Shown here: positions 1 through 45,485 of the stretch, one piece after another
Position numbering within the stretch: position 1 is the first letter of the stretch
Layout: every line of letters starts with the position of its first letter
From: Dehalococcoides sp. JdFR-56
Lineage (GTDB): Bacteria > Chloroflexota > Dehalococcoidia > Dehalococcoidales > RBG-16-60-22
Length of the DNA: 45,485 nucleotides
Direction of reading: 5' to 3'
Assembly (NCBI GenBank): GCA_002011495.1
Contig: MTNR01000052.1
Coordinates: 1-45,485 of the forward strand
The notes under the pieces: generated by a model
The model's database searches: none
Seen by the model: the letters and a program-made list of their open reading frames with translations, nothing else
Told to the model about the DNA's origin: nothing
Made by a program: the position numbers and the translations under genes

Positions 1-7
1 TGAAGTC

Positions 8-93
8 TGCCGAAGGTCGGACTCGAACCGACACGGAGGTTGCCCTCCAACAGTTTTTGAGACTGTCGCGTCTACCCATTCCGCCACTTCGGC
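8..93 (-). tRNA. tRNA-Leu (CAA)
   Basis: Read on the minus strand this folds as a type II tRNA: the seven-base acceptor GCCGAAG pairs with CTTCGGC, there is a long variable arm (GGAGGGCAACCTCC region) and a T arm with GGTTCGAGTCC. The anticodon stem ACAGT/ACTGT encloses CTCAAAA, giving anticodon CAA for leucine UUG codons. The 3' CCA is not encoded, unlike the other tRNAs here. It is the last of three tRNAs in one minus-strand cluster. Confidence 0.96.
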
Positions 94-104
94 CTATTTT
101 CAGA

Positions 105-179
105 TGGAGCGGAAGACGGGATTCGAACCCGCGACCTCCTCCTTGGCAAGGAGGCATTCTACCGCTGAACTACTTCCGC
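105..179 (-). tRNA. tRNA-Gly (GCC)
   Basis: Minus-strand cloverleaf with acceptor GCGGAAG/CTTCCGC and encoded CCA at 105-107. The anticodon stem CCTCC/GGAGG holds TTGCCAA, so the anticodon is GCC. It lies 11 bases from tRNA-Leu and 13 bases from tRNA-Phe, consistent with a single precursor transcript. Confidence 0.97.
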
Positions 180-192
180 TCCGGCGGCCTTT

Positions 193-268
<76 letters not shown>

Positions 269-277
269 ACAGAGAAT

Positions 278-306
278 ATTGTAACGGTTACAAATATGAG
301 TGTCAA
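278..306 (-). promoter_or_regulatory. Promoter of the Phe-Gly-Leu tRNA cluster, with a palindrome over the -10
   Basis: On the minus strand TTGACA (306-301) is followed after 17 bases by TACAAT (283-278), ten bases before tRNA-Phe. A 15-base palindrome, TTGTAAC-G-GTTACAA, occupies 279-293 and covers the -10 box, so a repressor could sit here. The promoter call is strong; the operator role is inferred from symmetry and position only. Confidence 0.8.
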
Positions 307-323
307 GGCGCTGTGGCCGGCCC

Positions 324-369
324 TTGACGCCAGGGGGCGACCCATTGTAGGATAATATCGCAATACAAT
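324..369 (+). promoter_or_regulatory. Promoter and inverted repeat before the padR gene
   Basis: TTGACG at 324-329 is followed after 18 bases by TAGGAT (348-353), or by GATAAT (351-356) with a long spacer. The arms ATTGTA (344-349) and TACAAT (364-369) form an interrupted inverted repeat across the -10 and likely start site. PadR proteins often repress their own gene from such AT-rich dyads, so self-repression is a reasonable inference. Confidence 0.55.
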
Positions 370-385
370 ATCGGGAAGCATTATC

Positions 386-691
386 ATGGTAGATAGGGAA
401 TTCTTTCTCGGCTTTATCAAGATTCATATCCTGTACCACGCCACCGAGGGGCCCATCTTCGGCCTGGGGATGGCTGAGGAGCTGGCCAGGCATGGGTACA
501 GGCTGGGCCCGGGCACGTTGTATCCGACGCTACATCGCCTGGAGAAGGAGGGCTATCTGGAAAGCCACCCCAAGGTGGTTGGGGGCAAGGTGCGCCGATA
601 CTACACCATTACCGAGAAGGGCAAGGTGGCACTTGAGGAAGCTAGAAAGAAAATCCGGGAACTGGTCGCCGAGGTGATGGAGGAGAAGTAG
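386..691 (+). CDS. PadR-family transcriptional regulator
   Basis: A 101-residue protein made almost entirely of a PadR winged helix. Diagnostic features are GLGMAEELARHGYRLGPGTL (recognition helix region), the YPTLHRLEKEGYLES core and the wing segment RRYYTITEKGK, followed by a short C-terminal helix for dimerisation. The short length fits the small PadR subfamily that lacks a long C-terminal domain. The stop codon directly abuts the TTG start of the MFS transporter at 692, so the two are co-transcribed and the regulator probably controls the efflux gene, a common PadR arrangement. The inducer is unknown. Confidence 0.92.
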   Translation: MVDREFFLGFIKIHILYHATEGPIFGLGMAEELARHGYRLGPGTLYPTLHRLEKEGYLESHPKVVGGKVRRYYTITEKGKVALEEARKKIRELVAEVMEEK

Positions 692-1918
692 TTGGCCGAA
701 TCATTGGCGGATACGGAGCGCAAGCGAATCTGGGGGCTCAATCCCAACGTCTTCTTCCTGGGTGTGGTCAGCCTGCTCACCGATGTCAGCAGCGAGATGA
801 TCTTCACCCTGGTCCCCTTCTTTTTGAATAACGTGCTGGGGGCAGCTACCACCATCGTCGGTCTCGTCGGCGGCATCTCGGAGAGCACCGATGCCATCTT
901 CCGCATCTTCAGCGGCCGCCTAAGTGATAGGCTGCGCAGGCGCAAGCTCCTGGCGGTGCTGGGTTACGGCCTTTCCACCTTGGCCAAGCCTTTCATGTAC
1001 CTGGCGTCAACCTGGGGAGTGGTGCTGGCGGTCAGGTTTGCCGATAGGGTGGGGAAGGGTATCCGCACCTCCCCGCGTGATGCTTTGGTGGCTGATTCGG
1101 TCTCGGAGGAGGAGAGAGGCAGGGGCTTCGGGCTGCACCGGGCCATGGACACGCTGGGCGCGGTTCTGGGGCTGGTGATAGCTGCGGTTATCATCTATCT
1201 GGTTCAGGGCGGGGGGCTGGAGCTCAAGCTGTGGACCTATCAATGGCTGGTGTTGGCGGGGGTCATCCCTGCTGGGCTGGCGGTGCTGGTGCTGATTATC
1301 TTTGTGCGTGAGAGGCGGCGTCCAGCGCCGGCCAGCGCTTCTGGCTCTGGGGTGGGGGCGTCTGGGGTATCTGGGGGCTTTGATAAGCGCTTCAAGGTAT
1401 TCTTGGGCATTATGGCTGTCTTCACCTTGGGTAATTCCAGCGATTTCTTCGTCATCCTGCGGGCGCAGAATCTGGGGGCGCCCCTCATCCACGTGGTATT
1501 GATGCTGGTCCTGCTCAATATCACCTACAGCGCGGTTTCCTTGCCGGCGGGCATGCTCTCTGACAAGCTGGGCAGAAGGCGGGTTATCATCCTGGGCTGG
1601 TTTATTTACGGCATGGTTTATCTGGGATTTGCCCTGACCGTAAGCCTGCCGCTGATATGGCTCCTTTTTGCCTGTTACGGAGTCTACTATGGAATCGTGG
1701 AGGGAGTGGCCCGAGCCTTCGTCGCTGACCTGGTGGCTGAGGAGAGGAGGGGCAGCGCCTACGGGCTGTACCACGGCGTGGTTGGCCTCACCCTTCTCCC
1801 GGCGAGCCTGATTGCTGGCTGGCTCTGGGATGTGGTAAACCCGGCGGCGCCTTTCTTCTTTGGCGCCGGGCTGGCTCTGGCGGCTATGCTGGGGCTGATG
1901 GCGCTGGTGAAGGAGTAG
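692..1918 (+). CDS. MFS transporter (PadR-linked efflux-type)
   Basis: A 408-residue integral membrane protein with about twelve hydrophobic segments. MFS signatures are visible: SGRLSDRLRRRK in the loop between helices 2 and 3 and its repeat SDKLGRRRVI in the second half, with RFADRVGKGIRTSPRDALVA before the third N-terminal helix pair. A charged, Ser/Gly-rich central loop near residues 205-230 joins the halves. It begins with TTG immediately after the padR stop codon and therefore depends on coupled translation. The substrate cannot be read from sequence; the PadR partner suggests export of a toxic or phenolic compound, but that is inference. It converges with panC, leaving two bases between stop codons. 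Confidence 0.88.
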   Translation: MAESLADTERKRIWGLNPNVFFLGVVSLLTDVSSEMIFTLVPFFLNNVLGAATTIVGLVGGISESTDAIFRIFSGRLSDRLRRRKLLAVLGYGLSTLAKPFMYLASTWGVVLAVRFADRVGKGIRTSPRDALVADSVSEEERGRGFGLHRAMDTLGAVLGLVIAAVIIYLVQGGGLELKLWTYQWLVLAGVIPAGLAVLVLIIFVRERRRPAPASASGSGVGASGVSGGFDKRFKVFLGIMAVFTLGNSSDFFVILRAQNLGAPLIHVVLMLVLLNITYSAVSLPAGMLSDKLGRRRVIILGWFIYGMVYLGFALTVSLPLIWLLFACYGVYYGIVEGVARAFVADLVAEERRGSAYGLYHGVVGLTLLPASLIAGWLWDVVNPAAPFFFGAGLALAAMLGLMALVKE

Positions 1919-1920
1919 AC

Positions 1921-2754
1921 TTACTCCAGCACCATATTATCTATCAATCTTGTCTTGCCGATTTTCACCGCCAGCGAGGCCAGCGCTGGGGGCTTGATTT
2001 GGTCCTGTTCCTCTAAAGTCTGCGGGTCGGCGATGCTCACGTAGTCAATGGTGGCCAGTGGCTCCTTCTGAATAAGGGCCTTCATCTCCTGCCGTATGTG
2101 CTCAGCGTCTTTCTCCCCCTGCGCCCATAATTTTTGGGCTAGACTCAGCGCCCGGTAGAGGACAGTGGCCGCCTGGCGCTCCTCAGCGTTAAGATAGGCG
2201 TTACGGCTGCTCGTGGCCAGGCCGTCAGGCTCGCGCACCGTGGGCAGGATGACTATCTCCAAGTTCATATTGAGGTCAGCCACCATCTTTCTGATGACGA
2301 TGGCCTGCTGGGCGTCCTTCTGCCCGAAGTAGGCCACATTGGGCTGCACGATGTTGAATAGCTTGGTCACCACGGTGGCCACCCCGCGGAAGTGGCCGGG
2401 GCGGGAAGCCCCCTCCAGCCGCTCGGTAAGCTTACTCACCTCCACCCAGCTATTGAACCCAGGGGGATACATCTGGGCCACCGAGGGCATGAAGACGATA
2501 TCTGCCCTTTCCTTTTCCAGCAGGGCCAGGTCACGCTCAGGGTCGCGGGGATAGGTGTCGAAGTCCTCATGCGGGCCAAATTGGGTTGGATTAACGAAGA
2601 TGCTAACCACCACAGATGGGTTGTCAGCGCGGGCCCGCCGTATCAAGCTTAAGTGACCTTCATGGAAGTAGCCCATGGTGGGCACGAAGCCAACTGGCTC
2701 AGTAAGCTGTCTTCGCGCCTCTCTCATCTCGGTGATGGTCTCCACAACTTTCAT
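1921..2754 (-). CDS. panC: Pantothenate synthetase
   Basis: PanC condenses pantoate with beta-alanine using ATP to make pantothenate, the precursor of coenzyme A. The 277-residue protein shows FVPTMGYFHEGHLSLIRRA (the HIGH-type nucleotide motif), VSIFVNPTQFGP, the YFGQKDAQQ segment and the REPDGLATSSRNAYL signature. I choose ATG at 2754 because AAGGGGG lies seven bases upstream; an in-frame GTG at 2760 sits only one base from that site. Translation is preceded by a leader of about 190 bases holding two pan-type hairpins and an intrinsic terminator, so transcription attenuation is likely. coaE, the last CoA step, lies 3 kb away on the same strand. Confidence 0.97.
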   Translation of the reverse strand: MKVVETITEMREARRQLTEPVGFVPTMGYFHEGHLSLIRRARADNPSVVVSIFVNPTQFGPHEDFDTYPRDPERDLALLEKERADIVFMPSVAQMYPPGFNSWVEVSKLTERLEGASRPGHFRGVATVVTKLFNIVQPNVAYFGQKDAQQAIVIRKMVADLNMNLEIVILPTVREPDGLATSSRNAYLNAEERQAATVLYRALSLAQKLWAQGEKDAEHIRQEMKALIQKEPLATIDYVSIADPQTLEEQDQIKPPALASLAVKIGKTRLIDNMVLE

Positions 2755-2774
2755 CGCCACACCCCCTTATGGAT

Positions 2775-2813
2775 TAAAAAAGCCTCCTCCGGCATAGCCA
2801 GAGAAGGCTTTTT
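2775..2813 (-). terminator. Intrinsic terminator in the panC leader (attenuator)
   Basis: On the minus strand AAAAAGCCTTCTCTGGC pairs along its whole length, with three G-U pairs, with GCCGGAGGAGGCTTTTT around a TAT loop, and ends in six T residues. No gene lies upstream on this strand; it sits between the panC promoter and the panC ribosome binding site. That placement makes it an attenuator rather than an end-of-gene terminator. Confidence 0.85.
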
Positions 2814-2835
2814 AAAGATTCAAGTTCATTTTGCG

Positions 2836-2923
2836 CCGTCTCGGTCATGCCTGATCCAAGCGGACTAGTCTGTTAATGTCCTGCCTTAAAGCTGGCTCAC
2901 CGCCCGGCTAGCGGGTCGATGGC
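2836..2923 (-). promoter_or_regulatory. Tandem pan-type RNA motif in the panC 5' leader
   Basis: Two hairpins are seen on the minus strand. The first (2923-2895) is GC-CATCG-(A)-CCCG, loop CTAGC, CGGG-CGGTG-(A)-GC. The second (2863-2836) is CCG-CTTGG-(A)-TCA, loop GGCA, TGA-CCGAG-(A)-CGG. In both, exactly one bulged A lies on each strand and exactly five base pairs separate the two bulges, although the paired bases differ. A stem with two conserved bulged A residues, usually in tandem before pantothenate genes, is the published description of the pan motif, a candidate riboswitch with unknown ligand. Assignment is by eye, not by covariance search. Confidence 0.8.
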
Positions 2924-2952
2924 TGGGGACTTTGCTTTTATATCTAAGCTTG

Positions 2953-2981
2953 ATTCTATAAGTTAGCCGCGATTTTGTCAA
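2953..2981 (-). promoter_or_regulatory. panC promoter
   Basis: Minus-strand TTGACA (2981-2976), a 17-base spacer and TAGAAT (2958-2953). Transcription would begin near 2946 and include both pan-type hairpins and the terminator before panC. Confidence 0.82.
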
Positions 2982-2995
2982 ATGAAGACCCCCAT

Positions 2996-3025
2996 TTGTT
3001 TTCCTCCCCAACGGTAAATTATAAT
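2996..3025 (+). promoter_or_regulatory. hisA promoter
   Basis: A perfect TATAAT at 3020-3025 lies 18 bases after a weak TTGTTT (2996-3001). Transcription would start near 3032, about 20 bases before the proposed ATA start at 3053. This argues against initiation at the in-frame TTG at 2996, which would lie upstream of the transcript. Confidence 0.6.
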
Positions 3026-3052
3026 AGAGAAAAAACGAAGGGGTACGCGGCG

Positions 3053-3772
3053 ATAGAGATAATCCCAGCGGTGGACATCAGAGGCGGCCGGTGTGTGCGC
3101 CTGTTTCAGGGTGACTACGAGAGGGAGATGGTATTCTCCGATGACCCGCTTGAGGTGGCCCTGAAATGGCAGTCACTGGGTGCTCCCAGGCTGCACATCG
3201 TTGACCTTGATGGCGCGGCCAAGGGGGAGCTATTGAACCTGCCCATTGTTAAGGAGATAGCTAGCGCGGCGCTGATTCCCACCCAGCTGGGCGGCGGCAT
3301 TCGCCAGCTGGAGACGATAGAGGAGGTGCTCAAAGCCGGCATAGAGCGTGTTATCTTGAGCACGGTTGCAGTGGAGAATCCCGAGATAGTTGAGGCCGCC
3401 TGTCAGAAGTTCAGGGAGTCAATCATCGTCAGCGTTGATGCCCGTGCCGGGCGCCTGGCCATCCGCGGCTGGCGTCAGCAGACGGAGCTGAAGGCGCTGG
3501 AGTTCATCAAGGCCATGGTCAAGCTGGGGGTGAGGCGCTTCATCTATACCGATATCAGCCGCGACGGCACGCTCACCGAGCCCAATTTCGCTGCCATCGC
3601 TGAGCTCATTGATGCCGTCAGATTGCCCATCATCGCCTCAGGGGGGATTTCCTCACTTAATCATCTCAAAATGCTGAAGAAGCTCGGCGCCGAGGGGGCG
3701 ATAGTGGGTAAGGCGCTCTATACCGGAGATATCAACTTGAAGCAGGCTCTGGCGATAATAAGCCAGGTATAA
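3053..3772 (+). CDS. hisA: Phosphoribosylformimino-5-aminoimidazole carboxamide ribotide isomerase (HisA), probable ATA start
   Basis: HisA performs the fourth step of histidine synthesis, an Amadori isomerisation, on a TIM barrel. The catalytic aspartates are in [13 protein letters not shown] and in [10 protein letters not shown], and the phosphate-binding loops are LGGGIR and ASGGIS. Family members begin MEIIPAIDIRGG; here the equivalent segment [12 protein letters not shown] starts at codon ATA (3053), with GAAGGGG (3037-3043) nine bases upstream. That gives 239 residues plus stop, the normal length. The only canonical alternatives are TTG at 2975 and 2996, which lie before the TATAAT box. 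hisI follows 26 bases later, so the two form an operon. Confidence 0.92.
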
Positions 3773-3798
3773 TAGTTAGCATTAGAAAGGAAGCCGAA

Positions 3799-4146
3799 TT
3801 GGGGGAAGATTTGAAGTTCAATGAAAAAGGGCTTATCCCGGCCATAGTTCAGGACGAGGATAGTGGGGAAGTGCTGATGCTGGGCTACATGAATGAGGAG
3901 GCGCTGCGCCGCACCCTCTCCAGCGGTGAGGTCTGGTTTTACAGCCGCAGCCGCCAGGAGCTGTGGCACAAGGGGGAGACCTCCGGGAACCGCCTTCTGG
4001 TGCGCTCAGTGTGGCAGGATTGTGACCGTGATACCATTCTGGTCAGGGCACATCCCCTTGGCCCGGTATGCCATACCGGCAATAGAACCTGCTTCTTCCA
4101 GACGTTAACCGAGAAGGACTTGGGGGAGGCTCAGGCGGAGGGCTGA
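3799..4146 (+). CDS. hisI: Phosphoribosyl-AMP cyclohydrolase
   Basis: HisI opens the adenine ring of PR-AMP in the third step of histidine synthesis, acting just before HisA. The 115-residue protein carries [10 protein letters not shown], the [16 protein letters not shown] active-site segment, [11 protein letters not shown] and the zinc-binding [10 protein letters not shown]. It has only the cyclohydrolase domain and no fused HisE pyrophosphatase, so hisE must lie elsewhere. It starts at TTG with AAGGA about ten bases upstream and overlaps the convergent DUF1385 gene by 16 bases at its 3' end. Confidence 0.95.
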
Positions 4147-5021
4147 GCTTCCTCCTCTTGGTCAATCTCCACCGCCTTCCTTAATGCAGACAGAGCCACC
4201 TCTATCTGGGCATCATCTGGCTCTTTGGCAGTCAGCCCCTGCAGCCACAACCCTGGCGCCAGAACTGCCCGGACCAGCACGTTCCGGCTGTGACTAGCGC
4301 CGAAGTGGATGGCCTCATAGCCGAGGGCAGCGATGACCGGGATGAGGAGAATCCGGGAGAGCACCATGAGCCAGAGCGCCGGCCGGCCCACCAGGGCAAA
4401 AACCACGATGGCGATCATCAGCACGATGAAGAGAAAGCTGGTGCCGCAGCGTAGATGGGCGGTGGCGTGCTCTCTGACCGCGGCCACCTCCATGGGCACC
4501 CCAGCTTCAAAGGCGTTTACCGCTTTGTGCTCGGCACCGTGGTAGCGGAATACCCGCTTGATGTCTGGCAGCAGGCTGACCAGCTTGAGGTAGGCGATGA
4601 AAATAGCCAGCCGTATCAGGCCTTCAATGAGATTGAACACCAGAGAGGAGCTGAGATAAGGGCTGATTAGCTTGGTGAGGAAGAGGGGCACGATGAGAAA
4701 GAGAACGATGGCCAGCCCCAGCGCCGGGACGAGCATCGCCCAGACCGCTTTTCCTGAAATCTCCTCCTGCTCTTCTTCCAAGGACACGTTGGCGGAGTAG
4801 AGCAGGCTTTTGATGCCCAGTATCATCGCCTCGATCAAGACCACGATGCCTCGCAGCAGCGGGGTTCGCCTCATCCAGCCGGTGTAGATGCCGCCCAGCG
4901 GCTCGATATTCATCGCCAGCCCGCCGTCAGGACGGCGCACCGCGGTCACCGCCGCTTTCCGCCCCCGTATCATCACCCCCTCGATAACCGCCTGGCCACC
5001 GTAATGGAATCTTCTGGCCAT
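4131..5021 (-). CDS. DUF1385 family membrane protein
   Basis: A 296-residue membrane protein of unknown function. The N-terminus [16 protein letters not shown] and the central [15 protein letters not shown], with its two conserved histidines, identify the DUF1385 family, and several hydrophobic helices flank the histidine motif (roughly residues 55-75, 90-150 and 195-240). The HGAEH motif looks like a metal or catalytic site but no reaction is established. Family members are often found beside rpmE and prfA; here it lies just downstream of rpmE on the same strand, beyond a terminator. GGAGAG lies about eight bases before the ATG. Confidence 0.9.
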
Positions 5022-5039
5022 AAAAAGCTCTCCATAAAC

Positions 5040-5070
5040 AAAAAGGAGCGGTTTTTAGAGCCCCGCTCCT
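5040..5070 (-). terminator. Terminator after rpmE
   Basis: Minus-strand AGGAGCGG pairs with CCGCTCCT around an 11-base loop and is followed by five T residues (5044-5040). It ends the rplU-rpmA-rpmE operon just before the DUF1385 gene. Confidence 0.85.
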
Positions 5071-5092
5071 GCCCTCTTTGTCTTGAGCTGGT

Positions 5093-5299
5093 TTAGTCTT
5101 TCACTTGGTAGCGTTTCTTGAAGCGTTCCACCCGTCCCGTGGCGTCAACTACCCGCCGTTCTCCGGTGAAAAATGGGTGGCACTGGCTGCACAGCTCAAC
5201 CTTCAGCTCCTTCTTGGTGGAGCCGGTGGTGAAGGTATTGCCGCAGGAACAGATAACCCGGGCATCATTATAATACTTGGGGTGAATCTTTTCCTTCAT
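5093..5299 (-). CDS. rpmE: 50S ribosomal protein L31
   Basis: A 68-residue L31 beginning [15 protein letters not shown]. It keeps the zinc-binding cysteines in CSCGN and CSQCHPFF, so it is the zinc-dependent C+ form rather than the zinc-free paralogue. Ends with the typical RVERFKKRY. It is the third gene of the rplU-rpmA-rpmE run and is followed by a clear terminator. Confidence 0.97.
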
Positions 5300-5323
5300 T
5301 CAAACTGCCTCTGCTCGCTTGGC

Positions 5324-5578
5324 CTAGCTTGAGTAAACGCTCACCTTTCTCCGGTTGTTTCTGGCTGGCTCGAACTTGACCACGCCATCAATGAGGGCGA
5401 AGAGGGTGTAGTCTTTGCCCACCCCCACATTGTTGCCGGGATAAATGCGGGTGCCTCGCTGGCGGACTAGGATGGTTCCGGCCCGCACCACCTCTCCTGC
5501 GTATTTCTTGACCCCGAGCCGCTTGGCCTGGCTATCCCGGCCGTAGCGGGTGGAGCCAGCTCCCTTCTTATGCGCCAT
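5324..5578 (-). CDS. rpmA: 50S ribosomal protein L27
   Basis: An 84-residue L27 with [16 protein letters not shown] at the N-terminus, [10 protein letters not shown], and the [15 protein letters not shown] core. The N-terminus reaches the peptidyl transferase centre. There is no N-terminal cleavage extension of the Firmicutes type, since the protein begins directly at MAHKKG. The ATG overlaps the end of rplU by 11 bases, so translation is coupled. Confidence 0.98.
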
Positions 5579-5951
5579 CTGTGGTCACCTCTTTTTTGCG
5601 CCGTCTGGTTTTCTTGGGCGGTTTTTCCTCGGCTATCCCCGGCCCGACTATCTGGTCAATGACCAGTTTGGTATGAAGCTGGCGGTGCCCTACCTTGCGG
5701 CGGTAACGCACCTTGGGCTTGTACTTGAAGACGATGACCTTCTCGCCTTTGTACTCCCCCTGTGAGGTGGCGATTACCTTTGCCCCCTCAACCGTGGGGT
5801 TACCCACCATTACCTTATCGCCATCGGCGATAAACAGTACCCTGTCCAACTCGACGGTACCGCCTTCAGCCACGCCCAGGCGTTCCACCTCGATGGTCTG
5901 GCCGGGAGCTACCTTATATTGTTTGCCTCCAGTTTCAACGATAGCGTAAAT
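5568..5951 (-). CDS. rplU: 50S ribosomal protein L21, ATT start codon
   Basis: L21 normally begins MYAIIETGGKQYRV. The matching frame reads [17 protein letters not shown] with the first codon ATT at 5951-5949. Upstream in that frame are only GAG, TTC, GGT, GGA, TTT, TTT, GGC, TTT and TAT before a TAA stop, so no ATG, GTG or TTG is available. GGAGG lies seven bases before ATT and a TTGACA/TATAAT promoter places the transcript start about 20 bases upstream. The next in-frame canonical codon, a GTG at 5888, would delete the conserved N-terminal strand. The product is 127 residues, with a basic C-terminal extension (KKTRRRKK) beyond the usual length of about 103. Confidence 0.95.
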
Positions 5952-5977
5952 CTCGAAACCTCCAAAAAAGCCAAAAT

Positions 5978-6007
5978 ATTATACCAGTTGCGGTAGCTAG
6001 GTGTCAA
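5978..6007 (-). promoter_or_regulatory. rplU-rpmA-rpmE promoter overlapping the coaE stop codon
   Basis: Minus-strand TTGACA (6007-6002), an 18-base spacer and TATAAT (5983-5978). The TGA inside the -35 box is the coaE stop codon (6006-6004). Both hexamers match consensus, as expected for a ribosomal protein operon. Confidence 0.88.
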
Positions 6008-6603
6008 ATACCGGGCTTTAGCCTCTGCCACAGCTCCCTTACTTTCGCTTTCAGCTCATCAAGGGAGCAATCGGTATCAATGACCACATCAGCCTGCTTG
6101 ATTCGCTCCTCGCTGGCTAGCTGAGAGCGGATGCGCGCCCGGGATTCTGGCTCGGAGAGCCCGGCGCGTTTCTTCAGGCGCTTGAGGATGGTGGCTTCAG
6201 AGGCGGTGGTGACCCATACCTCATCGACCAGTGATGTCCACTCTGCCTCCACTAGAAGTGGTGCTTCCACCACCGCCACTGCCACCCCCTGACTTCGGTA
6301 CCGCTCAAGCTGAGCCTGTACCGCCTCTCGTATTCTGGGGTGCATTATCCGGTTAAGCTTGGCCAGGGCCTCGGGGTCGGCGAAGACAATTGCCCCCAGC
6401 TTTTTGCGGTCAATGCTGCCGTCTGTGGCGAGAATCCCCCGGCCGAAGGCAACCACTACCTCGCGCCAGGCTTCGGTATCGGGCTGGAAGAGCTTGTGGC
6501 CAATTTTGTCCGCATTGATGACTTTGGCGCCCAGCTCAGCCAGGAACCGTGACACCGTGCTCTTGCCGCTGCCAATACCACCCGTAAGGCCGATGACTTT
6601 CAT
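6004..6603 (-). CDS. coaE: Dephospho-CoA kinase
   Basis: CoaE phosphorylates the 3' hydroxyl of dephospho-CoA, the final CoA step. The 199-residue protein opens with the P-loop IGLTGGIGSGKSTVS, has INADKIGHKLFQP in the substrate-binding segment, the CoA-domain lid region around MHPRIREA, and VVEAPLLVEAEW. Length is normal. It is monocistronic or the first part of a unit with the ribosomal genes, whose own promoter overlaps its stop codon. It belongs to the same pathway as panC 3 kb downstream on this strand. Confidence 0.96.
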   Translation of the reverse strand: MKVIGLTGGIGSGKSTVSRFLAELGAKVINADKIGHKLFQPDTEAWREVVVAFGRGILATDGSIDRKKLGAIVFADPEALAKLNRIMHPRIREAVQAQLERYRSQGVAVAVVEAPLLVEAEWTSLVDEVWVTTASEATILKRLKKRAGLSEPESRARIRSQLASEERIKQADVVIDTDCSLDELKAKVRELWQRLKPGI

Positions 6604-6663
6604 TTCCCCAAAGCTGGGGCAAATATAGCATATGGGTGCTGGCTAGTCAATCTATGCCCACGT

Positions 6664-6693
6664 TTGACAGGTAAATGATACCAATGCTATAGT
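6664..6693 (+). promoter_or_regulatory. Promoter of the hydroxyacid dehydrogenase gene
   Basis: TTGACA (6664-6669), an 18-base spacer, and TATAGT (6688-6693), with the ATG 47 bases further on. It diverges from coaE. Confidence 0.8.
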
Positions 6694-6740
6694 GGCTCTC
6701 CAGAGAACTAGCCGAGTCTGATATTTAGCGGAGGTACAAG

Positions 6741-7718
6741 ATGCCCAAGGTCTTCGTCAGCAGGAGGTTAGCTCAGCAGGCGATTGATATGCTCAGCCAG
6801 TATGCCGAGGTTGACGTATGGAAAGGGGAAGATGCCCCACCTCGTGATGAATTTCTGCGCCGCATCGCTGATGTTGATGGGATTGTGCTCTGGGGTGAGG
6901 ATAAGATAGACGGCGCCGCCATGGACGCTGCCCCCAAGCTTAAATTGATCGCCAATGTTTCCGTGGGCTATGATAACATAGATATTGAGGCGGCGGCAAA
7001 GCGGGGCATCATGGCCAGCAACACTCCTGGCGTGGTCACAGAGAGCACGGCAGACCTCACCATGGCGCTGATGCTGGCTATCGCCCGCAGGCTGGTGGAG
7101 ATGGCCAGCCTGCCGGCGAAGGGGGAGTGGAAGCTGTGGGGCCCCATGGATATGCTCGGCCATGATGTGCACCATAAGACATTGGGCATCATCGGGATGG
7201 GGAGGATAGGCTCTGCGGTGGCCAGACGCGCCAAGGGGTTCTCCATGCGGGTCATCTATCACAACCGCCACCGCCACCCGGACGAGGCTGAACTTGGCGT
7301 GGAATACGTTGCCGATATCCCCACCCTGCTCCGAGAGGCTGACTTCGTCAGCATTCACGTGCCCCTAACTGCGGAGACCAAGCACCTCATCGGCGCCAAG
7401 GAACTCGCCATGATGAAGCCCACGGCCTTCCTCATCAATACCGCCCGAGGCAAGGTGGTTGACCAGCAGGCATTGTATCAGGCTTTAAAACGTAGACAAA
7501 TAGCCGGTGCCGCGATAGATGTTACCTATACTGAGCCCATCCCCAAGGACGACCCGCTGCTCTCCTTGGATAACATCATCGTCACACCTCACATCGGCAC
7601 CCAGACCGGGGAGACTGGGGTGAACATGAGCGTTTTGGCGGTGGAGAATATGATCGCCGCTCTCAAGGGTGAACCTGTGCCCAACTGCGTCAACTGCCAT
7701 CTCTTGGGCAAGGAATGA
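6741..7718 (+). CDS. D-2-hydroxyacid dehydrogenase (glyoxylate/hydroxypyruvate reductase type)
   Basis: A 325-residue cytosolic NAD(P)H-linked reductase of the D-isomer-specific family. The split substrate domain contains IANVSVGYDNID, the Rossmann motif is TLGIIGMGRIGSAVARRA, the catalytic Arg is in INTARGKVVDQQAL, the acidic residue in AAIDVTYTEP and the catalytic His in VTPHIGTQT. The sequence after the glycine motif (YHNRHRH) carries basic residues where NADP-preferring members do, so NADPH use is possible. It stands alone with its own promoter, 5 bases before a tRNA on the other strand. The exact substrate (glyoxylate, hydroxypyruvate or another 2-oxoacid) is not resolved. Confidence 0.88.
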   Translation: MPKVFVSRRLAQQAIDMLSQYAEVDVWKGEDAPPRDEFLRRIADVDGIVLWGEDKIDGAAMDAAPKLKLIANVSVGYDNIDIEAAAKRGIMASNTPGVVTESTADLTMALMLAIARRLVEMASLPAKGEWKLWGPMDMLGHDVHHKTLGIIGMGRIGSAVARRAKGFSMRVIYHNRHRHPDEAELGVEYVADIPTLLREADFVSIHVPLTAETKHLIGAKELAMMKPTAFLINTARGKVVDQQALYQALKRRQIAGAAIDVTYTEPIPKDDPLLSLDNIIVTPHIGTQTGETGVNMSVLAVENMIAALKGEPVPNCVNCHLLGKE

Positions 7719-7723
7719 GGGGG

Positions 7724-7799
7724 TGGTGGGCGGTGGAGGACTTGAACCTCCGACCTCCTGCGTGTGAAGCAGGCGCTCTAACCACTGAGCTAACCGCCC
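7724..7799 (-). tRNA. tRNA-Val (CAC)
   Basis: Minus-strand cloverleaf with acceptor GGGCGGT pairing to the CCGCCC side and encoded CCA at 7724-7726. The anticodon stem CCTGC/GCAGG encloses TTCACAC, giving CAC for valine GUG codons. Confidence 0.97.
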
Positions 7800-7809
7800 A
7801 GACACCGCA

Positions 7810-7838
7810 ATTATATCTCGGCAAAGGATAATAGTCAA
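7810..7838 (-). promoter_or_regulatory. tRNA-Val promoter
   Basis: Minus-strand TTGACT (7838-7833), a 17-base spacer and TATAAT (7815-7810), ending ten bases before the tRNA. Confidence 0.85.
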
Positions 7839-7931
7839 TATTTGCCTCTTGATAGCGGGGATAGCCAGAGGGCTGAAGTAGTTCTGGCCACAAACTGCTT
7901 CATCCCGGTAAGCTCTTTGGCGCAGCGTTTT

Positions 7932-7945
7932 GTGCCAATTGGCAC
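7932..7945 (+). promoter_or_regulatory. 14-base palindrome upstream of the nucleotidyltransferase promoter
   Basis: GTGCCAATTGGCAC is a perfect palindrome placed six bases before the -35 box at 7952. The position suits an activator or upstream repressor site. The binding protein cannot be named from the window. Confidence 0.5.
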
Positions 7946-7951
7946 CTTATA

Positions 7952-7981
7952 TTGACAAATGGACACATCAGGTGCTATAAT
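7952..7981 (+). promoter_or_regulatory. Promoter of the sugar nucleotidyltransferase-epimerase genes
   Basis: TTGACA (7952-7957), an 18-base spacer and TATAAT (7976-7981): both boxes match consensus. The transcript would start near 7988 with a leader of about 75 bases. Confidence 0.88.
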
Positions 7982-7987
7982 CTGCCT

Positions 7988-8028
7988 GCTACCCAAGGTG
8001 AAACCTTGCTTGAGGTAGTTTGGGTAGC
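7988..8028 (+). promoter_or_regulatory. Hairpin at the very 5' end of the nucleotidyltransferase mRNA
   Basis: GCTACCCAA (7988-7996) can pair with TTGGGTAGC (8020-8028), with an inner AAGG-TGAAA-CCTT hairpin. It begins at the predicted transcript start, so it may stabilise the message. There is no T-run, so it is not a terminator. Confidence 0.5.
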
Positions 8029-8064
8029 TTATAATAATCAGCGGTCAAGCGGAGGTTTGGGCAG

Positions 8065-8952
8065 ATGAAGGCGATAATGCTGGCAGCTGGCGAGGGAACC
8101 CGCTGTTATCCATTCACCTATCTCTCGCCCAAGATGTTCCAGCAGGTGGCTGGCATACCCTTGCTGGAATATATGCTTTCCTGGTTTGGTGGGACGCCGG
8201 AGATTGAGAAGCTGTATATCGTGGCTCGGAATGGTGCCGCCGTCAGCACACTCAAAAGTTATATTGAGAAGCGGGAGTCATATCTGGCTCAGATTGTGGA
8301 GCTATTCGGGCAGCTGGGGTACAAAGTGGAGTATACCAATCCGGGGCTTGAGATAGAGGTCGTTGAGGCTTATGGGTGGGGGACGGGAGGTGACCTGAGG
8401 CACGCTTTGAATGCGATAGTTTCCGCAGGTGGGCTGGGCGAGGACTTTCTGGTCTGCAATGCGGACTATGTCATCAACCGCAAGCTAGCTGACGGGGCTC
8501 TTTCCCTGCAGCTTGACCTCTCCGATATCATTGATTACCACCGACGCTGCAGGAAGGCGTTGGGCACGGTGATGACGGTGGCCTTCGTGGTGGTGGCGCG
8601 GGAGGAGGCGACCAGGTTTGGGGTAGGTCAGCTTGAGGAGGTTGATGGTTTCAAGGTGGTCCGTGGTTTTGTGGAGAAGCCGGATATCAAAGATATTGCC
8701 GATGACCCCCCAATAAACGCTGGGATCTGCGTTATTGATAGCCAATTTCTTCTCTCCCGTCTCGATGAATTTCTGCCGGAAAAGCCTGGGACAAGCTTGG
8801 AGAGGAATGTTATGGAGCGGCTGACCAGAGAAGCGCGGCCGATGCTGGCCGGCTATCTGCTTGACCTTTGCGCCTGGTTTGACGTCGGCACGCTGGAGCA
8901 GCTCATCAAGGTGAATATCTACATCGCTTCGCAGAAAGGAGGCCGAAGATAG
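8065..8952 (+). CDS. Sugar nucleotidyltransferase (sugar-1-phosphate NTP transferase)
   Basis: A 295-residue NTP-transferase with the N-terminal nucleotide-binding signature MLAAGEGTRCYPFTYLSPKM, where the usual Leu after GTR is Cys. Later motifs are GTGGDLRHALN, CNADYVIN (the metal-binding acidic segment), VRGFVEKPD and INAGICVID. The fold is that of glucose- or mannose-1-phosphate nucleotidyltransferases; which sugar and nucleotide are used cannot be decided. A long insertion around residues 60-90 (KSYIEKRESYLAQ) is not typical of RmlA. Its stop overlaps the ATA start of the downstream epimerase (ATAG), so the two are translationally coupled and likely supply a nucleotide sugar for surface glycans. 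Confidence 0.87.
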   Translation: MKAIMLAAGEGTRCYPFTYLSPKMFQQVAGIPLLEYMLSWFGGTPEIEKLYIVARNGAAVSTLKSYIEKRESYLAQIVELFGQLGYKVEYTNPGLEIEVVEAYGWGTGGDLRHALNAIVSAGGLGEDFLVCNADYVINRKLADGALSLQLDLSDIIDYHRRCRKALGTVMTVAFVVVAREEATRFGVGQLEEVDGFKVVRGFVEKPDIKDIADDPPINAGICVIDSQFLLSRLDEFLPEKPGTSLERNVMERLTREARPMLAGYLLDLCAWFDVGTLEQLIKVNIYIASQKGGRR

Positions 8953-9884
8953 ACAAAGTTCTTATCACCGGGGGTGCCGGATTTATCGGGTCTCATCTGG
9001 CGGAAGAACTGGCAAGTCAAGGTTATCAGGTTATCATTCTGGATGACCTTTCCACGGGAAGATTGGAGAATATCCGCGGTCTGGTGGGGAGGGATAACGT
9101 TGAGTTTATCCAGGGCAGTGTCACCGACCTGGCCCTGCTTCAGAGGCTCTTTCGGGGTGTGGAGTATGTCTTTCATCAGGCGGCCTTGGCCTCCGTCCCG
9201 GGCAGCGTTGAAGATCCTCTGGCCACGAGTGAGATAAACATCGGCGGCACATTGAAAGTATTGCTGGCGGCCAGAGATAATAAGGTGAAAAAAGTCATCT
9301 ATGCTTCCTCTTCCTCAGTGTATGGCGATACTTCCGCCATGCCACAGAAGGAGGACATGCCTTTAAATCCCATTTCTCCTTATGCCTTGACCAAGCTAAC
9401 GGGCGAACATTACTGCCATATCTTCCGCCAGATGTATGGTCTAGCCACGGTTTGTCTACGCTATTTTAACATCTATGGCCCGAGGCAAAGCTCTCAGTAT
9501 GCCGCGGTCATTCCCGCCTTTATCCAGAGGGCCTGCCAGGGCCTCCCGCCCGTCATATTCGGCGATGGCGCTCAGAGCCGGGATTTTGTCTTTGTCAAGG
9601 ATGTGGTGCAGGCCAATATTCTGGCCGCGGAAAGCGGGGCCGAGGGTGCCTACAACATCGGCAGCGGCCGGAGCATCACCATCAGGGAACTAGCGGAAAG
9701 TATTTTGCGGGTCATGGGTAAAAACTTGACGCTGGTCTATGAGGAGCCAAGGTCTGGTGAGCTCAAGCACAGCCTGGCTGATATCACCAAAGCTAGAGGG
9801 TTTGGTTACCAGCCAAGATGGACGCTGGAGGATGGCCTGGCGGAAACCATCGCCTATTTCTCCGAAGAAAGGAATTCACCCTAG
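8949..9884 (+). CDS. NAD-dependent sugar epimerase/dehydratase (UDP-glucose 4-epimerase type), ATA start codon
   Basis: A 311-residue extended SDR enzyme. It has the Rossmann motif TGGAGFIGSH, the adenine-pocket DDLSTG, the serine strand YASSSSVYG, the catalytic YALTK and the substrate loop RYFNIYGPRQ. The glycine motif lies right at the N-terminus, and the frame between the previous in-frame TGA and this motif contains no ATG, GTG, TTG or CTG. AAAGGAGG (8935-8942) lies six bases before ATA at 8949, which overlaps the upstream TAG. A later TTG at 9063 would remove the whole cofactor motif. It resembles WbpP/GalE epimerases acting on UDP-sugars, working with the preceding nucleotidyltransferase. 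Confidence 0.9.
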   Translation: MDKVLITGGAGFIGSHLAEELASQGYQVIILDDLSTGRLENIRGLVGRDNVEFIQGSVTDLALLQRLFRGVEYVFHQAALASVPGSVEDPLATSEINIGGTLKVLLAARDNKVKKVIYASSSSVYGDTSAMPQKEDMPLNPISPYALTKLTGEHYCHIFRQMYGLATVCLRYFNIYGPRQSSQYAAVIPAFIQRACQGLPPVIFGDGAQSRDFVFVKDVVQANILAAESGAEGAYNIGSGRSITIRELAESILRVMGKNLTLVYEEPRSGELKHSLADITKARGFGYQPRWTLEDGLAETIAYFSEERNSP

Positions 9885-9938
9885 AAGCCTTAGGTTATAG
9901 TCTGAGCTGAAAACGTTGGAGCGATAAGGAGGTTATTG

Positions 9939-11126
9939 ATGAAGAATACAAGCATCCCCATGCCCAATAGGGAGCGGTTCCGGGCCATCTGCCTTGGGGA
10001 GAGGCCGGGCGATGTGGCCATAATGGACTGGTTCAACCGGTACTGGACGGATACTCCCAAGGAGTGGGTGAAGCAAGGTGCCCCTCGGGACATCCTGAAG
10101 CCGGAGGGTTTTAACCGGTATTTTCAGATGGAGCACATCCATAACCTGCAGGAGATTGTTTCCGAGCACAACCGTGCTGACCTGCCTGAGGCTGAGGCCG
10201 GGGAGGGGTTTTACGTTACCCCGCCGATACTTCCTGTTTTTGAGAAAAAAGTTATCCGGGAGGATGCGCGCCACCGGGTGGAGATGACCTATGGCGGGTC
10301 AGTGGTTGAGGTCTCCAAGGAGTTCCCCTGGCGGATGCCCAAATATCTGGAGCGCCCGGTAAGAGATAGAGCCACCTGGAACGAATATCGCAAGCGGCTT
10401 GACCCCTATACTCCGGAGCGGTGGCCCGCAGACTGGTGGGGCTTTGTGGAGAAGGTAAATAGCGAAGATACGCCTACCCTGATCATGGTTGAGGGATTTT
10501 TTGGCATTCTGCGGGAGTGGACGGGGCTGGAGAATCTGCTCTACATGTTTTACGATGACCCGGGCTTGGTGGAGGACATGATGGACCAGGTGCTTTATCT
10601 CGACTTGGGGATATTGCAGCGGGTGGTGAGGGACATCAAAATCGACTTTGTCCGCATCTGGGAGGATATGGCCTACAAGGCTGGGCCGCTGATTTCGCCC
10701 GATATGGTGAGGAAGTTTATGGTGCCCCGCTACCGGAAGCTCACTGACTTCCTGCACAGCCAGGGCATTGATATCATCCATCTGGATAGCGATGGCAACA
10801 TCACGGAACTCATCCCCATCTGGCTGGAGGTGGGTATAAACTTTCTCTGGCCGCTTGAGGTGGCCGCTGGGATGGATGCCGTGGCCCTGCGCAAGAAGTA
10901 CGGTAAGGAGCTCATCCTCTCCGGCAATATTGATAAGCGAGTATTCGCCCGGGGAAAAGAGGCGATCAAAGAAGAGGTCATGTCCAAGGTGCCGTTCCTG
11001 GTGGAGACGGGCGGTTACTTCCCCGGCCTGGACCATGCCATCCCGCCTGATATCTCCCTGGAGGACTTCCGCTACTTCATCAATCTGCTGCGTGAGATTG
11101 GCGGTATGGAGAAGTTGCCTGAGTAA
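9939..11126 (+). CDS. Uroporphyrinogen decarboxylase-family protein (MtaA/CmuA-like methyltransferase)
   Basis: A 395-residue TIM-barrel protein of the URO-D superfamily. Visible are MPNRERFRAICLGERPGD at the start, a central VEGFFGILREWTGLENLLYM segment, WEDMAYKAGPLISPDM, and IDIIHLDSDGNITELIP followed by LSGNIDKRV. These match the corrinoid-linked methyltransferases related to MtaA and CmuA rather than heme-pathway HemE, whose substrate arginine cluster is absent. No corrinoid protein or activating enzyme is nearby, so the methyl donor is unknown. ATG at 9939 is chosen because AAGGAGG (9926-9932) precedes it. It may be read through from the nucleotidyltransferase promoter, the gap to the epimerase being 54 bases. 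Confidence 0.85.
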   Translation: MKNTSIPMPNRERFRAICLGERPGDVAIMDWFNRYWTDTPKEWVKQGAPRDILKPEGFNRYFQMEHIHNLQEIVSEHNRADLPEAEAGEGFYVTPPILPVFEKKVIREDARHRVEMTYGGSVVEVSKEFPWRMPKYLERPVRDRATWNEYRKRLDPYTPERWPADWWGFVEKVNSEDTPTLIMVEGFFGILREWTGLENLLYMFYDDPGLVEDMMDQVLYLDLGILQRVVRDIKIDFVRIWEDMAYKAGPLISPDMVRKFMVPRYRKLTDFLHSQGIDIIHLDSDGNITELIPIWLEVGINFLWPLEVAAGMDAVALRKKYGKELILSGNIDKRVFARGKEAIKEEVMSKVPFLVETGGYFPGLDHAIPPDISLEDFRYFINLLREIGGMEKLPE

Positions 11127-11132
11127 GCTGCC

Positions 11133-12413
11133 TTAGCTTGGGCGCTTACCTATCTCCAGAGTTAGTTCCAGCTCGCTATCGCCACGTTTTAGGGTGAGGG
11201 TGGCGGTTTGCCCTGGGCTTTTGTGTTCTCCCAGGTAGGAGGTGAGGGTGGCGGTGTCTCTGATGGGTACCCCATCAATGGCGATGATGATATCATCAAC
11301 CTCAACGCCAGCCGCTCCCGCCGGGCCATCAGCTACCACCTCCTGCACCAGCACCCCGTTGGCCGTGTCCAGAGCCCGGCTCTGCACCATCTCCGGGGTG
11401 AGGTCAGTTATGCCCAGACCCAGCCAGGGATAGTCAAAGGAGCCCTGGGCGATGAGCGAGGCGCTAACCCGTTTTAGTTTGTTGGAGGAGATGGCGTAGT
11501 AGATGCCATCGCCCTCGTATGGCTCAATGCGGGCGATGACCATGCCGATGACCTCTCCCGCGGAGTTCACCAGGGGGCAGCCGGAGTTGCCCGGATTTAC
11601 CGCGGCGTCAAACTGGATGAGGTTGGCCACCCAGCGCGTCTGGGCATCGTACTCTATTTCGGCGAACCTATCAAGCTGGCTGACGATGCCCGTGGTCAGC
11701 GTTTCGGTGAGGTCAAAGGGATTGCCGATCGCCGCCACCGGTTCGCCGATCCTTACCTTGGCCGAGTCAGCCAGCGCCAGCGGCTCAACGGCGAGCTCTT
11801 CTTCAAGCTCAAGCACGGCCACATCACTGAAGAAGTCGCTGCCGGTGATGGCGGCTGGCGAAATTCTGCCATCAGGGAAAACGACGTATATCTTGTCCAG
11901 ATCCTCCACGACATGGTAGGCGGTCAGCACATGAGCCTCACTATCAAAGATAAACCCGGAGCCGATGGTTCTCTCCCCGTTGCTGATCCTGACGGTAGCC
12001 TGGCTCACCTTTTGGTAGACCTTATCTGCCCGGATTACTGCGCGGGGAAGTTCCGCGGTATCTCTTACCTCAGCTTCCAGGGTGTCAATCTTAGCCAGAG
12101 TGCTGCCTAAAGCGTCTTCCAGCGCCTCAAGCTGGGCTTGGTTCTGAGTGGTTTCTCCCTCCAGAGTGTCAATCCTGGCCAGGTTTTCGTCTATTTTGTC
12201 CTCTAGTCTGGTCATCCCGGCCAGCGTTTCGGCGCTTAAGGCGGTAAACTCGTCATGCAGGGTCTCCATCTGGGCGGCCTGCTCTGTCTGGAAGGTCAGG
12301 AGCTGTGTCCCCAGGGCGTCAATCTGCTGGCCGAGGGAATAGGCGTAGTAGGCGAGGCCACCGCTGAGGAGCACGAGAAAAATCAGTATGCCCACAGTTA
12401 CTTTGCTGGTCAT
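11133..12413 (-). CDS. Membrane-anchored HtrA/DegP-type serine protease with PDZ domain
   Basis: A 426-residue envelope protease. Residues 5-27 form one membrane anchor. Residues 28-120 are a coiled coil of heptad-like repeats (IDTLEGETT, LEALEDALG, KIDTLEAEV), unusual in HtrA. A trypsin-like domain spans about 130-320, with His167 in TAYHVVEDL, Asp197 in FSDVAVLELE and Ser277 in NPGNSGCPLV; a PDZ domain follows (about 330-420, ending in TLTLKRG). It probably degrades or refolds damaged envelope proteins, and the coiled coil may set the oligomeric state. Its ribosome binding site can be hidden in a hairpin (12415-12429). It is the last gene of the leftward stress run. Confidence 0.93.
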   Translation of the reverse strand: MTSKVTVGILIFLVLLSGGLAYYAYSLGQQIDALGTQLLTFQTEQAAQMETLHDEFTALSAETLAGMTRLEDKIDENLARIDTLEGETTQNQAQLEALEDALGSTLAKIDTLEAEVRDTAELPRAVIRADKVYQKVSQATVRISNGERTIGSGFIFDSEAHVLTAYHVVEDLDKIYVVFPDGRISPAAITGSDFFSDVAVLELEEELAVEPLALADSAKVRIGEPVAAIGNPFDLTETLTTGIVSQLDRFAEIEYDAQTRWVANLIQFDAAVNPGNSGCPLVNSAGEVIGMVIARIEPYEGDGIYYAISSNKLKRVSASLIAQGSFDYPWLGLGITDLTPEMVQSRALDTANGVLVQEVVADGPAGAAGVEVDDIIIAIDGVPIRDTATLTSYLGEHKSPGQTATLTLKRGDSELELTLEIGKRPS

Positions 12414-12414
12414 G

Positions 12415-12429
12415 GGAGGTATGCCCTCC
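12415..12429 (-). promoter_or_regulatory. Hairpin hiding the htrA ribosome binding site
   Basis: On the minus strand the Shine-Dalgarno GGAGG (12429-12425) can pair with CCTCC (12419-12415) around the loop GCATA; one C later comes the ATG at 12413. Pairing would block ribosome entry. Placed before a stress protease, this resembles a minimal RNA thermometer, but heat-dependent melting is not shown by sequence. Confidence 0.5.
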
Positions 12430-12507
12430 TTCCTTATACTTTACATAAGCATCAGGCCCATGGGCGATGGCCCTCTCCAGGAAATGCTGATGTGGGTTAT
12501 CCAAGCA

Positions 12508-12912
12508 TCAGGTGGACTGTTCTTGGGCCAGGCGCTGGTGTTCTTTAAGCATGCATTTATCCATAACCACCATGAGGCCAGCTTCTCTGGCCTTGGCCGC
12601 GGCGGCCTCGTTGATTATCCCCTCCTGCATCCACACTGCTTTGGCGCCGATTTTGATGGCCTCTTCCACGATGGGCATCACTTCTTCAGGGCGGCGGAAG
12701 ATATCCACCACTTCCACGGCCTCGGGTATGGAGCTGAGGTCAGGGTAGCTGGTCTTGCCCAGTATTTCTGGCGCCTTGGGGTTGACTGGAATTATATTGT
12801 AGCCTTGCTCCGCCAGGTAGCTGGCCACATGGTAGCTGGGCCGCTCTGGTTTGGGTGAGAGCCCCACCACCGCCACGTTGCGGTATTCACTCAGTATCTT
12901 GGCCTCTAGCAT
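12508..12912 (-). CDS. CoA-binding domain protein (YccU-like)
   Basis: A 134-residue single-domain Rossmann protein of the CoA_binding_2 family. It has VAVVGLSPKPERPSYHVASY near the N-terminus, IIPVNPKAPEILGKTSY, and KAVWMQEGIINEAAAAKA followed by VVMDKCMLKEH, all hallmarks of YccU-type proteins. Members bind CoA or related nucleotides, but no reaction is established. It lies 19 bases downstream of acetyl-CoA synthetase on the same strand, which supports a CoA-related role in acyl-CoA metabolism or its regulation. Confidence 0.88.
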   Translation of the reverse strand: MLEAKILSEYRNVAVVGLSPKPERPSYHVASYLAEQGYNIIPVNPKAPEILGKTSYPDLSSIPEAVEVVDIFRRPEEVMPIVEEAIKIGAKAVWMQEGIINEAAAAKAREAGLMVVMDKCMLKEHQRLAQEQST

Positions 12913-12931
12913 CTGACCAATTCCTGCGGCC

Positions 12932-14866
12932 TTATTTCTCCTGCTCCTTCGCCTTTTTCAGCTCCTGGAAGCTCTTGATCACTTCTTCCACGGAGGCCTC
13001 ATCTTCTAGGGTGGTGAGGTCCCCAACGCTGAGGCCGCTGGCCACTGCCTTCAAGACCCGGCGCATGATTTTGCCGCTCCGTGTCTTGGGGAGGGAGGTG
13101 ACAAAGTCAATGTCCTCGGGGACGGCTATCGGTCCCACCGTGCTGCGCATGTGATTAGCTAGTTCCTTCTTCAGCTCTGGGGAAGGGGTAACTCCCTCTT
13201 TGAGCCGGACGAACATGACGATGGTCTCGCCTTTGATTGGGTCGGGCTTGCCCACCACGGCAGCCTCGGCCACCTGAGGATGGGAGACGGCGGCGTCCTC
13301 CAGTTCGGCGGTGCCTATTCGGTGCCCGGCGATTTTCAGTATTTCATCGGCTCTGCCCAGAAGCCAGAAGTAGCCATCGCTATCCCTCACCGCGTAGTCT
13401 CCAGTGAAGTAACAGCCTGGGAAGCGCGACCAGTAGGATTTCTTGTAGCGCTCTGGGTCACCATAGACGCCGACCAGCATCCCCGGCCAGGGCCTCTTGA
13501 TGACCAGGAGCCCCCTCTCCCCAGTCGGCACTGGATTGCCGTCTTCATCAAAGATGTCAGCATCCACGCCAGGGAGGGGGAATGTCGCTGAACCAGGCTT
13601 TAGGGGGACAAGCTCTATCCCCGGGGCTGGCGAGATCATGATGCCCCCGGTCTCCGTCTGCCACCAGGTGTCCACGATGGGGCATCTCTCGTTGCCGATG
13701 TGCTTGTAGTACCAGAGCCAGGCTTCGGGGTTGATGGCCTCGCCCACGCTGCCCAGTAGCTCCAGGCTGCTGAGGTCATGTTTTTTGGGCCATTCCTCAC
13801 CGTGCCCCATGAACATCCTGATGGCGGTGGGCGAGGTATAGAATATGGTAACTCCGTATTTCTCAATGATTTCCCACCAGCGGTCAATGGAGGGATAGTC
13901 GGGGGCCCCTTCATAGAGCACGATGGCGGCCCCGTGCGCCAGCGGGGCATAGACGATGGAGCTGTGCCCGGTAACCCAGCCCACGTCAGCCGAGCACCAG
14001 TAAACTGATTCTTCTTTAAGGTCAAAGACCCATCCGTAGGTGGCGTAGTTATGGACCAGGTAGCCGCCGGTGCCGTGGACGATTCCCTTGGGCTTGCCCG
14101 TGGTGCCCGAAGTATAGAGGACGTAGAGGGGGTGGTTTGACTCCACTGGCTCAGGCTCAACGTAAGGTTCTGCCTCCTCCAATAGGTCATGCAGCCAGAA
14201 GTCTCTTCGCTCCTTCATGTTGACTTGGACGTTGGCTCGCCTGACCACGATGCTCTTCTCCACCGAGGGGCATTTCTCCAGGGCTTCATCGGAGATGGGT
14301 TTTAAGGGCAGTATCTTGCCCCGGCGGAAGCCCCCGTCAGCGGTGACCAGTAGCTTAGCCTCCACGTCATTGACCCGGTCCGCCAGCGCCTGGGCGCTAA
14401 AACCAGAGAAAATCACGGTGTGGGGGGCGCCAATGCGGGCGCAGGCAAGCATGAAGATAGGTAGCTCTGGAATCATGGGTAGATATAGGGCTACCTTGTC
14501 CCCCTTGCCGATGCCACATTTCTTCAGCACCGAGGCGAACCGGTTGACTTCACTGAATAGCGTGGAGTAGCTCAAGACCCTGACGTCTCCCGGCTCACCT
14601 TCCCAGTAGATGGCCACCTTGCTCCGGCGCCAGTTCTTGGTGTGGCGGTCAACGCAGTTATAGGAGGCGTTCAGCAGCCCGCCGGCGAACCAGTTGGCCC
14701 AGGGCGGATCCCATTCCAGCACTTTATCCCAGGGCCGAAACCAGTCCAGATTGCGTGCCTGCTCCGCCCAGAATTCCTCATTCTCCTCCATGGAGCGGCG
14801 GTAAACATCAAAGTATTTCTTTATCGGAAAGTATTTGGTCTCAAACGGAAGCGATAATTCAGCCAT
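12932..14866 (-). CDS. acs: Acetyl-CoA synthetase (AMP-forming)
   Basis: A 644-residue ANL-superfamily ligase that converts acetate, ATP and CoA to acetyl-CoA via acetyl-AMP. Motifs in order: the P-loop YTSGTTGKPKGIVHGTGG, TWWQTETGG for the adenylate, FTGDYAVRDSDGYFWLLGR at the hinge, and the C-terminal PKTRSGKIMRR with the catalytic lysine that is the target of acetylation control. The acyl-pocket tryptophan region (SVYWCSADVGWVTGHS) fits a small acyl chain, so acetate is likely, with propionate as an alternative. GGGGAGG lies before the ATG. It is the start of the acs-CoA-binding-htrA segment, 35 bases from the ferritin-like gene upstream. Confidence 0.95.
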   Translation of the reverse strand: MAELSLPFETKYFPIKKYFDVYRRSMEENEEFWAEQARNLDWFRPWDKVLEWDPPWANWFAGGLLNASYNCVDRHTKNWRRSKVAIYWEGEPGDVRVLSYSTLFSEVNRFASVLKKCGIGKGDKVALYLPMIPELPIFMLACARIGAPHTVIFSGFSAQALADRVNDVEAKLLVTADGGFRRGKILPLKPISDEALEKCPSVEKSIVVRRANVQVNMKERRDFWLHDLLEEAEPYVEPEPVESNHPLYVLYTSGTTGKPKGIVHGTGGYLVHNYATYGWVFDLKEESVYWCSADVGWVTGHSSIVYAPLAHGAAIVLYEGAPDYPSIDRWWEIIEKYGVTIFYTSPTAIRMFMGHGEEWPKKHDLSSLELLGSVGEAINPEAWLWYYKHIGNERCPIVDTWWQTETGGIMISPAPGIELVPLKPGSATFPLPGVDADIFDEDGNPVPTGERGLLVIKRPWPGMLVGVYGDPERYKKSYWSRFPGCYFTGDYAVRDSDGYFWLLGRADEILKIAGHRIGTAELEDAAVSHPQVAEAAVVGKPDPIKGETIVMFVRLKEGVTPSPELKKELANHMRSTVGPIAVPEDIDFVTSLPKTRSGKIMRRVLKAVASGLSVGDLTTLEDEASVEEVIKSFQELKKAKEQEK

Positions 14867-14901
14867 GCTCTGACCTCCCCACGTAATTACTTAATTATCC
14901 C

Positions 14902-15357
14902 TCAGCTCTCTCCATAAAACAAGTCATCGTAGAGTCTCTCCAGTCTCAGCTTGTGTTTGAGTTCTTCATGAGCCAGGTCAGCGCAGAGATTTTTGGCCGT
15001 CTCCTCTCGCATCAGGCTCATCATCCTGGAGTAGAACTCAACCGCCTGCTGCTCCCGCTTCATGGCGAAGATGAGCGTATCCTGTAGTCCAGCGCCCTCC
15101 AGCCTGTCACCGCCGGTTAAGTACTCACTGAGCTTGAGATTGGGCACCTGCTCCTCGGGCCCCTCCCGCTTGGTCAGGCCCTGTTCTTTAAGCTTCTTCA
15201 GCCGCTGGGAGTGGCCTTGTTCTTCCTTGGCCAGCTCTTTGAGCAATTCCTTGACTGCGGGGTCTTGGCTCTGGCGCTCTGCCGCTTTGTAGGTGGCCTG
15301 TGAGGCGATCTCCTTGTAGATGGCGCTATCCAATAGTTCAGTTAGTTCATCAAGCAT
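14902..15357 (-). CDS. Ferritin-like di-iron protein (rubrerythrin-type domain)
   Basis: A 151-residue four-helix ferritin-like protein. Di-iron ligand motifs are EIASQATYKAAE and EEQGHSQRLKKL in the first helix pair, then REQQAVEFYSRM and HEELKHKLRLERL in the second. It lacks the C-terminal rubredoxin domain of classical rubrerythrin, so it needs another electron donor. Likely role: hydrogen peroxide reduction or iron handling under oxidative stress. Its ATG overlaps the TAA stop of the upstream ferritin-like gene (TAATG). Confidence 0.88.
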   Translation of the reverse strand: MLDELTELLDSAIYKEIASQATYKAAERQSQDPAVKELLKELAKEEQGHSQRLKKLKEQGLTKREGPEEQVPNLKLSEYLTGGDRLEGAGLQDTLIFAMKREQQAVEFYSRMMSLMREETAKNLCADLAHEELKHKLRLERLYDDLFYGES

Positions 15358-16202
15358 TATTTTCCTCCCTCTATGTCCTGCAGCAGGTCAGTGAAGACTT
15401 CAACGTGATAGAGCTCGTTATCCCGGATGCGGCGCAGCAGTTTCTTTAGGCCAGGGTCATCGGTTTCTTGAGCCGCCTTATCATAGGCCTGGGCGACTTC
15501 CTTTTCAATCTTGATATCCGCCTGGAGCATGTCTCTCGGTTTGGTTGACTGGTCAACCTCGGTGTGCTCGATCTCCGGTCTTCCCCCGCTGCCGACCAAT
15601 TCTTCGGCAAGCCAACCCAGATGCTGCATTTCGTTTACCGCCTGGTCTTGCAGCTGCTCCTTGGCCTCCTCATTGGGAGCCAGGTAAGAGTGCAGCAGAT
15701 ACTGCAGGATGACGGTGTACTCATGCTCCACGCCCCAGTTGAGCATCTGGGCGGTCTTATCCTGGCGGCTGCCCCTTATGTCCTTGACTCCTTCCCTCTC
15801 TGCCTTGTCCACGAAGTGGGCGAAGTCGTCATGATGGGCCTCTTCATCGGAGAGGATGCGCCCTAGCAACCGCTTTATCTTGGTGTCATCAATGAGGCTG
15901 ATATGCTCCTTATACTGGGCGATGGCACCCTCCTCAAGCTGCACGTCATTTTTCATCCAGTCCGTTACCAGCTTGCCGCCCAGGCGCATGGTGCCCCTCT
16001 TCAGGCTGGGGGTACCGCCCAGCGCCACGATGGTCTCCGCCAGCCAGTCCAGGTGGCGCATCTCGTCCCGGGCGATGGCCTCAATCTCACAGGCCATCTC
16101 GCCCTCTCCCATGCCATAGGCGTGGTTTAGGTACTGGATGATGGCGCCGTGTTCATCCTCCAGGTCTTGGTTCAGCAGGGCGATGATTTTCTCTTTGTCC
16201 AT
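15357..16202 (-). CDS. Double ferritin-like (bacterioferritin-like) di-iron protein
   Basis: A 281-residue protein holding two consecutive ferritin-like four-helix domains. Domain 1 (about 1-140) shows EDEHGAIIQYLNHA, ARDEMRHLDWLAE, EEGAIAQYKEHI and SDEEAHHDDF. Domain 2 (about 150-280) repeats the pattern with VEHEYTVILQYLLHS, VNEMQHLGWLAE, KEVAQAYDKAA and DNELYHVEVF. Each domain has the two E-x-x-H type segments needed for a di-iron site. The copies are diverged but clearly homologous, so the gene arose by internal duplication. It sits between the flavodiiron gene and a second ferritin-like gene in one leftward operon and probably detoxifies peroxide or stores iron. Confidence 0.88.
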   Translation of the reverse strand: MDKEKIIALLNQDLEDEHGAIIQYLNHAYGMGEGEMACEIEAIARDEMRHLDWLAETIVALGGTPSLKRGTMRLGGKLVTDWMKNDVQLEEGAIAQYKEHISLIDDTKIKRLLGRILSDEEAHHDDFAHFVDKAEREGVKDIRGSRQDKTAQMLNWGVEHEYTVILQYLLHSYLAPNEEAKEQLQDQAVNEMQHLGWLAEELVGSGGRPEIEHTEVDQSTKPRDMLQADIKIEKEVAQAYDKAAQETDDPGLKKLLRRIRDNELYHVEVFTDLLQDIEGGK

Positions 16203-16223
16203 CTCCTTCTCCTTGGGGATAAC

Positions 16224-17408
16224 TTAGGTGAAGTTATTTTCCTGGTGTTTTTGGGCGATGGTGCTCGCCAGATTATCCAAGGCCCTGAAATCATCCTCTT
16301 TGGGGAAGCCCTTGCTTATCACGGGTGGGATTATCTCCACCTTGAGGTTGGGGATCATCCCGGCCAGCTGTTCCACTGTCTTGCCTCCCCAGCCGTAGGA
16401 GCCGATGATGGAGATGAACTTCACCTTGGGCCGCAGGGCGTTTGCCAGCAGGGTGGCGTAGGCGGCGTTGGGGTGGGGGCCACCCAGAACGGTGGGCGTG
16501 CCGATAACCACTGTGGCCGCGTCAACCAGCGCCATGGCCAGCTTGCCCAGGTCGGTCGCCGCCAGGTCAAATTGTTTTACCGTGACCCCTCTCTGCACCA
16601 AGGCCCTCACCAGGTATTCCACCATCTGGCGGGTGCTGCCGTGCATGGAGGTATAGGGCAGGACGACGATGTTCTTCGGCGCATCAGAGGCCCAGCTGTG
16701 ATACAGCTTGATGATGAACTCTGGCCGGCGATACATGGGGCCGTGGCTGGGAGCGATGATATCAATGGCGTAGTCCTTTATCTTCTCCAGGTTTTTCTGA
16801 ATTTGGGCGCTGAAGGGCATCATGATCTCGGCGTAGTACCTCTTGGCGGCTTCATGAACCTCTCCCTCATCGGAGACGTAAAGGTCGGTGGTGGCCAGGT
16901 GCGAGCCGAAGAAGTCGCAGGGGAAGAGAATTCTCTCTTCCTGAAGGTAGGTGAGCATTGTCTCCGGCCAGTGCACCCAAGGGGCGTGGATGAACTCCAG
17001 GGTCTTATCCCCCAGGGAGAGGGTCTCCTTATCGGCAACGGCGGTGATTTTCTCTGCTGGGGCTAGATTCAGATTCACGAGCATATCCCGGCACTTGGGC
17101 GTGCAGATGACCTTGGCTTTGGGGTATCGCTCCAGCACCGTGGGCAGGGTGCCGGAATGGTCTTGTTCAGCGTGGTTGGTGATCACGTAGTCTATATTGG
17201 CCACGCCAAGCTGCTCCAGGTTATTGAGCAGTACCTGCTCCATGGTCGGGTCCACGGTGTCAATGAGGGCGGTTTTTTGGCTGCCCTGGATGAGATAGGC
17301 ATTGTAGCTGGTGCCGTCGGGGAGTGGGATCAGGGCATCAAACAGCCGTCTGTCCCAGTCAACGGCGCCCACCGAATAAATTTTCGGTCTTATCTCTCTT
17401 GGTTGCAT
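16224..17408 (-). CDS. Flavodiiron protein (FprA-type A flavoprotein)
   Basis: A 394-residue protein with an N-terminal beta-lactamase-like di-iron domain and a C-terminal flavodoxin domain. The di-iron ligands are visible: His79, Glu81, Asp83 and His84 in NHAEQDHSG, His146 in HAPWVHWPETM, Asp165 in FPCDFFGSH and His222 in APSHGPMYR. The FMN-binding loop is PYTSMHGSTRQM near residue 255, with TVLGGPHPNAA and GSYGWGGKTVEQ later. Such enzymes reduce O2 to water or NO to N2O in anaerobes, taking electrons from rubredoxin or similar carriers. It lies in the ferritin-like operon downstream of a Crp/Fnr-type box. Confidence 0.95.
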   Translation of the reverse strand: MQPREIRPKIYSVGAVDWDRRLFDALIPLPDGTSYNAYLIQGSQKTALIDTVDPTMEQVLLNNLEQLGVANIDYVITNHAEQDHSGTLPTVLERYPKAKVICTPKCRDMLVNLNLAPAEKITAVADKETLSLGDKTLEFIHAPWVHWPETMLTYLQEERILFPCDFFGSHLATTDLYVSDEGEVHEAAKRYYAEIMMPFSAQIQKNLEKIKDYAIDIIAPSHGPMYRRPEFIIKLYHSWASDAPKNIVVLPYTSMHGSTRQMVEYLVRALVQRGVTVKQFDLAATDLGKLAMALVDAATVVIGTPTVLGGPHPNAAYATLLANALRPKVKFISIIGSYGWGGKTVEQLAGMIPNLKVEIIPPVISKGFPKEDDFRALDNLASTIAQKHQENNFT

Positions 17409-17447
17409 CGCGGTTTCCCTCCGTTATTCCCTTTGGTTTTTGTCTCT

Positions 17448-17978
17448 TTAGCCACCGTCCAGGGTAGGGTGCTCGTGGCTGACAAACCACCCTGCCGGGT
17501 CCTTTAGGTACTCATAGTAGTCAAGCAGAATCAGTTGGTGCTCTCTTTCCTGGCCAGCCAGAGCCTCGTAGAAGTCTCGCTGCGCATCATAGGTGGCGTG
17601 TTTGCTTTGCGCTTGGTAGAAATCGTGGGTTTTGCCCTCCATATCCATGGCTGTTTGCACCGCGTCCAGCTCGCTCTGGGCGGCCTTTATCCCGGTGCCC
17701 AGCTTATCGGTGGCTTGAGCGAATATCGTCCTCAGCCCCCGGCCCCCATCTGGCCGGAAATCTGTCTTGGGCCAGGCCTGCTGGTTCCTGATGGCCTCAT
17801 ATATCTCCTCAAACTTCCGCCGGTGAATGTCTTCCTCAGCGGCCAGCGTCTCCAGGAGCTTCCTCCCGGCTTCGTTGCCGCTTTGCTGGCTTGCTTTCAG
17901 GTAGAACTCCTTGCCTTCGCTCTCCATCTGGATTGCGGTCTGCAGCCCCTCCAGGGTTTTGTCTTGTTCCGGTTTCAC
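17448..17978 (-). CDS. Rubrerythrin-domain ferritin-like protein
   Basis: A 176-residue four-helix protein with ligand motifs MESEGKEFYLKAS and AAEEDIHRRKFEEI in the first half and DMEGKTHDFYQAQ and AGQEREHQLILLDYYEYL in the second, the E-x-x-Y/E-x-x-H arrangement of rubrerythrin-type di-iron sites. There is no rubredoxin domain. Start is GTG at 17978 with AGGAGG seven bases upstream. As first gene of the leftward operon it is transcribed from a promoter (TATAAT at 18016-18021) lacking a -35 box but with a Crp/Fnr-type site in its place. Probable NADH-dependent peroxidase component. Confidence 0.88.
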   Translation of the reverse strand: MKPEQDKTLEGLQTAIQMESEGKEFYLKASQQSGNEAGRKLLETLAAEEDIHRRKFEEIYEAIRNQQAWPKTDFRPDGGRGLRTIFAQATDKLGTGIKAAQSELDAVQTAMDMEGKTHDFYQAQSKHATYDAQRDFYEALAGQEREHQLILLDYYEYLKDPAGWFVSHEHPTLDGG

Positions 17979-18015
17979 TACCTACCTCCTGGCCTTAAAA
18001 CTAGCTCTATTCAAA

Positions 18016-18021
18016 ATTATA
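18016..18021 (-). promoter_or_regulatory. -10 box of the leftward ferritin-flavodiiron operon
   Basis: Minus-strand TATAAT at 18021-18016. There is no TTGACA-like sequence 17 bases upstream (ATATAC instead); the Crp/Fnr-type box at 18041-18056 occupies that region, with its centre about 40 bases from the likely start site. Confidence 0.65.
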
Positions 18022-18040
18022 TCACCAGTTGGCCTCTGTA

Positions 18041-18056
18041 TATGACATACATCACA
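18041..18056 (+). promoter_or_regulatory. Crp/Fnr-type operator shared by two divergent promoters
   Basis: TATGACATACATCACA matches the TGTGA-N6-TCACA palindrome at nine of ten positions. It lies between the leftward ferritin-flavodiiron operon and the rightward glutaredoxin-trxB genes, close to the -41.5 position of both promoters. The rightward promoter has TATGAT at 18079-18084 (or TATAAT at 18084-18089) and no -35 box. Binding at this spot would activate transcription in both directions. The regulator itself is not encoded in the window. Confidence 0.65.
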
Positions 18057-18139
18057 TACACAATGAGTGAAGCCTGTTTATGATATAATTAATCAAAGCA
18101 AAGTACTAAAGCTTACCACTAATAGCGCGGGAGGTAAAC

Positions 18140-18376
18140 ATGGCAGATAAGAAAGTGGTTATCTATTCAACCCCCACCTGTCCTTACTGCAAGAGGGCCA
18201 AGGAGTATCTCACCCAGAAGGGGATTCCCTTCACCGAGTATGACGTGGCCGCGGATAGAGACAAGGCCAAGGAGATGATCCAGAAGTCAAAGCAGATGGG
18301 AGTTCCGGTGATTCTGGTGGATGATGAGGTCATCGTTGGCTTTAATCAAGCCAAGTTAGATAGCCTGCTCTCATAG
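18140..18376 (+). CDS. Glutaredoxin-like thiol-disulfide oxidoreductase
   Basis: A 78-residue single thioredoxin-fold protein with the redox-active CPYC at residues 14-17 (TPTCPYCKRA), the cis-proline loop MGVPVILVDD and a C-terminal GFNQAKLDSLL that matches the GF-motif of small glutaredoxins. Length and spacing fit the NrdH/glutaredoxin family, which take electrons from thioredoxin reductase. That partner is encoded next, at 18442. Without glutathione genes in view, direct reduction by TrxB is the likelier route. GGGAGG lies before the ATG, downstream of a Crp/Fnr-type box. Confidence 0.93.
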   Translation: MADKKVVIYSTPTCPYCKRAKEYLTQKGIPFTEYDVAADRDKAKEMIQKSKQMGVPVILVDDEVIVGFNQAKLDSLLS

Positions 18377-18441
18377 CCCGGTCTTGGCGCAGAAGGAAAA
18401 GGGCGAGGATATGTCCATCTATCTTGCCCGAGGAGACGCGT

Positions 18442-19356
18442 ATGTATGATTTGATGGTAGTCGGCGGGGGCCCGGCCGGGCTTGCCGCCAGCGTCTATGC
18501 GGCGCGCAAGCGGCTAAGTACTCTGCTTATCAGCGGCGATATCGGTGGTCAGATAAACACCACCCTAGGCATTGAGAATTATCTCGGCTATCAGTTTATT
18601 GAGGGCCCCGAGCTGATAAATAAGTTCCAGACCCAGGTCAGCCAATTTCCCATTGACCAGAAGATTGGTGATAAGGTATCCCGTCTGGCCAAGATTGAGG
18701 GAGGCTTTGAGGCGCTCGCCGAGAGCGGTGAGCGTTATCAAGCAAAAGCGGTTATCTTCGCCACCGGCAAGCGCCCCAGGAAACTAAATGTGCCCGGCGA
18801 GGTGGAGTTCGCCGGGAGGGGGGTAACTTACTGCGCCATCTGTGATGGCCCCGTTTTTGCCGGGCAAAGGGTGTTGGTGGTGGGGGGAGGTAACTCGGCG
18901 CTTGAGGCGGCGCTGGATATGGTGAAAATCGCCGAACACGTTGACCTGGTTTCGGTGACGTCGCTAACCGGTGACCCTATCCTTGTGGAACGGCTGGCCG
19001 ATGCCAAAAACCTCACCATTTTCACCGAGCACGCGACGCAGGAGATCGTGGGGCAGGATTTTGTGGAGGAGGTTGTTATCAAGGATTTAAAGAGCGGCGA
19101 GATAAAGCGGCTTGATGTTAGCGGCGTTTTCATTGAGATTGGGCTGGTGCCCAATTCTGACGCGGTGAAGGGGCTGGTTGAGCTCAATGAGCTGGGGGAG
19201 GTGCGGATAAGCCGAACCAATGAGACCTCGGTGCCCGGCCTTTATGCCGCCGGGGACGTGACCGATATCCCAGAAAAGCAGATCATCATTGCCGCGGGGG
19301 AAGGTGCTAAAGCGGCGCTGCAGGCCCACCGCTACCTACAGCGGCTGGCGGCATGA
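18442..19356 (+). CDS. trxB: Thioredoxin reductase
   Basis: A 304-residue flavoprotein that passes electrons from NAD(P)H through FAD to a disulfide. The FAD motif is VVGGGPAGLAASVYAARK, the redox pair is Cys131 and Cys134 in YCAICDGP, the NAD(P)H motif is VVGGGNSALEAALD, and the C-terminal FAD contact is LYAAGDVTD. I choose ATG at 18442 because GAGGAG lies six bases upstream; an in-frame TTG at 18424 is weaker. It follows the glutaredoxin by 65 bases and probably reduces it. Confidence 0.95.
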   Translation: MYDLMVVGGGPAGLAASVYAARKRLSTLLISGDIGGQINTTLGIENYLGYQFIEGPELINKFQTQVSQFPIDQKIGDKVSRLAKIEGGFEALAESGERYQAKAVIFATGKRPRKLNVPGEVEFAGRGVTYCAICDGPVFAGQRVLVVGGGNSALEAALDMVKIAEHVDLVSVTSLTGDPILVERLADAKNLTIFTEHATQEIVGQDFVEEVVIKDLKSGEIKRLDVSGVFIEIGLVPNSDAVKGLVELNELGEVRISRTNETSVPGLYAAGDVTDIPEKQIIIAAGEGAKAALQAHRYLQRLAA

Positions 19357-19380
19357 GAGTTCGGCGGTGGGAGATGAGCC

Positions 19381-19545
19381 ATGGTTAAAGAGCTAAAGAA
19401 GAACGATAAAACCCTCTACGTTTGTGAAGAATGCGGCTTTGGCTACGAAGAGAAGGAATGGGCGGAGAAGTGCCAGCGGTGGTGCCAGCGGCATCCCAGC
19501 TGCAATCTGGAGATTATCCAGCATGGCGCCCCGGTGGAGGAATAA
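19381..19545 (+). CDS. Small zinc-ribbon-like cysteine protein
   Basis: A 54-residue protein starting MVKELKKNDKTLYVCEECGF. It has CEECGFGY followed by CQRWCQRHPSC, a total of five cysteines and a histidine, which suggests a small metal-binding fold. It begins 24 bases after trxB and shares its direction, so it is probably the last gene of the glutaredoxin-trxB unit. No function is known to me; similar short proteins occur beside metal-handling genes. The next gene, on the opposite strand, ends five bases away. Confidence 0.75.
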   Translation: MVKELKKNDKTLYVCEECGFGYEEKEWAEKCQRWCQRHPSCNLEIIQHGAPVEE

Positions 19546-19549
19546 GGCG

Positions 19550-19705
19550 CTATTTCTTCTCTTCGGCTAGATACTTCTCCGGGTCTTGGTCAAAGGCTTT
19601 CTTGCAACCGATAGCGCAGAAGTAGTATTTCTTTCCTTGATACTCAGAGGTGGCCGCTGCTTTTGCCTCATCCACTTCCATCTTGCAGACTGGGTCAATA
19701 GCCAT
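19550..19705 (-). CDS. YHS-domain protein
   Basis: A 51-residue protein consisting of one YHS domain: MAIDPVCKMEVDEAKAA, then YQGKKYYFCAIGCKKAFDQD and PEKYL near the end. The DPVCKM and FC-x3-C cysteines are the family signature, associated with heavy-metal ATPases and metal chaperoning, probably copper. GGAGG precedes the ATG at 19705. The CsoR-type repressor gene lies just upstream on the same strand, so both may respond to the same metal. Confidence 0.9.
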   Translation of the reverse strand: MAIDPVCKMEVDEAKAAATSEYQGKKYYFCAIGCKKAFDQDPEKYLAEEKK

Positions 19706-19763
19706 TACGTGCCTCCTTATGTCCTATCTAGCTTGGCTGGTTTTGCCGGGGCCGGTTACCATA

Positions 19764-20057
19764 TTAGCGCTTTATGGCTTTGCGGATGGTCTCCATCAGC
19801 TCCCTGATGTGTTCCTCGCCGCGCTCTCCCCGGATGGCCTCGGCGACGCAACCCTCAATGTGACTCTGCAGGATGAGCAGGGAGAGCTCATCGGCGGCGG
19901 CGCAGAGGGCGGTGAGCTGCTGCACGATATCAATACAGTAGCGTTCTTCCTCAATCATGCGCCGGATGCCTCTGGCTTGCCCCTCAATCTTCTTCATCCT
20001 GGCGAGGAGAGTCGGCTTGATTTTGGCATACTGGTACTGCCTGACCGTGGTGGGCAT
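19764..20057 (-). CDS. CsoR/RcnR/FrmR-family transcriptional repressor
   Basis: A 97-residue all-helical repressor of the DUF156 family. The signature RMKKIEGQARGIRRMIEEERYC is followed by the metal or electrophile ligands Cys41 (ERYCIDIVQQ), His66 (QSHIEGC) and Cys70. The Cys-His-Cys pattern is that of copper-sensing CsoR and of persulfide-sensing CstR. Given its position beside a TusA/DsrE sulfur operon and a YHS protein, either copper or sulfane sulfur is a plausible signal. It has a promoter with a palindrome over its -10 region, consistent with self-repression. Confidence 0.92.
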   Translation of the reverse strand: MPTTVRQYQYAKIKPTLLARMKKIEGQARGIRRMIEEERYCIDIVQQLTALCAAADELSLLILQSHIEGCVAEAIRGERGEEHIRELMETIRKAIKR

Positions 20058-20094
20058 TTGACTGCATCCTTCCTTATCAATAAGGATATGCTAG

Positions 20095-20123
20095 ATACTA
20101 CCATACAGTATGGCCTGAATCAA
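20095..20123 (-). promoter_or_regulatory. csoR promoter with overlapping palindromic operator
   Basis: Minus-strand TTGATT (20123-20118), a 17-base spacer and TAGTAT (20100-20095). Within it lie ATACT-N7-AGTAT (20095-20111) and the 13-base palindrome CCATAC-A-GTATGG (20101-20113). CsoR-family operators are dyads placed over promoters, so this is the likely self-repression site. Confidence 0.65.
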
Positions 20124-20155
20124 GCCCTGCCTTCTCTGAGGTAATATGCCCGGTA

Positions 20156-20199
20156 TGTGACATAAGTCATATTATGGAGGACATCTTTCGGGCTAAAAT
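20156..20199 (+). promoter_or_regulatory. Crp/Fnr-type operator and -10 box before the hemerythrin-isc operon
   Basis: TGTGACATAAGTCATA at 20156-20171 matches TGTGA-N6-TCACA at nine of ten positions; its reverse complement agrees with the 18041 site at 13 of 16 bases. TAAAAT follows at 20194-20199, and there is no -35 box. The distance from the operator centre to the last base of the -10 is 35.5, the same as for the 18041 site and TATGAT at 18079-18084. Confidence 0.65.
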
Positions 20200-20317
20200 G
20201 AGCCTTGAGTACCCTAAGGGGCATCCGGAGAGGACAGCCGAGATCCCCCGCTCTGGTCAGTCAGATAGCTTTGTGTTATACTTTTCTTGGCCTCTGAGGA
20301 GCCTAAGGAGGTAACTG

Positions 20318-20851
20318 ATGGAAGCGTCTCAAGTTCTGGCCCTGGTCGAGCAGATTATTGAGGAGCACAAGAGTATCATCCGGGGGCTAAAAGACCTGGA
20401 CCAGGTGGCCAATGATGCCGGTGCCATCAAGGTGCTGGACAGAGCCCAGGAGGATTTTGTCCCGGAGAGGTTGACCAGCCGGCAGCAGGGAGTGCGGAGC
20501 TGGCAGGAATCACTGGAGATGGTCCGCCGGGGGATTGAGGCTCACTTCAATCGTGAGGAAACGGCGCTTCTGCCTGCCGTGGAGGAGTATGGTGATGAGG
20601 CGCAGCTTTCCCGCCTGCGGGGCTGGCTTGCCGAGCACGCTGAGCTCAGGGAGCGGCTGGCCAAATTGGATATAGATGTCGCCGAGCTGAACGCGGCGGA
20701 AGCGCATCACGTGGTGTGGCATGGTAAGGCCTGGGGGATACGGGTTTATATGAACCACACCCTTAAGCTTTTTGAGCGGCATGCTAAAGGCGAACAAAAG
20801 CTCCTGCTGGCCATGAAGAAGGGGCTGCAGGAAAGGATAAAGAAGAGTTGA
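20318..20851 (+). CDS. Hemerythrin-like domain protein
   Basis: A 177-residue four-helix HHE-type protein. Candidate iron ligands are in IIEEHKSIIRGL, AHFNREETALLPAVEEY, LAEHAELRER and a C-terminal FERHAKGEQKLLLAM, the H-H-x-x-E spacing of hemerythrin-like di-iron sites. Such proteins bind O2 or NO, or, as in the YtfE/RIC group, release iron for repair of damaged Fe-S clusters. It begins the unit that continues with IscS-like and IscU genes 40 bases on, which favours an Fe-S repair or O2-sensing role. AAGGAGG lies eight bases before the ATG; a Crp/Fnr-type box is upstream. Confidence 0.9.
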   Translation: MEASQVLALVEQIIEEHKSIIRGLKDLDQVANDAGAIKVLDRAQEDFVPERLTSRQQGVRSWQESLEMVRRGIEAHFNREETALLPAVEEYGDEAQLSRLRGWLAEHAELRERLAKLDIDVAELNAAEAHHVVWHGKAWGIRVYMNHTLKLFERHAKGEQKLLLAMKKGLQERIKKS

Positions 20852-20890
20852 TTTGCTCACGGTAATTTTGGACGAAGGTTACCTGATATT

Positions 20891-22078
20891 ATGAGGCAAG
20901 TGTATCTGGACAATGCGGCGACGACGCCTCTCCTCCCCGAGGTGAGAGAGGCGATGCTCCCTTATCTGGGGGAGCTATTTGGTAATCCCTCCTGTCTACA
21001 TAGCTGGGGAGATGCGGCGCGTGAGGCGGTGGAGAGGGCGCGGGAGCAGGTGGCGCAGCTTATCGGGGCGGAGGCTGAGGAGATAATCTTCACCGGGAGC
21101 GGCACGGAGAGCAATAACTTTGCCATCAAGGGGCTGGCGCTGGCCCAGCAGGCCAAAGGTAAGCATGTGGTCGTCTCGGCGGTGGAGCATTTCTCCGTGC
21201 TTTACTCGGCGCGCACCCTGGAGAAGTGGGGGTTTGAGCTGACGCTAGTGCCGGTGGACAAATACGGGGTGGTTGACCCTGATGAGGTGCGCCGAAACTT
21301 AAGGAAGGACACGATACTGGTATCAGTGATGCATGCCAATGCTGAGGTGGGCACCATAGAGCCGATAGAGGAGATCGCCCGCATCACCAGGGAGAATGGT
21401 ATCCTTTTCCACACCGATGCCGTGGCCACGGCGGGAACCATACCGGTGAAGGTGAAGGAGCTCGGGGTGGATACTTTAAGTCTGGCGGGAAACCAGTTCT
21501 ACGGCCCGAAGGGGGTGGGTGCCCTCTGGGTGCGCAAGGGGGTGCGCATTATACCCCTCCTTGATGGCGGGGTCCAGGAAGGCGGGCGGCGTGCCGGCAC
21601 GGAGAACGTGCCCGCCATCGTCGGTCTGGGAAAGGCGGCGGAGCTGGCGAGAATGGATATGCCGGCCCGAATCAAGCACCTCACCCATCTCCGTGACCGC
21701 CTATTAACTGAGCTTCCCCGGAAGATAGAACGTGTAGTGGTAACTGGTCATCCTCAAAACCGCCTTCCCGGGAATGCCAGCTTCTGCGTTGAGTTTATTG
21801 AAGGTGAATCCATGCTTATGTGGCTAAATAGCCAAGGGGTGGCGGTCACCAGCGGCTCCGCCTGCACCTCAAGGGCGCTCAAGGCCTCTCATGTGCTCCT
21901 GGCCATGGGGCTGCCGCACGCCTTGGCGCAGGGCTCCATCCTCTTTACCCTGGGTCTGGATAATACCGATGAAGATATAGATTACGTCTTGGAGGTGCTG
22001 CCGCCCATCGTTGACCGGCTGCGGCAGATGTCGCCGCTTTACGCCAAGTTCACCAAGGCAGGCAAAGGAGGCAAGTAG
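20891..22078 (+). CDS. IscS/NifS-like protein lacking the PLP lysine
   Basis: A 395-residue aminotransferase class V protein that aligns along its whole length with cysteine desulfurases: [64 protein letters not shown] and the active-site loop [15 protein letters not shown] with Cys325. The cofactor site is damaged. The lysine that holds PLP, in the SGHK motif, is Gln202 ([10 protein letters not shown]) and the preceding His is Asn201. The Gln that contacts the PLP oxygen is Ala179 (HTDAVATAG), and the second Asn of the usual NNE motif is Ala151 (HANAEVG). It therefore probably cannot act as a desulfurase, and may instead hold a cluster with IscU, encoded two bases later. Confidence 0.9.
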
Positions 22079-22080
22079 GT

Positions 22081-22470
22081 ATGCCCATATATAGTGAAAA
22101 AGTGATGGACCACTTCATGAACCCCCGCAATGTGGGCGAGATTGAGAACCCGGATGGCATCGGCGAGGTGGGTAATCCAGTGTGCGGGGATATGATGACC
22201 TTTTACATCAAGGTCAAGGACAACCGTCTGGAGGACGTCAAGTTCAAAACTTTCGGCTGTGGGGCCGCCATCGCGGTATCCAGCATGGTCAGTGAGATGG
22301 CCAAGGGCAAAACCCTGGAGGAGGCGAGGAAGATCACCCCTCAGCTGGTGGCTGATGAACTTGAGGGGCTGCCCAAGAACAAGTTTCACTGCTCCAACCT
22401 CGGTGCTCAGGCGCTGAGCAAGGCCATAGATGATTATCTGAGCAAGAAAAACAAAGGGGGGAAGAAGTGA
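22081..22470 (+). CDS. iscU: IscU-type iron-sulfur cluster scaffold
   Basis: A 129-residue scaffold beginning MPIYSEKVMDHFMNPRNVGE. The three cluster cysteines are Cys35 in PVCGD, Cys60 in TFGCGAA and Cys104 in KFHCSNLG, with the conserved Asp37 and His103. It lacks the thiol-binding NifU C-terminal domain. The ISC-specific LPPVK motif for HscA is replaced by LPKNKFHC, as in the stand-alone IscU proteins of anaerobes. It follows the IscS-like gene by two bases, and its stop overlaps the ATG of a zinc-ribbon protein (TGATG). Confidence 0.95.
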   Translation: MPIYSEKVMDHFMNPRNVGEIENPDGIGEVGNPVCGDMMTFYIKVKDNRLEDVKFKTFGCGAAIAVSSMVSEMAKGKTLEEARKITPQLVADELEGLPKNKFHCSNLGAQALSKAIDDYLSKKNKGGKK

Positions 22471-22664
22471 TGGCAGAGCAAGAGGAAAGGAAACAGCGTC
22501 TTTTCTGCCCCTACTGTGATGCGGAGATGGCGGCTCCGGACGGTGCTTACTGCCAGGCCTGCGGGATAACCGTGTTCTACTGTCCCAAGTGCCGCAGCCC
22601 GGTGCCCCGAGACCAGAGGGTGTGCCCTTATTGCGGAGCCGAGATCAAGGGCGAGGAAACTTAA
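22470..22664 (+). CDS. Small double zinc-ribbon protein
   Basis: A 64-residue protein with four CxxC pairs: CPYC, CQAC, CPKC and CPYC, the pattern of two zinc ribbons, ending in GAEIKGEET. I choose ATG at 22470, which overlaps the iscU stop codon, over the GTG at 22467. It has no recognised function. Its place between iscU and dsrE2 suggests a metal- or cluster-binding accessory of the operon. Confidence 0.85.
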   Translation: MAEQEERKQRLFCPYCDAEMAAPDGAYCQACGITVFYCPKCRSPVPRDQRVCPYCGAEIKGEET

Positions 22665-22679
22665 AAGGAGCAAGCCAAA

Positions 22680-23165
22680 ATGGCTGAGGAGAAGGAGAAA
22701 CTGACCATAGTCATGTTCAGCGGCGACTTGGACAAGGCGCTGGCTGGATTTATCCTGGCCACCACCGCCGCCAGCATGGGCATGGATGTCAGCATGTACT
22801 TTACCTTCTGGGGGCTGAATATCATCAAGCGAAACGAGGGCAGCATTAAAAGCAAGGGGCTGGCCAGAAAGCTATTGGGGCTCATCAACCGGGGTGGCTC
22901 CAAGCGGTTGAAGCTCTCCAAATTCAATATGTTTGGCCTGGGAACCTGGATGATGAAGCGGCTGATGAAGGAGACCAATATGCCCTCCGTTGACGAGTTC
23001 ATCACCATGGCCAAAGAGATGGGGGTGAAGCTGATACCCTGTTCCACCACCTGTGGCGTGATGGGCTTACCTGAGGATGCTTTCCGTGGCGAGGTGGATA
23101 GCCTAGCCGGGGCGGCCTTTTTCCTGGGTGAAGCGCGTAAGTCAAAGGTAACCCTTTTCATCTAG
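22680..23165 (+). CDS. DsrE2-type sulfur-transfer protein
   Basis: A 161-residue DsrE/F/H-superfamily protein of the DsrE2 type: TIVMFSGDLDKALAGFILA at the start, MYFTFWGLNIIKR, and the cysteine pair Cys121 and Cys125 in LIPCSTTCGVMGL. DsrE2 proteins carry or mobilise sulfane sulfur together with TusA in sulfur oxidisers and some anaerobes; the hydrophobic N-terminal helix (about 20-45) suggests membrane association. A TusA gene follows after 39 bases. In this operon it may deliver sulfur to the IscU scaffold. Confidence 0.9.
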   Translation: MAEEKEKLTIVMFSGDLDKALAGFILATTAASMGMDVSMYFTFWGLNIIKRNEGSIKSKGLARKLLGLINRGGSKRLKLSKFNMFGLGTWMMKRLMKETNMPSVDEFITMAKEMGVKLIPCSTTCGVMGLPEDAFRGEVDSLAGAAFFLGEARKSKVTLFI

Positions 23166-23204
23166 CTGATATTTAAGCGGAGGCAAGCCAAGGAGGAAGA
23201 AGCG

Positions 23205-23438
23205 ATGAAAGCGGATCAAACCCTGGACTGCGTCGGACTTTATTGCCCGATGCCCGTGGTCAAAACGGCGGAGAAAATCAAAGAGCTTAAGACCGGGGAA
23301 GTCCTTGAGGTGATAGCTGATGATAAGGGGATAAAGCAAGACATGCCAGCTTGGTGCCAGACCACCGGGCACGAGTTTCTGGGGATAGAGGAGGCGGGTG
23401 CGGAGATCAGGGTCTATGTGAAGAAGGCGCATGACTAG
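23205..23438 (+). CDS. TusA/SirA-family sulfur carrier
   Basis: A 77-residue protein with the diagnostic CPMPVVKTAEKI motif; Cys14 would carry a persulfide. A second cysteine is present in MPAWCQTTGHEF, the CxP-to-W/C arrangement of the family. Such carriers accept sulfur from desulfurases, rhodaneses or DsrE proteins and pass it on for tRNA thiolation, molybdopterin or other uses. It is the last gene of the hemerythrin-isc-dsrE2 unit and faces an MFS gene on the other strand. Confidence 0.93.
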   Translation: MKADQTLDCVGLYCPMPVVKTAEKIKELKTGEVLEVIADDKGIKQDMPAWCQTTGHEFLGIEEAGAEIRVYVKKAHD

Positions 23439-23479
23439 GCCCCAGGTGGGCGGATGGCCCGGTCAAAAGGCGCCGCAGT

Positions 23480-24691
23480 TCAAGCTTTTCTGGAGAGCAC
23501 TAGCGCCGCCAGTGACAACCCCATACTGACTAGGGCGATAGCCGTAAATACGCTCACCATATCGAAGATATCCATGAAATGCCCAGCTATGGGCTGCAGC
23601 AGACTTCTCCCCTCCAGACCCAGGCCAAAGTAGATGCCGAACAGGGTGGCTCTGAACTGGGGAGAGACGCTGCTCATGAGGAATGGCTGGACGGTGGCCT
23701 GCCTCATGTACATGAGCAGGCCAAAGAGGAATAGGATTATGATAAGCCCGGCGCTCATGGGCAGTTGGGCGAGTAGATAGAGGACCGGGCCAGTGGCCAC
23801 CAGCGTCAGGAAGATGGCTCTCTTTCTGCCCCACCTATCGGATAGCCAGCCGCCAAACAGACTGCCCCCGATGCCCCCAATCCTGACGATGCCCATCATC
23901 ATGGCGGCGTAGGCGGGGGCGATATGGTGCTTATCCACGAGGTAGATGGGGATGAAGGCCATGGCGGAGCCGGCGATAAGCTGCATGGCGATGGCCAGGG
24001 TGAAGATGATGGCGATCGGTCGCAGCACCTGAAGGATATGCAGGCGCGGAAGCTCAGGTGAGCGGCCAGGCTCTGAGGGTATCTGGCCCAGGGGCTCACG
24101 GGTAGTTCTTTGCCTGAACTTTCTCAAAATCAGCGGCACTGCCGCCATGGCGGGCAGGCTCAGGATGATGTAAGCGAAGCGCCACCCCAGAAACTCGGCG
24201 ATGAGTCCTCCCAAGACTGGGCCGATGGTAAAGCCAATGCTGCCCCCCACCATGTGCAGGGCGATCACCTTGCCCCTTCGCCTCTCCTCAAAGAGGCCGG
24301 AGAGCATTGATACTGCTGAGGGATGGTAAGCCCCGGCGAAAATCCCCATCACAATCAGGATGAAGAGCATGGGGTAGTAAGCTGGGCTCAGGCCGACTGC
24401 TAGAGCCATGAGACCAACGCCGCCGAGACCGATGGCGATGGCGATATCACGGCGAACCCGGTCGCCAAGCCACCCTCCGGGAAACTGGGAAAGGCCGGCG
24501 GTGATGGTGAAGGCGGAGAGGAGCATTCCTGATTGTAAATAGCTTAGCCCCAGGCCTTCTCGGATGAGCGGGAGTAGCGCGGTGAGCAGCCCGGTGCACA
24601 GGTCATGGCTGAGATGGGTATAGGTGAAGAAGGTGGCGGTACTTCCACCCCATTGCTGAAAAACTGCGTGCGGTTTTATCAAGCCAAACAA
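23480..24691 (-). CDS. MFS transporter (fosmidomycin-resistance-like)
   Basis: A 403-residue membrane protein with about twelve helices. MFS signatures are GGWLGDRVRRDIA after helix 2 and the matching GGWLSDRWGRKRAI in the second half. Features such as YTHLSHDLCTGLLTALLPLIRE, FAGAYHPSAVSMLS and GGSIGFTIGPVLGG recall the Fsr (fosmidomycin-resistance) branch. The substrate is not known. It starts at TTG 24691 and is separately transcribed from a promoter at 24751-24779. It converges with the TusA operon. Confidence 0.87.
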   Translation of the reverse strand: MFGLIKPHAVFQQWGGSTATFFTYTHLSHDLCTGLLTALLPLIREGLGLSYLQSGMLLSAFTITAGLSQFPGGWLGDRVRRDIAIAIGLGGVGLMALAVGLSPAYYPMLFILIVMGIFAGAYHPSAVSMLSGLFEERRRGKVIALHMVGGSIGFTIGPVLGGLIAEFLGWRFAYIILSLPAMAAVPLILRKFRQRTTREPLGQIPSEPGRSPELPRLHILQVLRPIAIIFTLAIAMQLIAGSAMAFIPIYLVDKHHIAPAYAAMMMGIVRIGGIGGSLFGGWLSDRWGRKRAIFLTLVATGPVLYLLAQLPMSAGLIIILFLFGLLMYMRQATVQPFLMSSVSPQFRATLFGIYFGLGLEGRSLLQPIAGHFMDIFDMVSVFTAIALVSMGLSLAALVLSRKA

Positions 24692-24750
24692 TGAGGATAC
24701 TCTCTAGAGCAAAGGGTGCCATTTTGGGGGCATCTCGTTTGCTAGCCTTA

Positions 24751-24779
24751 ATCTTAATATCTTGATAAGAGCAGTGCAA
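24751..24779 (-). promoter_or_regulatory. Promoter of the MFS transporter
   Basis: Minus-strand TTGCAC (24779-24774), a 17-base spacer and TAAGAT (24756-24751). It is divergent from the E1 promoter at 24804. Confidence 0.65.
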
Positions 24780-24803
24780 ACTCCGGTCTATGGGCGGGGT
24801 TTT

Positions 24804-24832
24804 TTGACGGGGCAGGCGAATTATGGTATCTT
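24804..24832 (+). promoter_or_regulatory. Promoter of the E1 alpha/beta operon
   Basis: TTGACG (24804-24809), a 17-base spacer and TATCTT (24827-24832). The transcript would start near 24839, downstream of the in-frame ATG at 24823, which supports the ATG at 24883 as the true start. Confidence 0.7.
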
Positions 24833-24882
24833 TCAAAGGGAAATTCCAGTGTTTCTGGAAGAAACTGAGCAGGAGAACGGCG

Positions 24883-25875
24883 ATGCAACTAAGCAAGGAA
24901 GACCTCCTCAGCATGTACCGGCGTATGGTGGCGATACGCATCTTTGAGATGAGCCTTCCCCGTTACTTTGAGGAAGGTTACATCGTGGGGACTGGGCATG
25001 TTTCCATGGGGGAGGAGGCAGTGGCGGTGGGAGCTTGCCACGCTCTGGAGGAGCGGGATTACATCATGTCCACCCACCGTGCCCATGGCCATGTCCTGGC
25101 CAGGGGCGCGGATATGAGGGTGATACTGGCCGAGGTCTTCGGCAAGGCTACCGGCTGCACCGGAGGCAAGGGTGGCTCAATGCACGTTTCTGATTTTGAG
25201 CGCAACTTTCTCGGCACCAGTGCCATTGTCGGTGGGGGGATAACCCTGGCCGGTGGCGTTGGTCTGGCGATCAAGATGCGCCGCTCTAACCAGGTCTGCC
25301 TTGACTTCTTCGGTGACGGGGCGAGCAACCGCGGCACCTTCCACGAAGGACTGAATCTGGCGGCGCTGTGGAAGGTGCCCACGGTGTTCCTCTGTACCAA
25401 TAACCAATATGCCATGACCCTGCCCCAGTCCAAGGGGTGTGCCAACCTGGATATCTCGGCAAGGGCGGCTGCCTATAACATGCCAGGCTACCGGATAGAT
25501 GGCACTGACGTCATCGCCGTCTATGAGACGGTGAAGGCGGCGGTGGATAGAGCCAGGAGAGGCGAGGGGCCAAGCTTGATTGAGTGTATCACCTACCGCC
25601 TCTCGCCCGAGCACAGCCTCCGTGTGGCCACGGTGGCCGGCACCGAGTACCGGCCCAAGGGTGAGCTGGAGGAGTGGTGGCAGAAATATGACCCGGTCAA
25701 GATTTTCCGTGAGAAGCTGATCGCCACGGGCTATCTCACCGAGGAGGGGGCGAAACAAATTGAGGCTGAGGCGCAGCGGGAATTTGAGGAGGCGGTGGAC
25801 TTTGCCATAAGCAGCCCCGAGCCAAGCCCGGAGACGGCGTTTGAAGACATCTATGCTCCGGAAGGAGGCGACTGA
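24883..25875 (+). CDS. TPP-dependent 2-oxoacid (pyruvate/acetoin) dehydrogenase E1 alpha subunit
   Basis: A 330-residue E1 alpha subunit that decarboxylates a 2-oxoacid with thiamine diphosphate. The N-terminus MQLSKEDLLSMYRRMVAIR is typical. TPP-binding motifs are GGKGGSMHVSDFER and FFGDGASNRGTFHEGLNLAA, followed by NNQYAMTLPQSK. These resemble acetoin dehydrogenase AcoA and bacterial PdhA equally well. ATG at 24883 is chosen because AGGAG precedes it and the promoter makes an earlier ATG at 24823 unlikely. The beta subunit follows directly, but no E2 or E3 gene is present, so the acceptor is unclear. Confidence 0.9.
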   Translation: MQLSKEDLLSMYRRMVAIRIFEMSLPRYFEEGYIVGTGHVSMGEEAVAVGACHALEERDYIMSTHRAHGHVLARGADMRVILAEVFGKATGCTGGKGGSMHVSDFERNFLGTSAIVGGGITLAGGVGLAIKMRRSNQVCLDFFGDGASNRGTFHEGLNLAALWKVPTVFLCTNNQYAMTLPQSKGCANLDISARAAAYNMPGYRIDGTDVIAVYETVKAAVDRARRGEGPSLIECITYRLSPEHSLRVATVAGTEYRPKGELEEWWQKYDPVKIFREKLIATGYLTEEGAKQIEAEAQREFEEAVDFAISSPEPSPETAFEDIYAPEGGD

Positions 25876-25876
25876 A

Positions 25877-26854
25877 GTGGCGGAGCGCAAAATAACCTAT
25901 CGGGAAGCTATCGCTGAGGCGATAAAAGAGGAGATGGCTCGCGATGAAAGAGTCTTCCTCATGGGGGAGGACCTGGGGAAATTTGGTGGAGCCTTCGGCA
26001 CCACCCGGGGCCTATATCAAGAGTTCGGTGAGGAGCGGGTCAAGGATACCCCCATATCGGAGACGGCTATCGTTGGCTTTGGCGTTGGTGCAGCTCTGGT
26101 GGGCATGCGTCCCATCGTTGAGATAATGCGCATTGACTGGAGCACCATCGCCATGGATGAAATCGTGAATCACGCTGCCAAGATGCGCTATCTCTCCGGG
26201 GGTAAGCCGGAGCTGGCTATGGTTATCAAGACCAATGCCGAGGGAGGCCTTGGCCTTGGGGCCCAGCACTCGCAGAGCTTTGAGGCCTGGTTTGTCCATG
26301 TGCCCGGCCTTAAAGTAGTCATGCCCTCTGACCCTTATGATGGCAAGGGAATCTTAAAGGCAGCCATCAGAGACCCCAACCCGGTGGTATTCATTGAGCC
26401 CACCACTTTGCTCAGCCTGAGTGGCGCCGTGCCCGATGAAGACTATGTGGTGCCGCTGGGGAAGGCGGCCATCAAGCGGGAGGGGAAGGACGTGACCGTG
26501 GTTGCCTGGGGAACGCTCTTGCCCAAGGCGCTGAACGCGGCGCAGACTTTGGCTGGGGAGGGGATTGAGGTGGAGGTGATTGACCCGCGCACGCTGCGTC
26601 CGCTGGATATTGACACCATCGTTGATTCGGTTAAAAAGACGGGGAGGCTGGTGGTGGCGCATCAGGCGATAAAAACCTGCGGCGTGGGGGCGGAGATCGT
26701 GGCCCAGGTTCAGGAAATAGCCTTTGACCATCTGGATGCCCCCATCAAGCGGGTGGCCACTCCTGATGTCATCATTCCGGTAAATCGCAATCTAGAGAGG
26801 GTGGTATTTCCTCAGGAAGAGGAAATCATTGCCGCGGTGAAGTCTATCCTCTAA
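25877..26854 (+). CDS. TPP-dependent 2-oxoacid dehydrogenase E1 beta subunit
   Basis: A 325-residue E1 beta subunit. It has [15 protein letters not shown] at the N-terminus, [52 protein letters not shown] and the C-terminal [13 protein letters not shown]. The GTG start at 25877 follows AAGGAGG by eight bases; earlier TTG and ATG codons lie inside the alpha gene. It pairs with E1 alpha to form the heterotetramer that makes acetyl- or acyl-lipoyl product. Only the E1 pair is encoded before aspS, 25 bases on. Confidence 0.92.
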
Positions 26855-26879
26855 TATAGTTCCTTGTCGGGGGACGGCC

Positions 26880-28676
26880 TTGCTCAAGACTCATAGCTGT
26901 GGTGAATTGCGCAAAGAACACGTTGGCAAAAAGGTAACCCTGGCGGGCTGGGTGGACCGCCGCCGGGACCACGGGGGGCTTATCTTCATTGACCTGCGCG
27001 ATAGAGAGGGCATCGTTCAGGTTGCCTTCAACCCAGAGGTATCAGAGGCCAGCCACAAGGTGGCCGATAGGATGCGCAGTGAGTACGTGGTGAGGGTAAG
27101 CGGAGAGGTCGCTCGGCGTCCCCGGGGAACGGAAAACCCCAAATTGCCCACCGGGGAGGTTGAGATTATCGCCCAGGAGGCGGAGATACTGAATCCGTCC
27201 AAGACGCCGCCCTTCTACGTCAATGAGGATGTTGAGGTGGAGGAAAACCTGCGGCTGAAGTACCGCTATCTTGACCTGCGACGGCCGCGGATGAGGGAGA
27301 GTATGATGCTGCGCCATCAGGTGGTGAAATTTATCCGCGATTTTCTTGATGCCAATGGCTTTATTGAGATTGAGACCCCCATTCTCATTAAGAGCACCCC
27401 GGAGGGGGCGCGTGATTATCTCGTGCCGAGCCGTCTCCACCCAGGGAAGTTCTATGCGCTGCCCCAGTCCCCCCAGCAGCTGAAACAGCTGCTCATGGTC
27501 GCCGGGATGGAGAAGTACTATCAGATCGCCCGCTGCTTCCGTGATGAGGACACCCGCGCTGACCGTCAGCCCGAGTTCACCCAGCTTGACCTGGAGATGA
27601 GCTTCGTTGAGGAGGAGGATATCCTCTGTCTGATGGAGGAGCTTTTTGTCTCCTTGGTGGCCGCGGTCAAACCCCAGATGCGGGTGCTCACACCATTTCC
27701 TCGTTTGAGCTACGCTGAGGTTCTGGACCGCTACGGCACGGATAAACCTGATCTGCGCTTTGGCATGGAGATAAAGGACCTCTCTGATATCGTGGCAAAG
27801 TCCAGCTTCTCCATCTTCGCCGAGGCGGTCGCCAGTGGCGGCAAGGTCAAGGGTATCTGTGCCCCCGGCTGTGCTGATTATACCCGCCGGCAGCTTGAGG
27901 AGCTAAATGAGCTAGCGCGGAGCTGTGGGGCAGGGGGGCTGGTGACCATATCTCTGGGTGACTCCGCCGGCGGAGGCTTGGACGGCTTATCCATGGAGAA
28001 GGTACGGTCGGCAGCGGCCAAGTTTCTCACCACGGATGAGGTGAAGGAGATGGCCAGACGCCTGGAGGCGAAGATGGGCGACCTCCTTCTCGTCGTCGCT
28101 GGGGAGGCTAAGGTGGTCAATCTGGCCTTGGGGGAGCTGCGCCAGGAGATGGGCGCTCGGCTCAAACTGGCGGAGCCGAATACGCTTGCCTTTGCCTACA
28201 TCAAAAATTTCCCCTTGTTCCGCTGGGACGAGGAAGCCGGGCGATGGGATTCAGAGCACCACCCCTTCACTAAACCCTGGGATGAAGACATACCGCTGAT
28301 TGATACTGACCCGGGGAAGGTGCGCAGCAAGCACTATGATATGGTGTGCAATGGCTATGAGATAGGTGGTGGCAGCCTCAGAATCCACACCGCGGAGCTG
28401 CAGCGAAAGGTGTTCAGACTTTTGGGCTACCGCGATGAGGAGATTGAGGAGCGTTTTGGCCATATGCTGGAGGCCTTTGAATATGGCGCCCCACCTCATG
28501 GCGGCATCGCCCTCGGCATTGACCGCATCGTCATGCTGCTGGCGGGGAGGGAGACCATCCGGGAGGTGATCGCCTTTCCCAAGACACAGAGCGCCCTTGA
28601 TTTGACCTTCAATGCCCCTTCGCCCGTCAGCGAGGCGCAGCTGGCTGAACTACATATTGAGCTGCGTGAAGAATAG
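26880..28676 (+). CDS. aspS: Aspartyl-tRNA synthetase
   Basis: A 598-residue class II synthetase of the bacterial type with the GAD insertion. The N-terminal OB domain has [20 protein letters not shown], motif 2 is [16 protein letters not shown], motif 3 is [15 protein letters not shown], and the C-terminal [12 protein letters not shown] is typical. Length is normal for the family (about 590). It starts at TTG 26880 with GGGGG upstream. Whether it is discriminating or also makes Asp-tRNA-Asn cannot be settled here. An MBL hydrolase follows after four bases. Confidence 0.96.
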
Positions 28677-28680
28677 TTTT

Positions 28681-29604
28681 ATGGTTGACATAAAAGAAGT
28701 AGCCGAAAACATATATCTCATTGATAACCGCCTGTACGGCATCCCCAAGTGGGGGAGCGTCTATCTCATCAATGAGAGTAAAAAGGCGCTGATTGACGCT
28801 GGGCCGACTACCTCGGTGGCCACCGTTCTGGAGGGAATCAAAAAAATTGGGGTTGAAGCTGGGGATATCAACTATGTCATGGTGACGCATATCCATCTGG
28901 ACCACGCTGGTGGGGCAGGGGTTCTGCTGGAGAGTATGCCCCAGGCGCAGGTGGTGGTGCATCATAAAGGGGCGAGGCACCTGGTGGACCCAACCAGGCT
29001 GGTGAGCAGCGTGGCCGAGACTCAGGGAGAGAAGGCGATGCGGATGTTTGGCCAAGTAGCGCCGATTGCAGAGGAGCGGGTGAAACCAGTGAGCGGTGGT
29101 GAGGTGATTGACTTAAGTGAAAAGCAGGCTCTGCGAATCGTTGCTGCCCCGGGGCATGCCTCGCATGAGCTCTGTATCTATGAGAGCCGCAATAACGGGC
29201 TGTTCAGCGGGGATGCCATAGGGATATCGGTGCTGGAAAATGAGGTGGTGCTGCCGGTTACGCCCGAGCCCAGCTTTGATTTGGAGCAGTACCTTGATAC
29301 CCTGGAGAGGTTGATGGCCCTCGGGGCAAGCCGCATTTACTTCGCCCACTTTGATGCCAGCGGCAAGGTTCAGGAGAACTTGGAGCTAGCCAGGAATAAG
29401 CTTCAGGCCTGGGATAAGATAATCGCCAGGGCAATAGCGGAAGGGGGGCTGGAGCGGGCAGCGGAGGAGTTCAGGGCGCAGCTATTGCGGGAACTGGAAC
29501 CGGTGAGGAAAAGAAAGTCCTTGTATAAATACCTGACTGATGGCATTATCGCCATGAATGTCGCTGGTTTTATAAAATATTATCAGGGGAAATCCAAAAG
29601 CTAG
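28681..29604 (+). CDS. MBL-fold metallo-hydrolase
   Basis: A 307-residue metallo-beta-lactamase fold protein. The metal motif is THIHLDHAGG; other ligands are the His in APGHASHELCIY, the Asp in FSGDAIG and the His in YFAHFDASG. The C-terminal helical region resembles that of stand-alone MBL proteins acting on thioesters or lactones; no specific substrate is evident. ATG at 28681 is chosen, five bases after the aspS stop codon. The operon continues with tig. Confidence 0.85.
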   Translation: MVDIKEVAENIYLIDNRLYGIPKWGSVYLINESKKALIDAGPTTSVATVLEGIKKIGVEAGDINYVMVTHIHLDHAGGAGVLLESMPQAQVVVHHKGARHLVDPTRLVSSVAETQGEKAMRMFGQVAPIAEERVKPVSGGEVIDLSEKQALRIVAAPGHASHELCIYESRNNGLFSGDAIGISVLENEVVLPVTPEPSFDLEQYLDTLERLMALGASRIYFAHFDASGKVQENLELARNKLQAWDKIIARAIAEGGLERAAEEFRAQLLRELEPVRKRKSLYKYLTDGIIAMNVAGFIKYYQGKSKS

Positions 29605-29623
29605 CTAGACCGATGGAGGCACC

Positions 29624-30937
29624 GTGAAGGTAACCAGGGAGAAGATTGAAAATAGCCAGGCATTTTTGACCATTGAGATGGAGCCGGCGGAGGTAGAGAA
29701 GTCTCTGGCCGAGGCATATCGGCGCCTGGTTAAGAAGACCAATATCCCCGGCTTCCGCAAGGGAAAGGCGCCGCGGGAGGTGCTGGAGCGCTACCTGGGT
29801 AAAGAGAGCTTTATGGAGGATGCGCTGAGTCATCTCGTCCCCCAGGCTTATGAGCAGGCGCTGAAGGAGCAGCAGATTGAAGCCATCGCCCAGCCTCATA
29901 TTGAGCTAATCCAGACGGACCCGGTGATATTTAAGGCAACTGTGCCGCTGATGCCGGTGGTCAAGCTCGGCGACTATCATCATATTCAGGTCGCGCCAGA
30001 GCCGGTGGAGGTAACCGATGATCGGGTTGACGCCGTGATTGAGCGCTTGCGTCATCAAAATGCTACCTGGGAGCCGGTGGACCGGGCGGCGGACTTTGGC
30101 GATTTGGTGGTTTTGGACATTGAAAGCCATGTTGGGGGTGAGCCCTTTATCAACCAGAAGGGGGCCCAGTACCAGCTGGTGCGCGATTCGACCTACCCGG
30201 TGCCCGGCTTTAGCCACCAGCTGGCCGGAATGAAGAAGGGAGAGGAGAAGGAGTTCAAGCTTCAGTTGCCCGCCGATTTCCCCGAAAAATTAAGGGAGAA
30301 AGAGGCCTCTTTTAAGGTGAGGGTGGCGGAGATAAAGGAGGAGATACTGCCTGAGCTCAATGACGAGTTTGCCCGTCAGCTTGGCCCGGAGTTGAAGACG
30401 GTGGCGGCGCTTAAAGAGGAGGTCGCCACTAACCTGAAGCTCAGGGCTGAGGAGAAGGCCAGAATGGATTTTGAGGAAAAGGTGATTGACGCCGTGGTTG
30501 ACCAGGCTCAAGTTGAGTTCCCGCCGATTCTGGTGGAGGCGGAGATACACCGGCTGATTGATGAACAGTCAAGGCGCTTCCAGATACAAGGGGGAAGTTT
30601 GGAGGAATACCTGGAAAGCACCAACAAGACGGAGGAGCAGCTACATGAGGAGCTGTATCCGATAGCAGTGAGAAGGGTCACCCGGTCGCTCGTCTTGGGC
30701 AAGGTTGCTGAAGAAGAGAAGATTGAGGTGGAGGAGTCTGAGATTGATGCTGAGATTGAGAATATGGTGTCAAATGCCGGGGAGAATAAGGAGGCGCTGT
30801 GGCGGGCGCTCGGTTCCCCGCGCTCCCGTGAGTCCATACGGCAGATTTTGCTCACCCGAAAAACCATAAACCGGCTTGTGGAGATAGCCAAGGACGCAAA
30901 TATGCACGCTGGAGCAAGGAAGGAGGAGGAAAAATGA
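29624..30937 (+). CDS. tig: Trigger factor chaperone
   Basis: A 437-residue ribosome-bound chaperone. The N-terminal ribosome-binding signature is [19 protein letters not shown], an FKBP-type PPIase domain lies at about 150-245 ([35 protein letters not shown]), and the C-terminal domain is helical with many acidic and basic residues. GTG start at 29624 with GGAGG before it. Its stop overlaps the clpP ATG (ATGA), the common tig-clpP pairing that joins folding of new proteins with proteolysis. Confidence 0.96.
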
Positions 30938-31539
30938 ACATCAACCCATTTAATGTCATTCCCATGGTAATCGAGAGTGGTGCTAGGGGGGAGCGGGCCT
31001 TTGACATCTACTCGCTCCTGCTGAGGGAGCGCATCGTCATGCTAGGCATGCCTATCAATGACCAGGTGGCCAACGTCATCATCGCCCAGCTTCTCTATCT
31101 GGAGAGGGAGGACCCGGATAAGGACATCAGCCTTTACATCCACTGCCCGGGTGGGGTGATCAATGCTGGTTTAGCCATCTATGATACCATGCAGCTTATC
31201 CGCCCGGATGTGTCCACCATCTGCGTTGGGCTGGCGGCGAGCATGGGGACAGTGCTGCTGGCAGCTGGCGCCAAGGGCAAGCGTTATGCCCTGCCCAACT
31301 CCACCATCCACATGCACCAGGCATATGGCGGGGCGCAGGGATATGCCACCGACATTGAGATCGCGGCCCGTGAGATCATGCGGGTGCAGGAGGTGATCAG
31401 GAGCATCCTGGTGAAGCACACCGGCCAGCCCATGGAGAAGATAGCCCATGACACTGACCGGGACTTCTACCTCAATGCGGAGCAGGCGGTGGAGTACGGC
31501 ATCATTGATGAGGTGCTGGGCAAAGAGACCAAGAAATAG
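30934..31539 (+). CDS. clpP: ATP-dependent Clp protease proteolytic subunit
   Basis: A 201-residue serine protease that forms the tetradecameric proteolytic chamber. The triad is Ser103 in [10 protein letters not shown], His128 in [10 protein letters not shown] and Asp177 in [10 protein letters not shown]. The hydrophobic clefts for ClpX/ClpA ([19 protein letters not shown]) are present. AAGGAGGAGG lies before the ATG at 30934, inside the end of tig. No clpX follows in the window. Confidence 0.97.
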
Positions 31540-31594
31540 TTCGGGGCTTCTTTAGCTCTCCGCTCCGGAGGGTTGGATAAAGGGCTTTTGGGGG

Positions 31595-31870
31595 TTACTC
31601 GTTTTTAACCAGAACCAGTTTGGGCCCGTCAGGGGTATCATCAACGTCAATGCTCACCCCCTCAAGGCGGGCGGCCAGCTCGGTCTCCACCAGGAGCACT
31701 TTTGAGCCCTCATATTCCACCACCTGATCCCCGGGCATCTCCACATCCATGCCCAGGCCAAGCCGGCCCGATTCATCGGCGATGAGCCTCAAGCCTGCCT
31801 GCGGGTTATCTACGTTCTCCAGTAGAATCCTTTTCAGCTCCTGTCTGGCACGCTCGGTTACGCCTACCAT
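31595..31870 (-). CDS. HesB/IscA-like protein without cysteines
   Basis: A 91-residue protein that matches the HesB/IscA fold throughout: VTERARQELKRILLENV, GLRLIADESGRLGLGMDVEM, DQVVEYEGSKVLLVE and a VSIDVDDTPDGPKLVLVKN C-terminus. All three conserved cluster-binding cysteines are missing; there is no cysteine in the protein. The usual GGCSG is SGRLG. It cannot carry a cluster in the IscA way, so a structural or regulatory role is likely; some family members annotated as adhesin-like also lack these residues. It has a promoter at 32120-32148 and a leader of about 240 bases. Confidence 0.85.
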   Translation of the reverse strand: MVGVTERARQELKRILLENVDNPQAGLRLIADESGRLGLGMDVEMPGDQVVEYEGSKVLLVETELAARLEGVSIDVDDTPDGPKLVLVKNE

Positions 31871-32113
31871 TTTCCCCCTCCTTGTTCATAATTTTTCATC
31901 GCGGCCGATGAGCACGCTGAAAATGAAGGTAATCCCCGTAGTCAGAGCAGTGAAGCTAGTTTCTTTGGTGAGCTCGAACTGGGTGACCTCTTCCCTTCTT
32001 TTGGATGGTAAAAGTTTGGGTCATCCAGCATTTAGGGGGTGGGGTGATTTGCCCGGGGGTAGAAAGAAAGGGCTCCGGCTTGAGGACTCTGATAACCTAA
32101 ACTAAAACCATCG
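31871..32113 (-). other. Long untranslated leader of the HesB-like gene
   Basis: The promoter at 32148-32120 would give a leader of about 240 bases before the HesB-like ATG at 31870. In one frame the stretch 32020-31886 encodes 44 residues with a hydrophobic core, but no start codon exists. No known riboswitch, terminator or T-box could be recognised. Confidence 0.45.
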
Positions 32114-32119
32114 TTGTTT

Positions 32120-32148
32120 ATAGTACACTATGGGAGTGCCTCTGTCAA
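32120..32148 (-). promoter_or_regulatory. Promoter of the HesB-like gene
   Basis: Minus-strand TTGACA (32148-32143), a 17-base spacer and TACTAT (32125-32120), facing the HesB-like gene. Confidence 0.78.
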
Positions 32149-32183
32149 GGCTGACCGAGGCTTCCCGGTGAGGAAATTGCCTG

Positions 32184-32217
32184 CCAAGCATACTTTACAT
32201 AATGCTTGGGAGTTTTT
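32184..32217 (+). terminator. Terminator-like hairpin between the formyltransferase and HesB-like units
   Basis: CCAAGCAT (32184-32191) pairs with ATGCTTGG (32202-32209), followed by GAG and five T residues on the plus strand. It overlaps the stop of the minus-strand formyltransferase gene. As a terminator it faces right, for which no gene upstream is known; it may act as a barrier or as a bare 3' hairpin on the minus strand. Confidence 0.4.
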
Positions 32218-33043
32218 AGAGGACACTGCTTACCTTCTTATTTATCTCAGCGCTTAGGTCATAGCCGTGGATAGGTCTCCCCTCAGCGTCAACGACGCGC
32301 TTATCGGCGGTTATTCTCACCTTGCCTTGGCTAAAGGCCTGGATGGTGGTGATTATCAGGGGTAGTTCTCTGGCCACCCCGTGCTGGCGGATGAGCTTGA
32401 ACAGGGCGTTATCTTCACCCTGCTCTTGCTTTATCTTTTCCAGGGGCTGCCCCTTGATTTCCTCCCAGTGCTGATCAAAGGGCTCGCCCCTGATGGGGAA
32501 GGTGCAGTAGGTCACCACCGGGCCCCTGTCCAGCTCTGGGGTTACCAAGTGCATCATCGCCCCCGTTTCATGAGCGTCACTCTCAATCAGCTGCCAGATG
32601 ACCTCCTGCCAGGTGCCCTTTGGCCCTCCGGGGGCAGCTGGATGGAGATTGAGCATATTGTATTTCTGGCACATCTCCGGGCCCACAATGAGCATGTAAC
32701 CCGCCAGCACGCACAGGTCAGGATGAAAGCTCTCGAGTCTGGCCATCACCTCCCGGTCATAGTCCAGCCGCCAGGCAGGCAGGGCCTCTTCTTTTGGGCT
32801 GGAAACGGCTGGCCCGATTTTGGACTTGAATTTGCGGTAGGAGAAGGTGACCAGAGGGATGTGGTAGTCCTCCACCATCTTGAGAAAGGTATCGGTGGCT
32901 TCAGTTTCGCCGTACTCCCGGCTGCAGAAAACAAAGGCTATCTCAGCCTCAATCTCCCCTGATGAGATGGCTTCCTGCACCGCCTGGAGCAGCCCCCTTG
33001 ACCCCTTGCCTCTGCCGGTGGAAAACCAGCCCAGCTGATACAT
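32216..33043 (-). CDS. Formyltransferase-family protein (PurN/Fmt-like)
   Basis: A 275-residue protein of the formyltransferase fold. Recognisable are FSTGRGKGSRGLLQAV (phosphate-binding start), SFHPDLCVLAGYMLIVG, the catalytic MLNLHPAAPGGPKGTW (Asn-x-His) and ETGAMMHLVTPELDRGPVV with the catalytic Asp. Compared with PurN (about 200 residues) it has an extra insert near residues 60-95 and a C-terminal tail. The usual NxHPSLLP loop is changed to NLHPAAPGGPKGT, so substrate specificity may differ from glycinamide ribotide. It lies six bases from the PHP gene, at the end of the dprA run. Confidence 0.83.
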   Translation of the reverse strand: MYQLGWFSTGRGKGSRGLLQAVQEAISSGEIEAEIAFVFCSREYGETEATDTFLKMVEDYHIPLVTFSYRKFKSKIGPAVSSPKEEALPAWRLDYDREVMARLESFHPDLCVLAGYMLIVGPEMCQKYNMLNLHPAAPGGPKGTWQEVIWQLIESDAHETGAMMHLVTPELDRGPVVTYCTFPIRGEPFDQHWEEIKGQPLEKIKQEQGEDNALFKLIRQHGVARELPLIITTIQAFSQGKVRITADKRVVDAEGRPIHGYDLSAEINKKVSSVL

Positions 33044-33049
33044 CTTGTC

Positions 33050-33694
33050 TCACCTCTTGAAGTTTTTTAGCTTGGCCCAGGCGCTGCTGAAATGAGTCAG
33101 TGGATTGGTTCTGCGCCCGAAGACCCTGCCCTGGGCCAGCGCTTGGAGGAAGTCATCCTTGCCCTTAAATTCGGGTATCTCCACATAGGCATTGCCGATC
33201 TCGCTGGGGGTGTGGGCATCGCTGCCAGCGCTCTGGGGGATGGCGTATTTCTCGGCAAAGGAGAGGGCCTTGGCCGAGCTGCGCAGCAGCGGGCTTCTGG
33301 AGTTGAACACCTCAATGACATCGATTTGCTCGGCGATTTCCTCTATCTTCTCGCCCAGTGCCGAGGGACGGAAGATGTCAAAGGCGTGGGGAATGCAGAC
33401 CAAGCCGCCTTGGGCTTTGATCTGAGCTATCGTCTCCTCCACGGAGAGACCGTTGGGGATGTCCTCTTTGAGGAACATGCCCATAATCTCGCCATACGGG
33501 GTCAGTATCTCCTCGGCGACGATTACAGTAAACGGGGCCAGCTCGCGCATTCTGAGCCCCCCCTCAATGGTGCCGTGGTCAGCGATGGCCACGCAGTTTA
33601 TCCCCAGCTCCTGGCAGCGGGCGATGATTTTGTCCAGGGGCATGGTGCAGTCCATGGAGTATTCGGTGTGGATGTGCATGTCAGCTCTCAGCAA
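33050..33694 (-). CDS. PHP-domain metal-dependent phosphoesterase
   Basis: A 214-residue single PHP domain. Metal ligands appear in DMHIHTEYSMD (H-x-H), IADHGTIEG, EEILTP, IPHAFDIF and the final SDAHTP. Stand-alone PHP proteins act as phosphoesterases or nucleases, such as the 3',5'-bisphosphate nucleotide phosphatases. TTG at 33694 is used with a weak upstream site; an ATG at 33679 is possible. It follows efp with one base between and precedes the formyltransferase. Confidence 0.85.
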   Translation of the reverse strand: MLRADMHIHTEYSMDCTMPLDKIIARCQELGINCVAIADHGTIEGGLRMRELAPFTVIVAEEILTPYGEIMGMFLKEDIPNGLSVEETIAQIKAQGGLVCIPHAFDIFRPSALGEKIEEIAEQIDVIEVFNSRSPLLRSSAKALSFAEKYAIPQSAGSDAHTPSEIGNAYVEIPEFKGKDDFLQALAQGRVFGRRTNPLTHFSSAWAKLKNFKR

Positions 33695-33695
33695 T

Positions 33696-34259
33696 TTACT
33701 CTTGGCTACTCCTTTCTAGGTACTCGCCGGTGCGAGTATCAACTTTGATGATATCGCCTTGATTCACAAATAGGGGGACTTGGATAGTAAGTCCGGTCTC
33801 GAGCTTAGCCGGTTTGCTGCCGGCGGTGGCGGTGTCCCCCTTGAAGCCAGGCTCAGTTTCCACCACCTCCAGCTCCACGGCGATGGGTAGCTCTATGCCC
33901 ACCACTTCACCTTTATAGCTTGACACTTCCACCGTTGTCCCCTCCTTCAGGTAGTTCAGGGCATCGCCCAGCTTCTCGCGGTTGATACCAGTCTGCTCAA
34001 AGCTCTCCACGTCCATGAAGTAATACAAATCTCCGTCACTGTAGAGATACTGCATCGGTCGTGAGTCAAGGCGCGCTCGGGTGAGTTTCTCGTCAGACTG
34101 GAAGCTGCGCTCGATGATATGGCCGGCGGCTAGGTCACGGAGTTTGACCCGGGCCAGCGCCGTCCGCTTCATCTTGACGTGCTGGTAGTCAATGACCTGG
34201 TACAGCTTGTCATCCAGCTCAATGATGACTCCTTTTCTCAGTTCGCTGCCGCTTATCAT
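33696..34259 (-). CDS. efp: Elongation factor P
   Basis: A 187-residue three-domain translation factor that relieves stalling at polyproline runs. It begins MISGSELRKGVIIELDDKLY. The tip loop that reaches the peptidyl centre normally reads like VKPGKGGAF; here it is VKMKRTALARVK, one residue shorter with Lys-Arg at the tip, so modification, if any, would differ from the beta-lysyl or rhamnosyl forms. The C-terminal signature VPLFVNQGDIIKVDTRTGEY is intact. It starts one base from the pepP stop codon. Confidence 0.96.
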   Translation of the reverse strand: MISGSELRKGVIIELDDKLYQVIDYQHVKMKRTALARVKLRDLAAGHIIERSFQSDEKLTRARLDSRPMQYLYSDGDLYYFMDVESFEQTGINREKLGDALNYLKEGTTVEVSSYKGEVVGIELPIAVELEVVETEPGFKGDTATAGSKPAKLETGLTIQVPLFVNQGDIIKVDTRTGEYLERSSQE

Positions 34260-34260
34260 G

Positions 34261-35343
34261 TTACACCTTCCTTGATTTTGAGATTATTTTTGCCCGGCCG
34301 TTTTCCATGACGACCAGGTCCTCAATCCTCACCCCACCCCAGCCGGGGAGATAGACACCAGGCTCGATGGTGAAGACCATGCCTGAGGTGAGCGGCTCGG
34401 TGGTGCCGGGGCCAAGGCGAGGTGACTCATGCGCCGCCAGCCCCACGCCATGCCCCAGGGAGTGCCCGAAGGCTTTCTCGTAGCCGGCCTCGGCGATGAC
34501 GGTCCTTGCCAGCTTGTCAGCCTCCTCACCGGTCATCCCCTCCTTGATCAGCTCCAGTGCAGTTAGCTGGGCGCCAAGCACGATATCATACACTTTCTTG
34601 AAGGTATCATCGGGGGCGCCGAGGCAGATGGTGCGGCTCAAATCGCTAGAGTAGCCAGAAACTCTGGCGCCGATGTCAAGCAGTACCGGCTCGCCGGGCT
34701 GAATGGAGCGCGGAGAGGGCTTGGCGTGGGGCAGGGCGGAATTGGGCCCTGAGGCGACAATGATATCAAAGGGCACCGCTTGGCTACCACTTTCACGCAA
34801 GAATTTCTCTATCTCCCAAGCCGCCTCTTTTTCCGTCATGCCAGCTTGAAGTATACCCTCAATGTGCTCAAAGGCGCGGTCGGCAAGCTCAGCGGCTCTA
34901 GCGATGGCTGCAATCTCTTCAGGCTCTTTCACCGCCCGCAGAGATTCCACCAGCCCATCCAGGGGGACGAGCTTGGGTGGAGACTCAAGCTTACCTATTA
35001 TATCACTTAACTTTCGATAGAGGCTGAGGGTGATGTGCCCGGCTTCAAAACCCAATTTAGCTAGCGCTAGCCCGGAGATGAGCTCGGGGAACCAGTTCGC
35101 CATGTCACCAGCTATGGGGAAGATTCGGTACTCAGGGGTCTGCTCTTTGGCCTGCTCAAGGTAGCGGAAGTCGGTGGCCAGGATGGCATCCTGGGCGGTA
35201 ATCAGCAGAAAGCCGGCCGAGCCATCAAACCCGGAGAGATAATATCTATTCTCCGGCTGGGAGATAAAGATGGCATCAAGCTCTTTTTCGGCCAGTTTCT
35301 GACGCAGCTTGCCTAATCTAGCGCTCATCTTCAGCTTCGTCAT
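34261..35343 (-). CDS. M24 family Xaa-Pro aminopeptidase/dipeptidase
   Basis: A 360-residue cytosolic metallopeptidase with an N-terminal creatinase-like domain (ENRYYLSGFDGSAGFLLI) and a C-terminal pita-bread catalytic domain. The five metal ligands are in LLDIGARVSGYSSDLSRT (two Asp), GHSLGHGVGLAAHE (His), VFTIEPGVYLPG (Glu) and VRIEDLVV (Glu). It removes residues before proline, in keeping with its neighbour efp. ATG at 35343 overlaps the recombinase gene by 26 bases; an ATG at 35328 is also possible. Confidence 0.93.
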   Translation of the reverse strand: MTKLKMSARLGKLRQKLAEKELDAIFISQPENRYYLSGFDGSAGFLLITAQDAILATDFRYLEQAKEQTPEYRIFPIAGDMANWFPELISGLALAKLGFEAGHITLSLYRKLSDIIGKLESPPKLVPLDGLVESLRAVKEPEEIAAIARAAELADRAFEHIEGILQAGMTEKEAAWEIEKFLRESGSQAVPFDIIVASGPNSALPHAKPSPRSIQPGEPVLLDIGARVSGYSSDLSRTICLGAPDDTFKKVYDIVLGAQLTALELIKEGMTGEEADKLARTVIAEAGYEKAFGHSLGHGVGLAAHESPRLGPGTTEPLTSGMVFTIEPGVYLPGWGGVRIEDLVVMENGRAKIISKSRKV

Positions 35344-36277
35344 CTCTTTTTCGGGCCATGGGGTGGGCCGCGAGATATATTTTCCTCGCTTGGCTCTGGC
35401 TGACGTGGGTGTAAACCTGGGTGGAGGAGAGTTGAGCGTGGCCGAGGAGCTCCTGAACCACTCTCAAATCAGCGCCGCCATCAAGCAGATGGGTGGCGAA
35501 GGTATGGCGCAATAAATGAGGGTGAACTCTTCGCTCAATATTGGCTTGGGCGGCGTATTTCTCCAGAATCTTCTGTATTCTCCGGGCCGGCAGGCGTTCC
35601 CCATAGCGGTTGAGGAACACGGCGCGGCTTTTTTTATTGCCCAGGAGCTGGGGTCTGCCTTGACTGAGGTAGAGGCTCAGCATCCGGGCGGCTGGCTCCC
35701 CGATGAGCACCACCCGCTCTTTAGCCCCCTTCCCCCAGACCCGGATTTCATTGGTATCAAGGTCGAGCTGCTCCAGGTTCAGGTTTACCAGCTCGCTCAC
35801 CCTGAGTCCAGAGGCGTAGAGGAGCTCGAGCAGGGCGCGGTCACGCTGCCCTTGTGGCGTGGATAAATCAGGGGCCTCCAGCAGGCGCACCGTCTCCTCA
35901 ACGCTGAGGAAGGATGGCAGGTGCCTATCTTGCTTGGGCGAGGAGGTCTTGTCCAGCGGGTTATTTGAGATTATCCCCTCACGCGCGAGATAGCGGTAGA
36001 AAGAGCGGATGGCGGAGAGCTTGCGGGCGATGCTGGATTTGACCACTCCCTGGCCCATCAGCCAGGAGATATAGTCACGCAGGACGTGACTATCCACCTC
36101 CTCCAACGAGCTGATTTTTCTCATCTTGAGAAACTGGAAGAAGCCCCTCCCCTCACCCCGGGCGTAGTTGCCCACCAGGTCACTAGTGTAGTTGCGCACC
36201 GTGTAGGGGGAGACGCCCCGCTCCGCCTCAAGGTAATTTAGGTATCTATCAAAAACGTTTTGTATGGAATTGGTCAT
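35318..36277 (-). CDS. Xer-type tyrosine recombinase
   Basis: A 319-residue recombinase that resolves chromosome dimers at dif. An N-terminal SAM-like domain (YLNYLEAERGVSPYTVRNY) is followed by the catalytic domain with Arg in ASGLRVSELVNL, His and Arg in HPHLLRHTFATHLL, His in LLGHAQLSS and the nucleophile Tyr in TQVYTHVSQ. Length suits XerC/XerD; a single Xer may serve both roles. It overlaps topA by four bases and lies in the dprA-topA-xer run, so it is a housekeeping gene rather than an integrase. Confidence 0.94.
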   Translation of the reverse strand: MTNSIQNVFDRYLNYLEAERGVSPYTVRNYTSDLVGNYARGEGRGFFQFLKMRKISSLEEVDSHVLRDYISWLMGQGVVKSSIARKLSAIRSFYRYLAREGIISNNPLDKTSSPKQDRHLPSFLSVEETVRLLEAPDLSTPQGQRDRALLELLYASGLRVSELVNLNLEQLDLDTNEIRVWGKGAKERVVLIGEPAARMLSLYLSQGRPQLLGNKKSRAVFLNRYGERLPARRIQKILEKYAAQANIERRVHPHLLRHTFATHLLDGGADLRVVQELLGHAQLSSTQVYTHVSQSQARKIYLAAHPMARKRDDEAEDER

Positions 36278-38361
36278 GCTGGCAGCTTCCCCCTGTACTC
36301 ACACTTGGTGCACTTGGCCCATCTCCCCCGGTAGATGGTGAGCAGCCCACCGCACTTGGGGCAGGGCTGGAGGAGGGGCTTGAAGTTGGTGGCAAACTGG
36401 CAATCGGGATAATTGCTGCACCCGTAAAAGACGCGTTTTTTCTTGCTTATCTTTTCTAATAGCTCTCCCCCGCACTGAGGGCACTTGACCCCGGTTTTGA
36501 CCTGAAACGGTGCCGTGTATTTGCACTCGGGATAACCGCTGCAGGCCAGGAATTTGCCATAACGCCCCACCTTGATGGCCAGGGGTTTACCGCACTGGGG
36601 GCAGGCCTCCTCGGTCAGCTCATCGGCCAGCTTTACCTTCTCAATGCGCTGAAAGGCGTCTTGAAGGTCTTTCTCAAAGGGGATGTAGAAATCCTGAACC
36701 ACATTCACCCAATCGCGGTGGTTATTGACGATGTCATCCAGCTCATCTTCCATGTGGGCGGTGAACTTGATATCAACGATATCGGCGAAATACTGGCTAA
36801 GCAGGTCGCTTACGATGAAGCCCAGTTCGGTGGGTTGGAAGCTCCCCTTGATTTTGGTCACGTAGCCACGCTCCTGAATGGTGGAGAGGATGGGGGCATA
36901 GGTGCTGGGGCGGCCGATACCCCATTGCTCCAGCGTCTTGACCAGGGTGGCTTCGGTGAAGCGGGGTGGAGGCTGGGTGAAGCGCTGCTCAGGGAAAAGC
37001 CCGAGGAGCTCAAGCTCGTCACCTTTCTTTAAGGGAGGAAGGGTTCCTTTCCTCTCTTCCTCATCAGCTTCGTCCTTGCTCTCGCTATAAAGCACCATAA
37101 ATCCGGGGAAGGTGTTCACTGAGCTTGAGGCCCTCAGCAGGTAGGCAGACTGCGGGCCTTGGGCCTCAATATCCACGGTGGTGTTGTCAAACAGGGCGGC
37201 GGCCATTTGGCTAGCCACCATTCGCTTCCAGATAAGCTCATAAAGCCGGAACTGGCTGGCGGTAAGGTAGCGCTTGACCGAGGACGGCTCTCGGGAGATT
37301 TTGGTGGGGCGGATCGCCTCATGCGCCTCCTGGGCTCCCTTTATCCGGCTAGTGAAGGAGCGGGCGTGAGGGGGGAGGAACTGGGGGCCGTACTTCTGGG
37401 CGATGAAGTCTCTGGTCTCGGCGATTGCGGAGTGGGCCACTCTGGTTGAATCAGTGCGCATGTAGGTGATAAGCCCGACATTACCTTCCTCGCCGAGGGG
37501 AAGGCCTTCGTAAAGTTGCTGGGCCACTGCCATGGTCTGCTTGGCGGTAAAGCGTAGCTTGCGCCAGGCTTCCTGCTGCAGGGTGCTGGTGATGAAAGGT
37601 GGGGCGGGCTGGCGGGAGGCTTTCTTGGTGCTTACCTTGAGGACGCGGTATTCCGCCGCTTCCAGCTCCTTTACCACCTTATCCGCCTCTTGCTGGTTGG
37701 GAATCTCTAGTTTGGTTCCGTCGGCAAGGCTAGCTAGCATCGCCCGGAAGGATGCTGCCTCTGCCTTCTTACCAAGCTCAGCTTCAATTATCCAGTATTC
37801 AACCGGGACAAAATCCTGGATTTCACGCTCGCGGTCAACGATAATCTTCAGTGCCACCGATTGGACTCTACCTGCGGAGAGCCCCCGTCTCACCTTCCTC
37901 CAGAGCAGGGGGCTGATTTTATAGCCCACCAGCCTATCCATGATGCGCCGGGCCTGCTGGGCATTGACCAGGTGCATATCTATGGGGCGCGGGTGCTGGA
38001 AGGCGCTTTTCACCGCCTCTTCAGTTATCTCATGGAAGACGACGCGGTGGTACGGCTTATGGTCAGACTTGGTCACCTCAACCAGATGCCAGGCGATAGC
38101 CTCCCCCTCGCGATCCGGGTCAGTGGCCAGATACACCGCGCTGGCGTCCCGGGTAGCCTGTTTTAGCTCGCTGGCGAGCTTGCTTTTGGCCTTGGGCACC
38201 ACGTATCTGGGGGCGAAGCCGTTCTCAATATCCACGCCCAGCTGGCTCTTGGGCAGGTCTCTGATATGCCCCAGTGAAGCCTTAAGCTCATAACCCCGGC
38301 CCAAAATCTTGGTCAAGGTTCTGGCTTTGGCTGGTGATTCCACGATGACCAAATTCTTCAT
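36274..38361 (-). CDS. topA: DNA topoisomerase I
   Basis: A 695-residue type IA enzyme that removes negative supercoils. The TOPRIM domain opens with LVIVESPAKARTLTKILG and carries the acidic DPDREGEAIAWH. The catalytic tyrosine is in LITYMRTDSTR, and the gate region holds WGIGRPSTYAPI. Three C-terminal zinc fingers (CPQCGKP with CSGYPEC, CPQCGGE with CSNYPDC, CPKCGGL with CTKC) end the protein. Overlaps the Xer gene and follows dprA by five bases. Confidence 0.98.
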   Translation of the reverse strand: MKNLVIVESPAKARTLTKILGRGYELKASLGHIRDLPKSQLGVDIENGFAPRYVVPKAKSKLASELKQATRDASAVYLATDPDREGEAIAWHLVEVTKSDHKPYHRVVFHEITEEAVKSAFQHPRPIDMHLVNAQQARRIMDRLVGYKISPLLWRKVRRGLSAGRVQSVALKIIVDREREIQDFVPVEYWIIEAELGKKAEAASFRAMLASLADGTKLEIPNQQEADKVVKELEAAEYRVLKVSTKKASRQPAPPFITSTLQQEAWRKLRFTAKQTMAVAQQLYEGLPLGEEGNVGLITYMRTDSTRVAHSAIAETRDFIAQKYGPQFLPPHARSFTSRIKGAQEAHEAIRPTKISREPSSVKRYLTASQFRLYELIWKRMVASQMAAALFDNTTVDIEAQGPQSAYLLRASSSVNTFPGFMVLYSESKDEADEEERKGTLPPLKKGDELELLGLFPEQRFTQPPPRFTEATLVKTLEQWGIGRPSTYAPILSTIQERGYVTKIKGSFQPTELGFIVSDLLSQYFADIVDIKFTAHMEDELDDIVNNHRDWVNVVQDFYIPFEKDLQDAFQRIEKVKLADELTEEACPQCGKPLAIKVGRYGKFLACSGYPECKYTAPFQVKTGVKCPQCGGELLEKISKKKRVFYGCSNYPDCQFATNFKPLLQPCPKCGGLLTIYRGRWAKCTKCEYRGKLPA

Positions 38362-38366
38362 GATAG

Positions 38367-39488
38367 CTAATCCACTCTCACCCTGTATTCCTCTCTCATC
38401 TCCCGGGCGAGGACATAGCTCATCGGCCCGGATTGCTTGACCAGACCTTTAAGCTCCATCATGGCCAGGGTGCTGCTCACGGTGGAGATGGGGAGACCAC
38501 TATGGCGGCAGACCTCGTCAATGTGAACTGGCTCGGCGCTCAGGTGCTTCAGCAGCAGGGACTCGGTATCAGAGGGCGCAATAACCTCCCTCATCTCCAT
38601 TTGCCTGGCCACCGTCATCAGGTTCAGTTCCTCCAGAATATCGGTATAGTCCCTGACCAGTTTGGCCCCTTCTTGGATGAGGTGATTAGTGCCCCGGCTG
38701 GCCGGGGAGAGGATGCTGCCGGGAACGGCAAACACCTCCCGGTTCTGTTCTAGCGCTAGCTGCGCGGTGATCATGGCCCCGCTGGTTTCATCAGCTTCAG
38801 TGACCAGCACGCCCAGGCTCAGCCCGCTCATAATGCGGTTGCGCCGGGGGAAGTTCTCCGCCCTGGGCCTAGTGCCCAGAGGATACTCGCTGATGAGGGC
38901 GCCATGCTCCATGATATCGCGGGCAAGTTCCGCGTTCTCGCCGGGGTAAACGATGTCAAGCCCGCAGGCAAATACGGCGATGCTTCTGCCGCCCGCCGCC
39001 AGCGCCGCCCGATGAGCTATGGCATCAATGCCTCGGGCCAGACCACTGACGATGGTGATCTTGCTCTGGGCCAGGTCAGTGACTATTTCCTCAGTCACCT
39101 GCCTGCCATAAACGGTGGCCCGGCGGGTGCCCACCACGGCCAGGCACCACTCGTCCTGCGGCAGCAGAGAGCCCCTGACGTAGAGGAGCGGGGGATAATC
39201 ATATATTTCCCTGAGCCGGGATGGATAGCCTGGGTCAGTGTGTTTAAGCACCTTCACGCCATAGCGGTCCAACTTCTCCATCTCGGCCTCTGGGGAAATC
39301 TTGGGGCGCCAGGTGGTGATGGCCTGTGTGGAAGCGCGGTCAAGCCCAGCCTGCTTCAGCTCGGCAGGTGCTGCCCTCCAGGCATTTCCTAAGCTGCCGA
39401 AGTGGTTCTCCAGCTGGGCCAATTTCACCCGGCCAATGCCAGGGATGAGGCTGAAAGCTACCCAGTATTTGATATCTTGACCGCTCAT
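38367..39488 (-). CDS. dprA: DNA processing protein DprA
   Basis: A 373-residue protein that binds single-stranded DNA and loads RecA, including after uptake by transformation. The N-terminal helix-hairpin-helix region has FSLIPGIGRVKLAQLE, the Rossmann domain has VVGTRRATVYGR, SGLARGIDAIAHRAAL, AENFPRRNRIMSGLS and a C-terminal winged helix (HIDEVCRHSGLPISTVSSTL). I choose ATG at 39488, since earlier starts add an unmatched N-terminus. A promoter (TTGTTT, TAGAAT at 39499-39504) ends only ten bases before this ATG, so the mRNA may have almost no leader. It heads the topA-xer-pepP-efp run. Confidence 0.93.
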   Translation of the reverse strand: MSGQDIKYWVAFSLIPGIGRVKLAQLENHFGSLGNAWRAAPAELKQAGLDRASTQAITTWRPKISPEAEMEKLDRYGVKVLKHTDPGYPSRLREIYDYPPLLYVRGSLLPQDEWCLAVVGTRRATVYGRQVTEEIVTDLAQSKITIVSGLARGIDAIAHRAALAAGGRSIAVFACGLDIVYPGENAELARDIMEHGALISEYPLGTRPRAENFPRRNRIMSGLSLGVLVTEADETSGAMITAQLALEQNREVFAVPGSILSPASRGTNHLIQEGAKLVRDYTDILEELNLMTVARQMEMREVIAPSDTESLLLKHLSAEPVHIDEVCRHSGLPISTVSSTLAMMELKGLVKQSGPMSYVLAREMREEYRVRVD

Positions 39489-39498
39489 CTCCAGAGCA

Positions 39499-39528
39499 AT
39501 TCTAACACAGAGGCAACTTGGGAAACAA
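39499..39528 (-). promoter_or_regulatory. dprA promoter, possibly giving a leaderless mRNA
   Basis: Minus-strand TTGTTT (39528-39523), an 18-base spacer and TAGAAT (39504-39499). Ten bases separate the -10 from the ATG at 39488, so the transcript would start about three or four bases before it. The -35 match is weak. Confidence 0.45.
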
Positions 39529-39579
39529 TTTGGCTGCTCGAGGGCGCCTATATATCTGAGAGCGCTCTCCTTCACGGGC

Positions 39580-40095
39580 TTATCGGTAGAGGCTTGTTTT
39601 GCCCAGGAAGAGGGCATCTATGGAGAAGAACCTGCTCCCGAATATCACTATCTGGAGTGCCAGAGCCAGCATCACTAGGTCAATCGCCAAGCTGTGCACG
39701 GCAAGCAGCGGCACCGCCGGGCCAAAACAGGGGCAGACCTCAATATCCAGCCCCCGGACCAGAGCACTGATTTTGGCGATGGCGAAGCTGAGAACTAGTA
39801 ATCCGCTCAGCGAGGCGCTCAGCTTCAGCAGCACTCCCAGTATCAGAAAGCTCCCCAGGGCGATCTCCACAGGGGGGAGGGCGTGGCTGTAAATTGAGAC
39901 CGGGCCATAGGGCAAGAGGTCATATTGGACGACCTCCCAGAGCAGGGTGTCAACGTGAGGTAGCTTAACTATGCCAGCAAAGAGGAGAATGCCGCCCAGC
40001 GCCGCCCGGCTGAACAGGGTAAAGTATGGACGGAGAAAGGGCCATATCAGCTTCCCGGCGACGTTGATGATAGCATCGGCGCTGCGCCTTGTCAT
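39580..40095 (-). CDS. MauE/DoxX-like membrane protein
   Basis: A 171-residue membrane protein with four or five hydrophobic segments: ALGGILLFAGIVKLPHVD, PVEIALGSFLILGVLLK, LSGLLVLSFAIAKI and AIDLVMLALALQIVIF. The DIEVCPCFGP motif is the cysteine pair characteristic of MauE-type proteins, linked to thiol oxidation or disulfide handling in the envelope; the role here is unknown. ATG at 40095 follows CCCGGAG by five bases. Its leader can fold into an H-type pseudoknot (40114-40160), and tRNA-Ser(GGA) lies just beyond. Confidence 0.82.
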   Translation of the reverse strand: MTRRSADAIINVAGKLIWPFLRPYFTLFSRAALGGILLFAGIVKLPHVDTLLWEVVQYDLLPYGPVSIYSHALPPVEIALGSFLILGVLLKLSASLSGLLVLSFAIAKISALVRGLDIEVCPCFGPAVPLLAVHSLAIDLVMLALALQIVIFGSRFFSIDALFLGKTSLYR

Positions 40096-40113
40096 CAGGA
40101 CTCCGGGCAAATC

Positions 40114-40160
40114 ACCGGCTGGGTTTTACTGGAGGCGGCGTCAGCCGGTTGATTGCCGCC
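40114..40160 (-). promoter_or_regulatory. H-type pseudoknot candidate before the MauE-like gene
   Basis: On the minus strand four segments are ordered A-B-A'-B': GGCGGC (40160-40155), ACCGGCTG (40149-40142), GCCGCC (40139-40134) and CAGCCGGT (40121-40114). A pairs A' over six bases and B pairs B' over eight. Connecting loops are AATCA (5), AC (2) and the A-rich TCCAGTAAAACC (12). Those lengths are right for a classical H-type pseudoknot. The MauE-like ribosome binding site follows. The ligand or role, if any, is unknown. Confidence 0.55.
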
Positions 40161-40169
40161 AATATAAAG

Positions 40170-40258
<89 letters not shown>

Positions 40259-40296
40259 GCAAGCTGCGGTATATGAGCTATTATGCTATTTGCCAG

Positions 40297-40387
40297 TGGC
40301 GGAGAGGGTGGGATTCGAACCCACGCTCCACAATACGTGGAGACCGCTTTTCGAGAGCGGCACCATAAACCACTCGGACACCTCTCC
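40297..40387 (-). tRNA. tRNA-Ser (CGA)
   Basis: A type II tRNA with the same acceptor GGAGAGG/CCTCTCC and T arm as its neighbour, and encoded CCA at 40297-40299. The anticodon stem CCGCT/AGCGG encloses CTCGAAA, giving CGA for UCG codons. The two serine tRNAs are a local pair, 38 bases apart. Confidence 0.96.
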
Positions 40388-40395
40388 AGCTTCAA

Positions 40396-40425
40396 ATTCT
40401 ACCTTAAAAGCTCACCTGATATCAA
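40396..40425 (-). promoter_or_regulatory. Promoter of the tRNA-Ser pair
   Basis: Minus-strand TTGATA (40425-40420), an 18-base spacer and TAGAAT (40401-40396), eight bases before tRNA-Ser(CGA). Confidence 0.75.
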
Positions 40426-40456
40426 GGCTATGGGATGGCCATAGACTTTTCTCTGG

Positions 40457-40485
40457 TTGACAAAACGAGGCGGGTGGTTTAATCT
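40457..40485 (+). promoter_or_regulatory. Promoter of the aldehyde oxidoreductase operon
   Basis: TTGACA (40457-40462), a 17-base spacer and TAATCT (40480-40485), with a leader of about 50 bases to the ATG at 40542. Confidence 0.75.
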
Positions 40486-40541
40486 TCTAGGAAGGTTTAT
40501 CCTGACCCCTTCAGAGAGTAACTTCAGGAAGGAGAAACATC

Positions 40542-42377
40542 ATGGTCAAAGGTTATATGAATAAATTGCTTTTTGTGGACCTGACGCAGGGCAAATGTCA
40601 GGAGGAAGCCTTGGATGAAGGGACATGCCGGGACTTTCTGGGAGGCTATGGCATCGGCGCCCGGATTTTATTTGAGCGGATGAAGCCCCACGCTGACCCT
40701 TTAGGCCCGGATAATATGCTGGGTTTCATGACCGGCCCGCTTACTGGCACGCCGGCGCTCTGCAGCGGCAGGTTTGTCGTCATTGGTAAATCTCCCCTCA
40801 CCGGGACCTGGGGTGACACCAATTGTGGTGGTGACTTTGGGCCGAACCTGAAATTTGCCGGCTTTGATGGCATCTTCTTCAGCGGCGTGGCCTCAAAGCC
40901 TGTCTATCTCTACATTGAGAATGGAAAGCCAGAACTGAAAGATGCCACCGAGTTATGGGGCAAGGACTGTCTGGAGACGGAGGACACGCTGAAAGGTATC
41001 CACGGCAAGGATACCAGCGTCGTCTGCATCGGCCCTTCTGGGGAGAAGCTTTCCCTCATCGCCGCCATCATCAATGAGAAAGGGCGGGCTGCTGGCAGGT
41101 CGGGAATGGGGGCGGTGATGGGCAGTAAGAAACTTAAGGCGGTGGCGGTCAAGGGCAAGCTGAAGATACCCATGGCGGATGAGGCTAAAGCCAGTGAGCT
41201 ACGGCGCAAATATATACCTCAGCTTAAGGCTCAGGGGCCAACCTTCCGGGACTATGGTACCTCTGGGTTTACTGAGGCCAGCGCCATGAGCGGAGACTCT
41301 CCGGTGAAGAACTGGATGGGAGTGGGGGTGATTGATTTCCCCAATGCCAAGCGCATCAGTGATGACGCGGTGATCGCCGAGCAGGAGCGCAAATATGGCT
41401 GCTGGCGCTGCCCCATCAGCTGTGGCGGGCACATGAAGGCAAAGCCGGGGCGGGCCCGCGTTTCCCATAAGCCTGAGTACGAGACGCTGTGCATGGCGGG
41501 CACTCTGTGCCTCAATGATGACCTTGAGTCCATCATTCGCTTCAATGACATCTGCAATGCCTATGGTATAGACACCATCTCCGCTGGCTCTGCTATCGCC
41601 TTTGCCATCGAGTGCTACCAAAACGGTATCTTGAGCAAGGATGATACTGGCCTGGAACTGCGTTGGGGGGATGGCGATGCCGTGGTGGCCCTCGCCGAGA
41701 AGATAGCCAAGCGCGAGGGCATTGGCGACCTCTTGGCTGACGGCATTAGGCGAGCCGCGGAGAAGATAGGCAAGGGGGCAGAGCAGTTTGCTGTCCACGT
41801 CCAGGGGCAGGAGATCCCGGCCCATGACCCGAGGTATTATCCGGCGCTGGCGGTGACCTACCGCATGGATGCCACACCAGCCCGGCACACGCAGGGCGGC
41901 CGTGGCTGGATCCAAGGGGTTGACTTCCTCAGCGACCCGAGGGAGAACAAGTATGACTACACTAACACCGGGGAGCTGCAGAAGAAGGCGATGAACATGA
42001 TGCACGTGGTCAACGCTTCCGGGATCTGCATGTTCGCCTATCTCTCCTACCCGGCGCAATTTATCCCTGACTTTCTCAGCGCCGTCACCGGCTGGGATTA
42101 CACCTTTGAGCGGTGCTTCCTCATCGGGGAGCGCATCGCCAACATGCGCCATCTCTTCAACCTGCGCGAGGGGCTGAACCCGCTGAAGTATTTCTTCAAC
42201 CCCAGGGCGGTGGGCCGGCCACCGCTGAAGGAAGGCCCCATCGCCGGGGTGACGCTGGATGACGAGACCATGGTCAAGGATTACCTCATGGCCATGGACT
42301 GGGACCTCACCACGACCAAGCCAAGCGCCCGTAAGCTGCAAGAACTCGGTTTGAGCGAGTTAGTCAAGGATATATAG
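40542..42377 (+). CDS. Tungsten-dependent aldehyde:ferredoxin oxidoreductase
   Basis: A 611-residue enzyme that oxidises aldehydes to acids, or the reverse with low-potential ferredoxin, using a tungstopterin and a [4Fe-4S] cluster. Visible are FVVIGKSPLTGTWGDTNCGG at the pterin site, AAGRSGMGAVMGSKKLKAV, cluster cysteines in GCWRCPISCGGH and NASGICMF, and MDATPARHTQGG. Length is typical of AOR. It heads a four-gene run with a D-hydroxyacid dehydrogenase, an SDR and a sugar isomerase-like protein, suggesting catabolism of a sugar acid or hydroxyacid with an aldehyde intermediate. Confidence 0.95.
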   Translation: MVKGYMNKLLFVDLTQGKCQEEALDEGTCRDFLGGYGIGARILFERMKPHADPLGPDNMLGFMTGPLTGTPALCSGRFVVIGKSPLTGTWGDTNCGGDFGPNLKFAGFDGIFFSGVASKPVYLYIENGKPELKDATELWGKDCLETEDTLKGIHGKDTSVVCIGPSGEKLSLIAAIINEKGRAAGRSGMGAVMGSKKLKAVAVKGKLKIPMADEAKASELRRKYIPQLKAQGPTFRDYGTSGFTEASAMSGDSPVKNWMGVGVIDFPNAKRISDDAVIAEQERKYGCWRCPISCGGHMKAKPGRARVSHKPEYETLCMAGTLCLNDDLESIIRFNDICNAYGIDTISAGSAIAFAIECYQNGILSKDDTGLELRWGDGDAVVALAEKIAKREGIGDLLADGIRRAAEKIGKGAEQFAVHVQGQEIPAHDPRYYPALAVTYRMDATPARHTQGGRGWIQGVDFLSDPRENKYDYTNTGELQKKAMNMMHVVNASGICMFAYLSYPAQFIPDFLSAVTGWDYTFERCFLIGERIANMRHLFNLREGLNPLKYFFNPRAVGRPPLKEGPIAGVTLDDETMVKDYLMAMDWDLTTTKPSARKLQELGLSELVKDI

Positions 42378-42481
42378 GCTTGGCGGGGCCGCCGGGAAAA
42401 GGGAAGCTGGATGGGTGATGACGGCTGTATTTGAGCGCCCTCGCTTAAAAAGAGCCAAAGTTAACCAGGAGGCAAGACGTC

Positions 42482-43534
42482 ATGGGCAGAAAGGCCAAAG
42501 TCGGGCTTACCCGGGATTTCTTTGATGAAAGTGGCAAATTCATTATGCCCGGTCCGGGCTTGAAGCTGCTGGATGCAATGCCTGAAGTGGAGTATGAGAT
42601 ATTCCCTGAATTTCGGCGCGAGGTCACCCCGGAGCAGATAGAGGGCTTTGATATAGTGTGCACCTTCCGGCCCCTGTGGACGAAACAAAGCATCGCCGGC
42701 AATGACCGGCTCATCTCCATCCACCGGGGTGGGGTGGGCTACGAAAGGCTTGACGTCCCGGCACTTACTGAGGCGGGCATAATGCTATTTATCACCCCGG
42801 GGGCGGTGCGTCGCCCGATGGCGGTGGTTTACCTCACCTTTATCCTCGCCCTGAGCATGCGGCTTCTAGCCAAAGACAGGCTGATTCGCCAGGGACGCTG
42901 GGGGGAGCAGTATCACTATCAGGGTTATGGCCTAGTTGGGAGGACGCTGGGTGCAATCGGGGTGGGCAATATTGGCCATGAGATGTTCAAGCTAGCTAGG
43001 CCCTTTGAGATGAAGCACATCGCCTATGACCCCTACGTAACCCAGGAGGCGGTGGCTGATGTTGGCGTCAAGCTGGTGGACTTAGACACGGTGCTGGCTG
43101 AGTCAGACTTCCTCTGCATTATCTGCCCTCTGACCGAGGAGACCCGCCATCTGATTGGGGAAAAGGAACTCAGGAGGATGAAGCCGACCGCCTTTCTCAT
43201 CAACGCGGCCCGTGGCCCCATCGTGGACGAAGCGGCGCTGATCAAGGCTCTCGAGGAGGGCTGGATACGGGGGGCGGGGCTTGATGTCTTTGAGCAGGAA
43301 CCGATATCGCCGGATAACCCTTTGCTCAAGATGGACTGCGACAAGGTCATCCTCAGCCCCCACGCCATGGCACAGACTGACCAGACCTTCAGCACCATGT
43401 GGGAGATAATCACCGGGCAAATTTCGGCCATCATCCGCGGCGAGATTCCGGAGACGCTGGTCAACCGTGAGGTTCTGGAGCGCCCGGAATTTAAGGCGAA
43501 GATGAAGAGATTTCTTGAGGCTATCAGGGAATAA
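42482..43534 (+). CDS. D-2-hydroxyacid dehydrogenase
   Basis: A 350-residue D-isomer-specific dehydrogenase with GAIGVGNIGHEMFKLA as the dinucleotide fold, NAARGPIVDEAALIKAL containing the catalytic Arg, GLDVFEQEPISPDNP with the acidic residue, and the catalytic His in LSPHAMAQTDQ. The GDIGxG equivalent and an Asp after strand beta-2 (AYDPYV) favour NADH. GGAGG lies before the ATG at 42482. It probably interconverts a 2-oxoacid and a D-hydroxyacid in the pathway headed by the aldehyde oxidoreductase. Confidence 0.9.
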   Translation: MGRKAKVGLTRDFFDESGKFIMPGPGLKLLDAMPEVEYEIFPEFRREVTPEQIEGFDIVCTFRPLWTKQSIAGNDRLISIHRGGVGYERLDVPALTEAGIMLFITPGAVRRPMAVVYLTFILALSMRLLAKDRLIRQGRWGEQYHYQGYGLVGRTLGAIGVGNIGHEMFKLARPFEMKHIAYDPYVTQEAVADVGVKLVDLDTVLAESDFLCIICPLTEETRHLIGEKELRRMKPTAFLINAARGPIVDEAALIKALEEGWIRGAGLDVFEQEPISPDNPLLKMDCDKVILSPHAMAQTDQTFSTMWEIITGQISAIIRGEIPETLVNREVLERPEFKAKMKRFLEAIRE

Positions 43535-43578
43535 ACCCTTATCGGCTAGTGAAATTTAGATTACGAGGGAGGGCGGCG

Positions 43579-44340
43579 ATGAAAATGTTTGACCTCTCGG
43601 GGAAAATCGCCATCGTTACCGGCGGTAGTCAGGGAATCGGCTTTGCCATGGCCAGGGGGCTGGCTCTGGCCGGGGCAACGGTCATTATCACCAACCGCAG
43701 GGCTGCCGAGGGGCAGAAGGCTGCCGAAGCGCTGAAGCAGGAGGGGTTAAGCGCAGTGGCCATCCCCGCTGACGTGAGCGATATCTCCTCGGTGGCGGCC
43801 ATGGTCTCCAGGGTAATCAAGGATTTCGGCAAAATAGACATTTTGGTCAACAACGCGGGCATCATCGTCCGCAAGCCGGTGGAGGAAGTCGGTGAGGAGG
43901 AATGGGACCGCATCATGAGCACCAATCTCAAGGGGATGTTCTTCTGCTGTCAGCTGGTGGGAAAGGAGATGCTCCGCAGTAAAGGGGGGAAGATCATCAA
44001 TACCTCCTCCGTCATCGCCACCAAATTGCAGCCGCTGCGCTCGGTTTATGCCATCTCCAAGGCGGGGGTTTCTCATCTCACCCGGGCGCTGGCCCTTGAG
44101 TGGGGAAAATACAATATCAATGTCAACGCCATCGCCCCTGGGGTAACCATCACCCCCCTCAATGAGAAATACTTTAAGGAGCACCCCCAGGAGCTTGAGG
44201 GATATGCTCGCGCCACCCCCAAGGGCAGGGTGGCCTACCCTGAGGATTATGCCGGGGCGGCGGTATTTCTCGCTTCAGATGCCTCTGATTACATCACCGG
44301 GCAGACCTTGGTAGTTGATGGTGGTATGAGCATCTGCTGA
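43579..44340 (+). CDS. Short-chain dehydrogenase/reductase (gluconate 5-dehydrogenase/3-oxoacyl-ACP reductase type)
   Basis: A 253-residue classical SDR. The cofactor motif is TGGSQGIGFAMARGLA, the NNAGI segment is present, and the catalytic residues are Ser in INTSSVIATKL, Tyr and Lys in YAISKAGVSHL. The FDLSGKIAIVTGG start and the NAIAPGVTITPL segment match gluconate 5-dehydrogenase and related sugar-acid reductases. ATG at 43579 follows GAGGGAGGG. Substrate within the operon is not resolved. Confidence 0.9.
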   Translation: MKMFDLSGKIAIVTGGSQGIGFAMARGLALAGATVIITNRRAAEGQKAAEALKQEGLSAVAIPADVSDISSVAAMVSRVIKDFGKIDILVNNAGIIVRKPVEEVGEEEWDRIMSTNLKGMFFCCQLVGKEMLRSKGGKIINTSSVIATKLQPLRSVYAISKAGVSHLTRALALEWGKYNINVNAIAPGVTITPLNEKYFKEHPQELEGYARATPKGRVAYPEDYAGAAVFLASDASDYITGQTLVVDGGMSIC

Positions 44341-44376
44341 AAGCGAGAGACTATTTAATAAATTGGGGAGACGATA

Positions 44377-45219
44377 ATGACATCAAAAGTGAAGTTCTGC
44401 CTTTTTGCCTCAACGCCGGATATGGAGGAGCTCAACTTTGTGGTCAAGGTGCTCACCGGGACTCCGGCTGAGGTTGGCGAGCGTGCCGTCAAGTGGGGGT
44501 ATGACGGCATCGAGTTCATGCCCAACCCGGAGCGCGTTCCTGACCCTGAGGTGTTTGCCCAGGCGCTGGGGCGCACCGGCGCCATAATGCCGGTGGTCAA
44601 CAGCGGCCGCATCGCCGTGCAGGGGATGGCCCTTCTCCACGAGGATAGGGCTGTCCAGAGGAGGGCGATTGAGGCTTTCAAGCGCTTTTTAGACTTCGCC
44701 GGTTATTTTGGGGCGCGGGTGGGGCTGGGGATGGCGCGCGGTATGGGAATCCCGGGGGTGAGCAAGGAGGAGATGACGCGGCAGGCTGAGGAGGTCTTCC
44801 GGGAGCTTGCCGAGCATGCCGAGAAGGCGGGAGCGGTCATCATGCTGGAGCCAGCCGAGGCTGAATTCACCAGTCTATTTAATACCAACGCCGAGGTCAT
44901 GGCGATGGTGGAGAGAATCGGCAGCCCCAATTTCAGCCTGATGCTGGATACGCATCAGCTCTGGGCGGTGGAAGCCTCCATCGAGCAGGGCATCAGGGCG
45001 GCCAAGGGTCAGGCCAGACACATCCATCTCTATGAGCCCAGCCGTTTGCCTCCTGGGGTTAGCCCTGAGAAGGAGGCGCTTGACTGGCCCCACATCGCCC
45101 AGGTGCTGAAAGAAGATGGCTTTGAAGGTTCGGCCTCGGTGGTGCTTGTTCCGAAGGGGGACCCGGAGCCGGTGGCGCGGCAGTCGGTAGCTTATCTACG
45201 CCGTCTCTTCAATTGGTAG
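44377..45219 (+). CDS. Xylose isomerase-like TIM barrel protein (sugar phosphate isomerase/epimerase family)
   Basis: A 280-residue AP-endonuclease-2/xylose-isomerase-like TIM barrel. Metal-binding candidates are Glu in IMLEPAEAEF, Asp in LMLDTHQLW and His in RHIHLYEPSR. Start MTSKVKFCLFASTPDMEELN and the repeated WGYDGIEFMPNP are typical of sugar epimerases or hydroxypyruvate isomerases. It ends the aldehyde oxidoreductase operon; with the SDR and dehydrogenase it may act on a ketose acid. GGGGAG precedes the ATG at 44377. Confidence 0.85.
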   Translation: MTSKVKFCLFASTPDMEELNFVVKVLTGTPAEVGERAVKWGYDGIEFMPNPERVPDPEVFAQALGRTGAIMPVVNSGRIAVQGMALLHEDRAVQRRAIEAFKRFLDFAGYFGARVGLGMARGMGIPGVSKEEMTRQAEEVFRELAEHAEKAGAVIMLEPAEAEFTSLFNTNAEVMAMVERIGSPNFSLMLDTHQLWAVEASIEQGIRAAKGQARHIHLYEPSRLPPGVSPEKEALDWPHIAQVLKEDGFEGSASVVLVPKGDPEPVARQSVAYLRRLFNW

Positions 45220-45223
45220 GGAT

Positions 45224-45379
45224 GAAAAGCCCCTTTTTAAGCCATGATGGAAACGGGAAGAGATAGGGACATACTTGACTAAACCTCTTTCCCGTGATAG
45301 ATTTTAGAAGGGCTTTTCCTGGGCAAGCACATTGAAAGCGGGTGAGCGCCGGTGGTGATAGGCGGCATCGCCCGCTTTC
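45224..45379 (+). other. Nested inverted repeats between the operon and the DUF554-like gene
   Basis: GAAAAGCCC (45224-45232) pairs with GGGCTTTTC (45310-45318), enclosing ACGGGAAGAG (45253-45262) against CTCTTTCCCGT (45285-45295). A separate hairpin is GAAAGCGGG (45334-45342) with CCCGCTTTC (45371-45379). This is a strongly structured stretch but not a standard terminator, since no T-run follows. It could be a leader RNA for the next gene. No known family was recognised. Confidence 0.5.
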
Positions 45380-45404
45380 TTGGACAGGAAAGGATGGCAG
45401 GTTT

Positions 45405-45485
45405 ATGCTAAAGGGACTCGCGGTCAACGTTGCCACGATCGTGGGGCTCAGCATGGGGTGTCAGAACCAATGAGAGACACGCTGC
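45405..45485 (+). pseudogene. DUF554-like membrane protein, partial and frameshifted
   Basis: An ATG at 45405 opens with MLKGLAVNVATIVGLSMG, like the start of DUF554 family membrane proteins, then meets TGA at 45471. In another frame the following bases read VSEPMRDTL, resembling the conserved region after the first helix (PExMRDTL). One inserted base or a two-base deletion between about 45450 and 45465 would join them. The gene runs out of the window, so a real frameshift, a pseudogene or an assembly error cannot be told apart. Confidence 0.5.

Follow-up and report, generated by a model that had tools for sequence, protein, structure and literature searches.

A probable AUA start codon in a sugar-nucleotide epimerase gene of a Dehalococcoidia genome, and apparent AUH starts in its wider family

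Results

Start site of the epimerase gene

In the window analysed in this study, a stretch of 45,485 nucleotides from Dehalococcoides sp. JdFR-56, a gene coding for an NAD-dependent epimerase/dehydratase of the extended SDR type very probably starts at AUA. The gene (8949 to 9884, plus strand) is intact and encodes 311 residues, with a TAG at 9882-9884 confirming the end that had been assigned to it initially. Its product matches PF01370 over the full length of the model (1-240 of 240, 1.7e-70) and finds its closest solved structure in PDB 6dnt (3.4e-79). The NAD-binding motif TGGAGFIG (TGxxGxxG, residues 7-14) and the catalytic motifs, consisting of SSSS at 120-123 and of Y145 and K149 in YxxxK, are invariant in the alignment. 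The scores for named epimerases stay below the NCBIfam equivalog cut-offs for TviC, the best model (215 vs 760), and galE (196 vs 262), and the protein is, by its predicted features, an ordinary NAD-dependent sugar-nucleotide epimerase/dehydratase to which no equivalog model assigns a substrate. The preceding gene on the same strand (8065 to 8952, 295 residues, ending with TAG) encodes a sugar-1-phosphate nucleotidyltransferase-like protein (Pfam NTP_transferase PF00483, 1.1e-16).

After an in-frame TGA at 8880-8882, the epimerase frame stays open from 8883 through 9884. Read codon by codon up to the cofactor site (CGT CGG CAC GCT GGA GCA GCT CAT CAA GGT GAA TAT CTA CAT CGC TTC GCA GAA AGG AGG CCG AAG ATA GAC AAA GTT CTT ATC ACC GGG GGT GCC GGA TTT ATC GGG), it contains no ATG, GTG, TTG or CTG between this TGA and the motif TGGAGFIGSH, as described in the initial annotation. 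The only AUH codons (AUA, AUU or AUC) located 5' of the motif are the ATA at 8949-8951 and an ATC at codon -1 of the motif itself. Direct reading equally bears out the two features that had been assigned to this ATA, namely its overlap with the stop codon of the upstream gene (TAG, 8950-8952, plus strand) as ATAG and the presence of a Shine-Dalgarno sequence (SD), AAAGGAGG, which is located at 8935-8942 on the plus strand within the 3' end of the upstream gene and which is separated from the ATA by a spacer of 6 nt (8943-8948). With no canonical start before the conserved N-terminus and a strong, properly spaced SD in front of an AUH codon, the gene thus combines both properties by which AUH-start genes were recognised. 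The first canonical start further downstream is the TTG at 9063, whose use would delete the entire NAD-binding motif. Gene callers commonly accept only ATG, GTG and TTG, and would for this reason shorten the epimerase to this TTG with the loss of its cofactor site.

The frequency with which a strong SD precedes an AUH codon was determined across 1.1 Mb of the genome with its 974 coding ORFs, considering codons at least nine codons before any canonical start. A strong SD at a distance of 4-10 nt is found for 6 of 71 AUH sites, compared with 19 of 1062 other sites, many of the latter 19 being neighbours of the same SDs. The predicted mRNA structure at the epimerase start is unremarkable (z -0.45). 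A search of the assembly did not find the 16S rRNA, in which the anti-SD sequence would be located. A genome-wide reading of AUA as methionine was considered and set aside, TilS being present in the genome.

Comparison with orthologues

In the five relatives that were read (G001, G002, G004, G006 and G007), the epimerase is preceded by the nucleotidyltransferase. The pair is rare in the class, with the nucleotidyltransferase detected at E <= 1e-30 in this genome and two relatives only among 393 genomes. The nearest relative of the same family with the same gene pair is G001, whose epimerase and nucleotidyltransferase are respectively 67% and 73% identical to the proteins of the window. At its junction, GGAAAGATGAAGAAAGT, the ATG start and the TGA stop form an ATGA overlap exactly where the window has ATAG. 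An ATG is also found at the position of the ATA in G002, and residue 1 of the window epimerase aligns with Met1 of both proteins (L088 in G001, L087 in G002). The comparison of orthologous starts, which had been proposed initially as a check, thus places the initiator methionine exactly on the ATA and, together with the ideal SD and the absence of any other usable start, it supports the earlier reading that the gene can start only there. In G004, G006 and G007 the ATG is located one codon earlier, a few bases past a TAA. Among 102 genes with the epimerase motif, a count taken over all loci assembled for this comparison and in which the window copy, being present in three loci, is counted three times, the copy of the window is alone in lacking an in-frame ATG, GTG or TTG. 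By these comparisons the ATA change is private to this genome and, given that the gene pair of the nearest relative overlaps as AUGA, it probably arose from an AUG start.

The same comparisons bear on the alternative that the ATA reflects an error of the assembly or its consensus and that the true genome has a canonical start at this place. The genome is a draft of 95 contigs with 92.75% completeness, base 8951 is known from one assembly, the genomes compared include no congener, and the orthologues carry ATG; moreover, with a single substitution at 8947, the frame would gain an ATG at 8946 and the upstream gene would still have a stop. However, this ATG would leave merely 3 nt between SD and start. 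The obvious single error, a G at 8951, would remove the stop codon of the upstream gene and extend the nucleotidyltransferase from 295 to 390 residues, although its orthologues end at 292-294 residues, at the same place as the window protein, and a conversion of ATAG into ATGA requires two adjacent changes. The error would in addition have to hit one particular base of the genome, and other AUH starts of the same genome are also present in relatives. A sequencing error at the start of the epimerase is thus unlikely. The initial annotation had stated that an ATG at the same place in orthologues combined with an error in the sequence would refute initiation at AUA. The first part applies to G001 and G002, but the second lacks support, because a one-base repair to ATG lengthens the upstream protein and because the genome contains other AUH starts, three of which are conserved in relatives.

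A second alternative dispenses with a separate start and proposes that ribosomes shift into the -1 frame ahead of the TAG, which would yield an epimerase fused to the nucleotidyltransferase. It draws on the overlap of both genes and on the epimerase frame, which lies in the -1 register and extends without a stop into the upstream gene as far as 8883. However, a slippery heptamer of the form X XXY YYZ was not found in 8820-8952, and since the genes are separate in G002, G004, G006 and G007, with an ATG a few bases past the TAA, a fused protein would not be the ancestral state, which makes this mechanism highly improbable.

Finally, the change to ATA could be a start-loss mutation, with an epimerase that is barely or not translated and a gene at the beginning of its decay. 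The change is confined to this genome and, in E. coli, initiation at AUA, AUU, AUC and CUG proceeds at 0.1-0.3% of the AUG level, the value for AUA originating from one context, compared with 5-20% in two Clostridium species (PMC9680021). Conversely, all 311 codons are open without internal stop and the catalytic residues are intact. There is no sign of decay, since the dN of the epimerase to its relatives (0.23-0.28, with synonymous sites saturated) equals that among the relatives (0.21-0.28). The strong SD, which within the family is almost confined to the window copy, accompanies precisely the gene that has no AUG. We thus regard a decaying gene as quite improbable and retain AUA as the very probable start codon.

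Other apparent AUH starts in the genome and its family

When 1.1 Mb of the genome was scanned, a strong SD followed by an AUH codon far ahead of any canonical start was found for the epimerase, rplU, hflX, a methyltransferase and an NTP-transferase gene; infC was found separately. Applied to 800 kb of G043, the same scan gave one weak match, and 400 kb of G225 gave no match; the stretches scanned in these two genomes contain neither infC nor hflX, and rplU of G043, which has an upstream in-frame TTG, was left out. When start-less genes were sought by coding score only, most candidates were antisense ORFs and the epimerase was not among them; rplU, infC, the methyltransferase, the NTP-transferase and prfB were recovered. 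A homology census against G043 likewise consisted largely of antisense ORFs and did not enter the comparison. In the prfB-like gene (G000:C13:15211-14129, minus strand) the frame opens without a start, which is presumably an instance of the well-known programmed +1 frameshift of RF2.

The gene rplU, encoding ribosomal protein L21 (PF00829), is located in the window itself (5568 to 5951, minus strand), with an ATT at 5951-5949 as start and the SD GGAGGT at 5963-5958, six bases before it, and provides evidence for AUH initiation in the lineage that is independent of the epimerase. In the readable orthologues of the family, the start is ATT in 22 of 23 cases and ATC in the remaining one; the SD core is present in all of them and 20 have no canonical in-frame start. 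The third codon, in contrast, is not fixed and occurs as GCT, GCG, GCA or GCC. In the order and class, 15 of 26 relatives have ATT or ATC at the same position, the others showing ATG, GTG, TTG or a displaced start. Gene callers of the described kind would thus mis-start L21 in many genomes of the class. An AUU start in rplU was not found in the papers searched, few of which come from subscription journals.

The start of infC, which encodes IF3 and is present at C4:5608 (G000:C4:5566-6165, L148 from 1459 onward), is ATA in all 26 genomes of the family that were read. A canonical in-frame start is absent in 18 of the 26 and a strong SD is conserved, a pattern that is also known from S. aureus and that is consistent with autoregulation by IF3. 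In hflX, encoding the HflX GTPase (G000:C1:43220, L311, minus strand), 18 of the 20 genomes of the family lack any ATG, GTG or TTG ahead of the first conserved strand at the N-terminus. At one position most of these genes contain ATC, ATT or ATA, two contain GTT or AAC, and G001 has ATC-ATG; the exact start codon of hflX is assigned with less certainty, above all for genes with a weak or close SD. The methyltransferase (G000:C12:24335, L340, minus strand) has an ATA start with AGGAGG 7 nt before it, compared with GTG in five relatives, and is apparently a second private ATA start in this genome; L341 and L342 also lack a canonical start. Another AUH start is probable for the NTP-transferase gene (G000:C6:46484, in L135, plus strand), where AGGAGG is found six bases before ATC-ATA and canonical starts are absent over about 40 codons.

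The start patterns of infC, rplU and hflX cannot be attributed to sequencing error, and the lineage appears to use AUH starts routinely. The statement of the initial annotation that initiation at AUA is very rare in bacteria is thus fair in general, but it applies less to this group.

Discussion

The features of the epimerase start suggest how initiation at AUA could proceed. On AUA, the initiator fMet-tRNA would pair with a mismatch at the third position and would be held there by a near-complete pairing between SD and anti-SD six bases upstream. Most likely, a ribosome that has just completed the nucleotidyltransferase would be retained by the internal AAAGGAGG and restart at the overlapping AUA of the AUAG sequence by termination-reinitiation. 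The decoding of AUA as start, the reinitiation and a reduced yield are all deduced from the sequence. The yield of epimerase would be expected to be several-fold below the level obtained with AUG, since the efficiencies of AUA measured in S. aureus, Clostridium and E. coli are all lower than that of AUG; in S. aureus, AUA reporters reach about 10% of the AUG yield, and ccpN up to 30% in rich medium (PMC13009471). Only 2 of 14 epimerase genes of the family, the window copy included, are preceded by an SD core, and the copy without AUG is therefore one of the few equipped with it. A compensation of the lost AUG by a strong SD would be the natural reading of this single case. In E. coli, IF3 opposes non-canonical starts and reinitiation, the effect on reinitiation being weaker in presence of an SD (PMC2268962).

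With respect to its wider significance, the AUU start of rplU that is conserved across much of the class is a more interesting lead than the epimerase, because L21, IF3 and HflX share a link to the ribosome and the starts of their genes could in principle all be under the control of IF3, which we put forward as a proposal rather than a result. In an extended form, Dehalococcoidia would contain a set of AUH-start genes comprising infC (AUA), rplU (AUU) and hflX (mostly AUC, AUU or AUA), which would be jointly set by IF3 so that L21 and HflX track its level, whereas the epimerase (AUA from AUG) and the methyltransferase (AUA where relatives have GUG) would be recent recruits to an SD-dependent initiation of low efficiency. 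We consider this scheme conceivable but rather doubtful. The conserved start of rplU would make the wider IF3-controlled circuit directly testable, and the AUH starts of this lineage, if they are used, would offer a comparative test of how far a strong SD offsets a poor start codon.

The proposed start of the epimerase has counterparts in known systems. In S. aureus, initiation at AUA has been demonstrated experimentally for infC, ccpN and citZ, with an extended SD reported for infC and ccpN that resembles the strong SD of the epimerase (PMC13009471). The metabolic enzyme gene citZ, whose AUA is limited to one strain lineage, parallels the private ATA of the epimerase. The latter is thus a new case of an established type and not its first, since the combination of AUA and a strong SD is already known from S. 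aureus, including a lineage-specific metabolic gene. In contrast to the epimerase, whose start is deduced from sequence, the starts in S. aureus were mapped by Ribo-Ret, and those of ccpN, citZ and the AUU gene cvfC1 were tested with reporters; an ATAG overlap with an upstream stop, as found for the epimerase, is not described for the AUA genes of that organism (PMC13009471). The infC genes of E. coli (AUU) and Streptomyces (AUC), as cited in PMC5472188, provide examples of non-AUG starts against which IF3 discriminates and which underlie its autoregulation. The infC of this Dehalococcoidia family, with AUA throughout, shares the non-AUG start of its E. coli counterpart, whereas the epimerase has no known link to IF3 feedback. 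In Streptomyces, sigR starts at GUC, is translationally coupled with rsrA and is repressed by IF3 (PMC5472188). It shares with the epimerase a non-canonical start in a coupled pair, but it differs in the codon, in encoding a regulator and in the location of the non-canonical start on the first gene. The closest parallel in gene arrangement concerns ATGA pairs with an overlap of -4 nt, for which PMC10666635 and PMC2268962 describe termination-reinitiation at a four-base overlap of stop and start within an operon with the SD located inside the upstream gene; as described there, these pairs start at AUG, whereas the pair in the window would do so at the AUA of ATAG.
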